Of a stretch of DNA of 64,000 nt, positions 1 to 64,000 are shown one piece after another (the stretch's first letter is position 1; each line of letters opens with the position of its first letter). The notes below the pieces were generated by a model. The model was not told the origin of the DNA. It made no database searches and worked only from the letters and a program-made list of their open reading frames with translations. The stretch is from an uncultured Pelagibacteraceae bacterium (GTDB lineage: Bacteria > Pseudomonadota > Alphaproteobacteria > Pelagibacterales > Pelagibacteraceae). The stretch spans positions 1 through 64,000 of the forward strand of contig CACBYC010000004.1 of assembly GCA_902543405.1 (NCBI GenBank). The letters are read 5' to 3'. Position numbers and translations under genes: made by a program.

Positions 1-1370
1 TTTTTGAAGGCTTAAAAAATTATACTGGTAATAAACTTAACTTTTTAACATTTTCCTTAATTTCCAATTATTTGTTATTTTTTGCATTTAGAAAACATTC
101 AATTTTTTTTGAAACTTTTTTTTCATTATTTCTTTGGCTTGGTTTTTGGTTCAAATTCACAATAATCATCTCATTTACGGATGGCATTTTTAGAGAAGGT
201 GTAGGGTATTTTGATTATTTACCATCATCATATGATAAAACATTACTTGTCTCCCAAATAGGTTTTCTCGCATTCATTATGGGTTGTTTTTTGAGGGAAA
301 AATTACTATTTGTTTATCCACAAAAAATATTTATCAATAAGCGCAGTAATAATTTTATAATAAAATATAAAAACTCTTTGTGGATATCATTTGTATTACT
401 ATTTCTATTAATTGGATTTGTTAATTTCTATTTCAAGATCTATCAAAAAGGACTAATACCATTTTATGATTTAAATTTTATCATGAGTGGGATAGTTAAA
501 TGGTTACTCTTGTTTGGCTTAGCTTCTTTTTCAGCTATTTTAATTTTTTGGGAAACTATAAATTTTAAGAAAATTTTTTTTTCAAGTTTTATGATCATTA
601 TTATAGAACCTTTTGTAAGCTCTATCAGCATGCTGAGTAGAGGTATGATTTTTAATTCGTTGTCTATTTTATTTGGTTTTTACAAATTCTCAAAAAAGAT
701 TTCAATCAAAATCAATATTAATTTTTATTTAAAAATAATTTCTTTAACTTTTATTCTTTTCTATATATCTGTTATCAGCGTAAACTATCTGAGAATTAAT
801 TATTTTTATGAGGGTAAATCAATAAAATTTGTTAATGAAAACGAATATGATGCTAATAAAAAATCAGATTATTCAAAATTCAATTCTGAAATACTATACT
901 TAGCTGTTAATAGATGGGTTGGTATTGATGGGGTTATGGCAGTAATTTCAAAAAAGGAAATACTTGGTACAAGTTTCATTAAAAAATCTTTGTCTGAAAG
1001 ACTGAATGTAAATCAACCAACTTTTTATGAACAAGAATTTGGTTTAGAAGATAATTATTTATCTAATAAATTATATAAAAATGTTAAAGGAAACACTACA
1101 CCAGGTATAATTGCTTATATTTTTTATAGTGGATCTTTAATTTTATTATTTCTTTTTATATTTTTAATTTCAATATTATTTTCAATGATTGAAATTTTTG
1201 CTTTTAAACTTTCTGGCAAAAATTTGATATTTTCAGCTTTAATTGGTCAAATTTTAGCTTATAGACTAACTCATTTTGGATATTTACCTCTTCAATCATA
1301 TTTACTATTAGGAACAATATTTATAACAATATTATTTTTATATTTTTTAAATAAAATTTTAGAAAAATAG
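1..1370 (+). CDS. Wzy-like O-antigen / oligosaccharide repeat-unit polymerase, 5' end outside the window
   Basis: Polytopic inner-membrane protein. The reading frame is open to the window edge upstream of the TTG codon at 72, so the true start is not visible and the gene is partial. Counting from that TTG (432 residues), about ten hydrophobic segments surround one large polar loop at residues 240-345. The SRGMIF motif (189-194) and the layout of many helices plus one large periplasmic loop fit Wzy-type polymerases, which join undecaprenyl-linked repeat units in the periplasm. These proteins diverge strongly, so the call rests on topology and on the neighbouring gmd, fcl, flippase and ligase genes. 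It could instead be another polysaccharide membrane enzyme. Confidence 0.6.
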   Translation, partial: FEGLKNYTGNKLNFLTFSLISNYLLFFAFRKHSIFFETFFSLFLWLGFWFKFTIIISFTDGIFREGVGYFDYLPSSYDKTLLVSQIGFLAFIMGCFLREKLLFVYPQKIFINKRSNNFIIKYKNSLWISFVLLFLLIGFVNFYFKIYQKGLIPFYDLNFIMSGIVKWLLLFGLASFSAILIFWETINFKKIFFSSFMIIIIEPFVSSISMLSRGMIFNSLSILFGFYKFSKKISIKININFYLKIISLTFILFYISVISVNYLRINYFYEGKSIKFVNENEYDANKKSDYSKFNSEILYLAVNRWVGIDGVMAVISKKEILGTSFIKKSLSERLNVNQPTFYEQEFGLEDNYLSNKLYKNVKGNTTPGIIAYIFYSGSLILLFLFIFLISILFSMIEIFAFKLSGKNLIFSALIGQILAYRLTHFGYLPLQSYLLLGTIFITILFLYFLNKILEK

Positions 1371-1380
1371 TTAGTCATGT

Positions 1381-1410
1381 ATTTAATTCTTTGAATTAAA
1401 TAATTATTTA
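1381..1410 (+). terminator. AT-only hairpin between polymerase and gmd
   Basis: Positions 1381-1389 and 1393-1401 form a perfect 9-bp inverted repeat with a 3-base loop, 11 bases after the polymerase stop, followed by an A/T-rich stretch. The stem has only one G-C pair and the run of T is poor, so it could be a weak terminator, an mRNA-end stabiliser or chance in AT-rich DNA. Confidence 0.3.
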
Positions 1411-1424
1411 TATATAAGAATTTG

Positions 1425-2459
1425 ATGAAATCTGCTCTAATTTTTGGTGTTACGGGTCAAGATGGTTCGTATTTAGCTGAATTTTTATTAAAAAAAAATT
1501 ATGTTGTTCATGGAGTTAAAAGAAAATCTTCCTCAATTAATACTGAAAGAGTTGATCATATTTTTGAGAATAAAAAAATTAAGAATTTTTACCTACATTA
1601 CGGTGATTTATCGGACTCTTTGTCAATTCAAAAAATAATTAGTAAAATAAAACCAAACGAAATTTATAATTTAGCAGCTCAATCTCATGTTGCCGTATCA
1701 TTTAATTTACCAGAATATACATCAAATGTAGATGCCCTTGGTGCCTTAAGAATATTAGAGTGTATTAAATTTCTTAAACTTGAAAAAAAAACAAAATATT
1801 ACCAAGCAGGTACATCAGAAATGTTTGGTATGGTCCAAGAAATTCCTCAAAATGAAAAAACACCATTTTATCCTAGAAGTCCATATGCTGTGTCTAAAGT
1901 ATACGCCCACTGGATAACAAAAAACTTTAGAGAATCTTATCAAATTTTTGCATGCAATGGAATCTTGTTTAATCATGAAAGTCCTAGAAGAGGAGAGACA
2001 TTCGTGACTAGAAAAATTACAATAGGTTTATGTAAAATAAAACTCGGCTTACAAAAAAAATTAGTGCTGGGTAATATAAATTCTAAAAGAGATTGGGGCC
2101 ATGCAAGAGATTTTGTGGAAGCGCAGTGGCTTATTCTTCAGCAAAAAAAACCTGATGATTTCGTTATTGCAACAGGCAAACAATATAGCGTGAAACAATT
2201 CATTAATTTTACGTGCAAAGAATTAAAAATGAAAATTAAATGGATTGGAAAAGGGATTAATGAAAAGGCTATTGATAAGAATGGAAATATAATAATTGAA
2301 TGCAGTAAAAAATACTTTAGACCCTCAGAAGTAGAAACTTTGTTAGGCGATTCATCTAAAGCAAGAAAAAAATTAAGCTGGAAACCAAAAATTAATATTT
2401 ATCAACTCGTTAGAGAGATGGTCAATTCAGACCTTAAAAATTTATCAAAAAATGATTAG
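1425..2459 (+). CDS. gmd: GDP-mannose 4,6-dehydratase
   Basis: Cytosolic short-chain dehydrogenase/reductase that turns GDP-D-mannose into GDP-4-keto-6-deoxymannose, the first step to GDP-L-fucose. The N-terminus has the NADP-binding G-x-x-G-x-x-G (residues 8-14, GVTGQDG). The catalytic T-S-E (130-132) and Y154-x-x-x-K158 are present, as is the family-typical [15 protein letters not shown] segment. At 344 residues the length is close to that of bacterial Gmd. The ATG at 1425 is preferred over the TTG one codon upstream. The stop overlaps the start of fcl by 8 nt, so the two pathway steps are translationally coupled. Confidence 0.95.
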
Positions 2460-3399
2460 TTTGAAAGACAAAATTTTTTTAGCGGGGCATAATGGTTTGG
2501 TTGGTTCAACAATTTATAAATCTTTAAAAAAAAGAGGGTACAAAAAAATACTAACTATAAGTAGGTCAAAGCTTGATTTATTAGATCAAAATAAAACTTA
2601 CAATTTTTTAAAAAAAAACAAACCAAAAATTGTAATCATCGCTGCTGCTAAGGTAGGTGGTATAAAAGCAAACAACCAATTCAAAGCAGATTTTATAAGT
2701 GAAAATTTAACTATTCAAAATAATCTTATTTTAGGATCATTTAAAAATAATATAAAAAATTTAATTTTTTTGGGATCTAGTTGCGTATATCCAATAGACT
2801 GTAAAAGACCTATTAAGGAGGAATATCTGCTTACTGGTAAGTTAGAAGAAACAAATGAGCCATATGCAGTGGCTAAAATTGCGGGGATTAAATTATGTGA
2901 AAGTTTGAATCATCAGTATGGCACAAATTATTTATGCATAATGCCAACAAATACTTATGGTCCTGGCGATAACTATGATTTAAATACCTCACATTTTATT
3001 CCAGCATTATTAAAAAAAATTTACCTAGCTAAATCTTCAAACAAAAAGTTCATTAACCTTTGGGGCACTGGTAAACCCAAGAGAGAATTAATATATGTAG
3101 AAGACCTAGCTTCTGCTGTTCTTTACTTTATGAAAAAAAAAACTAAACATACCTTAATAAATATTGGTACATCAGAGGAACTTACAATAAAAAAAATTGC
3201 CAAATTAATTTTAAAAAGTTTAAGTATTAAATTAGAAATAAAATTTGATGGAAATAAAAACTTTGATGGAGTTAAAAGCAAAGTTCTAGATGTCTCGCTT
3301 GCAAAAAGTTATGGTTGGAAACCAATGATAGATATAGAAAAAGGGGTTCAGCTTACCTTTAAGGATCTTAAGAATAAAATTAAAAATAATGAAATCTAA
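2452..3399 (+). CDS. fcl: GDP-L-fucose synthase
   Basis: Epimerase/reductase that converts the Gmd product to GDP-L-fucose using NADPH. Visible motifs are G12-x-x-G15-x-x-G18 (AGHNGLVGS), the SSCVYP segment (108-113) with catalytic Ser and Cys, and Y138-x-x-x-K142 in EPYAVAK. The 315 residues match the usual size. The gene overlaps gmd by 8 nt and the next membrane protein gene by 11 nt, so it lies inside a coupled polysaccharide operon. It is also known as wcaG. The pair predicts fucose, or a derivative of it, in the surface glycan. Confidence 0.95.
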
Positions 3400-4570
3400 T
3401 GTTCTTGAAAATAATATTATAGTAATCTTTGTTTTATTATTAATTTCATTTGGTATTTATTTAAGTTTTATTGGAGGCTATGGATCTGATGAAGATACAC
3501 TACCAATGATATACGTGTTTGAGTCAAAGTATTATAGTGGTACATTTGTTTCCTCTAGATTTACAGGAAATCCTGTAGCAGAACTAGGGATAGGTTTTTT
3601 AGCTTTCTTCTTTGGAAGTTTTGCAGCTAATCTAGTAACATTTTTATTTTTGGTATTTGGTTTAATTTTTTTTTTCTTAACTCTTAATAAAAAATTTGAA
3701 ATTAACGAATTATTTTTATTCTTATTGTTATGCCTTACTAGCCCTATTCTTTTTTTTGATAACATTGAACCAATAGATTATTCTTGGGCTTTATTATTTT
3801 TTTCTTTAGGATCATATTTTTATAGTAAGAAAATTTTTGAATTATCAATCTTATTTTTTGCTTTTTGTATTGGTACGAGAATAAATTATCTATTATTTAT
3901 ATTAGCTTTTATTATTTTTTTTGAAAATGATAGTAAAATGTATTTTAAGAGAAAAATTATTATATTTCTTTGTTCATTTACTATGGGTGGATTATTTTAT
4001 TTACCGATTTGGTTTGACAATAGCTTTGATTTGTCTTGGTTAACTGCAGCCAGGCCAACAGATCAAGGATTACTTGGTTTAGCATCAAGATTTCTCTATA
4101 AAACTTATATCGCAACAGGTTATTTGGTATCTTTAATTTTGTTTGTCATTTTATTGAAATATTTTTCAAAATTAAAAAGAATTAAAAATAAAACTTTAAT
4201 TTTTTCATTAATTTTATCAAACTTATTAATTTTTTTTTGGATACCAGCAGAATATTCATATTTACAAATATATTTAATTGCTCTTTTGTATATAATTTAT
4301 GAATTAAGAATAAAAAAATTATTATATTTGATTTGTATTTGCCATTTTTTTTCTTGGTTTGTCTCAATTTCTTTCCTAGAAATTAATCATAAAGATAATA
4401 CATATTGCGGTCCAAAAAATGCGATATCTGCCAAGATTAAATTTCAAGTAGAAAGAGGATATCTTTCAAATTATTTAAAAAGTAGAGAAAAAATTAGTTG
4501 TTGGGTACACGGGAAAGATGAGAGAAGTTTAAAAATTTTAGAGGGAAAATCTTTGAAAAAACAAAAATGA
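3389..4570 (+). CDS. GT-C-like integral membrane protein, putative glycosyltransferase
   Basis: A 393-residue polytopic membrane protein with about ten hydrophobic segments and a soluble C-terminal tail (about 330-393). Right after the first membrane segment there is an acidic S33-D-E-D-T37 cluster at the start of an external loop, the place where GT-C glycosyltransferases carry their catalytic acidic pair. I do not recognise the exact family. The inferred role is sugar transfer from a polyprenyl-phosphate donor at the periplasmic face. The start overlaps fcl by 11 nt and the end overlaps the next gene by 4 nt. Another membrane role in glycan assembly cannot be excluded. Confidence 0.5.
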   Translation: MKSNVLENNIIVIFVLLLISFGIYLSFIGGYGSDEDTLPMIYVFESKYYSGTFVSSRFTGNPVAELGIGFLAFFFGSFAANLVTFLFLVFGLIFFFLTLNKKFEINELFLFLLLCLTSPILFFDNIEPIDYSWALLFFSLGSYFYSKKIFELSILFFAFCIGTRINYLLFILAFIIFFENDSKMYFKRKIIIFLCSFTMGGLFYLPIWFDNSFDLSWLTAARPTDQGLLGLASRFLYKTYIATGYLVSLILFVILLKYFSKLKRIKNKTLIFSLILSNLLIFFWIPAEYSYLQIYLIALLYIIYELRIKKLLYLICICHFFSWFVSISFLEINHKDNTYCGPKNAISAKIKFQVERGYLSNYLKSREKISCWVHGKDERSLKILEGKSLKKQK

Positions 4571-6228
4571 TTTTATCGTTTGCTTCAAATTTATTCATTA
4601 CATGCATAATAATTGGATTTTCATACCTTTTTAAAAATTTTTTACTATCACAGAAAAATGACATTACGAATATTGACTTTATATATGGAATTTTTTTCAT
4701 AATTATTTTATCGATAATTGCAAATTTTCTAATCCCTCTAAAATACTTTAAAATTATAATTATTCCTTTTGGAATATTTTTTTTTTTTATAGGTATTATT
4801 AAAAAAAAAATTAAAATAAATTTTTTTGTAATTTCATTTTTTTTATTTTTCTTCTCATTTTTTACATATTGGAATGGAAATAATGCTGATTCACCAGTAT
4901 ATCATTTTCAAACTATAATTTGGGCGTATGAATATAAAATTCCATTTGGCTTAGCAATTTTGGATTGGCACTATGCCTTAAATTCCGTTTGGCATATTTT
5001 TTTAAGTTCATTTTCTACAAAAATTTTTAATTTTAATTCAATTTATGTAATCAATTTTATCCCTTTTGTTTTTTTATTTGGAATTTCATTTTATTTAAAA
5101 AATAATAATTTAAGTACATTAGCTTTAAAGTTTTCATCTATATTTCTTTTGCTCTTTTCTCTAATACATCCTTATAAAAATGGAATAATTTTTAATCATT
5201 TAGGTAATCCAGAAGTTGATACAATGGCGATGATTTTTTTTATTATTTGTGGATATCTATTTCTTTTATTTTTTGAAAATCAGAAAAAGAGTCAACTAAA
5301 TATATTTATACAACTCTCAATTTGTTCATTGATGTGTATATTAATTAAATTAAGTTATATAGGAGTAATATTCTTCCCACTTGTAATTTTATTTTACAAA
5401 ATAAATTTTAAAATATTTTATGGTAGAGCCTTTATTATTTCGTACATTTTTGTAAGTTTATGGTCATTAAGAAATTTCTTTTTAAGTTCTTGCTTAATTT
5501 TCCCTATAAAAAATACTTGTATTAAAACATCTTGGTCATTAAACAATGAGCAAGTATTATTTTATCTCAATCAAACTAAAAGTTTTGCAAGAGATACTAG
5601 ATTAAGAGCCAAATATACAGATTTTGAACATACTATCTATAGTCATGACTGGATAATTCCTTGGGTAAAAGATTATCTTTTTAACGATGCTTTCTTAGGG
5701 ATTAGCATTATCTTGATCTTAATATCAATTTTATCATGTTTAGCTTTTAATTATTTAATACCAAAAAAAAAATTGGGAATTCTTGATTTCAATCTCTTTA
5801 AGATTTTAATTATTTTATTTTTATTAAATTTTTACCTTTGGTTTCAAAATCCTGAGATAAGATTTGGTTGGGGAATTTTTATATTCTTTTCATGTGTATT
5901 ATTTAGTATAGTAGTAAAACAAATTGATTACTTTAAAATTTTATTAAATTATTTAAATTATATTAAAATTTTATTAATTTTTTTAATTTGTTTAAAAAAT
6001 TTAAGTAACTTTGAACTTAAAAATATCTACACACCCTTTGAAAAAAATTTTAATTACTCGAATATCGTACTTTTTAAAGAAATAAACGGATTTAAAGTTT
6101 ATAGGAGTAACGATTGGAAATGTGCAGAGTTTGAAGAGATTTGTATAAACAAACCAAAAAAAAATTATAATTTCCAAAAAAGGTTTAATCATATATTTAT
6201 TAGCACTAGTGATATCAATACATTTTAA
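4567..6228 (+). CDS. Large membrane protein, GT-C-like (LIC_10190-like), copy A
   Basis: A 553-residue polytopic protein with about 12 hydrophobic segments. After the third or fourth segment it has D108-S-P-x-Y-H113 followed by a W...GLAILDWHYALNSVWH stretch. A second landmark is RNFFLSSCLIFPIKNTC (302-318). Both recur in the convergent gene at 10897-12561, so the two are paralogues. From memory they resemble an uncharacterised membrane family (named LIC_10190 in some annotation) with a D..LYH motif found in polysaccharide clusters. Function is unproven; a polyprenol-dependent sugar transferase is my inference. The start overlaps the previous gene by 4 nt. Confidence 0.5.
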   Translation: MILSFASNLFITCIIIGFSYLFKNFLLSQKNDITNIDFIYGIFFIIILSIIANFLIPLKYFKIIIIPFGIFFFFIGIIKKKIKINFFVISFFLFFFSFFTYWNGNNADSPVYHFQTIIWAYEYKIPFGLAILDWHYALNSVWHIFLSSFSTKIFNFNSIYVINFIPFVFLFGISFYLKNNNLSTLALKFSSIFLLLFSLIHPYKNGIIFNHLGNPEVDTMAMIFFIICGYLFLLFFENQKKSQLNIFIQLSICSLMCILIKLSYIGVIFFPLVILFYKINFKIFYGRAFIISYIFVSLWSLRNFFLSSCLIFPIKNTCIKTSWSLNNEQVLFYLNQTKSFARDTRLRAKYTDFEHTIYSHDWIIPWVKDYLFNDAFLGISIILILISILSCLAFNYLIPKKKLGILDFNLFKILIILFLLNFYLWFQNPEIRFGWGIFIFFSCVLFSIVVKQIDYFKILLNYLNYIKILLIFLICLKNLSNFELKNIYTPFEKNFNYSNIVLFKEINGFKVYRSNDWKCAEFEEICINKPKKNYNFQKRFNHIFISTSDINTF

Positions 6229-6231
6229 AAA

Positions 6232-8568
6232 ATGAACAAAAAAAAAATTTTACATGTAACAGAGGAGTTATCAAAAAAAAACTATAGTATTTCATACCTA
6301 ATTTTTTTTCTATCTAACTTTTTATCTAATAAAATTTCAATGAATTATGATGTCCTTACTTCAAGTATTCAAACCCAAGTTTTTAAAAGATCAAAAAAAA
6401 TATTAATACTTCCCTATCTTTTCTTAAAGGATATTTTTGATAATAACGTAAAATTAAAAAATTATATTTTAAAATACGATATAATTCATATACATGGAAT
6501 ATGGAGGTCTATAAATCTTTTATCCATATATTTTTGTGTGAAATATAACAAAGTTTTTTTTATTCATCCACATGGAATGTTACTAAAAGCTGCATTAAGA
6601 AATAAAGGTAACTTAAATTATTTTACAAAATTAATAATACTAAAAATTTTTCGTATGTTATTTGAGAATAGATTGAAATTTATATCCATTACTCTTCCAG
6701 AAACAGAATCTATTAAGTATTTTTTTAAAAAATCAAAAATTTTTTTTATACCCAATCCTGTACCATCACTTGAAAAAGATAGTAAATATATTTCTCATTC
6801 ACTAAATAAAAGATTTGTGTATTTTGGAAGAATTCATCCAATAAAAAACATTGATCTACTAATTGAAGGCTTTAAAAATGCCAATATTTCTGAAGATTGG
6901 TCATTAGAAATTTATGGAATAAATGATGACACAAAATATTTAAAAAAAATAAAAAAACTCTCAAAAAGCCATAAAAATATAAAAATAAGAAACCCGGTAT
7001 TTAAAAGAGAAAAACAAAAAATAATCTCCAATTCTTGGGCAAATGTATTACTTTCAGATAGTGAAGTTTTAAGCTTATCGGTATTAGAATCAGCAAGTTT
7101 AAATGTGCCAAGTCTTGTAAATAAAGATATACAAATTGACCAATTTACAAAAAATGAGGGTGTAATCACTTCTTTAGATGTAAATATTATTTCAAAAAAA
7201 ATTGAAGAAATTTCTAATTGGTCCAAGTCCAAACGAATATTAAAAGGTGAAAAATTAAATAGTTTTGTGAGAAATAAATATGGTATTGAAAATATTTATA
7301 AAAAATATGAACCATTGTATAAAGATGACAAAGTAGAATACAAAAAAAAATTAAAAAAATTTAATTTAACAAATTTATTTTTGAGTTCAATTTTTGATAG
7401 TACTTTTGTACAAATATCACTTTCTTACGTTTTTAACTTGATGATACCAACACTTGTAATGCTTACACTCACTTTTAATAAACAACATGAACTTGCAGCA
7501 GATGTAGGTATAATTTCAAGTTTGATTATCACAATAACCCAGATTCTTTCCAGTAATATGAGATCGTTAATTATCTCAAGAAATGGTTTTAAATTAGCTG
7601 AAAAAACTATCTCTTTTAGGATTATTATTAGTTTTTTATTGATATTTTTAATTTATATAATTTATCCCACTCAAGAAATAATTATTTTTAAAAATACAGA
7701 TATAATAGTTTTAATAAGTTTGTTGATATTATCACAATGGATCCATGAAATTATACTTTCAATAAGAGAGTTAAAAAAAGAAACTTTTTATTTCATATTA
7801 TATAACTTTATTAACGCTTTTTTTTCGATAACTTATTTAATTTCAATATTTTATTTTTTTAATTATTTTAAAATATTTATTATTTTTCATTTAGGAATAA
7901 TCCTATATTTTATTATTTTACATATTACTTCAAATAAAATTAACGTTATAAATAATAATTTCTTTACAAATATTTTTAAAAATCTGAGTTCGTGGGCTTT
8001 TTTTTCCTCGTTTTCAACAGTATTTAGTAGTTTATTTTGGAGATTAGTCATTTATTCTTATTATGATAAAGCTGTAGCATCAATATTATTTTCATCATTT
8101 GCAATAGGTTCATTTCCTGGTACTGCATTTAATATAGCAATTGGGCCAACATACATTAAGAATAAATTATACTTAAATACTCTTTTAAAAAGAATTATCA
8201 CATTCCTATTTTTAATAATATTTGCCCTTTCAATAATTTCACTCTCAATAATAATTTTTGATAAATATAAAATTAATTTTGATGAAAACTTATTTTTTTA
8301 CTCATTAAGTTTCTCTTTATTAGGTTCTTTTATGATGACACAAGCCATGTTTATGAGACAAAGAATTGTTCAAAGTAATATAAATTTGAGTTTAGCTATT
8401 TTTAAAGTGGATGTTGCATATGGAATTTTTATTTCCTTAATTTGTCCTTTTTTTTATTGGGTAGGTGACATATTTGCAATAAGTTTAACTTTTTTTGCAG
8501 GCTCGTTTTCGGCACTCATAATTTATGGATTCTTTTATAAATCGTTTAAAAATCAAATTATTAAATGA
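6232..8568 (+). CDS. Fusion: GT4 glycosyltransferase + Wzx/MATE-like flippase
   Basis: One 778-residue frame that looks like two proteins. Residues 1-365 are a GT-B, GT4-type transferase: HIHGIW (87-92), IHPHGM (111-116), the R200-I-H-P-x-K205 nucleotide-binding region, and the E278-x7-E286 motif in SEVLSLSVLE. A charged linker (about 363-380) leads to about 12 membrane helices (385-778) laid out like polysaccharide exporters of the Wzx class, including a GSFPGTAFNIAIGPTY segment. I see no internal stop or frameshift. The fusion would couple addition of a sugar on the cytoplasmic face to translocation of the lipid-linked unit. It follows the previous gene by 3 nt and overlaps the next by 4 nt. 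Confidence 0.75.
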   Translation: MNKKKILHVTEELSKKNYSISYLIFFLSNFLSNKISMNYDVLTSSIQTQVFKRSKKILILPYLFLKDIFDNNVKLKNYILKYDIIHIHGIWRSINLLSIYFCVKYNKVFFIHPHGMLLKAALRNKGNLNYFTKLIILKIFRMLFENRLKFISITLPETESIKYFFKKSKIFFIPNPVPSLEKDSKYISHSLNKRFVYFGRIHPIKNIDLLIEGFKNANISEDWSLEIYGINDDTKYLKKIKKLSKSHKNIKIRNPVFKREKQKIISNSWANVLLSDSEVLSLSVLESASLNVPSLVNKDIQIDQFTKNEGVITSLDVNIISKKIEEISNWSKSKRILKGEKLNSFVRNKYGIENIYKKYEPLYKDDKVEYKKKLKKFNLTNLFLSSIFDSTFVQISLSYVFNLMIPTLVMLTLTFNKQHELAADVGIISSLIITITQILSSNMRSLIISRNGFKLAEKTISFRIIISFLLIFLIYIIYPTQEIIIFKNTDIIVLISLLILSQWIHEIILSIRELKKETFYFILYNFINAFFSITYLISIFYFFNYFKIFIIFHLGIILYFIILHITSNKINVINNNFFTNIFKNLSSWAFFSSFSTVFSSLFWRLVIYSYYDKAVASILFSSFAIGSFPGTAFNIAIGPTYIKNKLYLNTLLKRIITFLFLIIFALSIISLSIIIFDKYKINFDENLFFYSLSFSLLGSFMMTQAMFMRQRIVQSNINLSLAIFKVDVAYGIFISLICPFFYWVGDIFAISLTFFAGSFSALIIYGFFYKSFKNQIIK

Positions 8569-9356
8569 TCTATTCATCTGATATTGGTTATAAAATTTCA
8601 ATTATTACACCAACTTATAATAGTCAAAAAACAATTGAGGAAAATATAAAATCAGTACTAAGTCAAAAATTTACTAATTGGGAACAAATTATTATTGATA
8701 ATTGTTCTACAGATAAAACTCTAGAAATAGTAAATAAATTTAAAAATCGCAAAATTAAAATTTTCTCTGAAAAAGATAAAGGTATTTATGATGCATTAAA
8801 TAAAGGAATTAAAATCTCAACAGGAAATATAATTTCAATTTTACATTCTGATGATTTTTTCTTTAACAATAATTCATTAAAACTGGTTGAAAAAAATTTT
8901 AGACTTAACAATTGTGGAATAATATTTGGAGATTTAATCTACTTAAAAGAAAACAATAAAAATAAAATATTTAGATATTGGCAATCATGTGATTTTAAAA
9001 AAGGTAGTTTTTTTAAAGGCTGGAGTCCACCTCACCCTAGTTTTTTTGTAAAAAAAGAAGTTTATACAAATTTTGGTTATTATATAAGAAAATTTGGTAA
9101 TTCAGCAGATATAGAATTAATGTATAGATTCCTTGAAAAGAAGGAGATTAGTTCAAAGTATATTAATTCAATATTTGTTGCTATGCGTTATGGAGGAGCA
9201 TCTAATAAAAGTTTTTTAGCAATAATTAAGCAAAATATTAATACAATCAACATTTTAAAGATTCAAAAAAACCCAATAAAGATTTGTATTTTTATTATTT
9301 ATAAATTTTTTAATAGGCTAAATCAAATATTTAAAAGACCAATGAAAAAGAGATGA
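8565..9356 (+). CDS. Family 2 glycosyltransferase (WcaA-like)
   Basis: A 263-residue cytoplasmic GT-A enzyme. The N-terminus ISIITPTYNSQKTIEENI is the standard GT2 start, with the nucleotide-binding D45 in IIIDNCSTD and the metal-binding S95-D-D97. GWSPPHPSFF in the second half is typical of the WcaA branch seen in O-antigen and colanic-acid clusters, and is probably an acceptor-site element. The sugar donor cannot be told from sequence. The gene overlaps both neighbours by 4 nt, so it is co-translated with the flippase fusion and the ligase. Confidence 0.85.
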   Translation: MIYSSDIGYKISIITPTYNSQKTIEENIKSVLSQKFTNWEQIIIDNCSTDKTLEIVNKFKNRKIKIFSEKDKGIYDALNKGIKISTGNIISILHSDDFFFNNNSLKLVEKNFRLNNCGIIFGDLIYLKENNKNKIFRYWQSCDFKKGSFFKGWSPPHPSFFVKKEVYTNFGYYIRKFGNSADIELMYRFLEKKEISSKYINSIFVAMRYGGASNKSFLAIIKQNINTINILKIQKNPIKICIFIIYKFFNRLNQIFKRPMKKR

Positions 9357-10900
9357 ATAACACCTCAACAAATAAATATTTAGATAACTTTCAAATATTT
9401 TTATTTTCTTGTTTGCCATGTTCTTTAGTTATTGGTCCATTAATTGCAGAGATTATAATAAATATAATTTTAATTTTTTTCTTAGTTGATATTGTTCAAA
9501 ATAAAAATTTTAAAATATTAAAAAATAAAATTTTTTACTTATTTTCCTTCTTTTACTTGGTATTAATAATTTCTCTTATCAAATCTGATATCTTTGCTGA
9601 GTCAGGATTAAATGTTTTTTCTTATTTAAGGTTTTTTTTATTTGCTTTTGCAGCATGTGAATTGTTAAAAAAAAATGAATTATATATTAAGTTATTTTAT
9701 ATATGCTTATCATTAACAATTTTTATTGTTGTAAGTGATGGCTATCTACAATTCTTTCACGGAGAAAATCTTCTAGGCTATCCAAAGTATAGACCTGATA
9801 GAATTTCTGGTTTTTTTGATGATGATTTAATAATTGGTAGTTATTTACTAAGAAATATTCCAATATTTATAGGTCTAACCTTCTATCTCAAAAATTCTTT
9901 TAGATATCTTTTTTATTTTAATCAAACGTTAATATTATTTACGTGTATTTTAATTTTCTTATCTGGCGAGAGGGCCTCATTTTTTTTGATGACATTATTT
10001 TTATTTATTATTATTTCACAAATAAATTTAAAAAAAAATTATGTTATTATTTTTTTCTCTCTGGTTGTTTTATCAACTATAACAATTTTATTTTCAAACC
10101 AAATTATAAAAGATAGATATATTTCCCAATTAAAATTCCAAATTTTTGGTGAAAAATTATTGAGATATTATTCACCAATGTTCAATACCGCATATAAAAT
10201 GTTTATCGATAAACCTTTTTTTGGATTTGGACCTAAGGCGTATAGATATTACTGTTCGGATGAAAAATATGTGAATTTTTATACGGATGGGAAAACAACT
10301 ATTGACAATACTATTATAAAGCCTGATTTCGGTTGGAAGGTTTTAGAAAATTATAAAATTAATAAGATTTATATAAGTGCTGGAGATTATGTAGAAAAGG
10401 GGTCAAAAGTATTCTCTTATTATTTTGTTTCAAAGGATAAAAGCGATTTTGAAGTTTTTGATTATTTTTCAAAAAAGGAAGGAATAGTAAAAAAAATCTA
10501 TATTAAAGAAAAATACGTAAACAATACTGCATTTGCAAAAATAGAACCCTTAAAATCACCTAAGAGTTATGTTTATTTACCAAATTCTTGTAATACACAT
10601 CCACACAATACTTATTTACAGCTATTGTCAGAAACAGGTATGTTTGGCTTTTTAATAGTATTTTCAGTATTTATTTATTTATTATTTAACGTTTTAAAGA
10701 ATTTAATAAATATTTATTTTTTTAATAAGAGATCACAGAGTGTGTTTGAAATCTGTTTGCTAGCAAATTTTTTAATCATTTTGTGGCCACTTACAACAAG
10801 TGGGAATTTTTTTAATAATTGGTTAAATATTTGTAATTTTATTCCATTAGCATTTTATTTATTTATAAAACAAAAAAACCACAAGCATTTAAAAAATTAA
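9353..10900 (+). CDS. O-antigen ligase/polymerase family protein with biotinyl/lipoyl-like insert
   Basis: A 515-residue inner-membrane protein with about ten helices. It has the family signature GFGPKAYRY (291-299) and HPHNTYLQLLSETGMFG (416-432) that bracket the periplasmic loop of WaaL/Wzy_C proteins, which transfer or polymerise undecaprenyl-linked glycans. Between these motifs, where the loop is usually short, about 100 extra residues are present. Residues 335-397 read like a barrel-sandwich (biotinyl/lipoyl or HlyD-type) domain, with ISAGDYVEKGSKVF then KKEGIVKKIYIKEKYVNNTAFAKIE. No biotin or lipoyl attachment lysine is obvious, so a structural or binding role is more likely. Last plus-strand gene of the coupled run. 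Confidence 0.8.
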   Translation: MNNTSTNKYLDNFQIFLFSCLPCSLVIGPLIAEIIINIILIFFLVDIVQNKNFKILKNKIFYLFSFFYLVLIISLIKSDIFAESGLNVFSYLRFFLFAFAACELLKKNELYIKLFYICLSLTIFIVVSDGYLQFFHGENLLGYPKYRPDRISGFFDDDLIIGSYLLRNIPIFIGLTFYLKNSFRYLFYFNQTLILFTCILIFLSGERASFFLMTLFLFIIISQINLKKNYVIIFFSLVVLSTITILFSNQIIKDRYISQLKFQIFGEKLLRYYSPMFNTAYKMFIDKPFFGFGPKAYRYYCSDEKYVNFYTDGKTTIDNTIIKPDFGWKVLENYKINKIYISAGDYVEKGSKVFSYYFVSKDKSDFEVFDYFSKKEGIVKKIYIKEKYVNNTAFAKIEPLKSPKSYVYLPNSCNTHPHNTYLQLLSETGMFGFLIVFSVFIYLLFNVLKNLINIYFFNKRSQSVFEICLLANFLIILWPLTTSGNFFNNWLNICNFIPLAFYLFIKQKNHKHLKN

Positions 10901-12561
10901 TTTTTAACCCAAAAAATCTTATAATTAAGAAAATTTCTGGATCTTATATTTTCTGTTTTGTAATAAGTGCAAGGCGCAGAACCATACATGCATTGTTTTC
11001 CATTACTAAAATAATAGAATCCATTTTTAGATACATATATTTTTTCAAACTTATCAGTTGCTATTATCTTAGGCCATATTGAAGAGTTATTTAAATTTAT
11101 GTTGTTAAGTATTCTATCTAAATTTTTTATTGAAAATCCTGTCATCGACAAAAATATACATATAAATGCTAAAAATCTTATTTTTTTAATTTCAAGTGAA
11201 TTGATTTTATTTTGCATGAATATAACAAAAGTTAACAGTATTAAAGAGTACAAAAAAGATAATCCAAATCTATATAATGGAAATTTCAAGAACCATAAAA
11301 GACAGCAGGTGAGTGAAAAAAAAAAAATGAAAAAAAGACTAGATTTATCTAATACAACTTCAGATCTTACTTTAGATTTTATATCTTGAAAAATAATAAA
11401 AATAATTAATAAAAAAATTATAACAAGAAAAGGAGTTATTTTTTTTAAAATATAAATTAAATGGTTTTCTTTCCAGATTTTTAGCCAATTAAAATTTTTG
11501 TTAAAATCTTTAAAATTTTTGAATTCTCCCTTTTGATCGGGCCATCCCTTTGACCATGCCTCGCTTACATATGCAGTATCTTGTAATTGTTGCTCATTAT
11601 ATATTTTAAATGATTTTATGCATGTATTTTCAATAGGATATAGCGCGCACCCACTAATTAGAAGTGACTTAAGAAATATTGAGGAGATAAATATTATACA
11701 AATATAAGTTGCACTATTTTTAAACAATTTAATTTTATTATTTAGTCTGAAAAATAAAAAAAAGGGAATAATTAAATTCAGAATCATAAATAATTTAAGA
11801 CCTGCTAAAAAAAATGATATTAATGAAATTTTGATAAAAAAATCATTTGATATAACGTTTTTTAAATTTACTGAGAGTAACGATAAAATTAAATATATAA
11901 AATATATATTTGCAACAGCGTCATTTCCATAACTACTATAACGATTAAATGAGTAGATCGAAAAGACAAAAGTAATTATGTTTACCAAAGATAAAATTTT
12001 ATTTTTTTTTTTTATGTAATAATTTATTTTGTCGTAAATAAAGTATAAAAAAAAAGAAAAAATTGAAGCAATAGAAATTGTTATAAAACTTATGTTAAAA
12101 TAATAAATGTTATAAAGTGCTGAAAAATTTTGAATTATTGATCCATGAGCAAATCTAAAATGAATATTAACTGATCCTAGTATAATTTTGTTTTCATTAA
12201 TTATATTAATAATTGGAATATGATATAAACCTCCATCTGGTCTATTTATATTTGAATATAAGACAAGTCCTAATGTTAAAGTTGAAACGATAATTATATA
12301 AAAATAATCTGAATAAACTTTGTTTTTTATAGATAAGTACAAGCCAATTAAAAACACAAAAGAACATATTTCTTTATTTAATGGTGCAAAAAAATTTATT
12401 AATACAGCAACAAAAGTTAAAAAAATAATTCCTAATAGTGATTTCTCTGAGTTGCTAATTGTAGATAAATAATAACTAGAGAAAATTAGCTTACAAAAAA
12501 AATTTCCATAGGCTATTATTACTAAAGAACTTAATATCGAGGCAACTAAAATTTCTAACAT
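10897..12561 (-). CDS. Large membrane protein, GT-C-like (LIC_10190-like), copy B
   Basis: A 554-residue polytopic protein, paralogous to the gene at 4567-6228. It shares D109-G-G-L-Y-H114 in the same place, SGCALYPIENTC (303-314) aligned with SSCLIFPIKNTC of copy A, the N-E-Q stretch after it, and a similar short Cys-containing C-terminal tail. It runs against the cluster and overlaps the end of the ligase gene by 4 nt. Membrane glycan enzyme is inference only. The divergence is high, so the pair probably arose by an old duplication or separate acquisition rather than a recent copy. Confidence 0.5.
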   Translation of the reverse strand: MLEILVASILSSLVIIAYGNFFCKLIFSSYYLSTISNSEKSLLGIIFLTFVAVLINFFAPLNKEICSFVFLIGLYLSIKNKVYSDYFYIIIVSTLTLGLVLYSNINRPDGGLYHIPIINIINENKIILGSVNIHFRFAHGSIIQNFSALYNIYYFNISFITISIASIFSFFLYFIYDKINYYIKKKNKILSLVNIITFVFSIYSFNRYSSYGNDAVANIYFIYLILSLLSVNLKNVISNDFFIKISLISFFLAGLKLFMILNLIIPFFLFFRLNNKIKLFKNSATYICIIFISSIFLKSLLISGCALYPIENTCIKSFKIYNEQQLQDTAYVSEAWSKGWPDQKGEFKNFKDFNKNFNWLKIWKENHLIYILKKITPFLVIIFLLIIFIIFQDIKSKVRSEVVLDKSSLFFIFFFSLTCCLLWFLKFPLYRFGLSFLYSLILLTFVIFMQNKINSLEIKKIRFLAFICIFLSMTGFSIKNLDRILNNINLNNSSIWPKIIATDKFEKIYVSKNGFYYFSNGKQCMYGSAPCTYYKTENIRSRNFLNYKIFWVKN

Positions 12562-12783
12562 ATAAAAGACTATAATTTTAAATTATATATTTATATAATT
12601 TATAAATTTTTTATTACTTTTTCTATTTTATTTTTTTTTAAAAACTTGATATTGATTTAATAATTCTTTTAATAAAAATTCATTTCATAAGCATTTTTAG
12701 TTAAGTGTTAACAAATTAAAGAAATTATTTCATTTATAAAAAAATCAAGAATATATATTGTGATATTTAATTTAATTAAAAAA
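12562..12783. other. AT-rich divergent intergenic spacer (222 bp)
   Basis: This is the longest gene-free stretch in the island. It lies between the start of the minus-strand membrane protein and the plus-strand mannosyltransferase, and is almost wholly A and T. It must carry promoters in both directions, but the composition gives many TATAAT-like strings and none stands out. I see no tRNA, repeat or att site in it. Confidence 0.5.
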
Positions 12784-13479
12784 ATGATATCCGTAATTAT
12801 ACCAACATATAACGAAAAAAAAAATATAAATAAAATATTAAATAAATTGCTAAAAGTTAAAAAGATTTCTGAAATAATTTTTGTTGATGACAGATCCACA
12901 GATGGTACTTATTCAGAAATACAAAAGTTTTCAAAAAATAAAGTGAAAGGTTATTTAAGAAATTCAAAACAAAGAGATCTTTCAAAATCAGTTTTGTATG
13001 GTGTGAAAAAATCAAAGAGCAAACTTACTCTAGTCATGGATTGCGATCTTCAACATAATCCAAAATACATAGAAAAAATGTATAGCCTCTTTGAAAAAAA
13101 AAAAAGTGATATAGTTATTGCTAGTAGATTTGGTGATAGTAGTTATGAGGGTAATTTAGGTTTTTTTAGAAGTTTGATATCAAATTTCGCAATCGAATTT
13201 ATTAATTTTACTCTTGGAAAAAAATCATTTGATCCTCTATCTGGATTTTTTCTTTGTAAAAAAAATATGATTACAAAGTATGAAAGTAACTTTTTTAAGA
13301 GAGGATATAAAATTCTTTTTGATATTATTTATAATGGTAAGAAAAACATTAAAATCAAACATGTAAAAATCCATTTTAATAAGAGGATATATGAAAGTTC
13401 TAAGTTTAATATAACTGTCGTTGTGTTATTTTTGGCGCAAATCTTACATACTTTACTAGTTGTAAAAAAAATAAAATAA
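12784..13479 (+). CDS. GT2 polyprenyl-phosphate mannosyltransferase (DPM1-like)
   Basis: A 231-residue GT-A enzyme likely to load a sugar from a nucleotide donor onto polyprenyl phosphate. MISVIIPTYNE opens the GT2 fold, VDDRSTDGT follows, and MDCDLQHNP carries the metal-binding acidic residues. The later DPLSGFF is a signature of dolichol-phosphate-mannose synthases. The frame can be extended to a GTG at 12760, but the ATG at 12784 places the first strand at residue 2 as usual. A 13-A run encodes part of an EKKKKS stretch. A product such as polyprenyl-P-mannose would be the donor for GT-C enzymes, which fits the membrane proteins upstream. Confidence 0.8.
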   Translation: MISVIIPTYNEKKNINKILNKLLKVKKISEIIFVDDRSTDGTYSEIQKFSKNKVKGYLRNSKQRDLSKSVLYGVKKSKSKLTLVMDCDLQHNPKYIEKMYSLFEKKKSDIVIASRFGDSSYEGNLGFFRSLISNFAIEFINFTLGKKSFDPLSGFFLCKKNMITKYESNFFKRGYKILFDIIYNGKKNIKIKHVKIHFNKRIYESSKFNITVVVLFLAQILHTLLVVKKIK

Positions 13480-13492
13480 TCTATAAAATCCT

Positions 13493-13610
13493 TGCCTGGT
13501 GATTATTGCGAAAGGGTAATACCCGATCCCATTCCGAACTCGGAAGTCAAGCCTTTCTGCGCCGATGGTACTTTGTCTTAAGGCATGGGAGAGTAGGACA
13601 TTGCCAGGCT
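13493..13610 (+). rRNA. rrf: 5S ribosomal RNA
   Basis: The 5' end (GCCTGG from 13495) pairs with CCAGGC at 13604-13609 to form the terminal helix. The conserved core CCCGATCCCATTCCGAACTC and the later GATGGTA and GGGAGAGTAGGAC elements of bacterial 5S are all present. Exact ends are estimated. No 16S or 23S gene is adjacent: the 5' side is the polysaccharide island, so the 5S is either separately transcribed or the distant tail of the rRNA operon. An open frame that starts inside this gene is an artefact. Confidence 0.95.
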
Positions 13611-13619
13611 ATAACCCAG

Positions 13620-14504
13620 ATGAAAAAATATATAATTGTAACTGGTGGCGCTGGGTTTGTTGGGTCAAACCTCATTGAACTATTAGTCAAAAAAACTCAA
13701 TATAAAATAATAAGCTTAGACAATTACTCCAGTGGATCGAGGAAAAATCATATTAAATCTAAAAGAATAAAATATATAAAAGCACATACATCTAAAATTT
13801 TTAAAAAACTTTCAAATTATAAAAAAAATATAGACTCAATTTTTCACTTTGGAGAATTTGCTAGAATACATCAAAGTTTTGATAATTTTGATCAGTGTTT
13901 TGACTCAAATGTAAAAGGAACAAAAGAGGTTTTTAAATTTTGCTGTGATAATAAAATAAAATTAATATATTCAGCAACATCTGCAAGTTTGGGAAACAAA
14001 GGTAATGATAAAAATTTGTCACCTTATGCTTTTACAAAAACTATTAATCTTGAACTTCTAGAAAATTTGAAAAAATGGTTTAATTTAAAATATGAAATTA
14101 TTTATTTTTATAATGTTTATGGTGAAAAACAAATTGGTTCTGGTAAAATGGCAACTGTAATTGGTATCTTTGAAAATCAATATAAAAAGGGGCAACCACT
14201 CACCATAGTAAAACCTGGAACACAATCTAGAAGATTTACGCATATCTCAGATACAGTTAAAGTATGCTATGAAGCATGGAAAACAAATAAATGTGCACAA
14301 TATAGTATTTCCCATAAAAAATCTTATAAAATAATAGATGTTGCGAAAATGTTTGGAAGTAGGACAAAATATTTACCCTCAAGAAAAGGTGAGCGATATG
14401 CATCAGCTTTGACAAATATTTCAATGAATAGAAGAGTTTTTAAAAGATTTGGAAAAATAAGTTTGAAAGATTATGTAACATCGTTTATTAACTCTAAAAA
14501 TTAA
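13620..14504 (+). CDS. NAD-dependent nucleotide-sugar epimerase (UDP-glucose 4-epimerase family)
   Basis: A 294-residue extended-SDR enzyme with GGAGFVGSN at the N-terminus (cofactor loop), SATSASLG (catalytic Ser/Thr) and the active-site Tyr and Lys in SPYAFTK. The C-terminal half holds RRFTHISD, which fits sugar-nucleotide binding. The frame continues upstream into the 5S rRNA, so the ATG at 13620, ten bases after the rRNA, is the real start. The substrate is probably UDP-Glc/UDP-Gal or a uronic acid, but this is not resolvable by eye. Its place right after the 5S suggests it is part of the stable flank of the hypervariable region, possibly read through from the rRNA transcript. Confidence 0.85.
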   Translation: MKKYIIVTGGAGFVGSNLIELLVKKTQYKIISLDNYSSGSRKNHIKSKRIKYIKAHTSKIFKKLSNYKKNIDSIFHFGEFARIHQSFDNFDQCFDSNVKGTKEVFKFCCDNKIKLIYSATSASLGNKGNDKNLSPYAFTKTINLELLENLKKWFNLKYEIIYFYNVYGEKQIGSGKMATVIGIFENQYKKGQPLTIVKPGTQSRRFTHISDTVKVCYEAWKTNKCAQYSISHKKSYKIIDVAKMFGSRTKYLPSRKGERYASALTNISMNRRVFKRFGKISLKDYVTSFINSKN

Positions 14505-14507
14505 TTT

Positions 14508-14633
14508 ATGAAAATTGCAAGCTCATTAAAATCGTTAAAAAAAAGAGATTTAAATTCCAAATTGGTAAGACGAAGAGGAAGAGTATATATAATAAACAAA
14601 AAAAATCCTAAATTTAAAGCAAGACAAAAATGA
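14508..14633 (+). CDS. rpmJ: 50S ribosomal protein L36, cysteine-free form
   Basis: This 41-residue gene is too short for most ORF scans. The protein starts [18 protein letters not shown] and continues [16 protein letters not shown]-like (here [16 protein letters not shown]), ending FKARQK, which is the alphaproteobacterial L36 pattern. L36 stabilises the large subunit. The classical C-x2-C...C...H zinc ribbon is missing: there is no cysteine at all, so it is a zinc-independent form. It starts 3 nt after the epimerase stop. Confidence 0.93.
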
Positions 14634-14659
14634 TCTAAAGATCATGGCTGAAATAGAAA

Positions 14660-15748
14660 ATGAAAATTGGTTCGATATCAGAAAATAAAAACTTTGAAAA
14701 TAGAGTTGCAATTACTCCAGACATTATAAGAAAATATAAGTCAGTAGGTTTAGATGTTCACTTAAGCAAAGACTATGCATTGCATTTAGGCATAAGTGAC
14801 AAAGAATATGAGAATGAAGGTGCAAGTATTTTAACAAATAATGAGGAAGTGATTTCAAATTCAGATGCAATTTTGCAAATGAATATTCCAAGTGATGAGT
14901 ATCTGAATAAATTAAAAGAGAACCAAATTTTAGTTGGTGTTTTAAATCCATTCAAAAATGAAAAAAAATTAAAAGATATATCATCAAAAAATATTAATTG
15001 TTTCTCGCTTGAACTTTTACCAAGAATTACAAGAGCTCAGTCAATGGATATTTTATCATCCCAAGCAAATTTAGCTGGTTATAAAGCAGTAGTTGATTCT
15101 TTTGCTTTTTTTCAGAAGGCAATACCTATGATGATGACTGCAGCAGGAACAATTTCAGCTGCAAAAGTTTTAGTAGTTGGCGCTGGTGTTGCTGGACTGC
15201 AAGCAATTGCAACCGCAAAAAGAATGGGTGCTATTGTTTTTGCTACAGATGTGAGGCTAGCATCTAAAGAGCAAGTTGAGAGTTTGGGAGGTAAATTTTT
15301 AATTGTAGAAGGAGCAGAAAATTTAGAAACAGAAGGTGGATATGCTAAAGAGGGTTCAGATGAATTTAAAAAAAAACAAGAAAACTTATTAAGAGAAACC
15401 TTAAAAAAAATTGATATAGTTGTATGCACTGCATTAATTCCAGGAAAAGAAGCTCCTTTAATAATTAAAAAAGACATGATTGATCTCATGCAAAATGGTT
15501 CAGTAATTTATGATTTAGCAGCATCGCAAGGAGGAAACTCCGAGTTGACAAAAGTTAATGAAGTAGTTGACTGTAATGGAGTAAAAATTATAGGTGAAAA
15601 AAATATTTTGAATAAATTGCCAGTTTCAGCATCAAATCTTTATGCTAGGAATATGTTTAATTTTGTTTCTAATTTATTTGATCAGGAGAAAAAAACTTTC
15701 AAAATTAATTTAGAAGATGAAATAATTGAAAAAACAAAGGTAATATAA
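14660..15748 (+). CDS. pntAA: NAD(P) transhydrogenase subunit alpha part 1
   Basis: The NAD(H)-binding domain I of the proton-translocating transhydrogenase, which uses the proton gradient to make NADPH from NADH. The 362 residues match the separate PntAA subunit of alphaproteobacteria. Visible are the R125-A-Q-S-M-D130 loop that contacts NAD, the Rossmann motif G174-A-G-V-A-G179, and TDVRLASKEQVESLGG. The hydrophilic subunit docks on the membrane parts encoded just downstream; the stop overlaps the pntAB start by 1 nt. NADPH supply for biosynthesis is the expected role. Confidence 0.95.
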   Translation: MKIGSISENKNFENRVAITPDIIRKYKSVGLDVHLSKDYALHLGISDKEYENEGASILTNNEEVISNSDAILQMNIPSDEYLNKLKENQILVGVLNPFKNEKKLKDISSKNINCFSLELLPRITRAQSMDILSSQANLAGYKAVVDSFAFFQKAIPMMMTAAGTISAAKVLVVGAGVAGLQAIATAKRMGAIVFATDVRLASKEQVESLGGKFLIVEGAENLETEGGYAKEGSDEFKKKQENLLRETLKKIDIVVCTALIPGKEAPLIIKKDMIDLMQNGSVIYDLAASQGGNSELTKVNEVVDCNGVKIIGEKNILNKLPVSASNLYARNMFNFVSNLFDQEKKTFKINLEDEIIEKTKVI

Positions 15749-16050
15749 TGGAAATAGATCCTTTCATATTTAGATTAAGCATATTTGTCTTATCAATTTT
15801 TATTGGTTATTATGTTGTGTGGAGCGTTACGCCGTCACTACATACTCCACTTATGTCAGTAACCAATGCAATTTCCTCTGTAATAATAGTGGGAGCAATC
15901 ATAGCAGCCCTGGCAGGATCAGAGGAAAATATACTTGAAAGTTCTAATATTTTTGGCTTTCTGGCAATTTTATTAGCAGCAGTAAATATTTTTGGAGGCT
16001 TTTTAGTGACCCAAAGAATGCTGCAAATGTATAAAAAGAAGAAAAAATAA
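15748..16050 (+). CDS. pntAB: NAD(P) transhydrogenase subunit alpha part 2
   Basis: A small (100-residue) membrane subunit with three or four helices, including the conserved TPSLHTPLMSVTNAISSVII stretch that lines the proton channel region of domain II. In many bacteria this part is fused to the NAD-binding domain; here, as in other alphaproteobacteria, it is a separate gene. It is coupled to pntAA by an ATGA-type overlap and followed by pntB after 2 nt. Confidence 0.95.
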   Translation: MEIDPFIFRLSIFVLSIFIGYYVVWSVTPSLHTPLMSVTNAISSVIIVGAIIAALAGSEENILESSNIFGFLAILLAAVNIFGGFLVTQRMLQMYKKKKK

Positions 16051-16052
16051 GG

Positions 16053-17447
16053 ATGTCAGCAAATTTATCAGCATTATTTTACTTAATATCAGGAATATTA
16101 TTTATATTGGCTTTAAGAGGTCTATCTTCTCCTGAAACTTCAAGACAAGGAAACTATTTTGGTATAGCTGGTATGGCAATAGCAATAATCGTTACTTTTT
16201 TATCTGTAAGCAACTTTGGCACTGGATTCATCTACGTAATAATTTTTCTGATAATAGGTGGAGCAGTTGGAGCATTTATTGCATTTAGAATACCCATGAC
16301 AGCTATGCCAGAACTTGTGGCAGGATTTCATAGCCTTGTAGGTCTTGCTGCTGTATTCGTTGCCATATCAGCTTTTCTGAAGCCAGAGGCATTCAACCTT
16401 GGAATTGTTGGAAATATTAAACTTGCAAGTTTAATTGAAATGTCCTTGGGAGCAGCAATTGGAGCCATTACTTTTTCTGGTTCCATTATTGCATTTTTAA
16501 AACTAAGAGGGATAATGTCAGGTGCACCTATAACTTTTAAAGCACAGCATTTAATTAATCTAATATTAGGATTAACAATAATATTTTTGATTTATTATTT
16601 ATGTAGATCACAATCTCCAAATATATTCTGGTCAATAGTTATAATTTCTTTTCTTTTAGGTGTGTTAATAATAATTCCAATAGGTGGAGCTGACATGCCT
16701 GTCGTTATTTCAATGCTAAACTCATATTCAGGATGGGCAGCTGCTGGCATAGGTTTTACATTAGAAAATACAGCTTTAATTATTACTGGTGCTCTAGTTG
16801 GATCATCTGGAGCAATATTGTCTTACATAATGTGCAAAGGAATGAATAGATCTTTTTTTAATGTTATACTGGGTGGATGGGGTGCTACAGATCAATCAAA
16901 GGGTACAGAAAGCAAAGAACAAAAACCAGTTAAAAATGGAAATGCAGACGATGCTGCTTTTTTGATGAAAAATGCATCCTCAGTAATAATCGTACCTGGA
17001 TATGGAATGGCAGTAGCTCAAGCTCAACATGCATTAAGAGAAATGGTAGATGCTCTGAAAAAAAACGGTGTAAAAGTTTCTTACGCGATTCATCCAGTTG
17101 CAGGTAGAATGCCAGGTCATATGAATGTTCTTCTTGCAGAGGCAAATGTTCCATATGATGAAGTTTTCGAATTAGAAGAAATTAATAACGATTTTGCTAA
17201 TTGCGATGTTGCTTATGTCATAGGAGCAAATGACGTTACAAATCCTGTTGCTAAATCAGATCCACAAAGTCCAATATTTGGAATGCCAGTATTGGATGTT
17301 GAAAAAAGTAAATCAGTATTGTTTGTAAAAAGAAGTTTATCACCTGGATATGCCGGAATTGATAATGATCTCTTTTATAGAGATAATACCTTAATGTTGT
17401 TTGCAGATGCAAAAAAAATGACAGAGGAAATAGTAAAGAGTTTATAA
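16053..17447 (+). CDS. pntB: NAD(P) transhydrogenase subunit beta
   Basis: A 464-residue membrane subunit. The first 275 or so residues carry about nine helices of domain II, including AGFHSLVGLAA and GGADMPVVISMLNSYSGWAA. The last 165 residues are the NADP(H)-binding domain III with G316-Y-G-M-A-V-A-Q-A-Q325, HPVAGRMPGHMNVLLAEA and GANDVTNP. The protein is of usual length and looks intact. It completes the pntAA-pntAB-pntB operon. Confidence 0.96.
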   Translation: MSANLSALFYLISGILFILALRGLSSPETSRQGNYFGIAGMAIAIIVTFLSVSNFGTGFIYVIIFLIIGGAVGAFIAFRIPMTAMPELVAGFHSLVGLAAVFVAISAFLKPEAFNLGIVGNIKLASLIEMSLGAAIGAITFSGSIIAFLKLRGIMSGAPITFKAQHLINLILGLTIIFLIYYLCRSQSPNIFWSIVIISFLLGVLIIIPIGGADMPVVISMLNSYSGWAAAGIGFTLENTALIITGALVGSSGAILSYIMCKGMNRSFFNVILGGWGATDQSKGTESKEQKPVKNGNADDAAFLMKNASSVIIVPGYGMAVAQAQHALREMVDALKKNGVKVSYAIHPVAGRMPGHMNVLLAEANVPYDEVFELEEINNDFANCDVAYVIGANDVTNPVAKSDPQSPIFGMPVLDVEKSKSVLFVKRSLSPGYAGIDNDLFYRDNTLMLFADAKKMTEEIVKSL

Positions 17448-18140
17448 TTGACTAAAATTTTTTGTGATATTGCAGATATTAATCTTATTAAGAGATTCAA
17501 CAAAAAAAAAATTGTAAAAGGTTTTACAACAAATCCTAGTTTAATGAGAAAGGCTGGGGCAAAAAATTATTCAAAATACTCAAAAGAAATAATTAAAATA
17601 ACTAATAAGCCAGTATCTTGTGAAGTTTTTGCGGATGATATAAAAAATATGATTTTGCAAGGCAATCAAATCAGCAAATGGGGTAAAAACGTTTATGTTA
17701 AAGTTCCGATTACAAATTCGGAAGGAAAGTTTATGGGAAAAGTTATAAAAACACTCAATGAAAGAAAGATTAAATTAAATATTACAGCAGTTTATAATTC
17801 AGAACAGACCAAACGAATTTTAAAAAAAATAAATAAAAAAACAGATGTTATAATCTCAATATTTGCCGGGAGAATGGCTGATTCGGGTAAAGATCCAATT
17901 CCTCAATTCAAAAAAAGTTTAAAATTGGCAAAAAAATTTAAAAATGTAAAAATACTATGGGCAAGTACAAGAGAGCCTTACAACTATCTACAAGCTAAAA
18001 ATTTAGGCTGCCAAATAATTACTGCACCGCCCTCAATTATAGAAAAAATAGAAAACTTTGGGAAGAGCTTTGAAAAACTTACTACTGATACAGTCAAGGG
18101 GTTTTTGATTGACACAAAAAAATCTAAATTTAATTTATAA
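17448..18140 (+). CDS. Transaldolase-like protein (TalC / fructose-6-phosphate aldolase family)
   Basis: A 230-residue class I aldolase barrel. FTTNPSLMRKAG is the family start motif (catalytic acidic residue in FCDIAD just before), and the Schiff-base lysine is in NVYVKVP. SIFAGRMADSGKDP matches the later signature. The size fits the short TalC/FSA subgroup and not the 310-residue transaldolases. The start is a TTG directly after the pntB stop; no ATG lies close enough upstream. Whether it acts as transaldolase or as fructose-6-phosphate aldolase is unclear. With transketolase nearby it would serve the non-oxidative pentose phosphate pathway. Confidence 0.8.
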   Translation: MTKIFCDIADINLIKRFNKKKIVKGFTTNPSLMRKAGAKNYSKYSKEIIKITNKPVSCEVFADDIKNMILQGNQISKWGKNVYVKVPITNSEGKFMGKVIKTLNERKIKLNITAVYNSEQTKRILKKINKKTDVIISIFAGRMADSGKDPIPQFKKSLKLAKKFKNVKILWASTREPYNYLQAKNLGCQIITAPPSIIEKIENFGKSFEKLTTDTVKGFLIDTKKSKFNL

Positions 18141-18143
18141 ATT

Positions 18144-18220
18144 TGGTTGCGGGGGACGGATTTGAACCGCCGACCTCAAGGTTATGAGCCTTGCGAGCTA
18201 CCAGGCTGCTCCACCCCGCG
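18144..18220 (-). tRNA. Initiator tRNA-fMet (CAU)
   Basis: A 77-nt cloverleaf on the minus strand with the CCA end encoded. The first base C opposes A at position 72, leaving the pair at the end of the acceptor stem open, which is the hallmark of bacterial initiators. The D-stem has A11-U24. The loop CUCAUAA carries the CAU anticodon. The anticodon stem is CAAGG/CCUUG, so only two of the usual three consecutive G-C pairs are present and the 29-41 pair is A-U. It lies 3 nt after the transaldolase-like gene on the opposite strand. Confidence 0.95.
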
Positions 18221-18224
18221 ATAA

Positions 18225-18440
18225 TTAAATTCTATTTTTAAGCTTATTAAGTTTTTTTACTCTTTTAATATTCTCTTGAAGTATTCTTTTTTTCTTCTCT
18301 GATGGTTTTTCGTAAGTATTTTTAAGTTTTATAATTTTAAAGAAACCATCTCTTTGCAGTTTTCTTTTTAAGACCCGCAAAGCTTGTTCAATATTATTAT
18401 CTTTTACTTCTATTTTAATAACTACCTCCAAAAAGCGCAT
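18225..18440 (-). CDS. rpsU: 30S ribosomal protein S21
   Basis: Small basic protein of the 30S platform, needed for initiation; VKDNNIEQALRVLKRKLQRDG is the S21 core, followed by a KKKRILQEN-type basic helix. The start is ambiguous. An ATG at 18440 gives 71 residues beginning MRFLEVV, but no ribosome binding site precedes it and a perfect GGAGGT sits inside that frame at 18429-18424. The GGAGGT would better serve a start at the ATT codon 18419-18417 (IKIEVKDNN, the usual S21 N-terminus), like the ATT start of infC. Confidence 0.9.
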   Translation of the reverse strand: MRFLEVVIKIEVKDNNIEQALRVLKRKLQRDGFFKIIKLKNTYEKPSEKKKRILQENIKRVKKLNKLKNRI

Positions 18441-18485
18441 TAGGTAGCACTTTATTTTTTATTTGTCCATTATATTTCATAATAT

Positions 18486-19055
18486 TTAATTAGATAATTT
18501 TTCTTTTTCTTTCTCATTTTTCTCTCTTTTGATTCTTTTGTCAGCTTTTTCTAGAGCAAGTATTAAATCTTTCTGAGTAAAAAGACCCATGGCAACCGGA
18601 TCTTTTGCATTTAAATTATTATAATTCCAATAACTTTTATTTCTAATCGCAGTTGCTGAATTTTTTGTAATACCTACTAACTTCGCAATTTGAGAGTCTT
18701 TTAAAGTTGAATGTTGTTTTATAAGCCATAGCGCAGAGTCAGGTTTATCTTGGCGTTTTGAAAGAGGAATATATTTTTTTGTTTTTTTGTCATTACTTTC
18801 TATTTTAATATCATTTTCTTTTAATATAAGTTGTCTAGTTGGATCTTCTGAGGAAAGTTTAATTTCCTCTTTTGTTAATTGACCAGCTATAATTGGATTA
18901 TATCCAACTATACCTTTGCCAACTTCACCATCTGCTATACCCTGTATTTCAACTTCATGTAACTTACAAAAATCTGCAATTTGTTTAAATGTTAATGAAG
19001 TATTTTCTACTAACCATACAGCAGTAGCCATTGGCATTAATGGTGCACTACTCAT
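18486..19055 (-). CDS. trcR: TrcR / DUF1013 cell-cycle transcriptional regulator
   Basis: A 189-residue alphaproteobacterial protein. The N-terminus [19 protein letters not shown] and KQIADFCKLHEVEIQGIADG are characteristic of the DUF1013 family, with two helix-turn-helix-like segments: about 22-45, and about 110-135 (DSQIAKLVGITKNSATAIR). The family is linked to transcription with RNA polymerase in cell-cycle control in Caulobacter-type bacteria. A lysine-rich linker joins the two halves. It overlaps the rpmE stop by 1 nt. Confidence 0.88.
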   Translation of the reverse strand: MSSAPLMPMATAVWLVENTSLTFKQIADFCKLHEVEIQGIADGEVGKGIVGYNPIIAGQLTKEEIKLSSEDPTRQLILKENDIKIESNDKKTKKYIPLSKRQDKPDSALWLIKQHSTLKDSQIAKLVGITKNSATAIRNKSYWNYNNLNAKDPVAMGLFTQKDLILALEKADKRIKREKNEKEKEKLSN

Positions 19056-19282
19056 TATTTATTTTCTGATCTAAAATTTTGGAATTTTTTATTAAATTTA
19101 CTTACTCTTCCTTTATCAAGGAGCTTTTGTTTACCTCCAGTCCATGCAGAATGAGATTTAGGGTCAATTTCAAGTTTTAAAATATCGCCTTCTGAGCCCC
19201 AAGTAGATTTTGTTTCAAACTGACTACCATCTGTCATCTCCACAGTAATTTTATGATAGTTGGGGTGTAAGTTTTTTTTCAT
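19055..19282 (-). CDS. rpmE: 50S ribosomal protein L31, cysteine-free type
   Basis: A 75-residue L31. [24 protein letters not shown] is the conserved start region (read as separate pieces HPNYH, TDGS and STWG), and [11 protein letters not shown] is the family signature. The zinc-binding cysteines of the C+ form are absent, as in L36 in this window. The gene is coupled to trcR by a 1-nt overlap. L31 bridges the ribosomal subunits at the central protuberance. Confidence 0.93.
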
Positions 19283-19316
19283 AGCGGCTTTATAACAAAA
19301 AGTTAAGCAAAAACAA

Positions 19317-20063
19317 TTAAAAGTTAACTAATTTTTCCATCATTTTTGCATAAATAGTACTACTTGCAGCTCTTACATCGATACTATTATCATCATATTT
19401 GGTAATATCATTTGTAGTTCCTCCTGCTTCACTAACTATTAGTAATCCAGCGGCTATGTCCCATAAATTGATTTTGTTATGAAAAAAACCATCTAATCTT
19501 CCAGTTCCTACGTAGGCCAAGTCAAGAGCTGCACAACCTGAATTTCTCATATTTAAGCTTGGATAAATAATTTTTAATCCTTCCGGGTTAGATGAAAATA
19601 AACAGTCCTCGATATCTCTTTTATTAGAAACTCTCATTCTATGGTTATTGAAATAAGCTCCATTATTCTTTTCAGCAAAGAATATCTCATTTTTTATAGG
19701 ATCATATATCAAGGCAGATTTTATCTCATCATCTATTTTAAGTGCAATTGAAATTGCAAAGTGGGGTATTCCATGTAAAAAATTTGTTGTTCCATCAATT
19801 GGATCAATAACCCAAATTTTATCTTTATCATTATTATCAATTTTTCCACTTTCTTCGGTAAGGAATGAATAATTTTTTTTTGCTCTAGTCAATTCTTCAA
19901 CAAGAATTTCCTCAACTCTTTTGTCGGTTTTGGTAACAAAATCTCTTGGTCCTTTTTTTGCAACTTGTAAATTTTCAACTTCACCAAAATCTCTAATAAT
20001 TATTTTTGATGCTTTTTCACAGGCTTTAATCATAATATTTAAATTTGGTGAAATAGAGTTCAT
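19317..20063 (-). CDS. suhB: Inositol-1-monophosphatase family protein
   Basis: A 248-residue Mg-dependent phosphatase. The metal sites are visible: TEESG (Glu), DPIDGTTNF (Asp, Ile, Asp, Gly, Thr) and WDIAAG near the C-terminus. The size and motifs fit bacterial SuhB, which removes phosphate from inositol monophosphate and also acts as an rRNA antitermination factor in E. coli. It could equally serve other sugar phosphates. It is followed by rpmE and preceded by efp with a 3-nt gap. Confidence 0.9.
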
Positions 20064-20066
20064 TTA

Positions 20067-20627
20067 TTAAATTTTTTTTACGTATTCAAGTGTTCTTGTA
20101 TCTAAAATTATTTCATCATTGGCTTCTACAAATGGAGGCACTTGTATCTTTAATCCATTATTTAAAATTGCAGGCTTGTAAGATGAAGAAACTGTTTGAC
20201 CTTTTAAAGCTACATCCGTAGAAGAAATTTTACAATTAATTTGATTTGGAAACATAATTGATATTGGATTTTCATTATAAAAACTTACTGTTACCTCAAG
20301 ATTTTCAATTAATAATTTGCCTTTTTCTCCAACAATTTCTTTTTTAATTTCTGTTTGTTCAAACGTTTTAGGATCCATAAAAAAATAATTATTTTCGTCT
20401 GAATAAAGATAATTAAAATTTATATCCTCTAAAGATGCTTTTTCCACTGATTCACTTGATCTAAATCTTTCATTCAGCTTAGTATTCCTACCAATGCTTT
20501 TCATTTCCACTTGTGCAAATGCGCCACCTTTTCCAGGTTTAACATGTTGGGTTTTAAGAACTTGCCATAAATCATTTTTATGTTCTATTAACATGCCAAC
20601 TCTAATTTCTCCTGCATTAATTTTCAT
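20067..20627 (-). CDS. efp: Elongation factor P
   Basis: A 186-residue, three-domain factor that rescues ribosomes stalled at proline stretches. The N-terminal KOW-like domain has HVKPGKGGAFAQV with the tip lysine (K33) that is modified in many bacteria. The C-terminal OB domain ends in VPPFVEANDEIILDTRTLEY, the standard family ending. No EpmA or EpmB gene is in the window, so whether the lysine is modified cannot be said. It overlaps the thiE stop by 4 nt. Confidence 0.95.
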   Translation of the reverse strand: MKINAGEIRVGMLIEHKNDLWQVLKTQHVKPGKGGAFAQVEMKSIGRNTKLNERFRSSESVEKASLEDINFNYLYSDENNYFFMDPKTFEQTEIKKEIVGEKGKLLIENLEVTVSFYNENPISIMFPNQINCKISSTDVALKGQTVSSSYKPAILNNGLKIQVPPFVEANDEIILDTRTLEYVKKI

Positions 20628-21238
20628 TTTAATAACTTCGCGGCTCTTATTGGTTTATATTTTTTATTATTCCAAATGTAGCCTGAGATAGCTAAAAAAT
20701 TAACTTTATTCAATAACAGTTTCTTATAATTAAGTGAGTTGATCCCACCTATTGCAACTATAGGAATATTGGTCATTTTTTTTACTTCCTTCAAAACCTT
20801 AGTAGTAGCACGATATTTTGTTTTCTTAGTTTTTGATGAATAAAATGCACCAAAAGCCAAATAGCTTGGCCTTGATTTGATAGCAATTTTTGCAAGTTTA
20901 ATTGAGTTATGACAAGTAATGCCTATAATTTTATTTTTAATAACTTTACGGGCCTCATCTATACTCATGTCATTTTGCCCTAAATGACAACCATCTGCAT
21001 TTAGTTTTTTAGCCAACCAAGGGTCATCATTTACTATAAATTTTACTTTTTTAGCTCCGCATAATTTTTTAATTTTTTTTCCAATTAAAATTTTCTGTTT
21101 AGTTGAGTATTTTTTAAGCCTTAATTGAAAAAAACTCACTATATTTGTATTTAATACTAATTCAAGATCTTTGTAGAAACCTTTAGTGATTTTATTTGGA
21201 GATAAAAGATAAATAAATTTTTTTTTATTTATTTTCAA
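20624..21238 (-). CDS. thiE: Thiamine-phosphate synthase
   Basis: A 204-residue TIM-barrel enzyme that joins hydroxymethylpyrimidine pyrophosphate and the thiazole phosphate to thiamine phosphate. Key motifs are QLRLK (pyrophosphate site), VNDDPWLA, DGCHLGQNDM and GITCHN, and IPIVAIGGIN near the end. SAR11 bacteria are known to lack de novo pyrimidine synthesis for thiamine while keeping later steps, which fits a lone thiE here. The sequence is lysine-rich and divergent. It overlaps efp by 4 nt and the aldolase gene by 14 nt. Confidence 0.88.
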   Translation of the reverse strand: MKINKKKFIYLLSPNKITKGFYKDLELVLNTNIVSFFQLRLKKYSTKQKILIGKKIKKLCGAKKVKFIVNDDPWLAKKLNADGCHLGQNDMSIDEARKVIKNKIIGITCHNSIKLAKIAIKSRPSYLAFGAFYSSKTKKTKYRATTKVLKEVKKMTNIPIVAIGGINSLNYKKLLLNKVNFLAISGYIWNNKKYKPIRAAKLLK

Positions 21239-22235
21239 GTTCGTTTGACCATTTCCCTTTAGCAGCTAGAGAGCACATTTTAACTCTATGATTAAAAATA
21301 ATTTGTGTTTTTTTAATATCCTTATTATTTTTTGACCATGTCTTAAGAGCACTTTGTTGCAAAGCCCTTCCATAAGAGTAAGTCATTATGAAATTGGTAG
21401 TATTATTTTTATTAATTAAATTTAAATTTTCTGTTGCCTCTATTTCTGATTGACCTCCAGATAAAAAAGCAATTCCAGGCACTTCACTGGGAACTGAATT
21501 TTGAAGACATTGAATTGTTTTTCGGGAAACTTCTTCACCAGAGATTTTATATTCTGAGCTACTTCCATCTAATATCATATTTGGTTTTAAAATAATTCCT
21601 GAAAGATCAACCTTATGCAAAATTAATTCATCAAAACATTTTTTAATAACTTCAGATGTTTTTTTTAAACAATGGTCAGCAGTATGATCACCATCCATTA
21701 ATACCTCTGGCTCTACAATTGGAACCATATTATTTTCTTGAACTAAGGCAGAGTATCTCGCAAGAGCATGAGCATTACTATGGATTGCTAGCTTACTTGG
21801 GTATTTATCACTTATACAATAAACTCCTCTCCATTTTGTAAATCGTGCGCCAAGCTTATAGTATTTTTTTAATCTTTCTCTAAGTCCATCTAAACCCTCA
21901 GTTATTTTTTCTTCAGAAGAGTTTGCCAAATTTTTTGCACCTGTGTCAACTTTAATTCCAGGAAGTGCTCCAGAAGAGAAAATTACATCTGGGATCGATT
22001 TTCCAAAATTCGTTGTTTGTTTTATTGTTTCATCATAAAGAATTACACCACCAATGCATTCTTTCATACTTTCAGATGATAAAATTGTTTCTCTAAATAA
22101 AAGTCTATTTTCTGGTGTTGATGGCACATTTACTGCCTCAAGTCTTTTCGTCATAGTTTCATTGCTTTCATCTGCTGCAAGAATGCCTTTTCCGTTAGAA
22201 ATTATTTTAAGAGCTATTTTATTAAGTTCTGACAT
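21225..22235 (-). CDS. Fructose-bisphosphate aldolase class I
   Basis: A 336-residue eukaryote-like class I aldolase that splits fructose 1,6-bisphosphate into two triose phosphates, or makes it in gluconeogenesis. Visible are GKGILAADES at the N-terminus, GARFTKWRGVY, the Schiff-base K217 in GIILKPNMILDG, and AFLSGGQSE. It is metal-independent, unlike the class II enzyme usual in bacteria. It belongs to a minus-strand block with pgk, gap and tkt, and overlaps thiE by 14 nt. Confidence 0.95.
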   Translation of the reverse strand: MSELNKIALKIISNGKGILAADESNETMTKRLEAVNVPSTPENRLLFRETILSSESMKECIGGVILYDETIKQTTNFGKSIPDVIFSSGALPGIKVDTGAKNLANSSEEKITEGLDGLRERLKKYYKLGARFTKWRGVYCISDKYPSKLAIHSNAHALARYSALVQENNMVPIVEPEVLMDGDHTADHCLKKTSEVIKKCFDELILHKVDLSGIILKPNMILDGSSSEYKISGEEVSRKTIQCLQNSVPSEVPGIAFLSGGQSEIEATENLNLINKNNTTNFIMTYSYGRALQQSALKTWSKNNKDIKKTQIIFNHRVKMCSLAAKGKWSNELENK

Positions 22236-22236
22236 A

Positions 22237-23415
22237 TCAATTTAAAGCGGTTATACCAGGTAGCTTCTTTCCTTCAAGATATTCTAAAAAAGCTCCACCT
22301 GCGGTTGAAACAAAATTAAAATTACCAACAACATTCAAGTTATTTAATAATGATACAGTATCTCCACCACCCACAACTGAAAAAATTTTGTTTGATTTAT
22401 TATTTTTAATTATTTTATTTGCTATTTTAATACTTCCGTTTGCAAAATTTGGATTTTCAAAATACCCAGCTGGTCCATTCCATAATATTGTTTTGGTATT
22501 ATCTATTATATTAATTATTTTATTAATTGTTTTTGGCCCAATATCTAAAATCATTTCGTCAGGTAAGATTTCATTTAGTTCTTTTTTTTTAGATGAACCA
22601 CTTAAATTTTTAGATACAAGCACGTCTTCAGGATAAATTATTTTACATTTTTTTTTTTTTGAAAGTGAGATAATTTCTTCAATTATCTGATTACAATTTT
22701 GTTCTTTTATAGATTTTCCAATATTATTTCCAAAATATTCAATAAAATTATTAGCCATACCTCCAACAATTATAATATTATCAAATTTTGGTATTAGATT
22801 TTTGATAACATTTATTTTAGTCGAAATTTTAGATCCTCCAATTATACATGTTATGGGTTTTGTTATTTCAGCAGTTATTTTATTTAGGGCAGCTACTTCT
22901 AAATCGAGTTGTAGTCCAGAAAAAGAAGGTATATATCTAGAAATTTGATGTATTGACGCATGTGCTCGATGAGAACAGGAAAAAGCATCATTCACGTAAA
23001 TATCACCTAAACTTGCTAAGTGTTTTGCAAATTTATTATCATTTTTCTCTTCCTCAGCATAAAATCTAATATTTTCTAAAATTAAAATTTCTTCATCAAA
23101 TTTTTCAAAGAAATCTTTATTTTTTATTTCATAGATGTTTTCTGTGATTAACCTTACACTTGTGTTTAATTTCCTTTTTAAATTCTCACTAATTGGTTTT
23201 AAAGATAGCTCTTTTACTATTTTGCCTTTTGGTCTTCCCACATGTGATAATATTATTATCTTAGATTTTTGTTGTATTAAAAAATTTAAAGTAGGTAGAA
23301 TTTTATCAATTCTTGTTGTGTCACCTATATTTCCATTTTCCAGAGGAACATTTAAGTCTAATCTTAATAATATTTTCTTATTACAAAGATTTTTTTCGTT
23401 AAAAATACTTCTCAT
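22237..23415 (-). CDS. pgk: Phosphoglycerate kinase
   Basis: A 392-residue two-domain kinase that interconverts 1,3-bisphosphoglycerate and 3-phosphoglycerate with ATP. RLDLNVPLENG is the substrate-binding start, HVGRPKG and FSCSHRAHAS lie in the N-domain, and GGSKISTK, LWNGPAGYFE and VVGGGDTVSLL mark the nucleotide domain. Its length is normal. It shares one base with the gap stop codon (TAATG), so the two are coupled. Confidence 0.96.
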   Translation of the reverse strand: MRSIFNEKNLCNKKILLRLDLNVPLENGNIGDTTRIDKILPTLNFLIQQKSKIIILSHVGRPKGKIVKELSLKPISENLKRKLNTSVRLITENIYEIKNKDFFEKFDEEILILENIRFYAEEEKNDNKFAKHLASLGDIYVNDAFSCSHRAHASIHQISRYIPSFSGLQLDLEVAALNKITAEITKPITCIIGGSKISTKINVIKNLIPKFDNIIIVGGMANNFIEYFGNNIGKSIKEQNCNQIIEEIISLSKKKKCKIIYPEDVLVSKNLSGSSKKKELNEILPDEMILDIGPKTINKIINIIDNTKTILWNGPAGYFENPNFANGSIKIANKIIKNNKSNKIFSVVGGGDTVSLLNNLNVVGNFNFVSTAGGAFLEYLEGKKLPGITALN

Positions 23416-24422
23416 TAAGAGATTTTATGCAAACTCTCAGCTATATCGCACATTCTATTCGAAAAACCCCATTCATTATCATACCAAGCAGAGATTTTAC
23501 CCATGTTAGCTCCAACTACATTTGTTAAAGAGGCATCTACAATTGCAGATGCAGAATGATGATTAAAATCAATAGAAACAAGCTTCTGATGAGAAACCTC
23601 TAAAATTTTATTTAATTCATTTTTAGAAGCAGTTTCAAATACATCATTAATTTTTTTTATATCAATTTTTTTTTTGGTACAGAATACTAACTCTATTAGC
23701 GACACATTTGGCGTTGGGACTCTCATTGCAACACCTTCTAGTTTCCCTTTTAGGCTTGGAACTATTTCACCTATTGCCTTTGATGCGCCAGTTGAAGTTG
23801 GTACTATTGATAAACTTGCAGCCCTAGCTCTTCTTGGATCTTTATGAGAATTATCTAAAATTCTTTGATCACTGGTAAATGCATGAATAGTAGTCATAAA
23901 ACCTTTTTCAATTTCAAAATTATCATTAAGCACTTTTACAATTGGGGCTAAACAATTAGTTGTACATGATGCAGCAGATATAACTTTATCATTTTTTGAT
24001 AAAATATTTTCATTTACACCAAATACTATTGTTTTGTCAGCATTTTTGCATGGAGCAGATACTATTACTTTTTTTGCCCCATTTTTGATATGCGCAAGGA
24101 GTTTTTCTTTTGAATTGAATTTACCAGTGCACTCGAAAACATAATCAATATCATATTTTTGCCAATCAATATTTTCGATTTTAGACTGTTGAGAAAATGA
24201 AATTTTATTTTTATTAATTATTAACTCGTTTTCATAAAATTTTAATTCTGCATTAAATTTTCCATGTATAGAATCATATTTTAATAATTTACAAGTGATT
24301 TCTGCATTTGATCTGTTGTTAATATGGCTAATTTTTAAATTTTTATTTTGACTCTCGATAATGGATCTCACTATCATACGACCAATTCTACCCATCCCAT
24401 TAATTCCAATTTTAATAGTCAT
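23415..24422 (-). CDS. gap: Glyceraldehyde-3-phosphate dehydrogenase
   Basis: A 335-residue enzyme with NGMGRIGR (8-15) as the cofactor loop and catalytic C153 in ASCTTNCLAP. STGASKAIG and WYDNEWGFSNRM complete the signature. After the second strand the usual Asp that selects NAD is replaced: the sequence reads HINNRSN (N35, N36) where NAD-type enzymes have an IND, which may relax or switch cofactor use towards NADP. It is 1-nt coupled to pgk and 2 nt after tkt. Confidence 0.95.
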   Translation of the reverse strand: MTIKIGINGMGRIGRMIVRSIIESQNKNLKISHINNRSNAEITCKLLKYDSIHGKFNAELKFYENELIINKNKISFSQQSKIENIDWQKYDIDYVFECTGKFNSKEKLLAHIKNGAKKVIVSAPCKNADKTIVFGVNENILSKNDKVISAASCTTNCLAPIVKVLNDNFEIEKGFMTTIHAFTSDQRILDNSHKDPRRARAASLSIVPTSTGASKAIGEIVPSLKGKLEGVAMRVPTPNVSLIELVFCTKKKIDIKKINDVFETASKNELNKILEVSHQKLVSIDFNHHSASAIVDASLTNVVGANMGKISAWYDNEWGFSNRMCDIAESLHKIS

Positions 24423-24424
24423 TT

Positions 24425-26383
24425 TTAGTTATTTGAAAATTTTTTTAATTTATTTGCAATATTTAAAGATGTTAATCCAAAATATTTATAAATATCTTTA
24501 TATGGGGCACTTTTACCAAATACATCAATTCCAAATGTCATTCCAGAATCACCCACATATTTTTTCCAACAGGCGCTAGATCCTGCTTCAATTGATATTT
24601 TTAATTTAGTTTCATTCAAAATTTTATCTCTATATCTCTTTGATTGTAAGTCAAAAAGTTCCATACACGGTACTGATATAACTTTTGAATATATCTTATC
24701 TTTGGCTAATTTGTGGCTTGTATCAACAGCTAGGTTTACCTCAGACCCACTAGCTAAAATTGTTAATTTAATTTTTTTGCTTGTTCTTAAAACTTCATAT
24801 GCTCCTAATGAACATTTGTTAGTTGTTGAGTATTTATTTCTAATGGGATTTAGGTTTTGTCTAGTTAAAGATAGAATGCTTGGTGTTTTAGAGCTATTTA
24901 AAGCATGCTCCCAACATTCAATGGTTTCCAATCTATCTGCAGGTCTAAAAACATTAAGGTTGGGAATTGACCTTAATCCAGATAGTTGTTCGATAGGCTG
25001 ATGTGTTGGCCCATCCTCCCCAAGTCCAATTGAGTCATGAGTCATTACGTAAATAATTTGTTGTTTCATCATTGCCGCTAATCTAATTGATGGTTTACAA
25101 TAATCTGAAAAGATTAAAAAAGTTCCCCCATAAGGTATAAATTTACTATGCAAAGCCAGTCCATTCATTATTCCACACATTGCATGTTCTCTTACTCCAT
25201 AATGAATGTAATTTCCGTTAAAATTTCCTGGTTTAATTATTTCATGGTAATTTGTTTTAGTATTATTTGATCCAGCAAGATCAGCAGATCCACCGATAAG
25301 TGTACAACTGTTTTTAACAATAGAGCCAATAATTGACTCAGAGGATTTCCTAGATGCAATACTATTATTGTTTTTTACTGCTATTTTTTTCTCATTTATT
25401 ATAGGATTTATAAAATCATTTTTAAAAAATTTATTTATTTTACTTTTTTTCATCTTATAAATTTTATTCCATTTATATTCAGTTTTTTCTCCCTTTTTTC
25501 CAATCCCTCTCCAAGCAGCCAATATATTTTCGGGAATTTCAAATGGTTTATAATTCCATCCTAACTTTTTCCTAACCAATGCAATCTCCCCGGTACCTAG
25601 CGGACTTCCATGTGAAGAAGCTTTTCCAGATTTATTAGGTGATCCATAACCAATTTTAGTCTTGCAAGAAATAACAGTTGGCTTTTTAGCATTTTGAACT
25701 TTTTTGAGAGCTTTAAAAATTTCATTTTCTTTATGACCATTAATTTCTATGTAATCCCAACCATAACTTTCAAATCTTTTTCTAAAATTATCTGAGACTG
25801 CTAGAGTTGTCGGGCCATCGATAGATATAGAATTATTATCAAATAACATAATTAAATTTTTGAGCTTTAGATGTCCAGCTAAGCTCATAGCTTCGTGGCT
25901 TATACCCTCCATTAGACAGCCATCTCCTGCAATTACATAAGTTTTATGATTTATAATATCATTACCAATTTTCTTTTTTAAAATTTCTTCTGCTAATGCA
26001 AAACCAACTGCATTAGAAATTCCCTGCCCCAAAGGACCAGTTGTAGTTTCAATGCCAGAGTTTTGAATATATTCAGGGTGACCCGCGCAAATAGAATTAA
26101 TTTGTCTAAAATTCTTTATATCATCTAGTTTAATGCTCTTGTAACCTGTTAAATAAAGCAAAGAGTATAGCAACATAGATCCGTGACCAGCAGATAAAAC
26201 GAATCTGTCTCTATTAATCCAACTAGGATTTTTCGGATTAAATTTTAGAAAATATCTGAAAAGTATTGTAGATACATCAGCCATACCCATTGGCATACCT
26301 GGATGCCCAGAATTAGCTTTTTGCACGGCATCCATCGAGAGAGCACGTATAGAGTTAGATAAGATTTTATTTAATTTTTTCAA
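24425..26383 (-). CDS. tkt: Transketolase
   Basis: A 652-residue thiamine-diphosphate enzyme of the pentose phosphate pathway. SMDAVQKANSGHPGMPMG opens the protein, AGHGSMLLYSLLYLTGY follows, and GDGCLMEGISHEA with NNSISIDG is the ThDP/metal motif. The pyrimidine domain has GVREHAM and EDGPTHQP. It is first in the tkt-gap-pgk-aldolase operon and diverges from the zapA operon across about 50 bp that must hold both promoters. Confidence 0.96.
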   Translation of the reverse strand: MKKLNKILSNSIRALSMDAVQKANSGHPGMPMGMADVSTILFRYFLKFNPKNPSWINRDRFVLSAGHGSMLLYSLLYLTGYKSIKLDDIKNFRQINSICAGHPEYIQNSGIETTTGPLGQGISNAVGFALAEEILKKKIGNDIINHKTYVIAGDGCLMEGISHEAMSLAGHLKLKNLIMLFDNNSISIDGPTTLAVSDNFRKRFESYGWDYIEINGHKENEIFKALKKVQNAKKPTVISCKTKIGYGSPNKSGKASSHGSPLGTGEIALVRKKLGWNYKPFEIPENILAAWRGIGKKGEKTEYKWNKIYKMKKSKINKFFKNDFINPIINEKKIAVKNNNSIASRKSSESIIGSIVKNSCTLIGGSADLAGSNNTKTNYHEIIKPGNFNGNYIHYGVREHAMCGIMNGLALHSKFIPYGGTFLIFSDYCKPSIRLAAMMKQQIIYVMTHDSIGLGEDGPTHQPIEQLSGLRSIPNLNVFRPADRLETIECWEHALNSSKTPSILSLTRQNLNPIRNKYSTTNKCSLGAYEVLRTSKKIKLTILASGSEVNLAVDTSHKLAKDKIYSKVISVPCMELFDLQSKRYRDKILNETKLKISIEAGSSACWKKYVGDSGMTFGIDVFGKSAPYKDIYKYFGLTSLNIANKLKKFSNN

Positions 26384-26435
26384 AATTTATCCTTTGTAGA
26401 CTTAGGTGAATCAATTTATTAATATAGATATATAT

Positions 26436-26759
26436 ATGAATTCAATTAGTGAAAAAGAAAAAAAACTATTAGAAACTTTAGATAAACTGAAAAATCTTGT
26501 AAATATAAAACCAGATAAAATTTTGGAATTAGAAAATCTGTCAAAACAAAAAAATCAATTAGAAATTGAAAAAAATGAAATAGAACAAAGATATAATACT
26601 CTTCAGCAAGAAAATGCCGCTCTTAAACAGAAATTTGATGATTTTAAAAAAAGAGAAATTGAGGAAAAAAAAAAAGAAGACCAGTTTTCTGAAAAAATTG
26701 ATGAATTAAACCAAGAAACAGATAATTTGATGGAAGAAATTGATAAATGGCAAATGTAA
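26436..26759 (+). CDS. Small coiled-coil protein upstream of ZapA (DUF4164-like)
   Basis: A 107-residue, highly charged protein predicted to be almost wholly coiled coil (about residues 10-105), with no membrane segment. A GTG at 26406 is in frame, but the ATG at 26436 gives the sensible N-terminus MNSISEKEKK. Small coiled-coil genes annotated DUF4164 often precede zapA in alphaproteobacteria, and this is probably one of them; low complexity limits the match. It overlaps zapA by 13 nt and is likely a division-related partner. Confidence 0.6.
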   Translation: MNSISEKEKKLLETLDKLKNLVNIKPDKILELENLSKQKNQLEIEKNEIEQRYNTLQQENAALKQKFDDFKKREIEEKKKEDQFSEKIDELNQETDNLMEEIDKWQM

Positions 26760-27193
26760 ATATTAAATTTAATGGAAAAGAATTTTTACTCTCTTGTGAA
26801 GATGGCCAAGAAGAGCATTTAGAAGAATTAGCTACATATTTAAATGAAAAGTTTGCTAGTCTAAAAAATTCATTGGGAAATATAGGAGAAAGTAAACTTT
26901 TACTTATAACATCTATTTCTGTTTTGGATGAATATTACGAGATTAAAAAAAAAATTGATATACAAAAAAATGAAATAAATAAAATTACAGAGAAATTTAA
27001 AGAACTTAAATCATTAGTATTTAATTACAAAGATTTAAAAGAAATAGAGATTTCTCAATTAAGTAAAAACCAGGATAATCTAAAGAATGAAATCGAAAAT
27101 AATCGTAACGATTACGAAACTTTAGTTGATAAGACTACACTTGAGTTAGAAAATTTTATCAAAAGAAATGATCCAGACACCAAAATTCAATAA
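26747..27193 (+). CDS. zapA: Cell division protein ZapA
   Basis: A 148-residue FtsZ-ring-associated protein. The N-terminal globular part NVKFNGKEF-like (here NVNIKFNGKEFLLSCEDGQE) with EEHLEELATYLNEKF is the ZapA fold, followed by a long coiled coil (about 60-140) that forms the tetramer stalk. It bundles FtsZ filaments. The start lies inside the previous gene, and the next gene begins 5 nt after the stop. Confidence 0.85.
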   Translation: MANVNIKFNGKEFLLSCEDGQEEHLEELATYLNEKFASLKNSLGNIGESKLLLITSISVLDEYYEIKKKIDIQKNEINKITEKFKELKSLVFNYKDLKEIEISQLSKNQDNLKNEIENNRNDYETLVDKTTLELENFIKRNDPDTKIQ

Positions 27194-27198
27194 TAAAA

Positions 27199-27744
27199 GT
27201 GTCTAAGGAAAATTTAAGAAAAAAATTAATTAATTTAAGAAAAACTAACTTTCAAGATAAAGGCATAACCTCAATTCAATTCAATAGAGTATTGAAAAAA
27301 TTAAATTATAAAGAAAATATTAATATCGGTGGATATTACCCGATCAATAATGAGATTGGTTGTTTAGATGTCTTGAAAAATTTGGAAAAAAATAATTTTA
27401 AAATATCTTTACCAGTAATTAAAAAAAAAAATAATATGGATTTTTATGAATGGTCTTTTAAAGACTTGTTAAAAGTAAGTAGTCTTGGTATTCCTGAACC
27501 TATTACTAAGAATAAAGTTTTTCCAGACATTTTAATTGTTCCTCTTGTAGGATTTGACAAAAATAAATTTAGACTAGGCTATGGAGGTGGATTTTATGAT
27601 AGGTATATAAGTAAAATTCTTAATATTAAAAGTGTTGTAACAGTGGGTTTTGCCTTTTCATTTCAAGAAATTTTAAAAGTACCTACTAATAAATTTGATC
27701 AAAAATTAGATTTTATTTTGACAAACAAAGGAATTGTGAAATGA
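27199..27744 (+). CDS. 5-formyltetrahydrofolate cyclo-ligase
   Basis: A 181-residue enzyme that uses ATP to convert 5-formyl-THF to 5,10-methenyl-THF. The C-terminal signature RLGYGGGFYDRY is complete, with basic N-terminal LRKKLINLRK. In E. coli the gene is ygfA, next to zapA and 6S RNA. Here the start is a GTG only 5 nt after the zapA stop, so there is no room for 6S RNA. It overlaps the next gene by 4 nt. Confidence 0.92.
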   Translation: MSKENLRKKLINLRKTNFQDKGITSIQFNRVLKKLNYKENINIGGYYPINNEIGCLDVLKNLEKNNFKISLPVIKKKNNMDFYEWSFKDLLKVSSLGIPEPITKNKVFPDILIVPLVGFDKNKFRLGYGGGFYDRYISKILNIKSVVTVGFAFSFQEILKVPTNKFDQKLDFILTNKGIVK

Positions 27745-28547
27745 ATATTTTATTTTTAGGAGATATTGTTGGTAACAGTGGTTGTAATGCAGTAAAAAAA
27801 TTTTTACCTAATATTATTAAATCAAAAAAAATAAATTTTGTTGTTGTAAATGGAGAAAATGCTGCAAAAGAGGGTGTTGGCATTACTGAAAATATTGTAA
27901 ACGAATTACTAAGCTCTGGCGTTGATGTAATTACAACAGGAAATCATGTTTGGGATCAAAAAGAGACATTCGAATTTATTAAAAAACAAAAAAGGCTTTT
28001 GAGACCATTAAATTTGTCAAATGACGTTCCGGGCAGTGGATTTGGGATTTATGATTCTATTGGTGGTTACAAAGTTGGGGTATTAAATTTAATGGGAAAC
28101 GTTTTTATGAAAAAGTGTGACGATGTTTTTATAAAGAGCAAAGAATTTTTAGATCAAAATACAAAAAAAGAAAATTATGATTTTCTAATAGTTGATTTCC
28201 ATGGTGAAATTACAAGTGAAAAAATGGCCATTGGCCATGTATTTGATGGCCATGCAACATTTGTAGTAGGTACCCATACTCATGTACCCACAAACGATGG
28301 AAGAGTTCTAAATAAGGGAACTGCATATTTAACAGATGCAGGAATGTGCGGTGATTATAATTCTGTTATTGGAATGAATGCAGAAAATTCTATTAATAGG
28401 TTTTACAAAAAAGAGTCTATAAAACACTATCCAGCAGAAGGAGAGGCCTCACTTTGTGGTGCAATTATTCAAGCTAATCCGAAAAATGGTTTGGCATTAA
28501 ATATCAGTCAGTTTATATTTGGTGGTCAACTTCAGAAAGACAATTAA
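27741..28547 (+). CDS. YmdB-type metallophosphoesterase (TIGR00282 family)
   Basis: A 268-residue calcineurin-like phosphoesterase with FLGDIVGN (metal Asp), VNGENAAKEGVGIT, TTGNHVWDQKE and GTHTHVPT, all hallmark stretches of the YmdB family that hydrolyses cyclic nucleotides such as 2',3'-cAMP in Bacillus. Cytoplasmic, no signal peptide. The gene is commonly found between the folate cyclo-ligase and yebC in alphaproteobacteria, as here. The physiological substrate in SAR11 is unknown. Confidence 0.92.
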   Translation: MNILFLGDIVGNSGCNAVKKFLPNIIKSKKINFVVVNGENAAKEGVGITENIVNELLSSGVDVITTGNHVWDQKETFEFIKKQKRLLRPLNLSNDVPGSGFGIYDSIGGYKVGVLNLMGNVFMKKCDDVFIKSKEFLDQNTKKENYDFLIVDFHGEITSEKMAIGHVFDGHATFVVGTHTHVPTNDGRVLNKGTAYLTDAGMCGDYNSVIGMNAENSINRFYKKESIKHYPAEGEASLCGAIIQANPKNGLALNISQFIFGGQLQKDN

Positions 28548-28550
28548 ATC

Positions 28551-29264
28551 ATGGCAGGTCATTCTCATTGGGCAGGTATCAAACATAAAAAAGGAAAGGT
28601 AGACAAACAAAGATCTGCTATTTTTTCAAAACTATCAAGGGAAATTACAGTAGCCGCAAAACTTGGTGATAAAAATCCCGATATGAATTCAAGATTAAGA
28701 TCTGCAATTCAGGCTGCTAGATCAGTTAATATGCCTAAAGATAATATTGAAAGAGCCATAGATAAATCATCAATAGCAGCAGACTCTAATTTTGAAAATA
28801 TTAGATATGAAGGATTTGGACCTGCAAAATCAGCAATAGTAGTTAACACTTTAACAGATAATAAAAATAGAACTGCCTCAAATATAAGAACAATTTTTCA
28901 AAAACATGGAGGAGGACTTGGTACACAAGGTTCTGCTTCACATAAGTTTCTTCAACTAGGAGTCATAAAAATTGATAAAGAAGAAATTGATGAAGAAAAA
29001 GTTTTCAATCTAGCAACTGATGCGGGAGCTAATGATTGTATATTTCATGAGAATTATTACGAGATTCATACAAATAATAATGAGATATATGATGTAAAAA
29101 ATTTGTTGGAAAAAGAGATTTCTAATTTCATTTCTACAGAAATTGAATGGGTTGCTATAAGCAAAATAAAACTAAATGACGAAGATAAAGAAAAAATGAT
29201 AAAGTTTTTGGAAATTTTAGAAGAAGATGATGATGTTCAAAATGTTTTTACAAATGCAATTTAA
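28551..29264 (+). CDS. yebC: YebC/PmpR-family protein
   Basis: A 237-residue protein starting MAGHSHWAGIKHKKG, the near-invariant start of the family, with NMPKDNIERAI and the GGGLGTQGSASHKF loop. The family was first described as transcriptional regulators (PmpR); recent work on bacterial and mitochondrial members (YebC, TACO1) indicates a role in translation of difficult proline stretches. It lies three bases after the phosphoesterase and just before ruvC, as in many bacteria. Confidence 0.95.
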   Translation: MAGHSHWAGIKHKKGKVDKQRSAIFSKLSREITVAAKLGDKNPDMNSRLRSAIQAARSVNMPKDNIERAIDKSSIAADSNFENIRYEGFGPAKSAIVVNTLTDNKNRTASNIRTIFQKHGGGLGTQGSASHKFLQLGVIKIDKEEIDEEKVFNLATDAGANDCIFHENYYEIHTNNNEIYDVKNLLEKEISNFISTEIEWVAISKIKLNDEDKEKMIKFLEILEEDDDVQNVFTNAI

Positions 29265-29273
29265 TTTAATTTT

Positions 29274-29762
29274 ATGTTAGTAATCGGAATAGATCCTGGG
29301 ATAACCGGTGCAATTTGTTTTTTTGAAGATGGAGAATTAAAGGATGTAATTGATATGCCTACTATGGCATCAGGTAATAAAAATAAAAAGCAAATCAATG
29401 GTAGTCAAATATTCAACGAAATATCTTTGAGGATTCAAAACCACAAATCAGAGAATATAAATGTGGTGGTAGAGCAAGTTTCAGCAATGCCTGGACAAGG
29501 TGTTACCAGTATGTTTAATTTTGGACAATCATTTGGAGTTTTGAAAGGTGTTTGTGCTGCAATGCAATTACCAATTTTTTTTGTTAGACCAGCCAAATGG
29601 AAAAAGCATTATGATTTAATTAATTCTCAAAAAGATTCGAGTAGAGTTAAAGCAATAGAAATGTTTCCTAAGTTTTCATCAATGTTATCTCGAAAAAAAG
29701 ATACAAACAAAGCAGATGCAATATTAATCGCCAATTATCATCTAAATTCTCAAGAAAAATAA
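29274..29762 (+). CDS. ruvC: RuvC-like Holliday junction resolvase (phage/chloroplast MOC1 type)
   Basis: A 162-residue RNase-H-fold nuclease. The acidic catalytic set is present: D7 in GIDPG, E67 in VVEQV, and D143 and D148 in KKDTNKADAILIA. It lacks the SxxTGYG-type start of classical RuvC and instead has AMPGQGVTSMFNFGQSFG and RPAKWKK, which are typical of phage RuvC-like resolvases and chloroplast MOC1. The position after yebC is the normal ruvC place, but ruvA and ruvB do not follow; tolQ does. It may be a non-orthologous replacement, with classical ruvABC elsewhere or lost. Confidence 0.8.
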   Translation: MLVIGIDPGITGAICFFEDGELKDVIDMPTMASGNKNKKQINGSQIFNEISLRIQNHKSENINVVVEQVSAMPGQGVTSMFNFGQSFGVLKGVCAAMQLPIFFVRPAKWKKHYDLINSQKDSSRVKAIEMFPKFSSMLSRKKDTNKADAILIANYHLNSQEK

Positions 29763-29819
29763 AATAAAGCTTACTTTTATAGACAAATTCATGACACATT
29801 TTAGTGTGAAATCAATTAA

Positions 29820-30494
29820 ATGGACGCAGATATAACTTCGCAAGCGGTAGGATTAGCAAGCAATACAGATTTTTCAATTTTAAGTTTATTTTTGAGAGCT
29901 GACTTTATCGTCAAATCTGTGATTATAATTCTAATCGCTAGCTCAGTTTATTCCTGGGCTATAATTTTTGATAAAATTGTAATGTTTAGAAGAATAAATA
30001 AAGACTCTGAAGATTTTGAAGAAAGATTTTGGAAGTCTAAGTCTGCAGAAACATTCTATAATAGTTTGCCTGTAGCATTAGATAATCCAATGGCTCAATT
30101 ATTCAAAGATTCAATGCAGGCTGTTATGAAATCAAGGTCAAAAACAAATATAAGCCAAAGACTTCAAAATATATTAGAAGTAAATATTGAAAAGCAAATG
30201 AACATTGTAAACAACAAATTTACTTTTCTTGCAACTGTAGGATCTACAGCACCTTTTATCGGATTATTTGGAACAGTTTGGGGAATAATGAATTCTTTTC
30301 AATCAATTGCTATATCAAGAAATACTAGCTTAGCTATTGTAGCCCCTGGAATCGCTGAAGCATTATTTGCAACTGCTCTAGGTTTGCTAGCAGCAATACC
30401 AGCAGTAATCGCTTACAATAAATTTGGCAATGACTCTAAAAAATATTCACAAAAATTAGAAAATTTTTCAAAAAGATTTATTTCAATAATTTAA
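29820..30494 (+). CDS. tolQ: Tol-Pal system proton channel subunit TolQ
   Basis: A 224-residue MotA/ExbB-family inner-membrane protein with three helices (about 30-50, 130-150, 170-195). TVGSTAPFIGLFGTVWGIM is the conserved second-helix motif. It forms the proton channel with TolR that energises TolA during outer-membrane constriction. The 57-bp gap after ruvC probably holds the operon promoter. The usual upstream thioesterase gene ybgC is absent. TolR starts 1 nt after the stop. Confidence 0.95.
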   Translation: MDADITSQAVGLASNTDFSILSLFLRADFIVKSVIIILIASSVYSWAIIFDKIVMFRRINKDSEDFEERFWKSKSAETFYNSLPVALDNPMAQLFKDSMQAVMKSRSKTNISQRLQNILEVNIEKQMNIVNNKFTFLATVGSTAPFIGLFGTVWGIMNSFQSIAISRNTSLAIVAPGIAEALFATALGLLAAIPAVIAYNKFGNDSKKYSQKLENFSKRFISII

Positions 30495-30495
30495 C

Positions 30496-30912
30496 ATGGC
30501 ATTTAACTTAAAGCACTCAGATAGAGAACCGATGAGTGAAATAAATGTAACCCCCTTTGTTGATGTAATGCTTGTACTTTTGATTATTTTTATGGTTACG
30601 GCACCCTTGCTAACAGTAGGGGTGCAGGTTGATTTACCTGAAACCTCAGCTGATACTTTGCCAGAGGAAAGCGAACCTTTAACATTAACTATAAATTCAA
30701 AAGGTGAGGTTTTTATTCAAGAGGCAAAAATTGAATTTGATAACTTAATTAGAAAAATTTTAGCTGTGTCCAACAATAGAACTGATACAAGAATTTATGT
30801 AAGAGGCGATAAAACAATTAACTATGGAAGAGTATTAGAGGTAATGGGTAAACTTTCGGGTTCAGGTTTCACTAAAGTTGCCTTAATATCTGAGCCTTAC
30901 AAAGAGAGATAG
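30496..30912 (+). CDS. tolR: Tol-Pal system protein TolR
   Basis: A 138-residue ExbD/TolR protein with a short cytoplasmic N-terminus (SEINVTPFVDVMLVLLIIFMV) in which D23 is the proton-carrying aspartate at the start of the single helix. The periplasmic domain (about 50-138) includes RGDKTINYGRVLEVM. It works with TolQ and TolA. Length and motifs are normal. Confidence 0.95.
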   Translation: MAFNLKHSDREPMSEINVTPFVDVMLVLLIIFMVTAPLLTVGVQVDLPETSADTLPEESEPLTLTINSKGEVFIQEAKIEFDNLIRKILAVSNNRTDTRIYVRGDKTINYGRVLEVMGKLSGSGFTKVALISEPYKER

Positions 30913-30914
30913 TA

Positions 30915-31988
30915 TTGCTTAAAAAAATTTCATTTAGTGGTTTTAATGCTGGATTTAATAATTTTTCTTTTGGAATGTTATTCTCTATAATTTTTCATGG
31001 GACAATATTTTTTGCCACAATATTTGCACTTCCATTCGTTGTTAAAAAACCTTTAGAGTTAATGCCAGTTGTTTCTGTTGAATTGATACAAATATCTGAG
31101 AAAACAAATATTCCATATGCTCCAAAAGCAGCAAAAATTATCGAAAAAGCAAAAAATGATAATAAAAAACTGCTATCAGAGCAAGCACCACCAAAAGAAA
31201 TAAAAAAAGAGAATAACAAGGAAGTAAAACTTGAAAATCAAAAAGATGAAATTGATTTATCAAAATCAAAAAAAGTACCTATTCCTGAAACAAAAAAAGA
31301 AAAAGTTAAACTAGAAAAATCAGAGGCTATTCCATTACCTGATAAAAAGTTAGAAAAAATAGAGACGAAACAAGAAACTCAACAACAACCTTCAAAAGAA
31401 GATAAAAAACTAGTTGTTGAAAAAGAAAAAAGAAAAAAAATAGAGAAAAAAATTGAAAATGACAAGGTGATAAAAGAATTTGCTAAAATTAAAAAACCTT
31501 TGAAAGATGAAAAGGCTAAACAAGTATCCGAGTATGAAAAAAGAGATATTGAAGATGAAATAAATATAATAAAAGGATTGATTGCTCAACAGGTTGAAAA
31601 CTTAGGTGAGGTAAAGAAAAAAGCTGATGGAATAACTCAATCTGAAGATAAATCAATGAAGTTGTCAAAGTTAAGTGTTACAACAGAATACGCTGTAAGA
31701 CATCAAATATATACTTGTTGGTCTGTCCCAGTTGGATTACCTTATAGTGAGGACTTATTGGTTACCGTAAAACTAAATTTAGAAAAAAATGGAATTGTAA
31801 AAGATTTTGAAATGTTGGATCATGCCAGAATGAATACACCGGGCCAGGGTACTTTTAATCAAATCGCTCAAAGTGTAATAAGAGCGATTAGATTATGCAA
31901 TCCTATAAAAAATCTTCCAACAACTAGTTATGAAAAATGGAAGACTATGATACTAAGATTTAATCCAGTAGAAATGATGGGTGGATGA
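30915..31988 (+). CDS. tolA: Tol-Pal system protein TolA
   Basis: A 357-residue protein with one N-terminal helix (about 21-42), a long Lys/Glu-rich helical middle part (about 65-235) that spans the periplasm, and a C-terminal TolA/TonB-like domain (about 250-357) with a [16 protein letters not shown] stretch. Low-complexity sequence in the middle is normal for TolA. It starts at TTG; no ATG fits close to the tolR stop. It overlaps tolB by 4 nt. The identity rests on context and architecture, since TolA sequence is poorly conserved. Confidence 0.88.
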
Positions 31989-33346
31989 AAAATAAATTTT
32001 TATTAATACTTATTTTTTGTTTTTTTTTAAAGCCTGGAATATCTTATTCACTTGTTGAAATCGATATAACAAGAGGAAATCTCGATCCCTTACCAATTTC
32101 TGTATCTCCTTTTTTTACTGACAAAATCTCAGAAGAAAAAATTAAAAAAAATTTAGATATAGATAATTTAGGTTTGGAAATTTCGAAAGTGATAGAGAAT
32201 AATTTAAGCAAAACAGGATTGTTCGATACTCTGGATAAAGAATCTTTCTTGCAAAAGCCGGATATCGCACATTTAAAACCAAGATTTGAAGATTGGGCTT
32301 TAATTAAATCTCAAGTTTTAATCACTGGTAAAGTTACGTCTAAAATTATTAATGAAAAAGATTATATTAAAATTGAATTTAAACTTTGGGATGTCTTAGG
32401 AGCAAAAATGGTTGATGGCTTTTCTTTAACAACTGTCCCTACAAACTGGAGAAGAGTTGGTCATAAAATTTCAGACAAGGTGTACGAACGCTTAACAGGT
32501 GAAAGTGGATATTTTGATACAAGAATTATTTATGTTGCAGAAGAAGGACCTAAAACTCAAAGAGTAAAAAAATTAGCTATAATGGATCAAGATGGATTTA
32601 ATACAAAGTATTTAACGTTAGGTAATGAGCTGGTATTAACACCAAGATTTAATCCTACAAATCAAATGGTAACTTACCTCTCATACTTTAGAAATATGCC
32701 AAGAGTTTATCTTTTGAATATTGAGACAGGAAAGCAAGAGGTTGTTGGAGATTTTCCTGGAATGACATTTGCTCCGAGATTTTCTCCAGATGGAAAAAAA
32801 ATTATAATGAGTTTAGCAAAAGATGGTAATTCAGAAATTTGGGTTAGAAATTTAGAGACAAACATACAGGAAAAATTAACTGATCATCCGTCTATTGATA
32901 CTTCGCCATCATATTCACCTGATGGTAAATTTATTACATTTAATTCTGATCGAAGTGGCTATCAGCAAATTTATGTAATGAGAAGTGATGGATCAAAAGT
33001 AAAGAGAATATCATTTGGAAAAGGAATTTACGGCACACCCGTATGGTCACCTAGAGGAGATTTAATTGCGTTTACAAAGTTACATAAAGGTAAATTTTTT
33101 ATTGGAGTTATGAGAACTGACGGAACTGGAGAGAGATTACTTACAGAAAATTTTTATCAAGAGGCACCCTCATGGTCTCCAAATGGCAGAATAATTATAT
33201 TTTATAGAGAGACGAAAACTAATGATAAAGGTCAGGGATTTTCAGCAAAACTATGGTCAATTGATTTAACTGGATACAACGAGAGGTTGGTATTAACTGA
33301 AACAGATGCCTCAGACCCTTCATGGTCTTCTTTATTAGGAAATTGA
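31985..33346 (+). CDS. tolB: Tol-Pal system beta-propeller protein TolB
   Basis: A 453-residue periplasmic protein with a signal peptide (residues 1-20, cleavage probably near SYS-LVE). An N-terminal domain (about 25-160) is followed by a six-bladed beta propeller whose repeats are visible as [40 protein letters not shown] and [12 protein letters not shown]. It binds Pal and relays the TolA signal. Normal length. Confidence 0.96.
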
Positions 33347-33441
33347 AGAAAATCTAAGATTTTATTTAATTAGGTTGATTTTTCTGGACAAAACATCTAA
33401 TTACATGATTAAGTTCATAATATTCTATTTAAGGAGCAAAA

Positions 33442-33993
33442 ATGAATCTAAGCAAAATTTTAAAGAATGCATTTCTTGTTGCTATATTTGGTTTAATTAT
33501 TACCGCATGTGCAACAAAGAAGTCTGTAAAAACTACAACTGAGTCATCGACTACTACAAAAGCAGCTGAGACTCAAAAATCAGATCCAATTGAAAAATTA
33601 GATGCGTTAATGCAGGGAGATGTTTATATAGGCTCTGATACTGTAGGAGAGCTCGCGAGCGGAGTTCCAGACAGAGTATTCTTTGCAACAAATGAGACAA
33701 TATTAACAACAGCTTCCAGAGAAACCTTAAGAAAGCAAGCCGCTTGGTTAAGACAAAACTCAGATGTTACTGTTGTAGTAGAAGGTCACGCAGATGAGAG
33801 AGGTACTAGAGAATATAACTTAGCCTTAGGTGAAAGAAGAGCAAATGCTGCAAAAGACTATTTGATGACTTATGGAGTTTCGTCTGATCGAATTAAAGTT
33901 TTAAGTTATGGAAAAGAGAGACCAGTTGACTCGGGTTCAAATCCACTTTCATGGTCAAAAAATAGAAGATCTGTTACAGTAAAAGCAAATTAA
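33442..33993 (+). CDS. pal: Peptidoglycan-associated lipoprotein Pal
   Basis: A 183-residue outer-membrane lipoprotein. The lipobox is I-T-A-C23 at the end of the N-terminal hydrophobic segment, followed by a Thr/Lys-rich linker (25-45). The OmpA-like peptidoglycan-binding domain (about 75-183) has VFFATNE, VEGHADERGTREYNLALGE and RRSVTV. A good Shine-Dalgarno (AAGGAG, ending 6-7 nt before the ATG) and a 95-bp gap after tolB suggest its own promoter. A strong hairpin follows it. Confidence 0.96.
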   Translation: MNLSKILKNAFLVAIFGLIITACATKKSVKTTTESSTTTKAAETQKSDPIEKLDALMQGDVYIGSDTVGELASGVPDRVFFATNETILTTASRETLRKQAAWLRQNSDVTVVVEGHADERGTREYNLALGERRANAAKDYLMTYGVSSDRIKVLSYGKERPVDSGSNPLSWSKNRRSVTVKAN

Positions 33994-34007
33994 AACTAAT
34001 TTTTAAA

Positions 34008-34045
34008 AAGACCCTTACTTTTTATAAGCAAGGGTCTTCTTTCTG
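34008..34045 (+). terminator. Rho-independent terminator after pal
   Basis: A 13-bp stem with one A-C mismatch pairs 34008-34020 (AAGACCCTTACTT) with 34026-34038 (AAGCAAGGGTCTT) around a 5-base loop, followed by CTTTCT. It lies 15 nt after the pal stop and is by far the most GC-rich hairpin in the intergenic DNA of this window. It separates pal from cpoB, which implies partial termination so that Pal and the upstream Tol proteins can be made in larger amounts. Confidence 0.8.
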
Positions 34046-34071
34046 CCATTATTATAATTACAACTATTTCT

Positions 34072-35091
34072 ATGAGATCATTAGTTAAGTACATTTTAGT
34101 TAATTTTTTTTCATTTTTACTTTTTTCAACATGTATTTCATTTTCTCAAGATCAAGAAGTGGGGGAAATCTTAGAAAATATTCAAAAAGATCTTAGGACT
34201 TTAGAAAGAGCAGTTTACTCACAGTCATTTTCTGAAAACTCTGCTACAAATACAATTCAAAAAGCTTCAACAAAGGAGTCTGAACAGGCTTTAACAAAAC
34301 ATTTACTAAAATTAAGTGAAATAGAGACACAATTCCAAGAATTAACAAATAAATTTGAAGAAATTAATTTTAAATTAGATAAACTTTCAAATAAGCTTTC
34401 TAAAGTACAAGAGGATAATCAATTAAGATTTGAGCAAATTGAACAAAACTCTATTACAAATTTAAAAAATAACTCTCTTTCCTCTTTACCCCAAACAAAT
34501 CAAGCATTGATGAATGAAGAGATAACTCAAAAAAAAATACTTCCTGGATCCTCAGAACCACAATCTCTGGGAGAAATATCATACAAAGACATGACTAATA
34601 ATGACGATACACAAGTAATTGAATCAGTAGAACAGACTGAAGCAATAATTTCAGAGGTTTTTAACGCAGAGGAAAAATTATTACCTGACGCTAGTCCAAA
34701 AGAGCAATATCAATTTGCAAGAAATTTTTTAAAAGTTGGTGACTATACTAGTGCTGAAAAAGCTTTTAGAGAATTTGTATTGATGAATCCTGATAACGAA
34801 TTATCGGGCAACGCACAATATTGGTATGCAGAAACATATAGAATTAGACAGATGTACACTGATGCTGCCACTGCTTATTTAGAAGGTTATCAAAAGTATC
34901 CAAAAAGCAAAATCGCTCCTGAAAATTTATTGAAACTGGGAGTGTCATTGGTTCAGATGGGAGAAAAAGATCAAGGATGTTTGATGATCGCTGGAGTTAA
35001 AAAACAATATCCAGAAGCAACTCAATCTGTACTTCAAAAAGCAAAGTATTATGAAGAAAAAGAATTTGAGTGTAAAAAAGATAATTCATAA
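34072..35091 (+). CDS. cpoB: Cell division coordinator CpoB / YbgF
   Basis: A 339-residue periplasmic protein with a signal peptide (about 1-25, SFLLFSTCISFS), a coiled coil (about 80-125), a low-complexity linker and C-terminal TPR repeats (about 205-330: QYQFARNFLKVGDYTSAEKAF, GNAQYWYAETYRI). It links the Tol machine with peptidoglycan synthesis at the septum. It closes the tol-pal group. The last 41 nt overlap the start of tilS in another frame. Confidence 0.9.
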   Translation: MRSLVKYILVNFFSFLLFSTCISFSQDQEVGEILENIQKDLRTLERAVYSQSFSENSATNTIQKASTKESEQALTKHLLKLSEIETQFQELTNKFEEINFKLDKLSNKLSKVQEDNQLRFEQIEQNSITNLKNNSLSSLPQTNQALMNEEITQKKILPGSSEPQSLGEISYKDMTNNDDTQVIESVEQTEAIISEVFNAEEKLLPDASPKEQYQFARNFLKVGDYTSAEKAFREFVLMNPDNELSGNAQYWYAETYRIRQMYTDAATAYLEGYQKYPKSKIAPENLLKLGVSLVQMGEKDQGCLMIAGVKKQYPEATQSVLQKAKYYEEKEFECKKDNS

Positions 35092-36103
35092 TTTTTATTT
35101 CAAAAAATTAGATGATCCAAGAATAAAAAAAATTTATTTAAATTTTAAAAAAAAAATATCTAGCCATGCCCCAAACGGTTTTTGTGTAGCTGTTTCAGGT
35201 GGAGTAGACAGTATGGCATTATCATTCTTAGCTAAATGTTATTCTTTAGAAAAAAACAAAAGAGTTTATTTTTTTATCGTTGATCATAAACTAAGAAAAA
35301 ATTCAACATTCGAAGCTAATTTAGTAAAAAAAAAACTGAAATTTTTCCAAATTTCTAGCAGTATACTCACCATTAAAAAAATAAATAAAAAAAGAAATCT
35401 TCAATCTTTTGCTAGAGATAATAGATACAAATTAATTATCAATCGAAGTCTCACCAAAAAAATTGATATAATTTTAACGGCACACCATACAGATGACTTG
35501 ATTGAAAACTTTTTTATAAGATTATTAAGAGGTTCAGGTTTAAAAGGTTTAATTTCATTTAGTAAGATTAAATCTAAAGTAAAACTAGATGATAAAATTT
35601 TTATTTTGAGACCTTTGCTGGATACGTCTAAAAAAGATCTCATATATCTTTCAAAAAAAACATTTAATTTCAATATCAATGATCCTTCTAATTTAAATGA
35701 TAAATTTCTAAGAGTAAAAGTAAGAAAATTAATTTCAAATTTAGAAAAGGATGGATTAACATTTAATAAATTAAAATTATCTCTAAACAATCTAAGTAAA
35801 AGTAATAATGCTATAGATTATTATGTTCAAAAAAATATTAATGACAACTCTAATTACTTAAAATTAACTAATTCAATTATTTTAAAAGATGATTTTCTCC
35901 AACAACCAGATGAAATTGTTTTTAGATCATTTTCAGAACTGATTCAAAAAATAGGAAAAAAAAATACTTTTGCCAGAGGTGCAAAGGTTGATAACTTGCT
36001 TAAAAATTTAAAATCTACTAATAATTATTCAAAAAAAACACTTTCAGGATGTATAATTCAGAAACTAGAGAATTCAGTCATTATTTCCTCAGAAAATAGA
36101 TAG
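35051..36103 (+). CDS. tilS: tRNA(Ile)-lysidine synthase
   Basis: A 350-residue PP-loop ATPase that turns C34 of the CAU-anticodon tRNA-Ile into lysidine so that it reads AUA. The P-loop SGGVDS is at 49-54, and TAHHTDDLIENFFIRLLRGSG-like elements (HHTDDLIENFF, RLLRGSG) follow. It is shorter than the 430-residue E. coli enzyme, lacking most of the C-terminal domain, as in other streamlined genomes. The ATG at 35051 lies inside cpoB. AUA codons are very common in this genome, so the enzyme must be essential. Confidence 0.92.
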   Translation: MKKKNLSVKKIIHNFYFKKLDDPRIKKIYLNFKKKISSHAPNGFCVAVSGGVDSMALSFLAKCYSLEKNKRVYFFIVDHKLRKNSTFEANLVKKKLKFFQISSSILTIKKINKKRNLQSFARDNRYKLIINRSLTKKIDIILTAHHTDDLIENFFIRLLRGSGLKGLISFSKIKSKVKLDDKIFILRPLLDTSKKDLIYLSKKTFNFNINDPSNLNDKFLRVKVRKLISNLEKDGLTFNKLKLSLNNLSKSNNAIDYYVQKNINDNSNYLKLTNSIILKDDFLQQPDEIVFRSFSELIQKIGKKNTFARGAKVDNLLKNLKSTNNYSKKTLSGCIIQKLENSVIISSENR

Positions 36104-36125
36104 AATACCTACAAATTGGCACAAA

Positions 36126-36154
36126 TTGACACTTGTTAAATTAATAATAATTCT
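36126..36154 (+). promoter_or_regulatory. Candidate sigma-70 promoter before ftsH
   Basis: A perfect TTGACA -35 box (36126-36131) is followed after 16 bases by TAATTC (36148-36153) as a weak -10, 13 bases before the ftsH start. The gap between tilS and ftsH is only 63 bp. The -10 match is poor and AT-rich DNA gives many such strings, so this is a weak call. Confidence 0.3.
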
Positions 36155-36166
36155 TAATTTATAGAT

Positions 36167-37798
36167 ATGAATTTTAGAAACTTAGCAATGTGGGCAGTTA
36201 TAGTTATCTTGACTATAGGCCTATACAATATGTTCAAGAATCCACAAGGATCAGTTAATAAAAAAAATAACATTATATTTTCAGAATTTTTAACTCAGGT
36301 AGATAATGGAAGAGTTGTGCAAGTAGAAATTCAAGGAAAAAATATCAAAGGTGTAATGTCTAATGGAGAAATGTTTAATACTTATGCGCCTGATGATCCA
36401 AATCTTATCCAAAAATTAAGTGATAAAGGTGTTAGTATTTCAGCAAGTCCACTAGAAGAAAAAATGCCTTCGTTGTTTGGAGTACTTTTATCATGGTTTC
36501 CTATGCTACTTTTGATTGCTGTATGGATCTTCTTCATGAGACAGATGCAAGGTGGCAAAGGTGGAGCAATGGGTTTTGGAAAATCAAAAGCCAAAATGAT
36601 GAACGAATTAAAGGGTAAGGTTACATTTAATGATGTAGCTGGGGTAGAAGAAGCCAAAGAAGAAGTTGAGGAAGTAGTAGAATTTTTAAAAGACCCTAAA
36701 AAATTTAGTAGACTAGGTGGAAAAATACCTCGTGGGTGTCTTTTAGTCGGACCCCCTGGAACAGGTAAAACTTTATTAGCAAGGGCGATAGCTGGCGAAG
36801 CGGGAGTACCATTCTTTACAATTTCGGGTTCAGACTTTGTAGAAATGTTTGTTGGTGTTGGAGCATCAAGAGTTCGAGATATGTTTGAGCAAGGTAAAAA
36901 GCACTCACCATGTATAATATTTATTGACGAGATTGATGCTGTAGGAAGAAGTAGAGGTGCAGGTTTAGGTGGAGGTAACGATGAAAGAGAACAAACACTT
37001 AATCAATTACTTGTAGAGATGGATGGCTTTGATACAAATGAAGGTGTAATAATAATTGCAGCAACCAACAGACCAGATGTACTTGATCCAGCTTTATTAA
37101 GACCGGGAAGATTTGACAGACAGGTAGTAGTTTCTAATCCTGACTTACTTGGAAGAGAAAAAATATTAAAAGTGCATGCTAAGAAAATATCAATGGCACC
37201 AGATGTTAATTTAAGAACTATTGCAAGAGGAACTCCAGGGTTTTCTGGTGCAGACTTGGCGAATTTAGTTAACGAAGCTGCATTATTAGCAGCAAGAAAA
37301 AACAAGAGAATAGTTACTTATATGGAATTCGAAGAGGCAAAAGATAAAGTAATGATGGGATCTGAAAGAAGATCAATGGTAATGAGTGAGGAAGAGAAGA
37401 AATTGACTGCATATCATGAAGCTGGCCATGCCATTGTTACTATAAACGAAAAGGCAGCATATCCTATACATAAAGCAACAATCATTCCAAGAGGAAGAGC
37501 ATTAGGAATGGTAATGCAACTTCCTGAGAGAGATGAGGTGTCTCAAACAAGAGAACAACTACACGCGCAAATGGCCATAGCAATGGGAGGTAGAGTTGCA
37601 GAAGAAATAATATTTGGAGATGATAAAGTAACTACAGGTGCAGCGAGCGACATAGAGCAAGCAACAAAAAGAGCTAGAGCAATGGTAATGAGAGCAGGGT
37701 TAAGTAAAGAGCTTGGCCCAGTTGCCTACGGTGAAAATGAGGAAGAAGTTTTCCTAGGAAGATCAGTTGCAAGACCGCCAAAAAAAAGGAGAGTTTAA
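36167..37798 (+). CDS. ftsH: ATP-dependent zinc metalloprotease FtsH, 3' end replaced by rpsK tail
   Basis: Membrane-bound AAA+ protease. Residues 1-535 are normal FtsH: two N-terminal helices (7-24, 104-123) around a periplasmic domain, Walker A GPPGTGKT (195-202), Walker [10 protein letters not shown], arginine-finger region RPGRFDR, HEAGH (417-421) and the third zinc ligand D495. At LGRSVA the FtsH sequence stops, about 90-100 residues before the usual end. The final eight residues RPPKKRRV (536-543) are the conserved end of ribosomal protein S11. The stop is directly followed by the rpoA ATG. The missing helices belong to the peptidase domain, so function is doubtful. Confidence 0.9.
37772..37798 (+). 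pseudogene. rpsK: Remnant of rpsK (ribosomal protein S11), last eight codons
   Basis: The eight codons plus stop before rpoA encode RPPKKRRV, the nearly universal C-terminus of bacterial S11, whose gene normally sits directly before rpoA. Here they are in frame with ftsH. Everything upstream in S11 and the rest of the ribosomal protein operon is absent from this place. The join lies at about 37766-37774. Confidence 0.85.
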
Positions 37799-38827
37799 AT
37801 GGAAACAACTGAAGTAAAAATTAAAAATTGGAAATCATTAATCAAACCACCAAAATTGGATGTAAATTTAAGTGATGATAAAACTTATGCAAAGATTGTG
37901 GCTGAACCACTTGAAAAAGGATATGGATTAACTTTAGGAAACTCTTTAAGAAGAATTTTATTATCATCTATTAGAGGTACTGCTGTTACTGCTATTCAAA
38001 TAGATGGAGTTTTACATGAATTTACATCTATTAAAGGTGTAAGGGAAGATGTAACAGACATAGTTTTAAATGTTAAATCACTTGCTCTAAAAAGTAATTC
38101 TGAAACCACAACTAAATTAATTTTGGATGCAAAAGGCCCAGGTGAAATAAAAGCCTCAAATATAACAACTTCAGGAGATATTGAAATTTTAAATCCAGAT
38201 TTAGTTATTTGCAATTTAGACGAAAATACTAATTTTCACATGGAAATGACAGTTAATAATGGAAAAGGTTATGTCTCAGCTGACATGAACAAGCCAGAAG
38301 AACCACCTTTAGGGCTTATTCCTATTGACTCACTCTTCAGTCCAGTAAAAAAAGTTTCGTATTCCATTAGCACTGCGAGAGAAGGAAAAGCTCTTGATTA
38401 TGACAAATTAACAATGGAAGTTGAAACAAATGGATCTATATCTGCGGAAGACGCAGTTGCTTATTCTGCAAGAATATTTCAGGATCAACTCGGTATGTTT
38501 GTTAACTTTGACGAACCTCAAGAAGTAATAGTTAGAGAGCAACCTACAGAACCTGAATTTAATAAAAATTTATTGAGAAAAGTTGATGAATTAGAGCTTT
38601 CTGTTAGATCTATGAATTGTCTAAAAAATGATAACATAATTTACATTGGAGACTTGGTTCAAAAATCTGAAGGAGAAATGTTAAGAACACCTAATTTTGG
38701 AAGAAAATCTCTCAATGAAATAAAAGAGGTTTTAACAGGAATGTCTCTTTATTTAGGAATGGAAATACCAAATTGGCCTCCTGACAATATAGCAGAATTA
38801 TCTAAAAAACTTGAGGAAGCTATCTAA
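37799..38827 (+). CDS. rpoA: DNA-directed RNA polymerase subunit alpha
   Basis: A 342-residue alpha subunit. The N-terminal dimerisation domain shows [18 protein letters not shown] and [15 protein letters not shown]-like sequence (here [11 protein letters not shown]). The C-terminal domain (about 255-330) has [17 protein letters not shown] and [16 protein letters not shown], which bind UP elements and activators. Length is usual. It is normally downstream of rpsM and rpsK, but here it directly follows the chimeric ftsH stop, which raises the question of what transcribes it. rplQ overlaps its stop by 1 nt. Confidence 0.97.
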
Positions 38828-39273
38828 TGAGACATAAAATGGGCTACAAAAAGCTCAACAGAACTTCTGAGCACAGAAAAGCATTGATAAAGAATATGCT
38901 CAATTCTCTTGTTAAGTATGAGCAAATTACAACAACACTACCAAAAGCAAAAGTTTTAAAACCTCAGGCCGACAAATTAATTACTTTAGGTAAAAAAGAT
39001 ACTCTTCAAAATACTAGAACCTTAATTTCCAAACTTCAAGATGAGGCATCAGCGAGCAAAATTAAAAAAACATTATCAAAAAGATATGAAAATAGAAAAG
39101 GTGGATATACAAGAATAATTAAGGCAGGTTTTAGATATGGAGATAATGCTCCCATGGCAGTAATTGAATTTGTAGACCGTGATATAGAAGCAAAAAAAGT
39201 AGATAAAAAGAAAACAGAAAAATCTACAGTAACTGATAAAAAAACAGAAACACCTAAAGAAGCTACAGCCTAA
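38827..39273 (+). CDS. rplQ: 50S ribosomal protein L17
   Basis: A 148-residue L17: [20 protein letters not shown] is the family start and MAVIEFVDRD ends the globular part near residue 118. The last 30 residues are a Lys/Thr/Glu-rich tail, common in alphaproteobacterial L17. It is coupled to rpoA by a 1-nt overlap, the usual end of the alpha operon. Confidence 0.96.
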   Translation: MRHKMGYKKLNRTSEHRKALIKNMLNSLVKYEQITTTLPKAKVLKPQADKLITLGKKDTLQNTRTLISKLQDEASASKIKKTLSKRYENRKGGYTRIIKAGFRYGDNAPMAVIEFVDRDIEAKKVDKKKTEKSTVTDKKTETPKEATA

Positions 39274-39285
39274 ATAATCCTCACC

Positions 39286-40191
39286 ATGAAAAAAACTATT
39301 AACGTAGATACTACGTATGCTGGTATGCGTATTGATAGATTTCTTCGAAAAAAGTTTGTGTCGATACCCCAGAGTTTAATTGAGAAAACTCTAAGAAGTG
39401 GCAAAATTAAACTTAATAAAAAAAAAATCAAAAGCTCTACTAAACTTAAAATTAATGATTTAATTGAATTTCACAATTTTGAAATAAAAAAAAAAATTAT
39501 AAAAAATAAAGTGAAATTTAAACCTTCAGATACAATAATTAAGGAAAACGAGGATTTCATCATCGAAAATAATGATGACTTTATTGTTCTTAATAAGCAA
39601 GCAGGCATATCTGTTCAGGGTGGAACAAAATCTAAAAAAAATCTTATAGATATTTTTTCTAATAGTGACATTTTTAAAGACGATAAGCCATATTCAGTAC
39701 ATAGACTTGATAAAGAAACATCTGGAGTATTTTTAATAGCAAAAAATAGACCAACCGCACAACTACTCACAACGCTCTTTAGATTAAGAAAAGTTTATAA
39801 AACTTATATTGCAATATGTCATGGAGAAATCACTATTAAGGATAAAGGTTTAATTAAAAATAATCTTATAAGGTACGACGAAACTAAAAAGATAGTCGAG
39901 AATGCAGAGACTTATTATGAAATTTTAGATAAAAATAATAATTCTACCTTTATTCAACTTAAACCAATCACAGGAAGAAAACATCAGCTAAGAAAGCAAT
40001 TATTTGAATTAGGTCACTCAATTATTGGTGACAAAAAATATAATTCATACAAAATACAAAAAAATAATAAAAATCTAATGCTTCATTCTTATGAAATTAA
40101 ATTTAAAATGAATGAAAAAAAATATACATTCCGAGCTATACCACCTGAATATTTTAGAAATATGTTAAAAGCAAAAAGACTTAATTTTTAA
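39286..40191 (+). CDS. RluA-family 23S rRNA pseudouridine synthase (RluC-like)
   Basis: A 301-residue enzyme with an N-terminal S4-like RNA-binding domain (about 12-65) and a catalytic domain containing HRLDKETSG (139-147) with the active-site D142. [11 protein letters not shown] and [10 protein letters not shown] complete the family motifs. RluC, modifying several uridines of 23S rRNA, is the likely orthologue, because rluC follows the rpoA-rplQ region in many alphaproteobacteria. It overlaps lipB, on the other strand, by 11 nt at the 3' end. Confidence 0.88.
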
Positions 40192-40813
40192 TTTCTTTCA
40201 AAAATTTCTCAATTAATGTGTCTGATATATAGTTGTATCTTTGTTTTTTAATTTTAATGAGATTTGTAATTTCTTTATCTTTAATACCACAAGGAATTAT
40301 TTTTTTATAAGCATCCAAGTTATTTGAAATATTTATTGCAAAACCATGGTAGGCAATCCACTTCTTAACTTTAATACCTATAGCTGCAACTTTTTCAATT
40401 TTAATTTTATTATCAAATTTTCTTTTATGCCAAATACCTACATTTTTTCTATCTGCAAAAACTTTAATATTAAATTCTTTTAAAGTATTAATTATAGTAT
40501 TTTCAACTGAGGAAATAAGTTTTCTAATGTTTTTTTCTCTTTTATTTAAATCAATTACAAAATAAAAAACTAACTGGCCAGGACCATGGTATGTTATTTT
40601 TCCACCTCTATTTGTTTTGATTAAATTTATTGATTTATCTAACAATTCGCTATTTTTATAACTTGTTCCTGCTGTATAAACTTCTTTATGTTCTAAAATC
40701 CATATTAGTTCATTCTTTTTTTTTAAGTGAATTTCATTCAATCTTTTTTCTAATAATGCAATAGCATTTTCATATTTTACTGGTTTTATTGACTTTTTAA
40801 TCTCTATTATCAT
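40181..40813 (-). CDS. lipB: Octanoyltransferase LipB
   Basis: A 210-residue enzyme that moves the octanoyl group from acyl carrier protein to lipoate-dependent enzymes. [17 protein letters not shown] is the substrate motif, and the [17 protein letters not shown] stretch contains the catalytic lysine. [19 protein letters not shown] has the active-site Cys region. It is monocistronic, convergent with the rluC-like gene and divergent from mgtE. Confidence 0.92.
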
Positions 40814-40873
40814 TATAAATTTGTAATATTAATATTTTGTATTAATAGTGCCAACTAAATTATAGATAAAATT

Positions 40874-42247
40874 ATGACTTTAGTAAAAAAAATTAAAGAT
40901 AAAAAAGTTAACTTTGAGTTCAATAAAGAATTTATTAAGGTAGTAACTGATAAGATTTCTTCTAATGATGCAGAATTTATTACCAATTCGTTTAATGATA
41001 TGCATCCAGCAGATGCTGCAGACATTATTGAACATTTAAGTGAAAAGGATAGAGAAGATTTAATTAAATTAAATAATTTTAAAGTTGATCCTGAAGTATT
41101 TGTTGAACTTAATGAGTCAATACAATCTGAATTAATTGCTTATTTATCGTCAGAGTCCATTGTAAATATATTAAAAAACTTAGAATCTGATGATGCCATT
41201 AAAATTTTAGAAAATGTTGATGAAAAAGATAAGAATACTATTTTAGGATCTCTTCCACCAAAGGACAGATTTGCTTTATTAGAAAGTTTAAGCTACCCAG
41301 AAGACTCGGCTGCGCGAATAATGCAAAGAGAATTTACCGCCATTCCAAGCAATTGGTCAGTTGGTCAGACGATAGACTATTTAAGAGAAAATAAAGACTT
41401 ACCTGAAGAGTTTCTAGAAATCTTTATTGTAGATGAGAACTTTAAACCTATTGGAACTGTGCCATCTTCAAAAGTACTAAGAACTCCAAGAGAATCAAAA
41501 ATGATGTCAATAATGTCCGAGTCTCAACTTTTAATACCTGTTGATATGGATAAAGAGGAAGTTGGAAATTTATTTGAAAATTATAATTTAAGCTCTGCCG
41601 CAGTCACCGATAAAAATGAAAAATTGGTGGGTATGATAGCTTATGATGATGTTTTAACTGTACTTAAAGAAGAAGCTGAAGAAGATGCATTAAGACTTGC
41701 TGGAGTAGGTGATGAAGAAATAACTGATGGTGTAATTACAAAAACTAAGCGGAGATTTAATTGGCTTTTATTAAATTTATTCACAGCCTTTTTAGCAACT
41801 TATTGTATTAGTTTATTTGGCGCTACCATAGAACAGATGGTTGTTTTAGCTTTTTTAATGCCTATTGTTGCATCAATGGGTGGCAATGCTGGTATGCAAA
41901 CACTAGCAGTAACTGTAAGATCATTAGCCACACAAGATTTAACAAAAAATAATTTTACTAATAATATAATTAAAGAATTTAACATAGGTATTTTAAATGG
42001 AATTATCTTTGCAATTATAAGTTCAGTAATTGTTTATTTCTGGTTTAATGACATTCAGCTTGCATTAATAATATCAATATCAATGGTTTTAACAATGATA
42101 GTTGCTGGACTTTTTGGAATTTTGATACCAGTAACTTTAAAAAAAATGAGCATAGATCCTGCTATTTCCTCTAGTGTTTTTGTGACTACAATTACAGATG
42201 TAATAGGTTTTGTTTCTTTTTTAGGTGTTGGAGCATATTTTTTATAA
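40874..42247 (+). CDS. mgtE: Magnesium transporter MgtE
   Basis: A 457-residue transporter. The N-terminal MgtE superhelical domain (about 30-135) includes MHPADAADIIEHL; two CBS domains follow (about 140-265) and act as the Mg sensor; five membrane helices (about 290-457) carry the pore motif PIVASMGGNAGMQTLAV. It imports Mg2+ and gates shut when cytosolic Mg is high. The stop abuts the panC stop of the opposite strand. Confidence 0.95.
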   Translation: MTLVKKIKDKKVNFEFNKEFIKVVTDKISSNDAEFITNSFNDMHPADAADIIEHLSEKDREDLIKLNNFKVDPEVFVELNESIQSELIAYLSSESIVNILKNLESDDAIKILENVDEKDKNTILGSLPPKDRFALLESLSYPEDSAARIMQREFTAIPSNWSVGQTIDYLRENKDLPEEFLEIFIVDENFKPIGTVPSSKVLRTPRESKMMSIMSESQLLIPVDMDKEEVGNLFENYNLSSAAVTDKNEKLVGMIAYDDVLTVLKEEAEEDALRLAGVGDEEITDGVITKTKRRFNWLLLNLFTAFLATYCISLFGATIEQMVVLAFLMPIVASMGGNAGMQTLAVTVRSLATQDLTKNNFTNNIIKEFNIGILNGIIFAIISSVIVYFWFNDIQLALIISISMVLTMIVAGLFGILIPVTLKKMSIDPAISSSVFVTTITDVIGFVSFLGVGAYFL

Positions 42248-43060
42248 CTAATAATTATCAATTAATCTAACATTATCTATTTTGTAAGCAACAAAAAGCC
42301 TATATTTATTTTTGAAATTATTAAGCTTTAAATTCCTTTCGTCTCTAAACTCTAAATAATCTATTTTAATATTGTATTTTTTTTCTAATTTTTTTTTGTA
42401 ATCAGGTAAACTAAAGGCTAATTTAGAACCTTGTAATTTTGATTTATACTTTATTTTTTTTAAAAATAATGCAATTTCTGAGGCTTTTTTAAAGGATCTC
42501 TTTTTTAATAATTTGTTTCGAGTTGATAACGCAATTTTGTTATTTATTCTGATAGTTGGACATGAATTAACACGTAACTTAAATTTTTTTGATAGGAATT
42601 TTTTTATTAGATATAACTGCTGATAATCTTTTTCACCCATATACAAATCTTTTGATTTTATAATTCTCAGCAATCTATTCATAACATTTAGAACACCCTC
42701 AAAATGACCAACTCTAAATTTCGCACACAAAATCTTGTCTTTTTTCTTTAAATTAAATTTCTTAGCTTTAAATTTGTACATATCTTTGGCATTAGGTGTG
42801 AATAAATATTCTACATTTAATTTTTTTAAAATAGCAATATCATTCTGAATATTTCTTGGATATTTCTTAAAATCATCTTTTTTATTGAATTGAGTAGGAT
42901 TTACAAAAATACTTACAATAGTCTTTTTTTTTTTATTTTGTGAGGCTTTTATTAATGATTTATGACCCTCATGTATTCCACCCATGGTAGGCACAAATCC
43001 AATATTTTTATAGTTTTTAATTTCTTTATTTAAATCTAAAATGCTAGTAATTATTTTCAT
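42248..43060 (-). CDS. panC: Pantothenate synthetase
   Basis: A 270-residue enzyme that joins pantoate and beta-alanine with ATP. FVPTMGGIHEGHKSLI holds the HIGH-like motif, and FVNPTQF, FEGVLNVMNRLL, GEKDYQQLYLIK and STRNKLL follow as in the family. PanB is not adjacent. It is very lysine-rich. Convergent with mgtE with no spacer; divergent from galU across 34 bp. Confidence 0.94.
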   Translation of the reverse strand: MKIITSILDLNKEIKNYKNIGFVPTMGGIHEGHKSLIKASQNKKKKTIVSIFVNPTQFNKKDDFKKYPRNIQNDIAILKKLNVEYLFTPNAKDMYKFKAKKFNLKKKDKILCAKFRVGHFEGVLNVMNRLLRIIKSKDLYMGEKDYQQLYLIKKFLSKKFKLRVNSCPTIRINNKIALSTRNKLLKKRSFKKASEIALFLKKIKYKSKLQGSKLAFSLPDYKKKLEKKYNIKIDYLEFRDERNLKLNNFKNKYRLFVAYKIDNVRLIDNY

Positions 43061-43094
43061 TTTCTAAATATATGTTTATAAATAAATTATCTTT

Positions 43095-43910
43095 ATGATT
43101 AAACAAGCCATTATTCCACTTGCTGGATTAGGAACAAGACTTTTGCCATTGACTAGTGTCTTTGCTAAAGAATTATTACCTATAAATGGCAAGCCTGGAA
43201 TTGAATATATTCTTGATGAGTGCATAGATGCTGGAATTACAGAAATAATTTTTATCATTTCTAAAAAAAAGGAAATGATAAAGAAATATTTTTATAATGA
43301 CATTTTTTACAAATCATTAATCAAAAAGAAAAATGATCCAAGAATAATTAAAGAATATAAAAAAATTTTACAGTATAAAAAAAAAATAAAATTTGTTTAT
43401 CAAAACAAACCCCTAGGAACTGGTGACGCTGTTTTAAAAACCAAAAAATATATTAAAAATAAATATTTTTTAATGCTCCTTCCAGATGACTTAATTATGA
43501 AAAAGAATTGTTCAAAAGATATGATCAAAATACATAAAAAATATAAAGCCTCTGTAATGGCTAGTATGACAGTCAGCAAAAATAATGTGAGTCGTTGGGG
43601 TATATATTCTTCATCCAAAAAACTTAATAATGAGAATTTTATAATTTCAGATGTTATTGAAAAACCTAAAACTAAAGAAGCTCCGTCAAATAATGCTGTA
43701 ATTGGAAGATATATACTGAGTAAGGATATTTTTAAAATTCTTAAAAAACAAAAAAAAGGCAAAGGTGGCGAGATTCATATTACTGACTCAATTAAAACTA
43801 TGATTGATAATAAATCACTATTTATTGGTCATAAATTTTCTGGAAAATATTTAGATTGTGGTTCTATGAGTGGTTATATTAATTCAACGTTAGAAATTGC
43901 AAAATTATGA
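43095..43910 (+). CDS. galU: UTP--glucose-1-phosphate uridylyltransferase
   Basis: A 271-residue nucleotidyltransferase that makes UDP-glucose. The N-terminal IIPLAGLGTRLLPLT motif and FAKELLPI (lysine for phosphate) are the GalU signature. LGTGDAVL, LLPDDLI and GEIHITDSI follow. UDP-glucose feeds the adjacent dehydrogenase, whose gene overlaps by 4 nt. The pair supplies the surface glycan or glycolipids. Confidence 0.93.
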   Translation: MIKQAIIPLAGLGTRLLPLTSVFAKELLPINGKPGIEYILDECIDAGITEIIFIISKKKEMIKKYFYNDIFYKSLIKKKNDPRIIKEYKKILQYKKKIKFVYQNKPLGTGDAVLKTKKYIKNKYFLMLLPDDLIMKKNCSKDMIKIHKKYKASVMASMTVSKNNVSRWGIYSSSKKLNNENFIISDVIEKPKTKEAPSNNAVIGRYILSKDIFKILKKQKKGKGGEIHITDSIKTMIDNKSLFIGHKFSGKYLDCGSMSGYINSTLEIAKL

Positions 43911-45202
43911 AAATATGCATGATTGGATCTGGTTATGTGGGGTTAGTAAGTGGTGCATGTTTTGCTGAACTTGGTAACAATGTAATTTGTGTAGACAAAA
44001 ACTTAAATAAAATATCTAATCTAAAGAAAGGAGCAATTCCAATTTACGAACCAGGATTAGAAGAATTAATTCAAAGAAACGTAAAGCAAGAAAGACTTCA
44101 ATTTTCAACAGATATATCAAGGTCAATTATAAAATCAGATATTATATTTATATGTGTTGGCACTCCAACAAAAATTAAATCTAACGAAGCAGATTTAAAA
44201 TATATATTTCAAGTAGTAAAAGATTTAAAAAAGAATTTAAACAAATATAAAATAATCATTACTAAATCTACAGTACCAGTAACTACTGGTGACAAAATTC
44301 AAAAATTATTAACAACTAAAACAAATAAAAAATTATTCGATGTTGTTTCAAATCCAGAATTTTTAAGAGAAGGTGAAGCTATCAGAGATTTTATGTTTCC
44401 TGATCGAGTTATAGTTGGAACAAATAGTAAAAAGGCTAATAATGTTTTAAAAAATTTATATTCTCCAATAATTAAAAAAAAGGGTAGATATTTTAATACA
44501 TCAAGACGTGCAGCAGAGGTTATAAAATATGCAGCTAATGCATTTCTAGCAACAAAAATTACATTTATTAATGAAATTGCAAATTTATGTGAAAAACTTA
44601 ATGTTGATGTTACCGATGTTTCGTTAGGTATTGGAACTGATGAAAGGATAGGAGCGAGATTTTTAAGAGCAGGACCAGGTTATGGTGGTTCCTGTTTTCC
44701 AAAAGATACACGTGCTTTAATTTCTACTTCGAAAAAATTTAAAACTAATTTATCTATAGTTAAATCAACGATTAACTCTAATGAAAATAGATACAAATAT
44801 TTATTAACTAAAATTAAAAAAATATTAAATAATAATCTGAAAAGTAAGAAAATTACTTTTTTAGGTGTTACATTCAAGGCTGGTACTGATGACATGAGGG
44901 ATTCAGCATCTCTAAAATTAATTCCATATTTGATCAAAAAAGGTGCAAAAATTTCTTACTATGAACCTACAGGCATTAAAAATGATTTTGATAAAAAAAA
45001 AGTATTTTATTTTAATAATATCAAAGATGCATGTAAAAATAGTGACCTTATAATTATTCATTCAGAGTGGAATGAGTTTAAACAACTAAATTTTAATAGG
45101 TTAAAAAATAAGAAAAAATTTAAGATTTATGATTTAAGAAATCTATATTCACCTATAAAAATGAAAAATAAAAATATCGATTACTTTAGCGTAGGTAGGT
45201 AA
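43907..45202 (+). CDS. ugd: UDP-glucose 6-dehydrogenase
   Basis: A 431-residue enzyme that oxidises UDP-glucose to UDP-glucuronate with two NAD. MIGSGYVGLVSGACFAE is the Rossmann start, IFICVGTPT follows, and the catalytic Cys is in YGGSCFPKDT. VTFKAGTDDMRDSAS lies in the C-terminal domain. Coupled to galU, it gives a two-gene route from glucose-1-phosphate to UDP-GlcA. Confidence 0.95.
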   Translation: MKICMIGSGYVGLVSGACFAELGNNVICVDKNLNKISNLKKGAIPIYEPGLEELIQRNVKQERLQFSTDISRSIIKSDIIFICVGTPTKIKSNEADLKYIFQVVKDLKKNLNKYKIIITKSTVPVTTGDKIQKLLTTKTNKKLFDVVSNPEFLREGEAIRDFMFPDRVIVGTNSKKANNVLKNLYSPIIKKKGRYFNTSRRAAEVIKYAANAFLATKITFINEIANLCEKLNVDVTDVSLGIGTDERIGARFLRAGPGYGGSCFPKDTRALISTSKKFKTNLSIVKSTINSNENRYKYLLTKIKKILNNNLKSKKITFLGVTFKAGTDDMRDSASLKLIPYLIKKGAKISYYEPTGIKNDFDKKKVFYFNNIKDACKNSDLIIIHSEWNEFKQLNFNRLKNKKKFKIYDLRNLYSPIKMKNKNIDYFSVGR

Positions 45203-45664
45203 TTAATTAATTTCAAATATTGCATCAACCTCAACTGCAACACCTAAAGGTAAACTATTAGTACTTACAGCAGCACGTGTGTGCTTACCATTATTACCAA
45301 ATACATCTGTAATTAAGTCTGATGCACCATTAATAACTTTTGGTTGTTCAATAAAGTCATCTGTCGAATTAACAAAACCTGTTAATCTAATACATGATTT
45401 AATTTTTGATAAATCATCTGAGCATGCTTTTTTAGCCTGAGAAATTATATTTAATGCACATCTTTGTGCTGCTTTGTAAGCTTCCTCCGTATTAAAGTCT
45501 TTTCCAACTTTTCCCTTAATTAATTTACCATCAGAATCGGTTGATATTTGTCCAGAAATATAAAGTAAATTTCCAGAAATTTTTGTAGCAACATATGAAC
45601 CAACTGGATCAGTTGCTTTAGGCAAAACTAAACCCATTTCTTTTAATTTTGTATCAATAGACAT
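45203..45664 (-). CDS. RidA-family enamine/imine deaminase
   Basis: A 153-residue YjgF/YER057c-family protein. ISGQIS, CIRLTGFV (substrate-binding Arg), HTRAAVSTNSLPLGVAVEVD and the final acidic residue fit RidA homologues of the longer alphaproteobacterial subgroup. Members hydrolyse reactive enamines from PLP enzymes. It is 1-nt coupled to topA, and its stop abuts the ugd stop. Confidence 0.88.
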   Translation of the reverse strand: MSIDTKLKEMGLVLPKATDPVGSYVATKISGNLLYISGQISTDSDGKLIKGKVGKDFNTEEAYKAAQRCALNIISQAKKACSDDLSKIKSCIRLTGFVNSTDDFIEQPKVINGASDLITDVFGNNGKHTRAAVSTNSLPLGVAVEVDAIFEIN

Positions 45665-48225
45665 TATTTACCTTTCTTTTTCTTTTTATTCTTATCGTAC
45701 TCTTTTCTTTTCTCAATTAAAATAAGAGCTTCCTCCATTGTTAATTCGATTGGATCTTTTTCTTCAGGTATAGTAGCATTTAATGATTTGTATTTAATAT
45801 ACGGCCCATATTGACCTTTCATAATTCTTACTGGTTTTTTATCTTCGGGGTGCTCACCGAGATCTTTAATCAAAGATGATGAAATTCTTCCAGGTTTTGC
45901 CTCAGCTATTAGAGTTACGGCTCTATTAAGACCAATGCTAAATATTTCCTCAACATTTTCTAAACGTGCCGATTTATTTTCACACTTTAAATAAGGCCCA
46001 TAACGACCAACATTTACAGTAATATCTTTATCATTTTCAGGGTTCTTACCAAGACTAATTGGAAGTGAGCATAAATATTTGGCTCTATCTAAATCTATAC
46101 TTTTGATATCAATTCCTTTCGGTATAGATACGTTTTTCATATTATTGTCTTCTTTTTTTAATTTTTTCTTTTTCTTTTTAGTTTCTTCAACGTCATTTAA
46201 TTCTTTTTCATATTGAAGATAGGGGCCAAATCTTCCATTTTTTAAATATATGTCTTTACCTATATCATTTTGACCAATTAATTTTGGTTCTGCTAATGTC
46301 AATTGTTGAGCAGCTTTAGACTTTGAAAGAGGTCTTGTAAACTTACAATCCGGATAATTTGAACATCCGATAAAAGCACCACCTCGAAAACTATTTTTTA
46401 AACTTAATTGACCACTATCACATAGTTTACATTTTCTATTTATTTTTCCATCTTTATCAACTTCAAAGATTAATGATCCTAAACTTTCGTTAAGCATATC
46501 TAAGACTTCTCTAGTACGTTTTTCTTTAACGTCTGCTACATTCAAATTAAAATCTCTCCAAAATTCTTCCAAAACCTTAATCCAATTTTCTTTACCAGCT
46601 GTTATATCGTCTAATTGATCTTCCAATTTTGCAGTGAAATCATAATCCACATATTTTGAGAATAATTTTTCAAGAAAAGCGGAGAGCAATTTCCCCCTAT
46701 CAGTTGGAAAAAATCTTTTGTTTTCTATGTCTGCATAACCTCTATTTGAAATAACTGAAATTATACTTGCATATGTTGAAGGTCTTCCAATTCCTAATTC
46801 TTCTAACTTTTTAACAAGACTTGCTTCTGAATATCTTGGTGGTGGTTGAGTAAAATGTTGCTCATCCGTAAAGTCTTTAAACTTTACTTCACCTTTTACA
46901 ACATCTGGCAATATGTTTTCATCATCTTTATTTTCATCTATTCTTGAAACTTTTAAAAAACCATCAAATTTTAAAGTTGATCCACTAGCTTTACATATAT
47001 TTTTATTATCTTCAGATGTAATTGTTATAGTTTTTCTATCAAATTTTGCTGACTCCATTTGTGAAGATAGTGACCTTGACCATATCAAATTATAAAGTTT
47101 GTATTGGTCTGTGCTTAAATATTTTTTCATATCTTCAGGCACTCTACTAATCTCCGTTGGTCTGATAGCTTCATGAGCTTCTTGTGCATTTTTTGCCTTT
47201 TTTCCTGAATAATTTAAAGGGGCCGGTGGCAAATATGTTTCACCATAATTTTGAGTAATGAAATTCCTAAAAGAAGCTACAGCATCTTTTGATATATTAG
47301 TTCCATCTGTACGCATATAAGTAATTAATCCAACGGTTTCACCATCAATATCTATACCTTGATAAAGTCTTTGGGCAATTTGCATTGTTCTAGAGGCTCC
47401 AAAACCCAGTTTGCTTGACGATGTTTGTTGTAAAGTAGAAGTAGTAAAAGGACCAGAAGGGTTTCGTGTATAAATTTTAGATATTATATCTGTAATATTA
47501 TATTTTTTATTTTTAATTAAATCTAAAGCATTATTAATATCTTCTTTATTTTTAAATGAAAATTTCCCAATTTTTGTACCATCTAATTGAGTAATAGATG
47601 TATTTATATCTAAATTTTCCTTTGTTAAGAAATTTAAGTTAAGTGTCCAAAATTCCTCTGGTTTAAAAACCTCTATTTCGTGTTCCCTCTCAGTTAGTAA
47701 TCTAAGAGCAACAGATTGAACTCTTCCTGCTGATTTAGATCCTGGTAACTTTGTCCATAAAATTGGCGATATATTAAAACCTACTAAATAATCCAGCGCT
47801 CTTCTTGCCATGTAGGCATCTACAAGTTCATTTTCTATATTTCTTGGATTATCTATTCCATTTGTTACAGCTTTTTTTGTTATTTCATTAAAAACTACAC
47901 GTTCTACTTTTTTATCTTTAAGAAGTTTTTTTTCATTTAAAAACTCTTTGACATGCCAAGCAATTGCTTCACCTTCACGATCAGGGTCAGTAGCTAAAAT
48001 AATTTTTTCTGAATGTTTGGCTGTATCGGTAATTTCTTTTAAATATTTTTTTGAAAAGCTATCTACTTCCCAAATCATTTTAAAAGAATTTTCTGGATCG
48101 ACAGAACCATTTTTTGAAGGAAGGTCTCTAATATGACCATAGCTTGCTAACACAGTGTAATCTGAACCTAGATATTTGTTTATAGTTTTAGCTTTTGCAG
48201 GACTTTCAACAATTACAAGATTCAT
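45664..48225 (-). CDS. topA: DNA topoisomerase I
   Basis: An 853-residue type IA topoisomerase that relaxes negative supercoils. The TOPRIM domain has VIVESPAKAKTI and DPDREGEAIAWH; the catalytic Y303 is in GLITYMRTDGT. One Cys4 zinc ribbon is seen (CKLC ... GCSNYPDCKF, about 605-640). Three repeats with the core RFGPYLQYE, RYGPYLKCE and QYGPYIKYK then follow, and a lysine-rich tail ends it. Normal alphaproteobacterial architecture. Confidence 0.96.
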   Translation of the reverse strand: MNLVIVESPAKAKTINKYLGSDYTVLASYGHIRDLPSKNGSVDPENSFKMIWEVDSFSKKYLKEITDTAKHSEKIILATDPDREGEAIAWHVKEFLNEKKLLKDKKVERVVFNEITKKAVTNGIDNPRNIENELVDAYMARRALDYLVGFNISPILWTKLPGSKSAGRVQSVALRLLTEREHEIEVFKPEEFWTLNLNFLTKENLDINTSITQLDGTKIGKFSFKNKEDINNALDLIKNKKYNITDIISKIYTRNPSGPFTTSTLQQTSSSKLGFGASRTMQIAQRLYQGIDIDGETVGLITYMRTDGTNISKDAVASFRNFITQNYGETYLPPAPLNYSGKKAKNAQEAHEAIRPTEISRVPEDMKKYLSTDQYKLYNLIWSRSLSSQMESAKFDRKTITITSEDNKNICKASGSTLKFDGFLKVSRIDENKDDENILPDVVKGEVKFKDFTDEQHFTQPPPRYSEASLVKKLEELGIGRPSTYASIISVISNRGYADIENKRFFPTDRGKLLSAFLEKLFSKYVDYDFTAKLEDQLDDITAGKENWIKVLEEFWRDFNLNVADVKEKRTREVLDMLNESLGSLIFEVDKDGKINRKCKLCDSGQLSLKNSFRGGAFIGCSNYPDCKFTRPLSKSKAAQQLTLAEPKLIGQNDIGKDIYLKNGRFGPYLQYEKELNDVEETKKKKKKLKKEDNNMKNVSIPKGIDIKSIDLDRAKYLCSLPISLGKNPENDKDITVNVGRYGPYLKCENKSARLENVEEIFSIGLNRAVTLIAEAKPGRISSSLIKDLGEHPEDKKPVRIMKGQYGPYIKYKSLNATIPEEKDPIELTMEEALILIEKRKEYDKNKKKKKGK

Positions 48226-48262
48226 AATTAGTCAAACTACTTATAACTATTAAACTGTCAAA

Positions 48263-48838
48263 TTAATAAATTTTACTCTTAGTTTCTTCTTTGTTTATTA
48301 ATCTTTTAATATTTCCTCTATGTGTATAAAAAATCAAAACAAACATAATGATGAAAAAAATTATATTACCCTGATTGATGATTAATAAGTATATTGGTAT
48401 TGAAATAGATGCAAATAAAGAGGATAGAGATGAATATTTTGATATGAAAAAAGTTAAAATCCAAACAATTCCAAAAACGATTGCATAATAAATATTTATT
48501 GAAATTAAAATCCCAACAAAAGTTGCAACACCTTTACCACCTTTAAATTTTAGCCAAATAGGGAATAAATGTCCTAAAAATGCACAAAGAGCTGATATAT
48601 AAACTAAGTCAGGATAATTGAACTTTATATAGATAACAGGCACAACAGCTTTTGCTATATCTAAAACAAGTGTTAAAAAACCCAATGACTTATTGCCAGT
48701 TCTTAAAACATTTGTGGCACCAATATTTCCTGATCCTACATTTCTAATATCCTTTTTAAGTAAAACTTTTGTGAATAGATATCCAAAAGGTATAGAGCCA
48801 AATAGATAAGATACCAAAGCTGTTATAATATAATCCAT
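48263..48838 (-). CDS. plsY: Acyl-phosphate glycerol-3-phosphate acyltransferase
   Basis: A 191-residue membrane enzyme with five helices that makes lysophosphatidic acid from acyl phosphate. The family motifs YLFGSIPFGYLFTK, GSGNIGATNVLR and KFKGGKGVAT are all intact. The first 1 nt is shared with the pyrC' stop. It sits between topA and pyrC' as in other alphaproteobacteria. Confidence 0.95.
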   Translation of the reverse strand: MDYIITALVSYLFGSIPFGYLFTKVLLKKDIRNVGSGNIGATNVLRTGNKSLGFLTLVLDIAKAVVPVIYIKFNYPDLVYISALCAFLGHLFPIWLKFKGGKGVATFVGILISINIYYAIVFGIVWILTFFISKYSSLSSLFASISIPIYLLIINQGNIIFFIIMFVLIFYTHRGNIKRLINKEETKSKIY

Positions 48839-50127
48839 TATTCAGATTTAAATAATTCTTCACCATTAACAAATGTACTTATAACTTTACCTTGAAGTTT
48901 TTTGTCTTCAATAGGGGTATTCTTTGATTTTGATATTAATTTATCTTTTCTAACAACCCAAGGTTTATTTATATCTACAATACAAAAATCAGCATCATTT
49001 CCTGTCGATAAGTTACCTTTATTTATTTTAAGTATTTCTGCAGGTTTTGATGTTAAAGCTTTTATTATAGTTTCTAAATCAACCGATCCATTATGATATA
49101 ATTCTAAGCTCAAGGGTAATAAAGTTTCAATTCCGGATGCGCCAGTTTCTGCTTGAGCAAAGGTTAATCTTTTATTTTCCTCATCTTCAGGTTTATGATC
49201 TGAAACAATAACGTCAATTGTTTTATCATTTAATCCTTGAACTAAAGCGTTTCTATCTGTTTCTGTTCTTAAAGGTGGTGATAATTTTAAAAAGGTTTTG
49301 AAATCGCCAATGTCATTTTCATTCAAGGATAAATTGTTTATAGAAACGCCACAGCTGAAGTTTACTTTATTCTTTCTTTCTCTGATTATATCTACAGAAT
49401 TTGCAGATGAAATTTGGGCAATATGATACCTACAATTATTATATTCTAACAATGTTAAGTCTCTTTCTATAATTAATAATTCAGCACTTATTGGAATTCC
49501 TTGGAGACCAAGTTTTGTTGCTATGATACCATCATTAATCATTCCATCTTTTGATAATTCTGCATCTTCAGCATGTTGTATTATTAAGGATTTTAAATCT
49601 GATGCTGAATTCATAATCCTACTCATGATTCTAGGATTTTGAATTGTTTTTACTCCATCTGTGAAACCAATTATTCCTTTACTCTGTAATAAACCAAATT
49701 CAGTCATATTTTCTCCTTCTGCTTTTACTGTTAATGCAGCCGTAGGATAAATATTAATTTTTGACTTATCTCTTCCTCTTCTTTTAAGAAAATCAACTAT
49801 TGAAACATTATCAATTACAGGGTTTGTATTAGGCATTGTAACAACTGATGTTACGCCACCTGATAAAGCAGCCTCACTAAGGGTTCTAAAATTCTCTTTG
49901 TATTCATATCCTGGTTCACCAACAAAAACTCTCATATCCACAATACCTGGAAATATGTATTTTCCATTTAAATCGATTACCTTTTCTCTAGATGGAATGT
50001 TATTGGAATTTACTTTTTTTCCAACAGCTTCAATTTTTCCGTTTTCTCCAATTATTATTCCTCCTATTTCATTGAGGGAATTATGAGGGTCAATTATATT
50101 TGCATTTATAAAATATTTTTTTTTCAT
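48838..50127 (-). CDS. pyrC: Dihydroorotase-like protein lacking the HxH motif (PyrC')
   Basis: A 429-residue amidohydrolase-fold protein next to pyrB. In active enzymes the motif D-x-H-x-H-L-R-E-P-G binds both metals and substrate; here it reads D64-M-R-V-F-V-G-E-P-G73, so both histidines and the arginine are gone. Other parts, such as IIQHAED, YHIAQISS and SDHKPED, remain similar. Known inactive homologues (PyrC' or PyrX) act as scaffolds needed for aspartate carbamoyltransferase assembly, for example in Pseudomonas. The same role is likely here. It starts 0 nt from the pyrB end. Confidence 0.9.
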   Translation of the reverse strand: MKKKYFINANIIDPHNSLNEIGGIIIGENGKIEAVGKKVNSNNIPSREKVIDLNGKYIFPGIVDMRVFVGEPGYEYKENFRTLSEAALSGGVTSVVTMPNTNPVIDNVSIVDFLKRRGRDKSKINIYPTAALTVKAEGENMTEFGLLQSKGIIGFTDGVKTIQNPRIMSRIMNSASDLKSLIIQHAEDAELSKDGMINDGIIATKLGLQGIPISAELLIIERDLTLLEYNNCRYHIAQISSANSVDIIRERKNKVNFSCGVSINNLSLNENDIGDFKTFLKLSPPLRTETDRNALVQGLNDKTIDVIVSDHKPEDEENKRLTFAQAETGASGIETLLPLSLELYHNGSVDLETIIKALTSKPAEILKINKGNLSTGNDADFCIVDINKPWVVRKDKLISKSKNTPIEDKKLQGKVISTFVNGEELFKSE

Positions 50128-51069
50128 TTATTCACAAAAGACCTTCAAACAAGCCATCCTTACTGCAACACCTAATTCAACTTGTTCTTTTATTACACTT
50201 TTATTTATATCGTCTGCTAAGTTTGTATCAATTTCAATTCCTCTATTCATTGGACCTGGATGCATTATTAAAGCATCATCTTTAGCATATTTAATTTTAT
50301 CAGGTGTCAAACCATAATACTCATAGTATTCTCTATTAGATGATAAAAATGAACTTGTCATTCTTTCATTCTGTAATCTTAGCATCATTACTATGTCACA
50401 ATCTTTAACTCCTTTTTTCATATCAGAAAAAATATTTACTCCAAATTTTTCAATTTCATTTGGCATTAAATTTGTAGGCGCCACAATATTTACCTCTGCA
50501 CCCAACATATTTAGAAGATAGATATTTGATCTAGCTACTCTTGAATGTAGTATATCTCCACATATAGCAATTTTAAGACCTTCTATTTTTTTTCTTCTAT
50601 TTATAATTGTTAAAGCATCCAATAATGCCTGCGTTGGATGCTCTCTTCTACCATCACCTGCATTTAATACTGCACAATTAACTTTTTGAGATAGTAGGTT
50701 ACACGCACCTGAGTCTTGATGTCTTATTACAATGATGTCTGGATGCATTGCATTTAGTGTCATAGCTGTATCTATTAATGTTTCGCCTTTTTTGATAGCA
50801 GAATTTGTAATATTCATTGACATTACATCTGCACCTAACCTTTTTCCTGCCAATTCAAATGAGCTTTGAGTTCTCGTTGATGGTTCAAAAAATAAGTTTA
50901 TTTGAGTTTTACCTTTTAAAACATCTAGTTTTTTATTTTTACTTTTATTTAATTCTATAAATTTTGAGGCTTCATTAAGGATAGTTTTAACATCAGCAAC
51001 AGATAAATCCTGGATACCTAACAAATGTTTTTGAGATATTTTAATAGCTTTTTTCGATTTAGTTGCCAT
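50128..51069 (-). CDS. pyrB: Aspartate carbamoyltransferase catalytic subunit
   Basis: A 313-residue enzyme that makes carbamoyl-aspartate in pyrimidine synthesis. [15 protein letters not shown] is the carbamoyl-phosphate motif; [16 protein letters not shown] and [12 protein letters not shown] complete the active site. No regulatory PyrI is near. It directly precedes the dead dihydroorotase homologue, with which it probably forms a complex. Confidence 0.96.
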
Positions 51070-51111
51070 TAAAATTAACTCTATATCTATATAGTATTAA
51101 CTATGCAACCG

Positions 51112-51567
51112 TTAATTTTGAATAAAATCTAAAGCGCCTTGTAAAATAAAAGCTGCTGCAAACTTATCAATACCTTTCTCTCTTTTACTGACATTTATAT
51201 CTAATTCACTTGATAAATTAAAAGCACCAACAGTAGATAATCTTTCATCCCACAAAGACACAGGAATAGCAATTTTATTTGAAATATTGATTGCTATATC
51301 TTTTGCTGATTGTGAAGATTTTCCGTATGTGCCATCCATATTTATTGGATTACCTATAATAATTCCTTTGATATCATATTCTTTAATGATTATTTTAAGC
51401 CCATCAATTAATTTACCTTGTTTAGATTTATCTAAGGTTTGAAGCGGAGTGGCAATTTTTTGATTATAATCACTTATTGCAATCCCAATCCTTTTTGTGC
51501 CTAAATCTATACCCAATAATCTTGAACCACTTGATAATTTGTTTTTGAATTCATTAATTGTGATCAT
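51112..51567 (-). CDS. ruvX: RuvX/YqgF family Holliday junction resolvase-like protein
   Basis: A 151-residue RNase-H-fold protein with LLGIDLGTKRIGIAISD, IIIGNPINMDGTYGKSS and WDERLST, the three conserved blocks of YqgF. In E. coli it takes part in 16S rRNA 5'-end maturation; a resolvase role has also been proposed. It is 42 bp upstream of pyrB and divergent from gatC. Confidence 0.92.
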   Translation of the reverse strand: MITINEFKNKLSSGSRLLGIDLGTKRIGIAISDYNQKIATPLQTLDKSKQGKLIDGLKIIIKEYDIKGIIIGNPINMDGTYGKSSQSAKDIAINISNKIAIPVSLWDERLSTVGAFNLSSELDINVSKREKGIDKFAAAFILQGALDFIQN

Positions 51568-51617
51568 ATTGTATATTTTTAACTTAAGTGGTACTTTGCG
51601 ACATTATTTTTTACCAT

Positions 51618-51905
51618 ATGACTATAGATCTTAAAACTGTAAAACACATATCAAAATTAGCAAGAATCTCACTTGAAGAGAAAAAAGCTGAAAAATTGGC
51701 AGATGATATGAATTCTATATTTGAATTTATTGAAAAATTAAACGAGCTAAAAACTGAGAATGTTGAACCATTAACCTCTATAGCTGAAACAACTTTAAGA
51801 TTCAGAGAAGATAAAATAACAAGCGACAATATAAGAGAAAAGATTCTTAAAAATTCTCCTGAAAAAAATGATGATTTTTTCGTTGTGCCGAAAGTAGTCG
51901 AGTAA
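51618..51905 (+). CDS. gatC: Aspartyl/glutamyl-tRNA amidotransferase subunit C
   Basis: A 95-residue subunit that stabilises the GatA-GatB complex. [19 protein letters not shown] and [18 protein letters not shown] match the family; the protein ends FFVVPKVVE as usual. The ATG at 51618 is preferred over an ATG/GTG-like extension to 51588, which adds ten residues not found in GatC. One base is shared with gatA. Confidence 0.94.
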
Positions 51906-53362
51906 TGACAGAAATAACATCTTTGAGCCTTTTTGAATTAATTAAAAATATCAAAGAAAAGAAAATATCATCAAATGAAGTTGCAAAATCTTTTATTGAT
52001 AGAGCTCAAAAATCAAAAAAACTAAATGCATATGTAACTGAAAATTTTGAAAATTGTCTTAAACTTTCAAAAGAGTTTGATAACAAACCAAATTTTGATT
52101 TAAAACTTCCAGGCATTCCAATTGCTGTAAAAGATCTATTTTGTACAAATGAAGTAAGAACAACAGCTGGAAGCAATATCTTAAATAATTTTGTGCCTAG
52201 CTATGAATCTACTGTAACACAAAATATATGGAATGAAGGTGGTATTTTGCTTGGCAAACTTAATTGTGATGAATTTGCAATGGGCTCATCCAATGAAACA
52301 AGTTTTTTTGGTAATGTTCAAAACCCAATTGCAAAAGATTTAGTTCCAGGTGGATCATCTGGTGGTTCTTCATCAGCTTTAGCAGCAAATTTAACACCTG
52401 TAACAATAGGTACTGACACTGGTGGATCTATTAGGCAGCCTGCCTCCTTTACCGGAACCGTGGGCCTAAAACCTACCTATGGAAGTTGTTCAAGATATGG
52501 AATTGTTGCTTTTGCATCATCTCTAGACCAAGCAGGTCCTATGAGTAAAGATGTCAAAGACAGCTCCATTCTTTTAGAAGTGATCTCATCATTTGATAAA
52601 AAAGATTCAACCTCAATTGATTTTAAAAGAAATAATTATTCATCAGATTTAACTAGAAATATCAAAGGTATTAAAATTGGAATCCCAAAAGAATACAGAG
52701 TTGATGGGATGCCAGGTGAAATTGAGAGTCTTTGGAAAAAAGGTATTGAATATGCAAAAGATTGTGGAGCTGAAATAATTGATATTTCATTACCTCACAC
52801 AAGCTATGCATTGCCCACTTATTATATTGTAGCACCGGCAGAAGCTTCATCTAATTTAGCAAGATATGATGGTGTTAAATATGGCTTAAGATCTTCCGGG
52901 AAAAATTTGATTGATATGTATGAAAAAACTAGATCAGAAGGTTTTGGTGAAGAAGTAAAGAGAAGGATAATGATAGGCACCTATGTATTATCTTCTGGAT
53001 ATTATGATGCTTACTATCTTAAAGCTCAAAAGGTTAGACAATTAATTAAACAAGATTTTGATCAAGCTTATAATAAAGTCGATGCTATTTTGACACCTTC
53101 AACACCTAGTTCTGCATTTAAAATTGGAGAAAAATCTAATGATCCAGTTTCAATGTATTTAAATGATATATTTACTGTCCCAGTAAATCTTGCAGGTTTG
53201 CCTGGAATTTCAATACCTGCAGGTACAGATAAAAATAATTATCCATTAGGTTTACAAATAATAGGTAAACCGTTTGATGAACAAACAGTTTTAAATATTG
53301 CTTATTCAATGGAAGAAAAAATTAATTATAAAAATAATATAAATGATTGGTGGATGGAATAA
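51905..53362 (+). CDS. gatA: Aspartyl/glutamyl-tRNA amidotransferase subunit A
   Basis: A 485-residue amidase that frees ammonia from glutamine for transamidation of Glu-tRNA-Gln or Asp-tRNA-Asn. The Ser-Ser-Lys triad is visible: IAVKDLFC (Lys), [13 protein letters not shown] (cis-Ser) and [13 protein letters not shown] (nucleophile Ser). Length is standard. It overlaps gatB by 1 nt. Confidence 0.97.
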
Positions 53363-54837
53363 TGTCTAAAAATAATTCGGAATATTTAATTGAACGAAAT
53401 GATAATGTTTATGAAGTTGTTATAGGACTTGAAGTTCATGCTCAAGTAACATCAAATTCAAAACTTTTTTCATCTTCTTCTACGAAATTTGGTGCCGAAC
53501 CTAACACTCAAGTAAGTTTAGTTGATGCAGCATTTCCAGGAATGCTTCCAGTAATTAATGAATATTGTATTAAACAAGCTATAAAAACTGGCATTGGTTT
53601 AAAAGCTAAGATCAATAATAAGTCAGTTTTTGATAGAAAGAATTATTTCTATGCTGATTTACCTCAAGGGTATCAAATTTCACAATATAAATACCCAATT
53701 GTGGGTGAGGGCAATATTATTTTGGATATGCCCGAAGGTCAAAAACATGTTGGAATAGAAAGATTACATTTAGAGCAGGATGCAGGAAAAAGTATTCATG
53801 ATGTTGATCCGAGTAACACACTAGTTGATCTAAATAGATCGGGTGTAGCTTTAATGGAGATTGTTAGTAAGCCTGATTTAAGATCACCTGATGAAGTCAA
53901 TGCTTATATCAAAAAACTTAGATCTATTATGAGATATTTAGGAACTTGCGATGGTAACATGCAAGAGGGATCATTGAGAGCTGATGTAAATGTGTCCGTA
54001 AGAATGAAAGGCTCAACAGATCTAGGAACGAGATGTGAAATAAAAAATGTTAATTCTATAAAGTTCATGCAAATGGCAATTATTTATGAAGCAAATAGAC
54101 AAGTTGATTTAATAGAAGAAGGTGAAGAAATAGATCAAGAAACAAGACTTTTTGATACAAAAAAAAATGAAACAAGGTCAATGAGGTCAAAAGAAGATGC
54201 TCATGATTATAGATATTTTCCAGATCCAGATTTACTTCCATTAGAGGTTACAGATGAATTTATTGATCAACTAAAATCTGAAATCCCTGAATTACCAGAT
54301 GACAAAAAGAAAAGGTTTATTGATGACTTTAAAGTTTCACCATATGAAGCAACAATATTAGTCTCTGATATTGATATAGCAAAATATTTTGAAGAAGTTG
54401 TTGCTAAAATGGGCAAAAAACGTGATATGAAACTAGCCGTAAATTGGATTACAGTTGAATTATTTGCTGTTTTAAATAATAAAAATATTGAAATTAATCA
54501 AAGTCCAATAAGTGCAAAAAATTTAGCAAAATTGATTAATTTAATTAAAAATGGAACGATTTCAGGTAAAATTGCAAAAACAATATTTGAATTAATGTTG
54601 GATGGTGACATAGATCCTCAAATAATTGTTGAAGAAAAAGGGTTAAAGCAAGAAAGCGATCCAAAAGCACTGGAGGTATTAATTGATAAAATTATCAACG
54701 AAAATAGAGAAAAAGCCATTGAATATAAACAAGGAAAAGAAAAGTTATTTGGCTTCTTTGTGGGGCAAGCAATGAAAGCTTCTGGTGGAAAAGCTAACCC
54801 TCAATTAATTAACGAAATACTAAAGAAGAAACTTTAA
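53362..54837 (+). CDS. gatB: Aspartyl/glutamyl-tRNA amidotransferase subunit B
   Basis: A 491-residue kinase/transferase subunit. [28 protein letters not shown] and [12 protein letters not shown] are family motifs; the C-terminal YqeY-like domain (about 345-491) binds tRNA. The ATG at 53362 (TAATG with the gatA stop) is chosen over a GTG five codons upstream. Together with gatC and gatA it forms a complete operon. Confidence 0.97.
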
Positions 54838-54874
54838 TTTTAACGAAACCTATAGTCATTATATAATTAAATAG

Positions 54875-55525
54875 ATGGGTAAGAACATTGAAATCTCAGA
54901 AAAAATTGAAAAATATATTAATAATTATAGTTTCAAACTAAACCCGGTTCAAAGAGAAATCATAGATTATAATAATACACTTGGAAATGAAAAGAGAATG
55001 CAAGTAGCTATATCTCAATGTCATTTTATCCACTTAATAATAAAAATATCTAATATAAAAAATGTACTTGAGATTGGAACTTTTACAGGTTTAAGTGCTC
55101 TTTCTATTGCCCTAGCACTTCCAGATGATGGAAAACTTACAACACTTGATAAAGACAAAGAGAGAAACAAGATTGCAGTAAGTTTTTTCAAGAAAGCCAA
55201 TCAAGATAAAAAAATTCAAACAATTGTAAAACCTGCGCTAGATAGTTTAGATCAATTGAAAAATCAAAAATATGATATGGTTTTCATTGATGCTGATAAG
55301 CTTAACTATAAAGAATATTATGAAAAATCATTTAAGATGATAAATAAAGGTGGTTTAATCCTCATTGATAATGTTTTATGGCATGGTGAAGTTGCAGATG
55401 AAGATAATATCGATAAATTTACATTAAATATAAGAGAATTAAATAAGCATGTTTCAACCGATGAAAGGGTAGAACAAATAATTATCCCATTAGGAGATGG
55501 AATGACTGTTTGTAGGGTTTTGTAA
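54875..55525 (+). CDS. Class I SAM-dependent O-methyltransferase (CCoAOMT-like)
   Basis: A 216-residue methyltransferase of the caffeoyl-CoA/catechol O-methyltransferase type. The SAM motif is VLEIGTFTGLSALSIALALP, and FIDADKLNYKEYYE and LILIDNVLWHGEVAD hold the metal-binding acidic residues. The bacterial substrate is unknown; a hydroxylated aromatic or a modified base is possible. It overlaps trhO by 1 nt, so a shared role with tRNA uridine hydroxylation is conceivable: in E. coli, 5-hydroxyuridine in tRNA is methylated or carboxymethylated, and TrmR is a similar O-methyltransferase in Bacillus. Confidence 0.85.
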   Translation: MGKNIEISEKIEKYINNYSFKLNPVQREIIDYNNTLGNEKRMQVAISQCHFIHLIIKISNIKNVLEIGTFTGLSALSIALALPDDGKLTTLDKDKERNKIAVSFFKKANQDKKIQTIVKPALDSLDQLKNQKYDMVFIDADKLNYKEYYEKSFKMINKGGLILIDNVLWHGEVADEDNIDKFTLNIRELNKHVSTDERVEQIIIPLGDGMTVCRVL

Positions 55526-56427
55526 TGTTTAATATTTTTGGTTTTTATAAATTTAAAAAACTCAATAATTTAAAAAAATTAAAAAATAGATTAGAGAATA
55601 ATCTTAAAGATTATGAAATTTGTGGAACAATAATAATTTCATCAGAAGGTATTAATGGAACGATTTCAGCAAAAAAAAATAACATTTTAGAATTCAAGAA
55701 ACTTTTAAAAAAAATATTATCTATAAAAAAGTTTAATTCAGAAAATAATTCAAATTGTAAATTTAATCCATTTCATAAACCTAAAGTAAAAATTAAAAAG
55801 GAAGTTGTTCCAATGGGTTTTAAAGTTAGAAACTACAACTATCCTAAGAACAACCTTGATCCAAGGGAATGGAATAAAATAATTAAAAAAAAAGATACAG
55901 TTTTGATAGATGCTAGGAAATCTTTTGAGTATGATGTGGGAACTTTTAAAAAATCTTTAAATCCAAATATAGAAAACTTTCGTCAATTTCCTAAATATTT
56001 AAATCAATTTAAAAAAAGTGAAAACATAGCAATGTTTTGTACAGGTGGTATCAGATGCGAAAAAGCAAATATTTATTTGAAAAAAAAAAAATTTAAAAAT
56101 GTATATGTTTTAAAAGGTGGAATTATTAATTATCTGAATATTATAGATAAAAAAAATAGTCAGTGGAATGGTGAATGTTTTGTTTTTGACAATCGAGTTT
56201 CAATAAAACATGGTTTAAAGCAAGGCAGTTATTCTGTTTGTAGTGGATGCAGAAAACCTCTTTCTGTTAAAGAAAAAAAATCTTCTAAATATTTGGAAGG
56301 TATTCATTGTCCAAAATGTCACGATCACTTAACAGATGATCAAAAATCTAGATTTGCAATGAGACAAAAGCAAATAATACTTGCAAAAAAAACTGGCAAG
56401 AGACATATCTTTAAAAAAGAATATTAA
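55525..56427 (+). CDS. trhO: tRNA uridine(34) 5-hydroxylase, rhodanese family
   Basis: A 300-residue YceA/TrhO protein. The N-terminal acylphosphatase-like domain has SSEGINGTISA; the rhodanese domain (about 110-210) has DARKSFEYDVGTF and the catalytic C172 in FCTGGIRCEKA. A Cys-rich C-terminus (CSGCRKPL, HCPKCHD) is typical. It makes 5-hydroxyuridine at the tRNA wobble position. The overlap with an O-methyltransferase gene is a suggestive pairing. Confidence 0.92.
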   Translation: MFNIFGFYKFKKLNNLKKLKNRLENNLKDYEICGTIIISSEGINGTISAKKNNILEFKKLLKKILSIKKFNSENNSNCKFNPFHKPKVKIKKEVVPMGFKVRNYNYPKNNLDPREWNKIIKKKDTVLIDARKSFEYDVGTFKKSLNPNIENFRQFPKYLNQFKKSENIAMFCTGGIRCEKANIYLKKKKFKNVYVLKGGIINYLNIIDKKNSQWNGECFVFDNRVSIKHGLKQGSYSVCSGCRKPLSVKEKKSSKYLEGIHCPKCHDHLTDDQKSRFAMRQKQIILAKKTGKRHIFKKEY

Positions 56428-56443
56428 TTAAATTATAATCTTT

Positions 56444-57805
56444 ATGGATTTACTAAAAGAAAATATACCTTTACTTGTTAGAAAACTTGCAATACCAGCA
56501 AGCGTAGGCACACTTTTTCAAACCTTATATAATATTGTTGATACATTTTATTCAGGACTAATCTCACCAGAAGCACTTTCTGCTCTCAGTAAATCATTTC
56601 CAATATATTTTATTATTGTTGCAACATCAATTGGAGTAACAGTTGGTGGAACTTCATTAATAGGGAATAGTATTGGAGAAAAAAATGAAAAAAATGTCTC
56701 CTATTACTTTACCCATATTATTATCTATGGACTGATCATATCAGTTTTTATTACATGCATAGGTTTATATTTTGCCGAAAAAGTTTTTTACATAATGGGT
56801 TCGACTGAAGAAATTACAAATTTAGGACTACAATACACAAATATTATGTTTTATGGATCATTTCTTTTTTTCCTTGTTGTATCACTTAACTCCTTATTAC
56901 ATGCAGAAGGGGATACCAAAACATACAGAAATGTTTTGGTTTTAAGTTTTCTACTAAATATAATTTTAAATCCAATACTAATATTTGGTTTTCTATTCAT
57001 TCCTGCTTTTGGTATGATGGGGATAGGTCTGTCAACAATTATAGCCCAATTTATAGCACTCGCAATTATTTTATATAAAGTCTTACAAAACCCTAGAGTA
57101 AAAAAAATTACCAAGGAATTTTTTATAATTAAATTAACATTCTTAAAAAATATATTCTTTCAATCAATGCCAATATCAATTGCTATATGTGGATATGCGG
57201 TTGCTGCTACATTTATATTTACTTATGTTGGTCAAACTAGTGAATTGGCTGTAGCTGGCTATGGCGCGGCTACGAGAATAGAACAAGTTGTTTTACTTCC
57301 TATATTAGGAATTAATACTGCAATTATCTCAATAATAGCTCAAAATTATGGTGCAAATCATTTTGATAGAGTGAAGGAGGCTTATTTTATATCTGTTAAA
57401 TATGGCCTTTTATTAATGATTTTTTCTGGAATATTGGTTTATTTCACAGCAGATTTAATACCCAGGCTTTTCTCTAATGATGAGACTGTTTTAGAATATG
57501 GAAGTAGATACTTAAAAATTGCAGCATTTATTTTACCTGCATATCCAATTTTCTTTTTATCGAATGGTTTTTTTATGGGATTAAAAAAATCTAATTATGC
57601 AATGATAAATAATATGTTACGAAATGTTCTTGTTCCAATATGTGTTTTTTACTTAGCCAAATATCTATCTGCAGATTTTGATAGTTTTTTTTGGTTGTGG
57701 TTTATTTTTCAATGGACGCTTTCGATTTTATTATTTAGCTATGTAAGTTATTATATCAAAAAAAAATTAGATAAACCTAGCGCTATCCTTAATCCACAAC
57801 CATAA
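56444..57805 (+). CDS. MATE-family efflux transporter
   Basis: A 453-residue inner-membrane protein with 12 helices in two repeats. LAIPASVGTLFQTLYNIVDTFYSG is the typical first helix (residues about 14-37), and AGYGAATRIEQVVLLPILGINTA the seventh. It exports an unknown organic cation or drug using Na+ or H+. Its 3' end overlaps the soxG gene on the opposite strand by 39 nt. Confidence 0.92.
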   Translation: MDLLKENIPLLVRKLAIPASVGTLFQTLYNIVDTFYSGLISPEALSALSKSFPIYFIIVATSIGVTVGGTSLIGNSIGEKNEKNVSYYFTHIIIYGLIISVFITCIGLYFAEKVFYIMGSTEEITNLGLQYTNIMFYGSFLFFLVVSLNSLLHAEGDTKTYRNVLVLSFLLNIILNPILIFGFLFIPAFGMMGIGLSTIIAQFIALAIILYKVLQNPRVKKITKEFFIIKLTFLKNIFFQSMPISIAICGYAVAATFIFTYVGQTSELAVAGYGAATRIEQVVLLPILGINTAIISIIAQNYGANHFDRVKEAYFISVKYGLLLMIFSGILVYFTADLIPRLFSNDETVLEYGSRYLKIAAFILPAYPIFFLSNGFFMGLKKSNYAMINNMLRNVLVPICVFYLAKYLSADFDSFFWLWFIFQWTLSILLFSYVSYYIKKKLDKPSAILNPQP

Positions 57806-58312
57806 ATCTTCTGAAAATGATCTTCTCACAAAAAGATTTATATCATTTATTTCAGTATGATGAATAATTACATCTGTATGATTGAGTAATGTTTGTGTTA
57901 CAGAATTTTTAGTATTTTTAAAATTATTGAAGTTAAAAGAAGATCCTGATGAAAGTAAATCAAAAGTCTTTTTGCCATTTATGTTAATACATATCCATTG
58001 ATTAGAAACATCAACTATTGATCCAAAATTTAATTTAGAAATTTCATTGAAAAGATCGTTGTAAACATTATTATTCTCTTCATTAAAATATACTAACCAT
58101 TCATCTGGACTTAGCCATAGAGCATTAAATTGCTGATTTGAGGAACTCGTATTTGGTTCAGTTGGTAAGATGATTGATAAAATCTTTCCTACTTTTGTAA
58201 AAAATTCCTTTTTTGTTCCACGAATATTTATTTTTTTAATTGGTTCAGATATTGTTAATTCTAGGTCATCTAATGATTTTTTTTCAGAGATAGGATATTC
58301 TGTATTAAGCAT
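57767..58312 (-). CDS. soxG: Sarcosine oxidase subunit gamma
   Basis: A 181-residue subunit. LWLSPDEWLVYF, SIVDVSNQWICININGKKTFDLLSSG (as separate pieces) and FVRRSFSEDLWLWI fit SoxG, which resembles the GcvT fold. It is the last gene of soxBDAG and overlaps soxA by 8 nt and the MATE gene by 39 nt tail to tail. Confidence 0.88.
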   Translation of the reverse strand: MLNTEYPISEKKSLDDLELTISEPIKKINIRGTKKEFFTKVGKILSIILPTEPNTSSSNQQFNALWLSPDEWLVYFNEENNNVYNDLFNEISKLNFGSIVDVSNQWICININGKKTFDLLSSGSSFNFNNFKNTKNSVTQTLLNHTDVIIHHTEINDINLFVRRSFSEDLWLWIKDSARFI

Positions 58313-61307
58313 GGATCCTCTTGTTTTCTTTATCTAAAAAAATAAAATCTGAAACTGTTACATTGATATTTTTATTTTCCATAGGAACAAAAAGTTTTTG
58401 ACCTTTCATCTTTTTTCCACCTTTAACTACTGCTAGTGCAATCGATTTATTTAAATTAGGGCTAAAATAGCTTGACGTTACATGTCCAATCATTTCAACA
58501 GGTTTCTTGTCTAATTCAGAAACTATCTGAGCACCTTCTTCTAATATTTCATTAGGGTTATCTGTAACCAATCCAACAAGTTGTTTTCTGTCCTCTCTTA
58601 TTGTATCACTTCTATAAAGTGATCTTTTACCTATAAAGTCATATTTTTTCTTACTAACTATCCAATCCATCTGAAGATCAATTGGAGTCATAGTTCCATC
58701 TGTATCCTGGCCAACAATAATAAATCCCTTTTCAGCCCTTAATAAATGCATTGCTTCCGTTCCATAAGGAGTAATTTTGTATTCTTCGCCTGCTTCGATG
58801 CAGCTTTCCCATAATGATTTACCATATCTTGACTCTATATTAATTTCATAACTAAGCTCTCCTGTGAAACTTATTCTCATTATTCTACATTCAATTTTGT
58901 CAATTATTGCATCTTGGTAAGACATATGAGGAAAGGCCTCATCACTAAAATCTTTATTAGGAAATAATTTTTTCAATATTTTTTTTGAATTTGGACCACA
59001 AATACTTGCTGTAGAATAGTGATCTGTAACAGAGGTTAAGTAAACATCTAATTCCGGCCATTCTGTTTGTAAATAGTCTTCAAGTTTATAAAGTACATTT
59101 GCTGCTCCACCGGTTGTTGTGGTCATTAAATAATGATTTTCACCCAACCTTGTTGTTACTCCATCGTCATAAACCATACCATCTTCATTTAACATTAAAC
59201 CATAACGACATTTTCCAATTCCTAATTTTGACCAAGCATTTGTATAAACTCTGTTTAAAAATTCAGAAGCATCAGATCCCTGAATATCTATTTTCCCTAA
59301 TGTAGAAGCATCTAAAATTCCAGCACTATCTCTTGCAGCTTTGCTTTCTCTTTGGACAGCTTCATGAAAATTTTCATTATTAATAGGGTAGTACCATGGC
59401 CTTTTCCATTGTCCAACATTTTCAAACTTTGCATTATTTTGAATGTGCCATTCATGAATTGAGGTTTTTCTCACAACATCAAAAAATTTTCCTACACTTC
59501 TTCCAACTATTGATCCAAAAGTTAATGGTGTAAATGGTGGTCTAAAAGTAGTTGTACCTAAAGTACCCATTTTTACTCCAGCGGTGTCAGCAATAATTCC
59601 CAAAGCATGCATATTCGATAATTTACCTTGATCTGTAGCCATACCAGTTGTTGTATATCTCTTTACATGTTCTATCGATTTAAAACCTTCTCTAAGTGCT
59701 AACTTTATATCTTTCGCAGTTGAATCATTTTGAAAATCTATAAAAGATTTAGTTTTGCCCTCTGCAATAGTATTTGGTAACAACCATATGTTTTTTTTCT
59801 CCAACTCTTTTGAACATAATACTGAAATTTTATCAAAACCATCTTCATTAATGTTTAAAAATTTTTTAACTTTATTAATTGTATTTTTAACTATTTCCTC
59901 TAATTCAAAATCACCGTTACATGATCCAACATTAATATGATTTTCACCTTTTTCACTTGGAACAAACACTTGATCAATATCTCTAAAATCTAATTTTCCT
60001 CCTGATTGTGTATGCATATGCACCATTGGTGTCCAGCCCCCACTTATTGCTAAACAATCACAATGAATTTTATTTTTATTTCCAGTGACATTAGACCCGT
60101 CTTCTGATAAATTCATAATTTCTATTGATTTAATCTTTTTGTAGCCAAAGGTATTTACCACTGTAGAGTGCCAATATATATCAATTCCTAGTTCTTGAGC
60201 ATTTTTAACAATACTTGATGAAGATTTTTTTCTAATATCGACAATTTTTACTGATATTCCTTTTTCAAATAACGACACTGCAGTTTCGTAAGCACTATCA
60301 TTGTTAGTAAAAATAATATTATTTAATCCAGTGGATACACCATAAAAATCTAAATATTTTTTAACAGAGTTGGCAAGTATAATTCCGGGTCTATCATTGT
60401 TGTGGAATACAAGAGGTCTTTCTATTGCACCTGCGGCAACAATTACTTTATCTGCTCTTATTTTCCACAATCTCTGTCTTATGATACCTCTTTTTTTATC
60501 CAATGGTAGATGATCTGATATGTTTTCTTTGGCCAAAAGATAATTATAACCATGAAAAGCAGCCAAACTTGTTCTTGTTTTTATTGTTAAATTATCTAGT
60601 TTTTCTAATTCCGATATTTCATTTATTAACCATTCATTTGATTTCTGATTATCTATGATAAAATTTTTATTATTTTGATAAATTGTGGAACCACCAAGTA
60701 TATTTTTATCTTCAATTAATATTGTCTTTAAATTATTTTTTGCAGCTAATTTAGCTGATATAATACCTGAAATCCCACCTCCTATAACTAAAACATCACA
60801 ATGTTCATGTTTGTGGTCATATATATCTGGATCTGGTTGTGTAGGGGATTTACCAAGTCCTGCAGACATTCTTATTAATGGCTCATAAATTTTTTTCCAA
60901 AAACCTTTAGGCCACATAAAAGTTTTATAATAAAAGCCTGCTGGTATAAATGGTGATATAAAATTATTAATTCCACCTATGTCAAAGCTAAGACTTGGCC
61001 AACAATTTTGACTAGATGCTCTCAACCCATCATAAAGTTCTATTTCTGTAGCTCTTACATTCGGCTCTGTTAAATCGGTATTATCATTTATTTGACATAT
61101 TGCATTTGGCTCCTCAGACCCACAAGATATTATTCCTCTTGGGCGATGATATTTAAAACTTCTACCAACTAGATGAATGCCATTTGAAAGAAGTGCAGAG
61201 GCTAGGGTATCACCTTCAAATCCATGATATGTTTTACCATCAAATGTAAAAGAAATAGTTTTTGTTTGATCAACAAATCTTGTTTTACTAATTCTATATT
61301 TTGTCAT
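58305..61307 (-). CDS. soxA: Sarcosine oxidase subunit alpha
   Basis: A 1000-residue subunit that binds NAD and tetrahydrofolate. An N-terminal ferredoxin-like part (about 15-95) includes YHGFEGDTLASALL and SFKYHRPRG; the dinucleotide motif GGGISG is at 176-181; the C-terminal GcvT-like domain (about 610-1000) takes the one-carbon unit to give 5,10-methylene-THF. With SoxB, D and G it oxidises sarcosine to glycine. SAR11 cells use glycine betaine and need glycine or serine, which fits this operon. Confidence 0.95.
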   Translation of the reverse strand: MTKYRISKTRFVDQTKTISFTFDGKTYHGFEGDTLASALLSNGIHLVGRSFKYHRPRGIISCGSEEPNAICQINDNTDLTEPNVRATEIELYDGLRASSQNCWPSLSFDIGGINNFISPFIPAGFYYKTFMWPKGFWKKIYEPLIRMSAGLGKSPTQPDPDIYDHKHEHCDVLVIGGGISGIISAKLAAKNNLKTILIEDKNILGGSTIYQNNKNFIIDNQKSNEWLINEISELEKLDNLTIKTRTSLAAFHGYNYLLAKENISDHLPLDKKRGIIRQRLWKIRADKVIVAAGAIERPLVFHNNDRPGIILANSVKKYLDFYGVSTGLNNIIFTNNDSAYETAVSLFEKGISVKIVDIRKKSSSSIVKNAQELGIDIYWHSTVVNTFGYKKIKSIEIMNLSEDGSNVTGNKNKIHCDCLAISGGWTPMVHMHTQSGGKLDFRDIDQVFVPSEKGENHINVGSCNGDFELEEIVKNTINKVKKFLNINEDGFDKISVLCSKELEKKNIWLLPNTIAEGKTKSFIDFQNDSTAKDIKLALREGFKSIEHVKRYTTTGMATDQGKLSNMHALGIIADTAGVKMGTLGTTTFRPPFTPLTFGSIVGRSVGKFFDVVRKTSIHEWHIQNNAKFENVGQWKRPWYYPINNENFHEAVQRESKAARDSAGILDASTLGKIDIQGSDASEFLNRVYTNAWSKLGIGKCRYGLMLNEDGMVYDDGVTTRLGENHYLMTTTTGGAANVLYKLEDYLQTEWPELDVYLTSVTDHYSTASICGPNSKKILKKLFPNKDFSDEAFPHMSYQDAIIDKIECRIMRISFTGELSYEINIESRYGKSLWESCIEAGEEYKITPYGTEAMHLLRAEKGFIIVGQDTDGTMTPIDLQMDWIVSKKKYDFIGKRSLYRSDTIREDRKQLVGLVTDNPNEILEEGAQIVSELDKKPVEMIGHVTSSYFSPNLNKSIALAVVKGGKKMKGQKLFVPMENKNINVTVSDFIFLDKENKRIHA

Positions 61308-61583
61308 TTAAAGTACTGGAGGTTTTTCACCCATTTTATAAACAGCATGTATTTTATCATTCGAAGTGTCCCTAACCATATTGAACCATTTTCTACATCC
61401 ATGAGCATGATTCCATCTTTCAAATTGAACACCTTTAATATTCTTTCTCATAAATAAATATTCTGCCCACTCATCATCACTCAGCTCTGTAGGTTGTTTT
61501 GGCCTTACAATGTGTGCTTCGCCACCACATGAAAATTCGCTTTGGTCTCTTTCTCCACAATATGGGCAATTTATTACAAACAT
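61308..61583 (-). CDS. soxD: Sarcosine oxidase subunit delta
   Basis: A 91-residue zinc-binding subunit. The four ligands known for the family are seen: C6 and C9 (CPYC), H59 and C63 (NHAHGCRKWF). GEAHIVRP and the tail HAVYKMG are also typical. It is 1-nt coupled to soxB and directly followed by soxA. Confidence 0.95.
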   Translation of the reverse strand: MFVINCPYCGERDQSEFSCGGEAHIVRPKQPTELSDDEWAEYLFMRKNIKGVQFERWNHAHGCRKWFNMVRDTSNDKIHAVYKMGEKPPVL

Positions 61584-62836
61584 TAGTGTGCCACAGCAGC
61601 TGCACCATGTTCATCAACAAGATCACCACTTACAAATCTGTTTAGATTAAACGCTGCATTTAATTTATGTGGCTCATTATTAGCAATTGTGTGAGCAAAT
61701 AAATCACCAGATCCAGGCGTTGCTTTAAAACCTCCCGTTCCCCAACCGCAGTTAAAATAAAGACCTTTTATATTTGTTTTACTAATGATCGGACTTGCAT
61801 CCGGGCAAATGTCAACAATACCACCCCATTGTCTTAACATCTTCATTCTACTAAAAATAGGGTACAACTCTAATATAGCCTTTAATGTACCTTCTACTAC
61901 ATCATGACTTCCTCTTTGTGTATAAGATATGTAAGCATCTGTTCCAGCTCCAATTACTAATTCACCTTTATCAGATTGACTAACATAAGCATGTACAGCA
62001 TTGGACATTACAACTGTGTCTATTATTGGCTTAACCGGTTCTGATACTAAAGCTTGTAATGGTTTACTTTCAAGCGGTAATTTTAAGCCAGCCATATTTG
62101 CAATTACACTTGAGTGACCTGCTGCTACAACGCCAATTTTTTTTGTTTTGATAAATCCTTTTGTAGTTTCAAGACCTTCAACTTGATCTCCATTTCTTTT
62201 TATTCCTTTAACTTCACAATTTTGAATTATATCCACTCCCATAGCATCGGCACCTCTTGCATAACCCCATGCAACAGCATCATGTCTTGCAGTTCCAGCT
62301 CTTTTTTGTAAAGTCCCACCAAGTACAGGATATCTTATATCTGGAGAAGTATTTATTATTGGACAAAATTCCTTAACTTGTTTTGTGTCTAACCAAACAG
62401 CATCAATTCCATTTAACCTGTTTGCATGAGTTCTTCTTTTTAAATCTCTAACGTCTTGAAGGTTATGTGCTAAATTCATAACTCCACGTTGACTAAACAT
62501 TATATTATAATTTAATTCTTGAGATAAATTTTCCCAAATTTTTAAAGCATGGTCATACAACCCAGCGCTTGCATCCCATAAATAATTTGATCTTATGATT
62601 GTTGTATTTCTCCCAGTATTACCACCACCAATCCAACCCTTTTCTAAAACAGCAATATTTTTCATATTATGCTTTTTTGCGAGATAGTAAGCTGTTGCTA
62701 ATCCATGCCCACCACCTCCAACAATTACTGCTTCATATTCTTTTTTAGGCTCAGGACTCCCCCAAGCTTGTTTCCAGTTTTCATGCTGGGAAAAAGCATT
62801 TTTTATAAGCGAAAAAATAGAGTATTTGTTTTTCAT
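61583..62836 (-). CDS. soxB: Sarcosine oxidase subunit beta
   Basis: A 417-residue flavoprotein that oxidises sarcosine. [20 protein letters not shown] (FAD loop at 38-45), [19 protein letters not shown] and the H185 in [16 protein letters not shown], the expected site of covalent FMN, are visible. [13 protein letters not shown] ends the FAD domain. First gene of soxBDAG. The 64-bp gap before it holds a 14-bp palindrome that may be an operator. Confidence 0.96.
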
Positions 62837-62861
62837 ATTTGCAAGAAATTACTTGATTAAT

Positions 62862-62875
62862 ATTGAATATTCAAT
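62862..62875. promoter_or_regulatory. 14-bp palindrome upstream of soxB
   Basis: ATTGAATATTCAAT is a perfect inverted repeat 25 bp before the soxB start, in the only spacer of the operon, so it could bind a dimeric repressor or activator of sarcosine use. In DNA of this composition about ten such palindromes are expected by chance in a 64-kb window, so the position is the only argument. Confidence 0.25.
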
Positions 62876-62900
62876 GATTTCAAGTTACACATGTATTAAC

Positions 62901-62991
62901 GGAAGAGTGGGTGAGTTGGCTTAAACCAGCAGTTTGCTAAATTGCCGAAGGAGCAATCCTTCCAAGGGTTCGAATCCCTTCTCTTCCGCCA
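62901..62991 (+). tRNA. tRNA-Ser (GCU)
   Basis: A 91-nt class II tRNA with encoded CCA. The acceptor stem GGAAGAG pairs with CTCTTCC, the anticodon loop TTGCTAA gives GCU (reads AGC and AGU), and there is a long variable arm (GGAGCAATCC region) as expected for Ser. T-loop GGTTCGAATCC is standard. It ends 1 nt before the stop of the convergent transglycosylase gene. Confidence 0.95.
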
Positions 62992-62992
62992 T

Positions 62993-64000
62993 TTAATACA
63001 AATTCTGATTTTTAAAGAAATCTTTTAGATAAATTGGCTTTTGAGACAAAATGTACCTGTAAACATTGTAATTTTCTAAAACTCTTTGCACATAATTTCT
63101 TGTTTCTTTAAATTTAATAAGCTCAATCCAATCAACATAGTCAATTTGATTTTTTTGAGGATTTTTATTAATTTTTTTCCAATACTTTACTCTCTTAGGA
63201 CCAGCATTATAAGCGGCTGTAGCAAACGGGTAGGACCCTTTATACTGATTGATTAGACCAGCAATATAATGAGATCCTAAATTAATATTATATTCGGGGT
63301 CAGTTGTTAATTTAGACTTTGAGTATCCTAACTTGGCTTGTTTTGATACAGTCTTAGCCGTATAAGGCATAAGTTGCATTAATCCCTGAGCACCAACTCT
63401 ACTTCTAGCAGAGGTATCAAACTCGCTTTCTTGCCTGATAATAGATAATATCAATGCTGGATCAGGAATTTTTCTTCCTCCAACAAATTTTGGCACACTC
63501 ATTATTGGATAGTTAAATTGGTTGTGGAATCTTTTTTGATATGATGCAATTTTAGAAACTTGTATAGCAAAATCAAAACGTGATATGTCTGATGCCAATT
63601 TAGCGGCTAAAACCTCACTACCTTTTTCTACATTGTCATTTGCAAGAAATCTTAATATGTGTTTTGTGTATTTATCTTTATTTAAATAATCAAGCAAATC
63701 AACAATTGCGACAAGTTTTTTTGAATAAAACTCCTGTTCATAACTATCATCTACAAACATTAATTTTTCTAATTCAAATTTCTCTTGAGACTTCACTTTC
63801 ATGTGTGAGAGCTGACCATAATAGGTTGTTAAATATTTAGCTCCTTCAAAGAACCATTTATTTGAGTTTTCTTTATCACCGATTTTTTCATAAGTTTTGC
63901 CCAACCAATACGCGCCTCTAGATAAGCTAATTGGGTAGCTAACATTTTTGTAAAAATTTAAAAAATGATTTTCTGCTTGTTGAGCATCTTTTAAAAAACT
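62993..64000 (-). CDS. Soluble lytic murein transglycosylase, N-terminal part outside the window
   Basis: The frame is open to the right edge, so the gene is partial; a TTG at 63904 is internal, and the residues before it (SYPISLSRGAYWLGKTYE) fit the alpha-superhelical domain of Slt. The catalytic domain near the C-terminus has IIRQESEFDTSARS with the catalytic Glu, VGAQGLMQLMP and ATAAYNAGP. Slt cleaves peptidoglycan glycan strands in the periplasm and recycles or edits the wall. Confidence 0.92.
   Translation of the reverse strand, partial: SFLKDAQQAENHFLNFYKNVSYPISLSRGAYWLGKTYEKIGDKENSNKWFFEGAKYLTTYYGQLSHMKVKSQEKFELEKLMFVDDSYEQEFYSKKLVAIVDLLDYLNKDKYTKHILRFLANDNVEKGSEVLAAKLASDISRFDFAIQVSKIASYQKRFHNQFNYPIMSVPKFVGGRKIPDPALILSIIRQESEFDTSARSRVGAQGLMQLMPYTAKTVSKQAKLGYSKSKLTTDPEYNINLGSHYIAGLINQYKGSYPFATAAYNAGPKRVKYWKKINKNPQKNQIDYVDWIELIKFKETRNYVQRVLENYNVYRYILSQKPIYLKDFFKNQNLY

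Follow-up and report, generated by a model that had tools for sequence, protein, structure and literature searches.

The gene at positions 9353-10900 of the 64,000-nucleotide stretch of Pelagibacteraceae DNA analysed here (the window) encodes an O-antigen-ligase-type membrane protein (Wzy_C) of 515 aa, and, almost certainly, two conserved cysteines ahead of the HPHN motif of this protein enclose an uninterrupted barrel-sandwich domain of the lipoyl type. That the domain is what it appears to be, that it descends from a pyruvate dehydrogenase (PDH) type of lipoyl, or swinging-arm, domain and that it is not modified are three statements that we consider, taken jointly, to be probable. A docking or lid role of the insert is put forward as a tentative proposal. 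A search of open-licence papers found no report of an O-antigen ligase with a lipoyl-type domain; the enzyme family and the domain are each known, and it is their combination that was not met in that literature. Features are on the forward strand unless noted.

The ligase and the site of insertion

The whole protein matches the Wzy_C family (PF04932) with an E value of 3.7e-14 and 53.2 bits, against a curated cut-off of 31.7. An AlphaFold2 model built from an alignment of 60 ligases (mean pLDDT, 88.4; pTM, 0.83) has the overall fold of the O-antigen ligase WaaL (PDB 7tpg/7tpj; CAZy GT121, PF04932), with a VIA-align Z score of 22.5 over 375 residues of 7tpg. Two functional residues of WaaL are matched in the alignment to 7tpg. 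Arg207 (9971-9973), an arginine in 58 of the 60 ligases, is the counterpart of WaaL Arg191, which binds the phosphate of undecaprenyl-pyrophosphate (Und-PP) (PMC10920833). His418, in the HPHN motif (10598-10609), is the counterpart of WaaL His313, for which acceptor activation has been proposed (PMC10920833), and both histidines of the motif are found in all 60 ligases. The pattern H[NSQ]x9GxxG is present as HNTYLQLLSETGMFG at residues 418-432. In a profile alignment that is uncertain at this point, the column of the second Und-PP-binding arginine, WaaL Arg265, falls on Tyr273 (10169-10171) in the window ligase. Tyrosine occupies this column in all seven inserted ligases; the other 53 have histidine (33) or tyrosine (19). 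Because the Arg265 column holds Tyr or His, binding of the second phosphate by SAR11-type ligases may be unlike that in WaaL, as far as an uncertain sequence alignment can indicate. Wzy_C also includes polymerases and oligosaccharyltransferases, and so the ligase activity of the window protein, transfer of an O-chain from Und-PP to the lipid A-core of the outer membrane, is a prediction; an oligosaccharyltransferase (9rmk) is the PDB entry that best matches the profile of the family.

Unlike WaaL, the window ligase has a barrel-sandwich domain in the loop preceding its catalytic-type histidine. The Wzy_C match breaks into two pieces that skip the middle of the protein, and the gap is occupied by a weak Biotin_lipoyl match (residues 321-386), with an E value of 0.014 for the whole protein and 8e-4 for the segment alone. 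A preliminary description of this DNA had proposed that about 100 residues split the motifs GFGPKAYRY (residues 291-299) and HPHNTYL (residues 416-422), and the 60-ligase alignment bears this out. Cys301 (10253-10255) and Cys413 (10589-10591), each a cysteine in 7/7 inserted ligases and in 48 of the 53 others, are separated by 111 aa in the window protein (residues 302-412; 10256-10588), by 107 to 112 aa in six other SAR11 ligases and by 9 to 37 aa in the remaining 53. A first survey of relatives found that nearly all ligase matches end at about query residue 306 and restart at about 410. The additional residues lie directly ahead of the HPHN motif, and C301 and C413 could plausibly form a disulfide that closes the domain at its base. 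An ordinary ligase loop is ruled out by the 9 to 37 residues found at this site in 53 relatives. A chimeric or otherwise artefactual assembly is likewise ruled out, since six more genomes have the insert at exactly this site.

Another ligase carries a different insert between the same cysteines. The ligase of G351 (L146:8331-9962; 544 aa) has a 148-aa segment there (9222-9665 of that locus). This segment has no detectable similarity to the barrel-sandwich insert (hhalign probability, 0.2%), it matches nothing in Pfam and nothing significantly in the PDB, and none of 339 genomes yielded a relative. The G351 protein shares its family and its Cys-Cys insertion site with the window ligase, but its insert is unrelated and its core does not group with the clade of inserted ligases. 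Given this unrelated segment, the Cys-Cys loop has taken up large inserts more than once.

Fold and kinship of the inserted domain

The domain extends over about residues 313-404 (about 10289-10564), as judged from the span of structural matches, the Biotin_lipoyl match and the modelled strands; the bounds proposed earlier (10265-10570; residues 305-406) were nearly right. The two half-motifs quoted in the preliminary description, AGDYVEKGSKVF at residues 343-354 and EGIVKKIYI...NNTAFAKIE at residues 376-398, are present as cited, as are the two flanking ligase motifs. Pfam profiles assign the segment to the lipoyl/biotinyl group. Biotin_lipoyl (PF00364) matches five of the seven inserts at E <= 1, with a best E value of 1.5e-7; the window insert itself scores 19.8 bits (E = 7e-4), slightly below the 22.1-bit cut-off. 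Biotin_lipoyl_2 also matches five of the seven (best E, 4.7e-7), and HlyD_D23 matches two (best E, 0.04). A search of PDB sequences with only the window insert gave no useful information, and a profile of all seven sequences was required. With that profile, the top matches among all PDB sequences are mainly lipoyl/biotinyl domains, including 1lab (E = 4.1e-5) and 1z6h (E = 9.2e-5); 7b9k reaches 5.6e-13 when summed over three domains, its best single domain having an E value of 0.0027. Aligned by hhalign with 32 SAR11 PDH lipoyl domains, the insert profile gives an E value of 8e-15 over 69 columns. This match is beyond chance, because the E value rises to 0.24 for the reversed profile and is no lower than 0.043 in 60 column shuffles. 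The same controls, together with the weaker scores of AccB and a 441-aa E2 protein (below), rule out low sequence complexity in a Lys/Ile-rich genome as the source of the match. Inserts that are only 17 to 39% identical to that of the window retain its frame and its GD/G turn positions.

The predicted structure leads to the same fold. Averaged over ten-residue blocks, pLDDT within the insert is 76 to 90 for residues 331-380 and 55 to 65 for residues 311-330 and 381-410. The model has strands at 334-339, 352-358, 368-372, 377-383 and 394-398, and the domain is contiguous, with no helices between its halves. VIA-align superposes it on lipoyl domains with Z scores of 9.4 to 9.7, at 2.1 to 2.5 A over about 75 residues (for example, 74 residues of 3crk at 2.1 A and 77 residues of 1iyu at 2.5 A). 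An earlier AlphaFold model built from four sequences had a poor ligase core (pLDDT, 55) yet contained the same domain, with a Z score of up to 10.1. The barrel-sandwich fold advanced in the preliminary description is thus borne out by both the profile searches and the AlphaFold model that it had suggested as checks, with Z scores of 9 to 10 to lipoyl domains in the latter.

The kinship suggested there, to lipoyl/biotinyl domains and to HlyD, held for the former; HlyD is not the best match, and PDH lipoyl domains are closer. We compared the insert profile with three canonical lipoyl/biotinyl domains of the window's own genome, and the best-domain scores were 34.9 bits for the lipoyl domain of AceE, 10.9 for AccB and 5.8 for the 441-aa 2-oxoacid-dehydrogenase-type E2. 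Scores for AceF domains of relatives were 37 to 40 bits (top, 40.4), and in genome-wide searches with the insert profile the next-best matches, among those examined, are AceE and AceF lipoyl domains. Judged by these sequence scores, PDH lipoyl domains are the closest kin among the domains compared, and HlyD-family profiles are weaker. On the same profile scores, a PDH-type origin of the insert is very probable, and the natural reading is that a PDH lipoyl domain was copied in a SAR11-like ancestor. Lipoyl domains are also present at the N terminus of SAR11 PDH E1 (AceE), where there are one or two of them (seen in L060, L077 and L175).

The insert shares its fold, strand order and profile with the lipoyl domains of PDH E1 and E2 (SAR11 AceE and AceF; PDB 1iyu and 1lab) but, unlike them, does not have a conserved lysine column. 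Single-sequence alignments place K/E/N/K/N/N/K at the position of the lipoyl lysine in the seven inserts, so the lysine is not conserved. In the window insert, Phe366 lies on this column by the family profile, and Lys363 can be aligned there by single-sequence alignment. The earlier statement that there is no obvious modification lysine therefore stands for the family, though not without exception for the window insert, with its alignable Lys363. The location differs as well, PDH lipoyl domains belonging to a cytoplasmic dehydrogenase and the insert to a loop of a membrane enzyme that, by homology, would be periplasmic. In all likelihood, the inserted domain is unmodified.

Carriers of the insert and their genomic surroundings

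Searches with the insert profile found seven carriers among about 650 distinct Pelagibacterales genomes, a minimum because many of the genomes are incomplete. Besides the window (G000), the carriers are L041 (AG-365-F10), L043 (AG-900-I13), L042 (AG-453-D05), G628, G593 and G596; three duplicate loci were recognised (L041 = L035 of G090; L043 = L036 of G110; L042 = L040 of G366). The survey of related ligases proposed in the preliminary description thus yielded six further SAR11 ligases with the same insert. A sample of 327 genomes from the class contained no inserted ligase apart from that of the window's own genome, and no relative was found in the viral contigs scanned. Matches at L037-L039 were false positives, namely FAD-monooxygenase-like proteins. 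In a tree from which the insert had been cut out, the seven inserted ligases form one clade (support, 100/99), and so all seven are accounted for by one gain, made by the ancestor of their small clade of SAR11 ligases. Sequence change is faster in the insert than in the ligase core. For the closest pair only (P0002/P0003), dN/dS is 0.28 in the insert and 0.13 and 0.09 in the two core parts, which indicates, for that one pair, that the insert is constrained, though less than the enzyme core.

The SAR11 O-chain cluster sits between the 16S-23S and 5S genes (PMC11898729). A 5S rRNA gene, the boundary of this cluster in that study, lies at 13495-13609 (RF00001, 96.7 bits), which places the ligase region at the 5S end of the cluster. 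GC content is mostly 20 to 24% along the stretch and 29% over the gmd/fcl genes, and the low GC agrees with the published description of the cluster (PMC11898729). The listed TTG start of an epimerase open reading frame (13506-14504) crosses the 5S rRNA gene, and translation likely begins with the ATG at 13620. Neighbours of the ligase gene encode GDP-mannose dehydratase-like and fucose-synthetase-like enzymes, glycosyltransferases and two LIC_10190-family membrane proteins; no exporter-like match was found among the neighbouring genes scanned. One LIC_10190-family protein, of 553 aa (4567-6228; NF047510, E = 3e-40), is encoded upstream of the ligase, and the other, of 554 aa, is encoded on the reverse strand at 10897-12561 (NF047510, E = 6e-34), convergent with the ligase gene. 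A membrane protein of 393 aa (3389-4570), which has no Pfam or NCBIfam match, may be a GT-C-type glycosyltransferase. At 6232-8568, a 778-aa protein combines an N-terminal family-4-type glycosyltransferase with a long polytopic C-terminal part that has no Pfam match; it is perhaps a fused flippase, and L132 has a 775-aa homologue.

We compared six insert-bearing islands that have enough flanking DNA with 21 pntA-side islands whose ligase is ordinary or otherwise different. Homologues of the 393-aa protein occur in five of the six and are best matches in 0/21 of the others (Fisher, 7e-5); for the 553-aa protein, the counts are 6/6 and 0/21 (Fisher, 3e-6). Because the islands are not independent samples, these values describe an association by cluster type and are no demonstration of function. 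In the L141 (G245) island, the 393-aa and the 553-aa protein are both present as in the insert-bearing islands, and no ligase was detected in the 20 kb examined. Four of the seven loci encode, close to the inserted ligase, a second membrane protein of 436 to 483 aa (L041:6529-7977, L131:8408-9766, L130:7473-8780 and L042:3106-4497; Wzy_C E = 5e-9 for the L131 copy). This protein, possibly a polymerase, has no counterpart in the window.

Possible roles of the domain

Being small, stable and able to dock on several protein surfaces, lipoyl domains are well suited to a docking or lid role. In the model that we favor, the insertion site would face the periplasm, by homology to WaaL, and the domain would hang over the catalytic mouth on two flexible linkers. 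It would work without a cofactor, as a docking or lid module on the acceptor side of the ligase, holding a partner beside the acceptor-activating His418. This partner might be the growing glycan, the lipid A-core acceptor or a membrane protein encoded by a neighbouring gene, and holding it may tune ligation to this type of O-chain. The preliminary description had suggested that the insert may dock an acceptor or an export partner. Docking of an acceptor or other partner would fit the position beside the histidine and the flexible linkers; our analysis identified no docking partner and gave no pointer to an export channel. More broadly, we tentatively propose that a PDH lipoyl domain was captured into the active-site loop of the ligase, no longer has a lipoate site and now serves one O-chain type as a docking or specificity module in the periplasm, and that the Cys-Cys loop is a general slot for SAR11 accessory domains, filled by the barrel-sandwich domain in one case and by the unrelated 148-aa segment of G351 in another.

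The main alternative is that the Cys-Cys loop is a permissive spot and that the domain is a tolerated passenger, lacking a specific partner and serving chiefly as a spacer or shield. The unrelated G351 segment at the same site, the rarity of carriers and the weaker constraint on the insert than on the core would all agree with this, but a passenger would not be expected to keep its frame and turn positions at such low sequence identity, nor to show a dN/dS below 1, and we regard this explanation as rather unlikely. Alternatively, the domain could be a glycan-recognition module that binds and selects the O-chain or its lipid-linked repeat unit. Its co-occurrence with one O-chain gene set, seen in the 393-aa and 553-aa counts above, speaks for such a role; however, the islands are not independent, so that inheritance of entire clusters from a common ancestor may account for the association, and our searches met no carbohydrate-binding precedent for the fold. 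We therefore think glycan recognition improbable.

Two further explanations take the resemblance of the domain to known modules more literally. Membrane fusion proteins of the HlyD/AcrA type also have a barrel-sandwich that is unmodified and periplasmic, the insert being periplasmic by homology, and the Biotin_lipoyl_2 matches in five of the seven inserts would suit an adaptor piece linking the ligase to an export channel. In those adaptors, however, an alpha-hairpin splits the two halves of the barrel, whereas the insert is contiguous with no such hairpin. HlyD_D23 is found in just two inserts, at a best E value of 0.04, and the top scores among the compared domains belong to PDH lipoyl domains; with no exporter-like match among the scanned neighbours, an adaptor function is very unlikely. 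Least credible of all is that the insert works as a carrier of lipoate or biotin, a reading for which the lipoyl-type fold and the alignable Lys363 could be cited. The variable lysine column, with Phe366 on it by profile, argues against it, as does the location: lipoate and biotin ligases are cytoplasmic, and the insertion site is periplasmic by homology.

How WaaL-type ligases choose donor and acceptor and position them beside the catalytic histidine is unsettled. A natural insertion at that spot, together with relatives that do not have it, offers a clean comparison for asking whether an accessory domain can tune ligation. The setting is one of the most abundant bacterial groups of the ocean, SAR11, within which the group that bears the insert is rare, and the insert lies in a gene cluster in which strains differ. 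Reuse of a carrier domain of central metabolism in the assembly of envelope polysaccharide is unusual.
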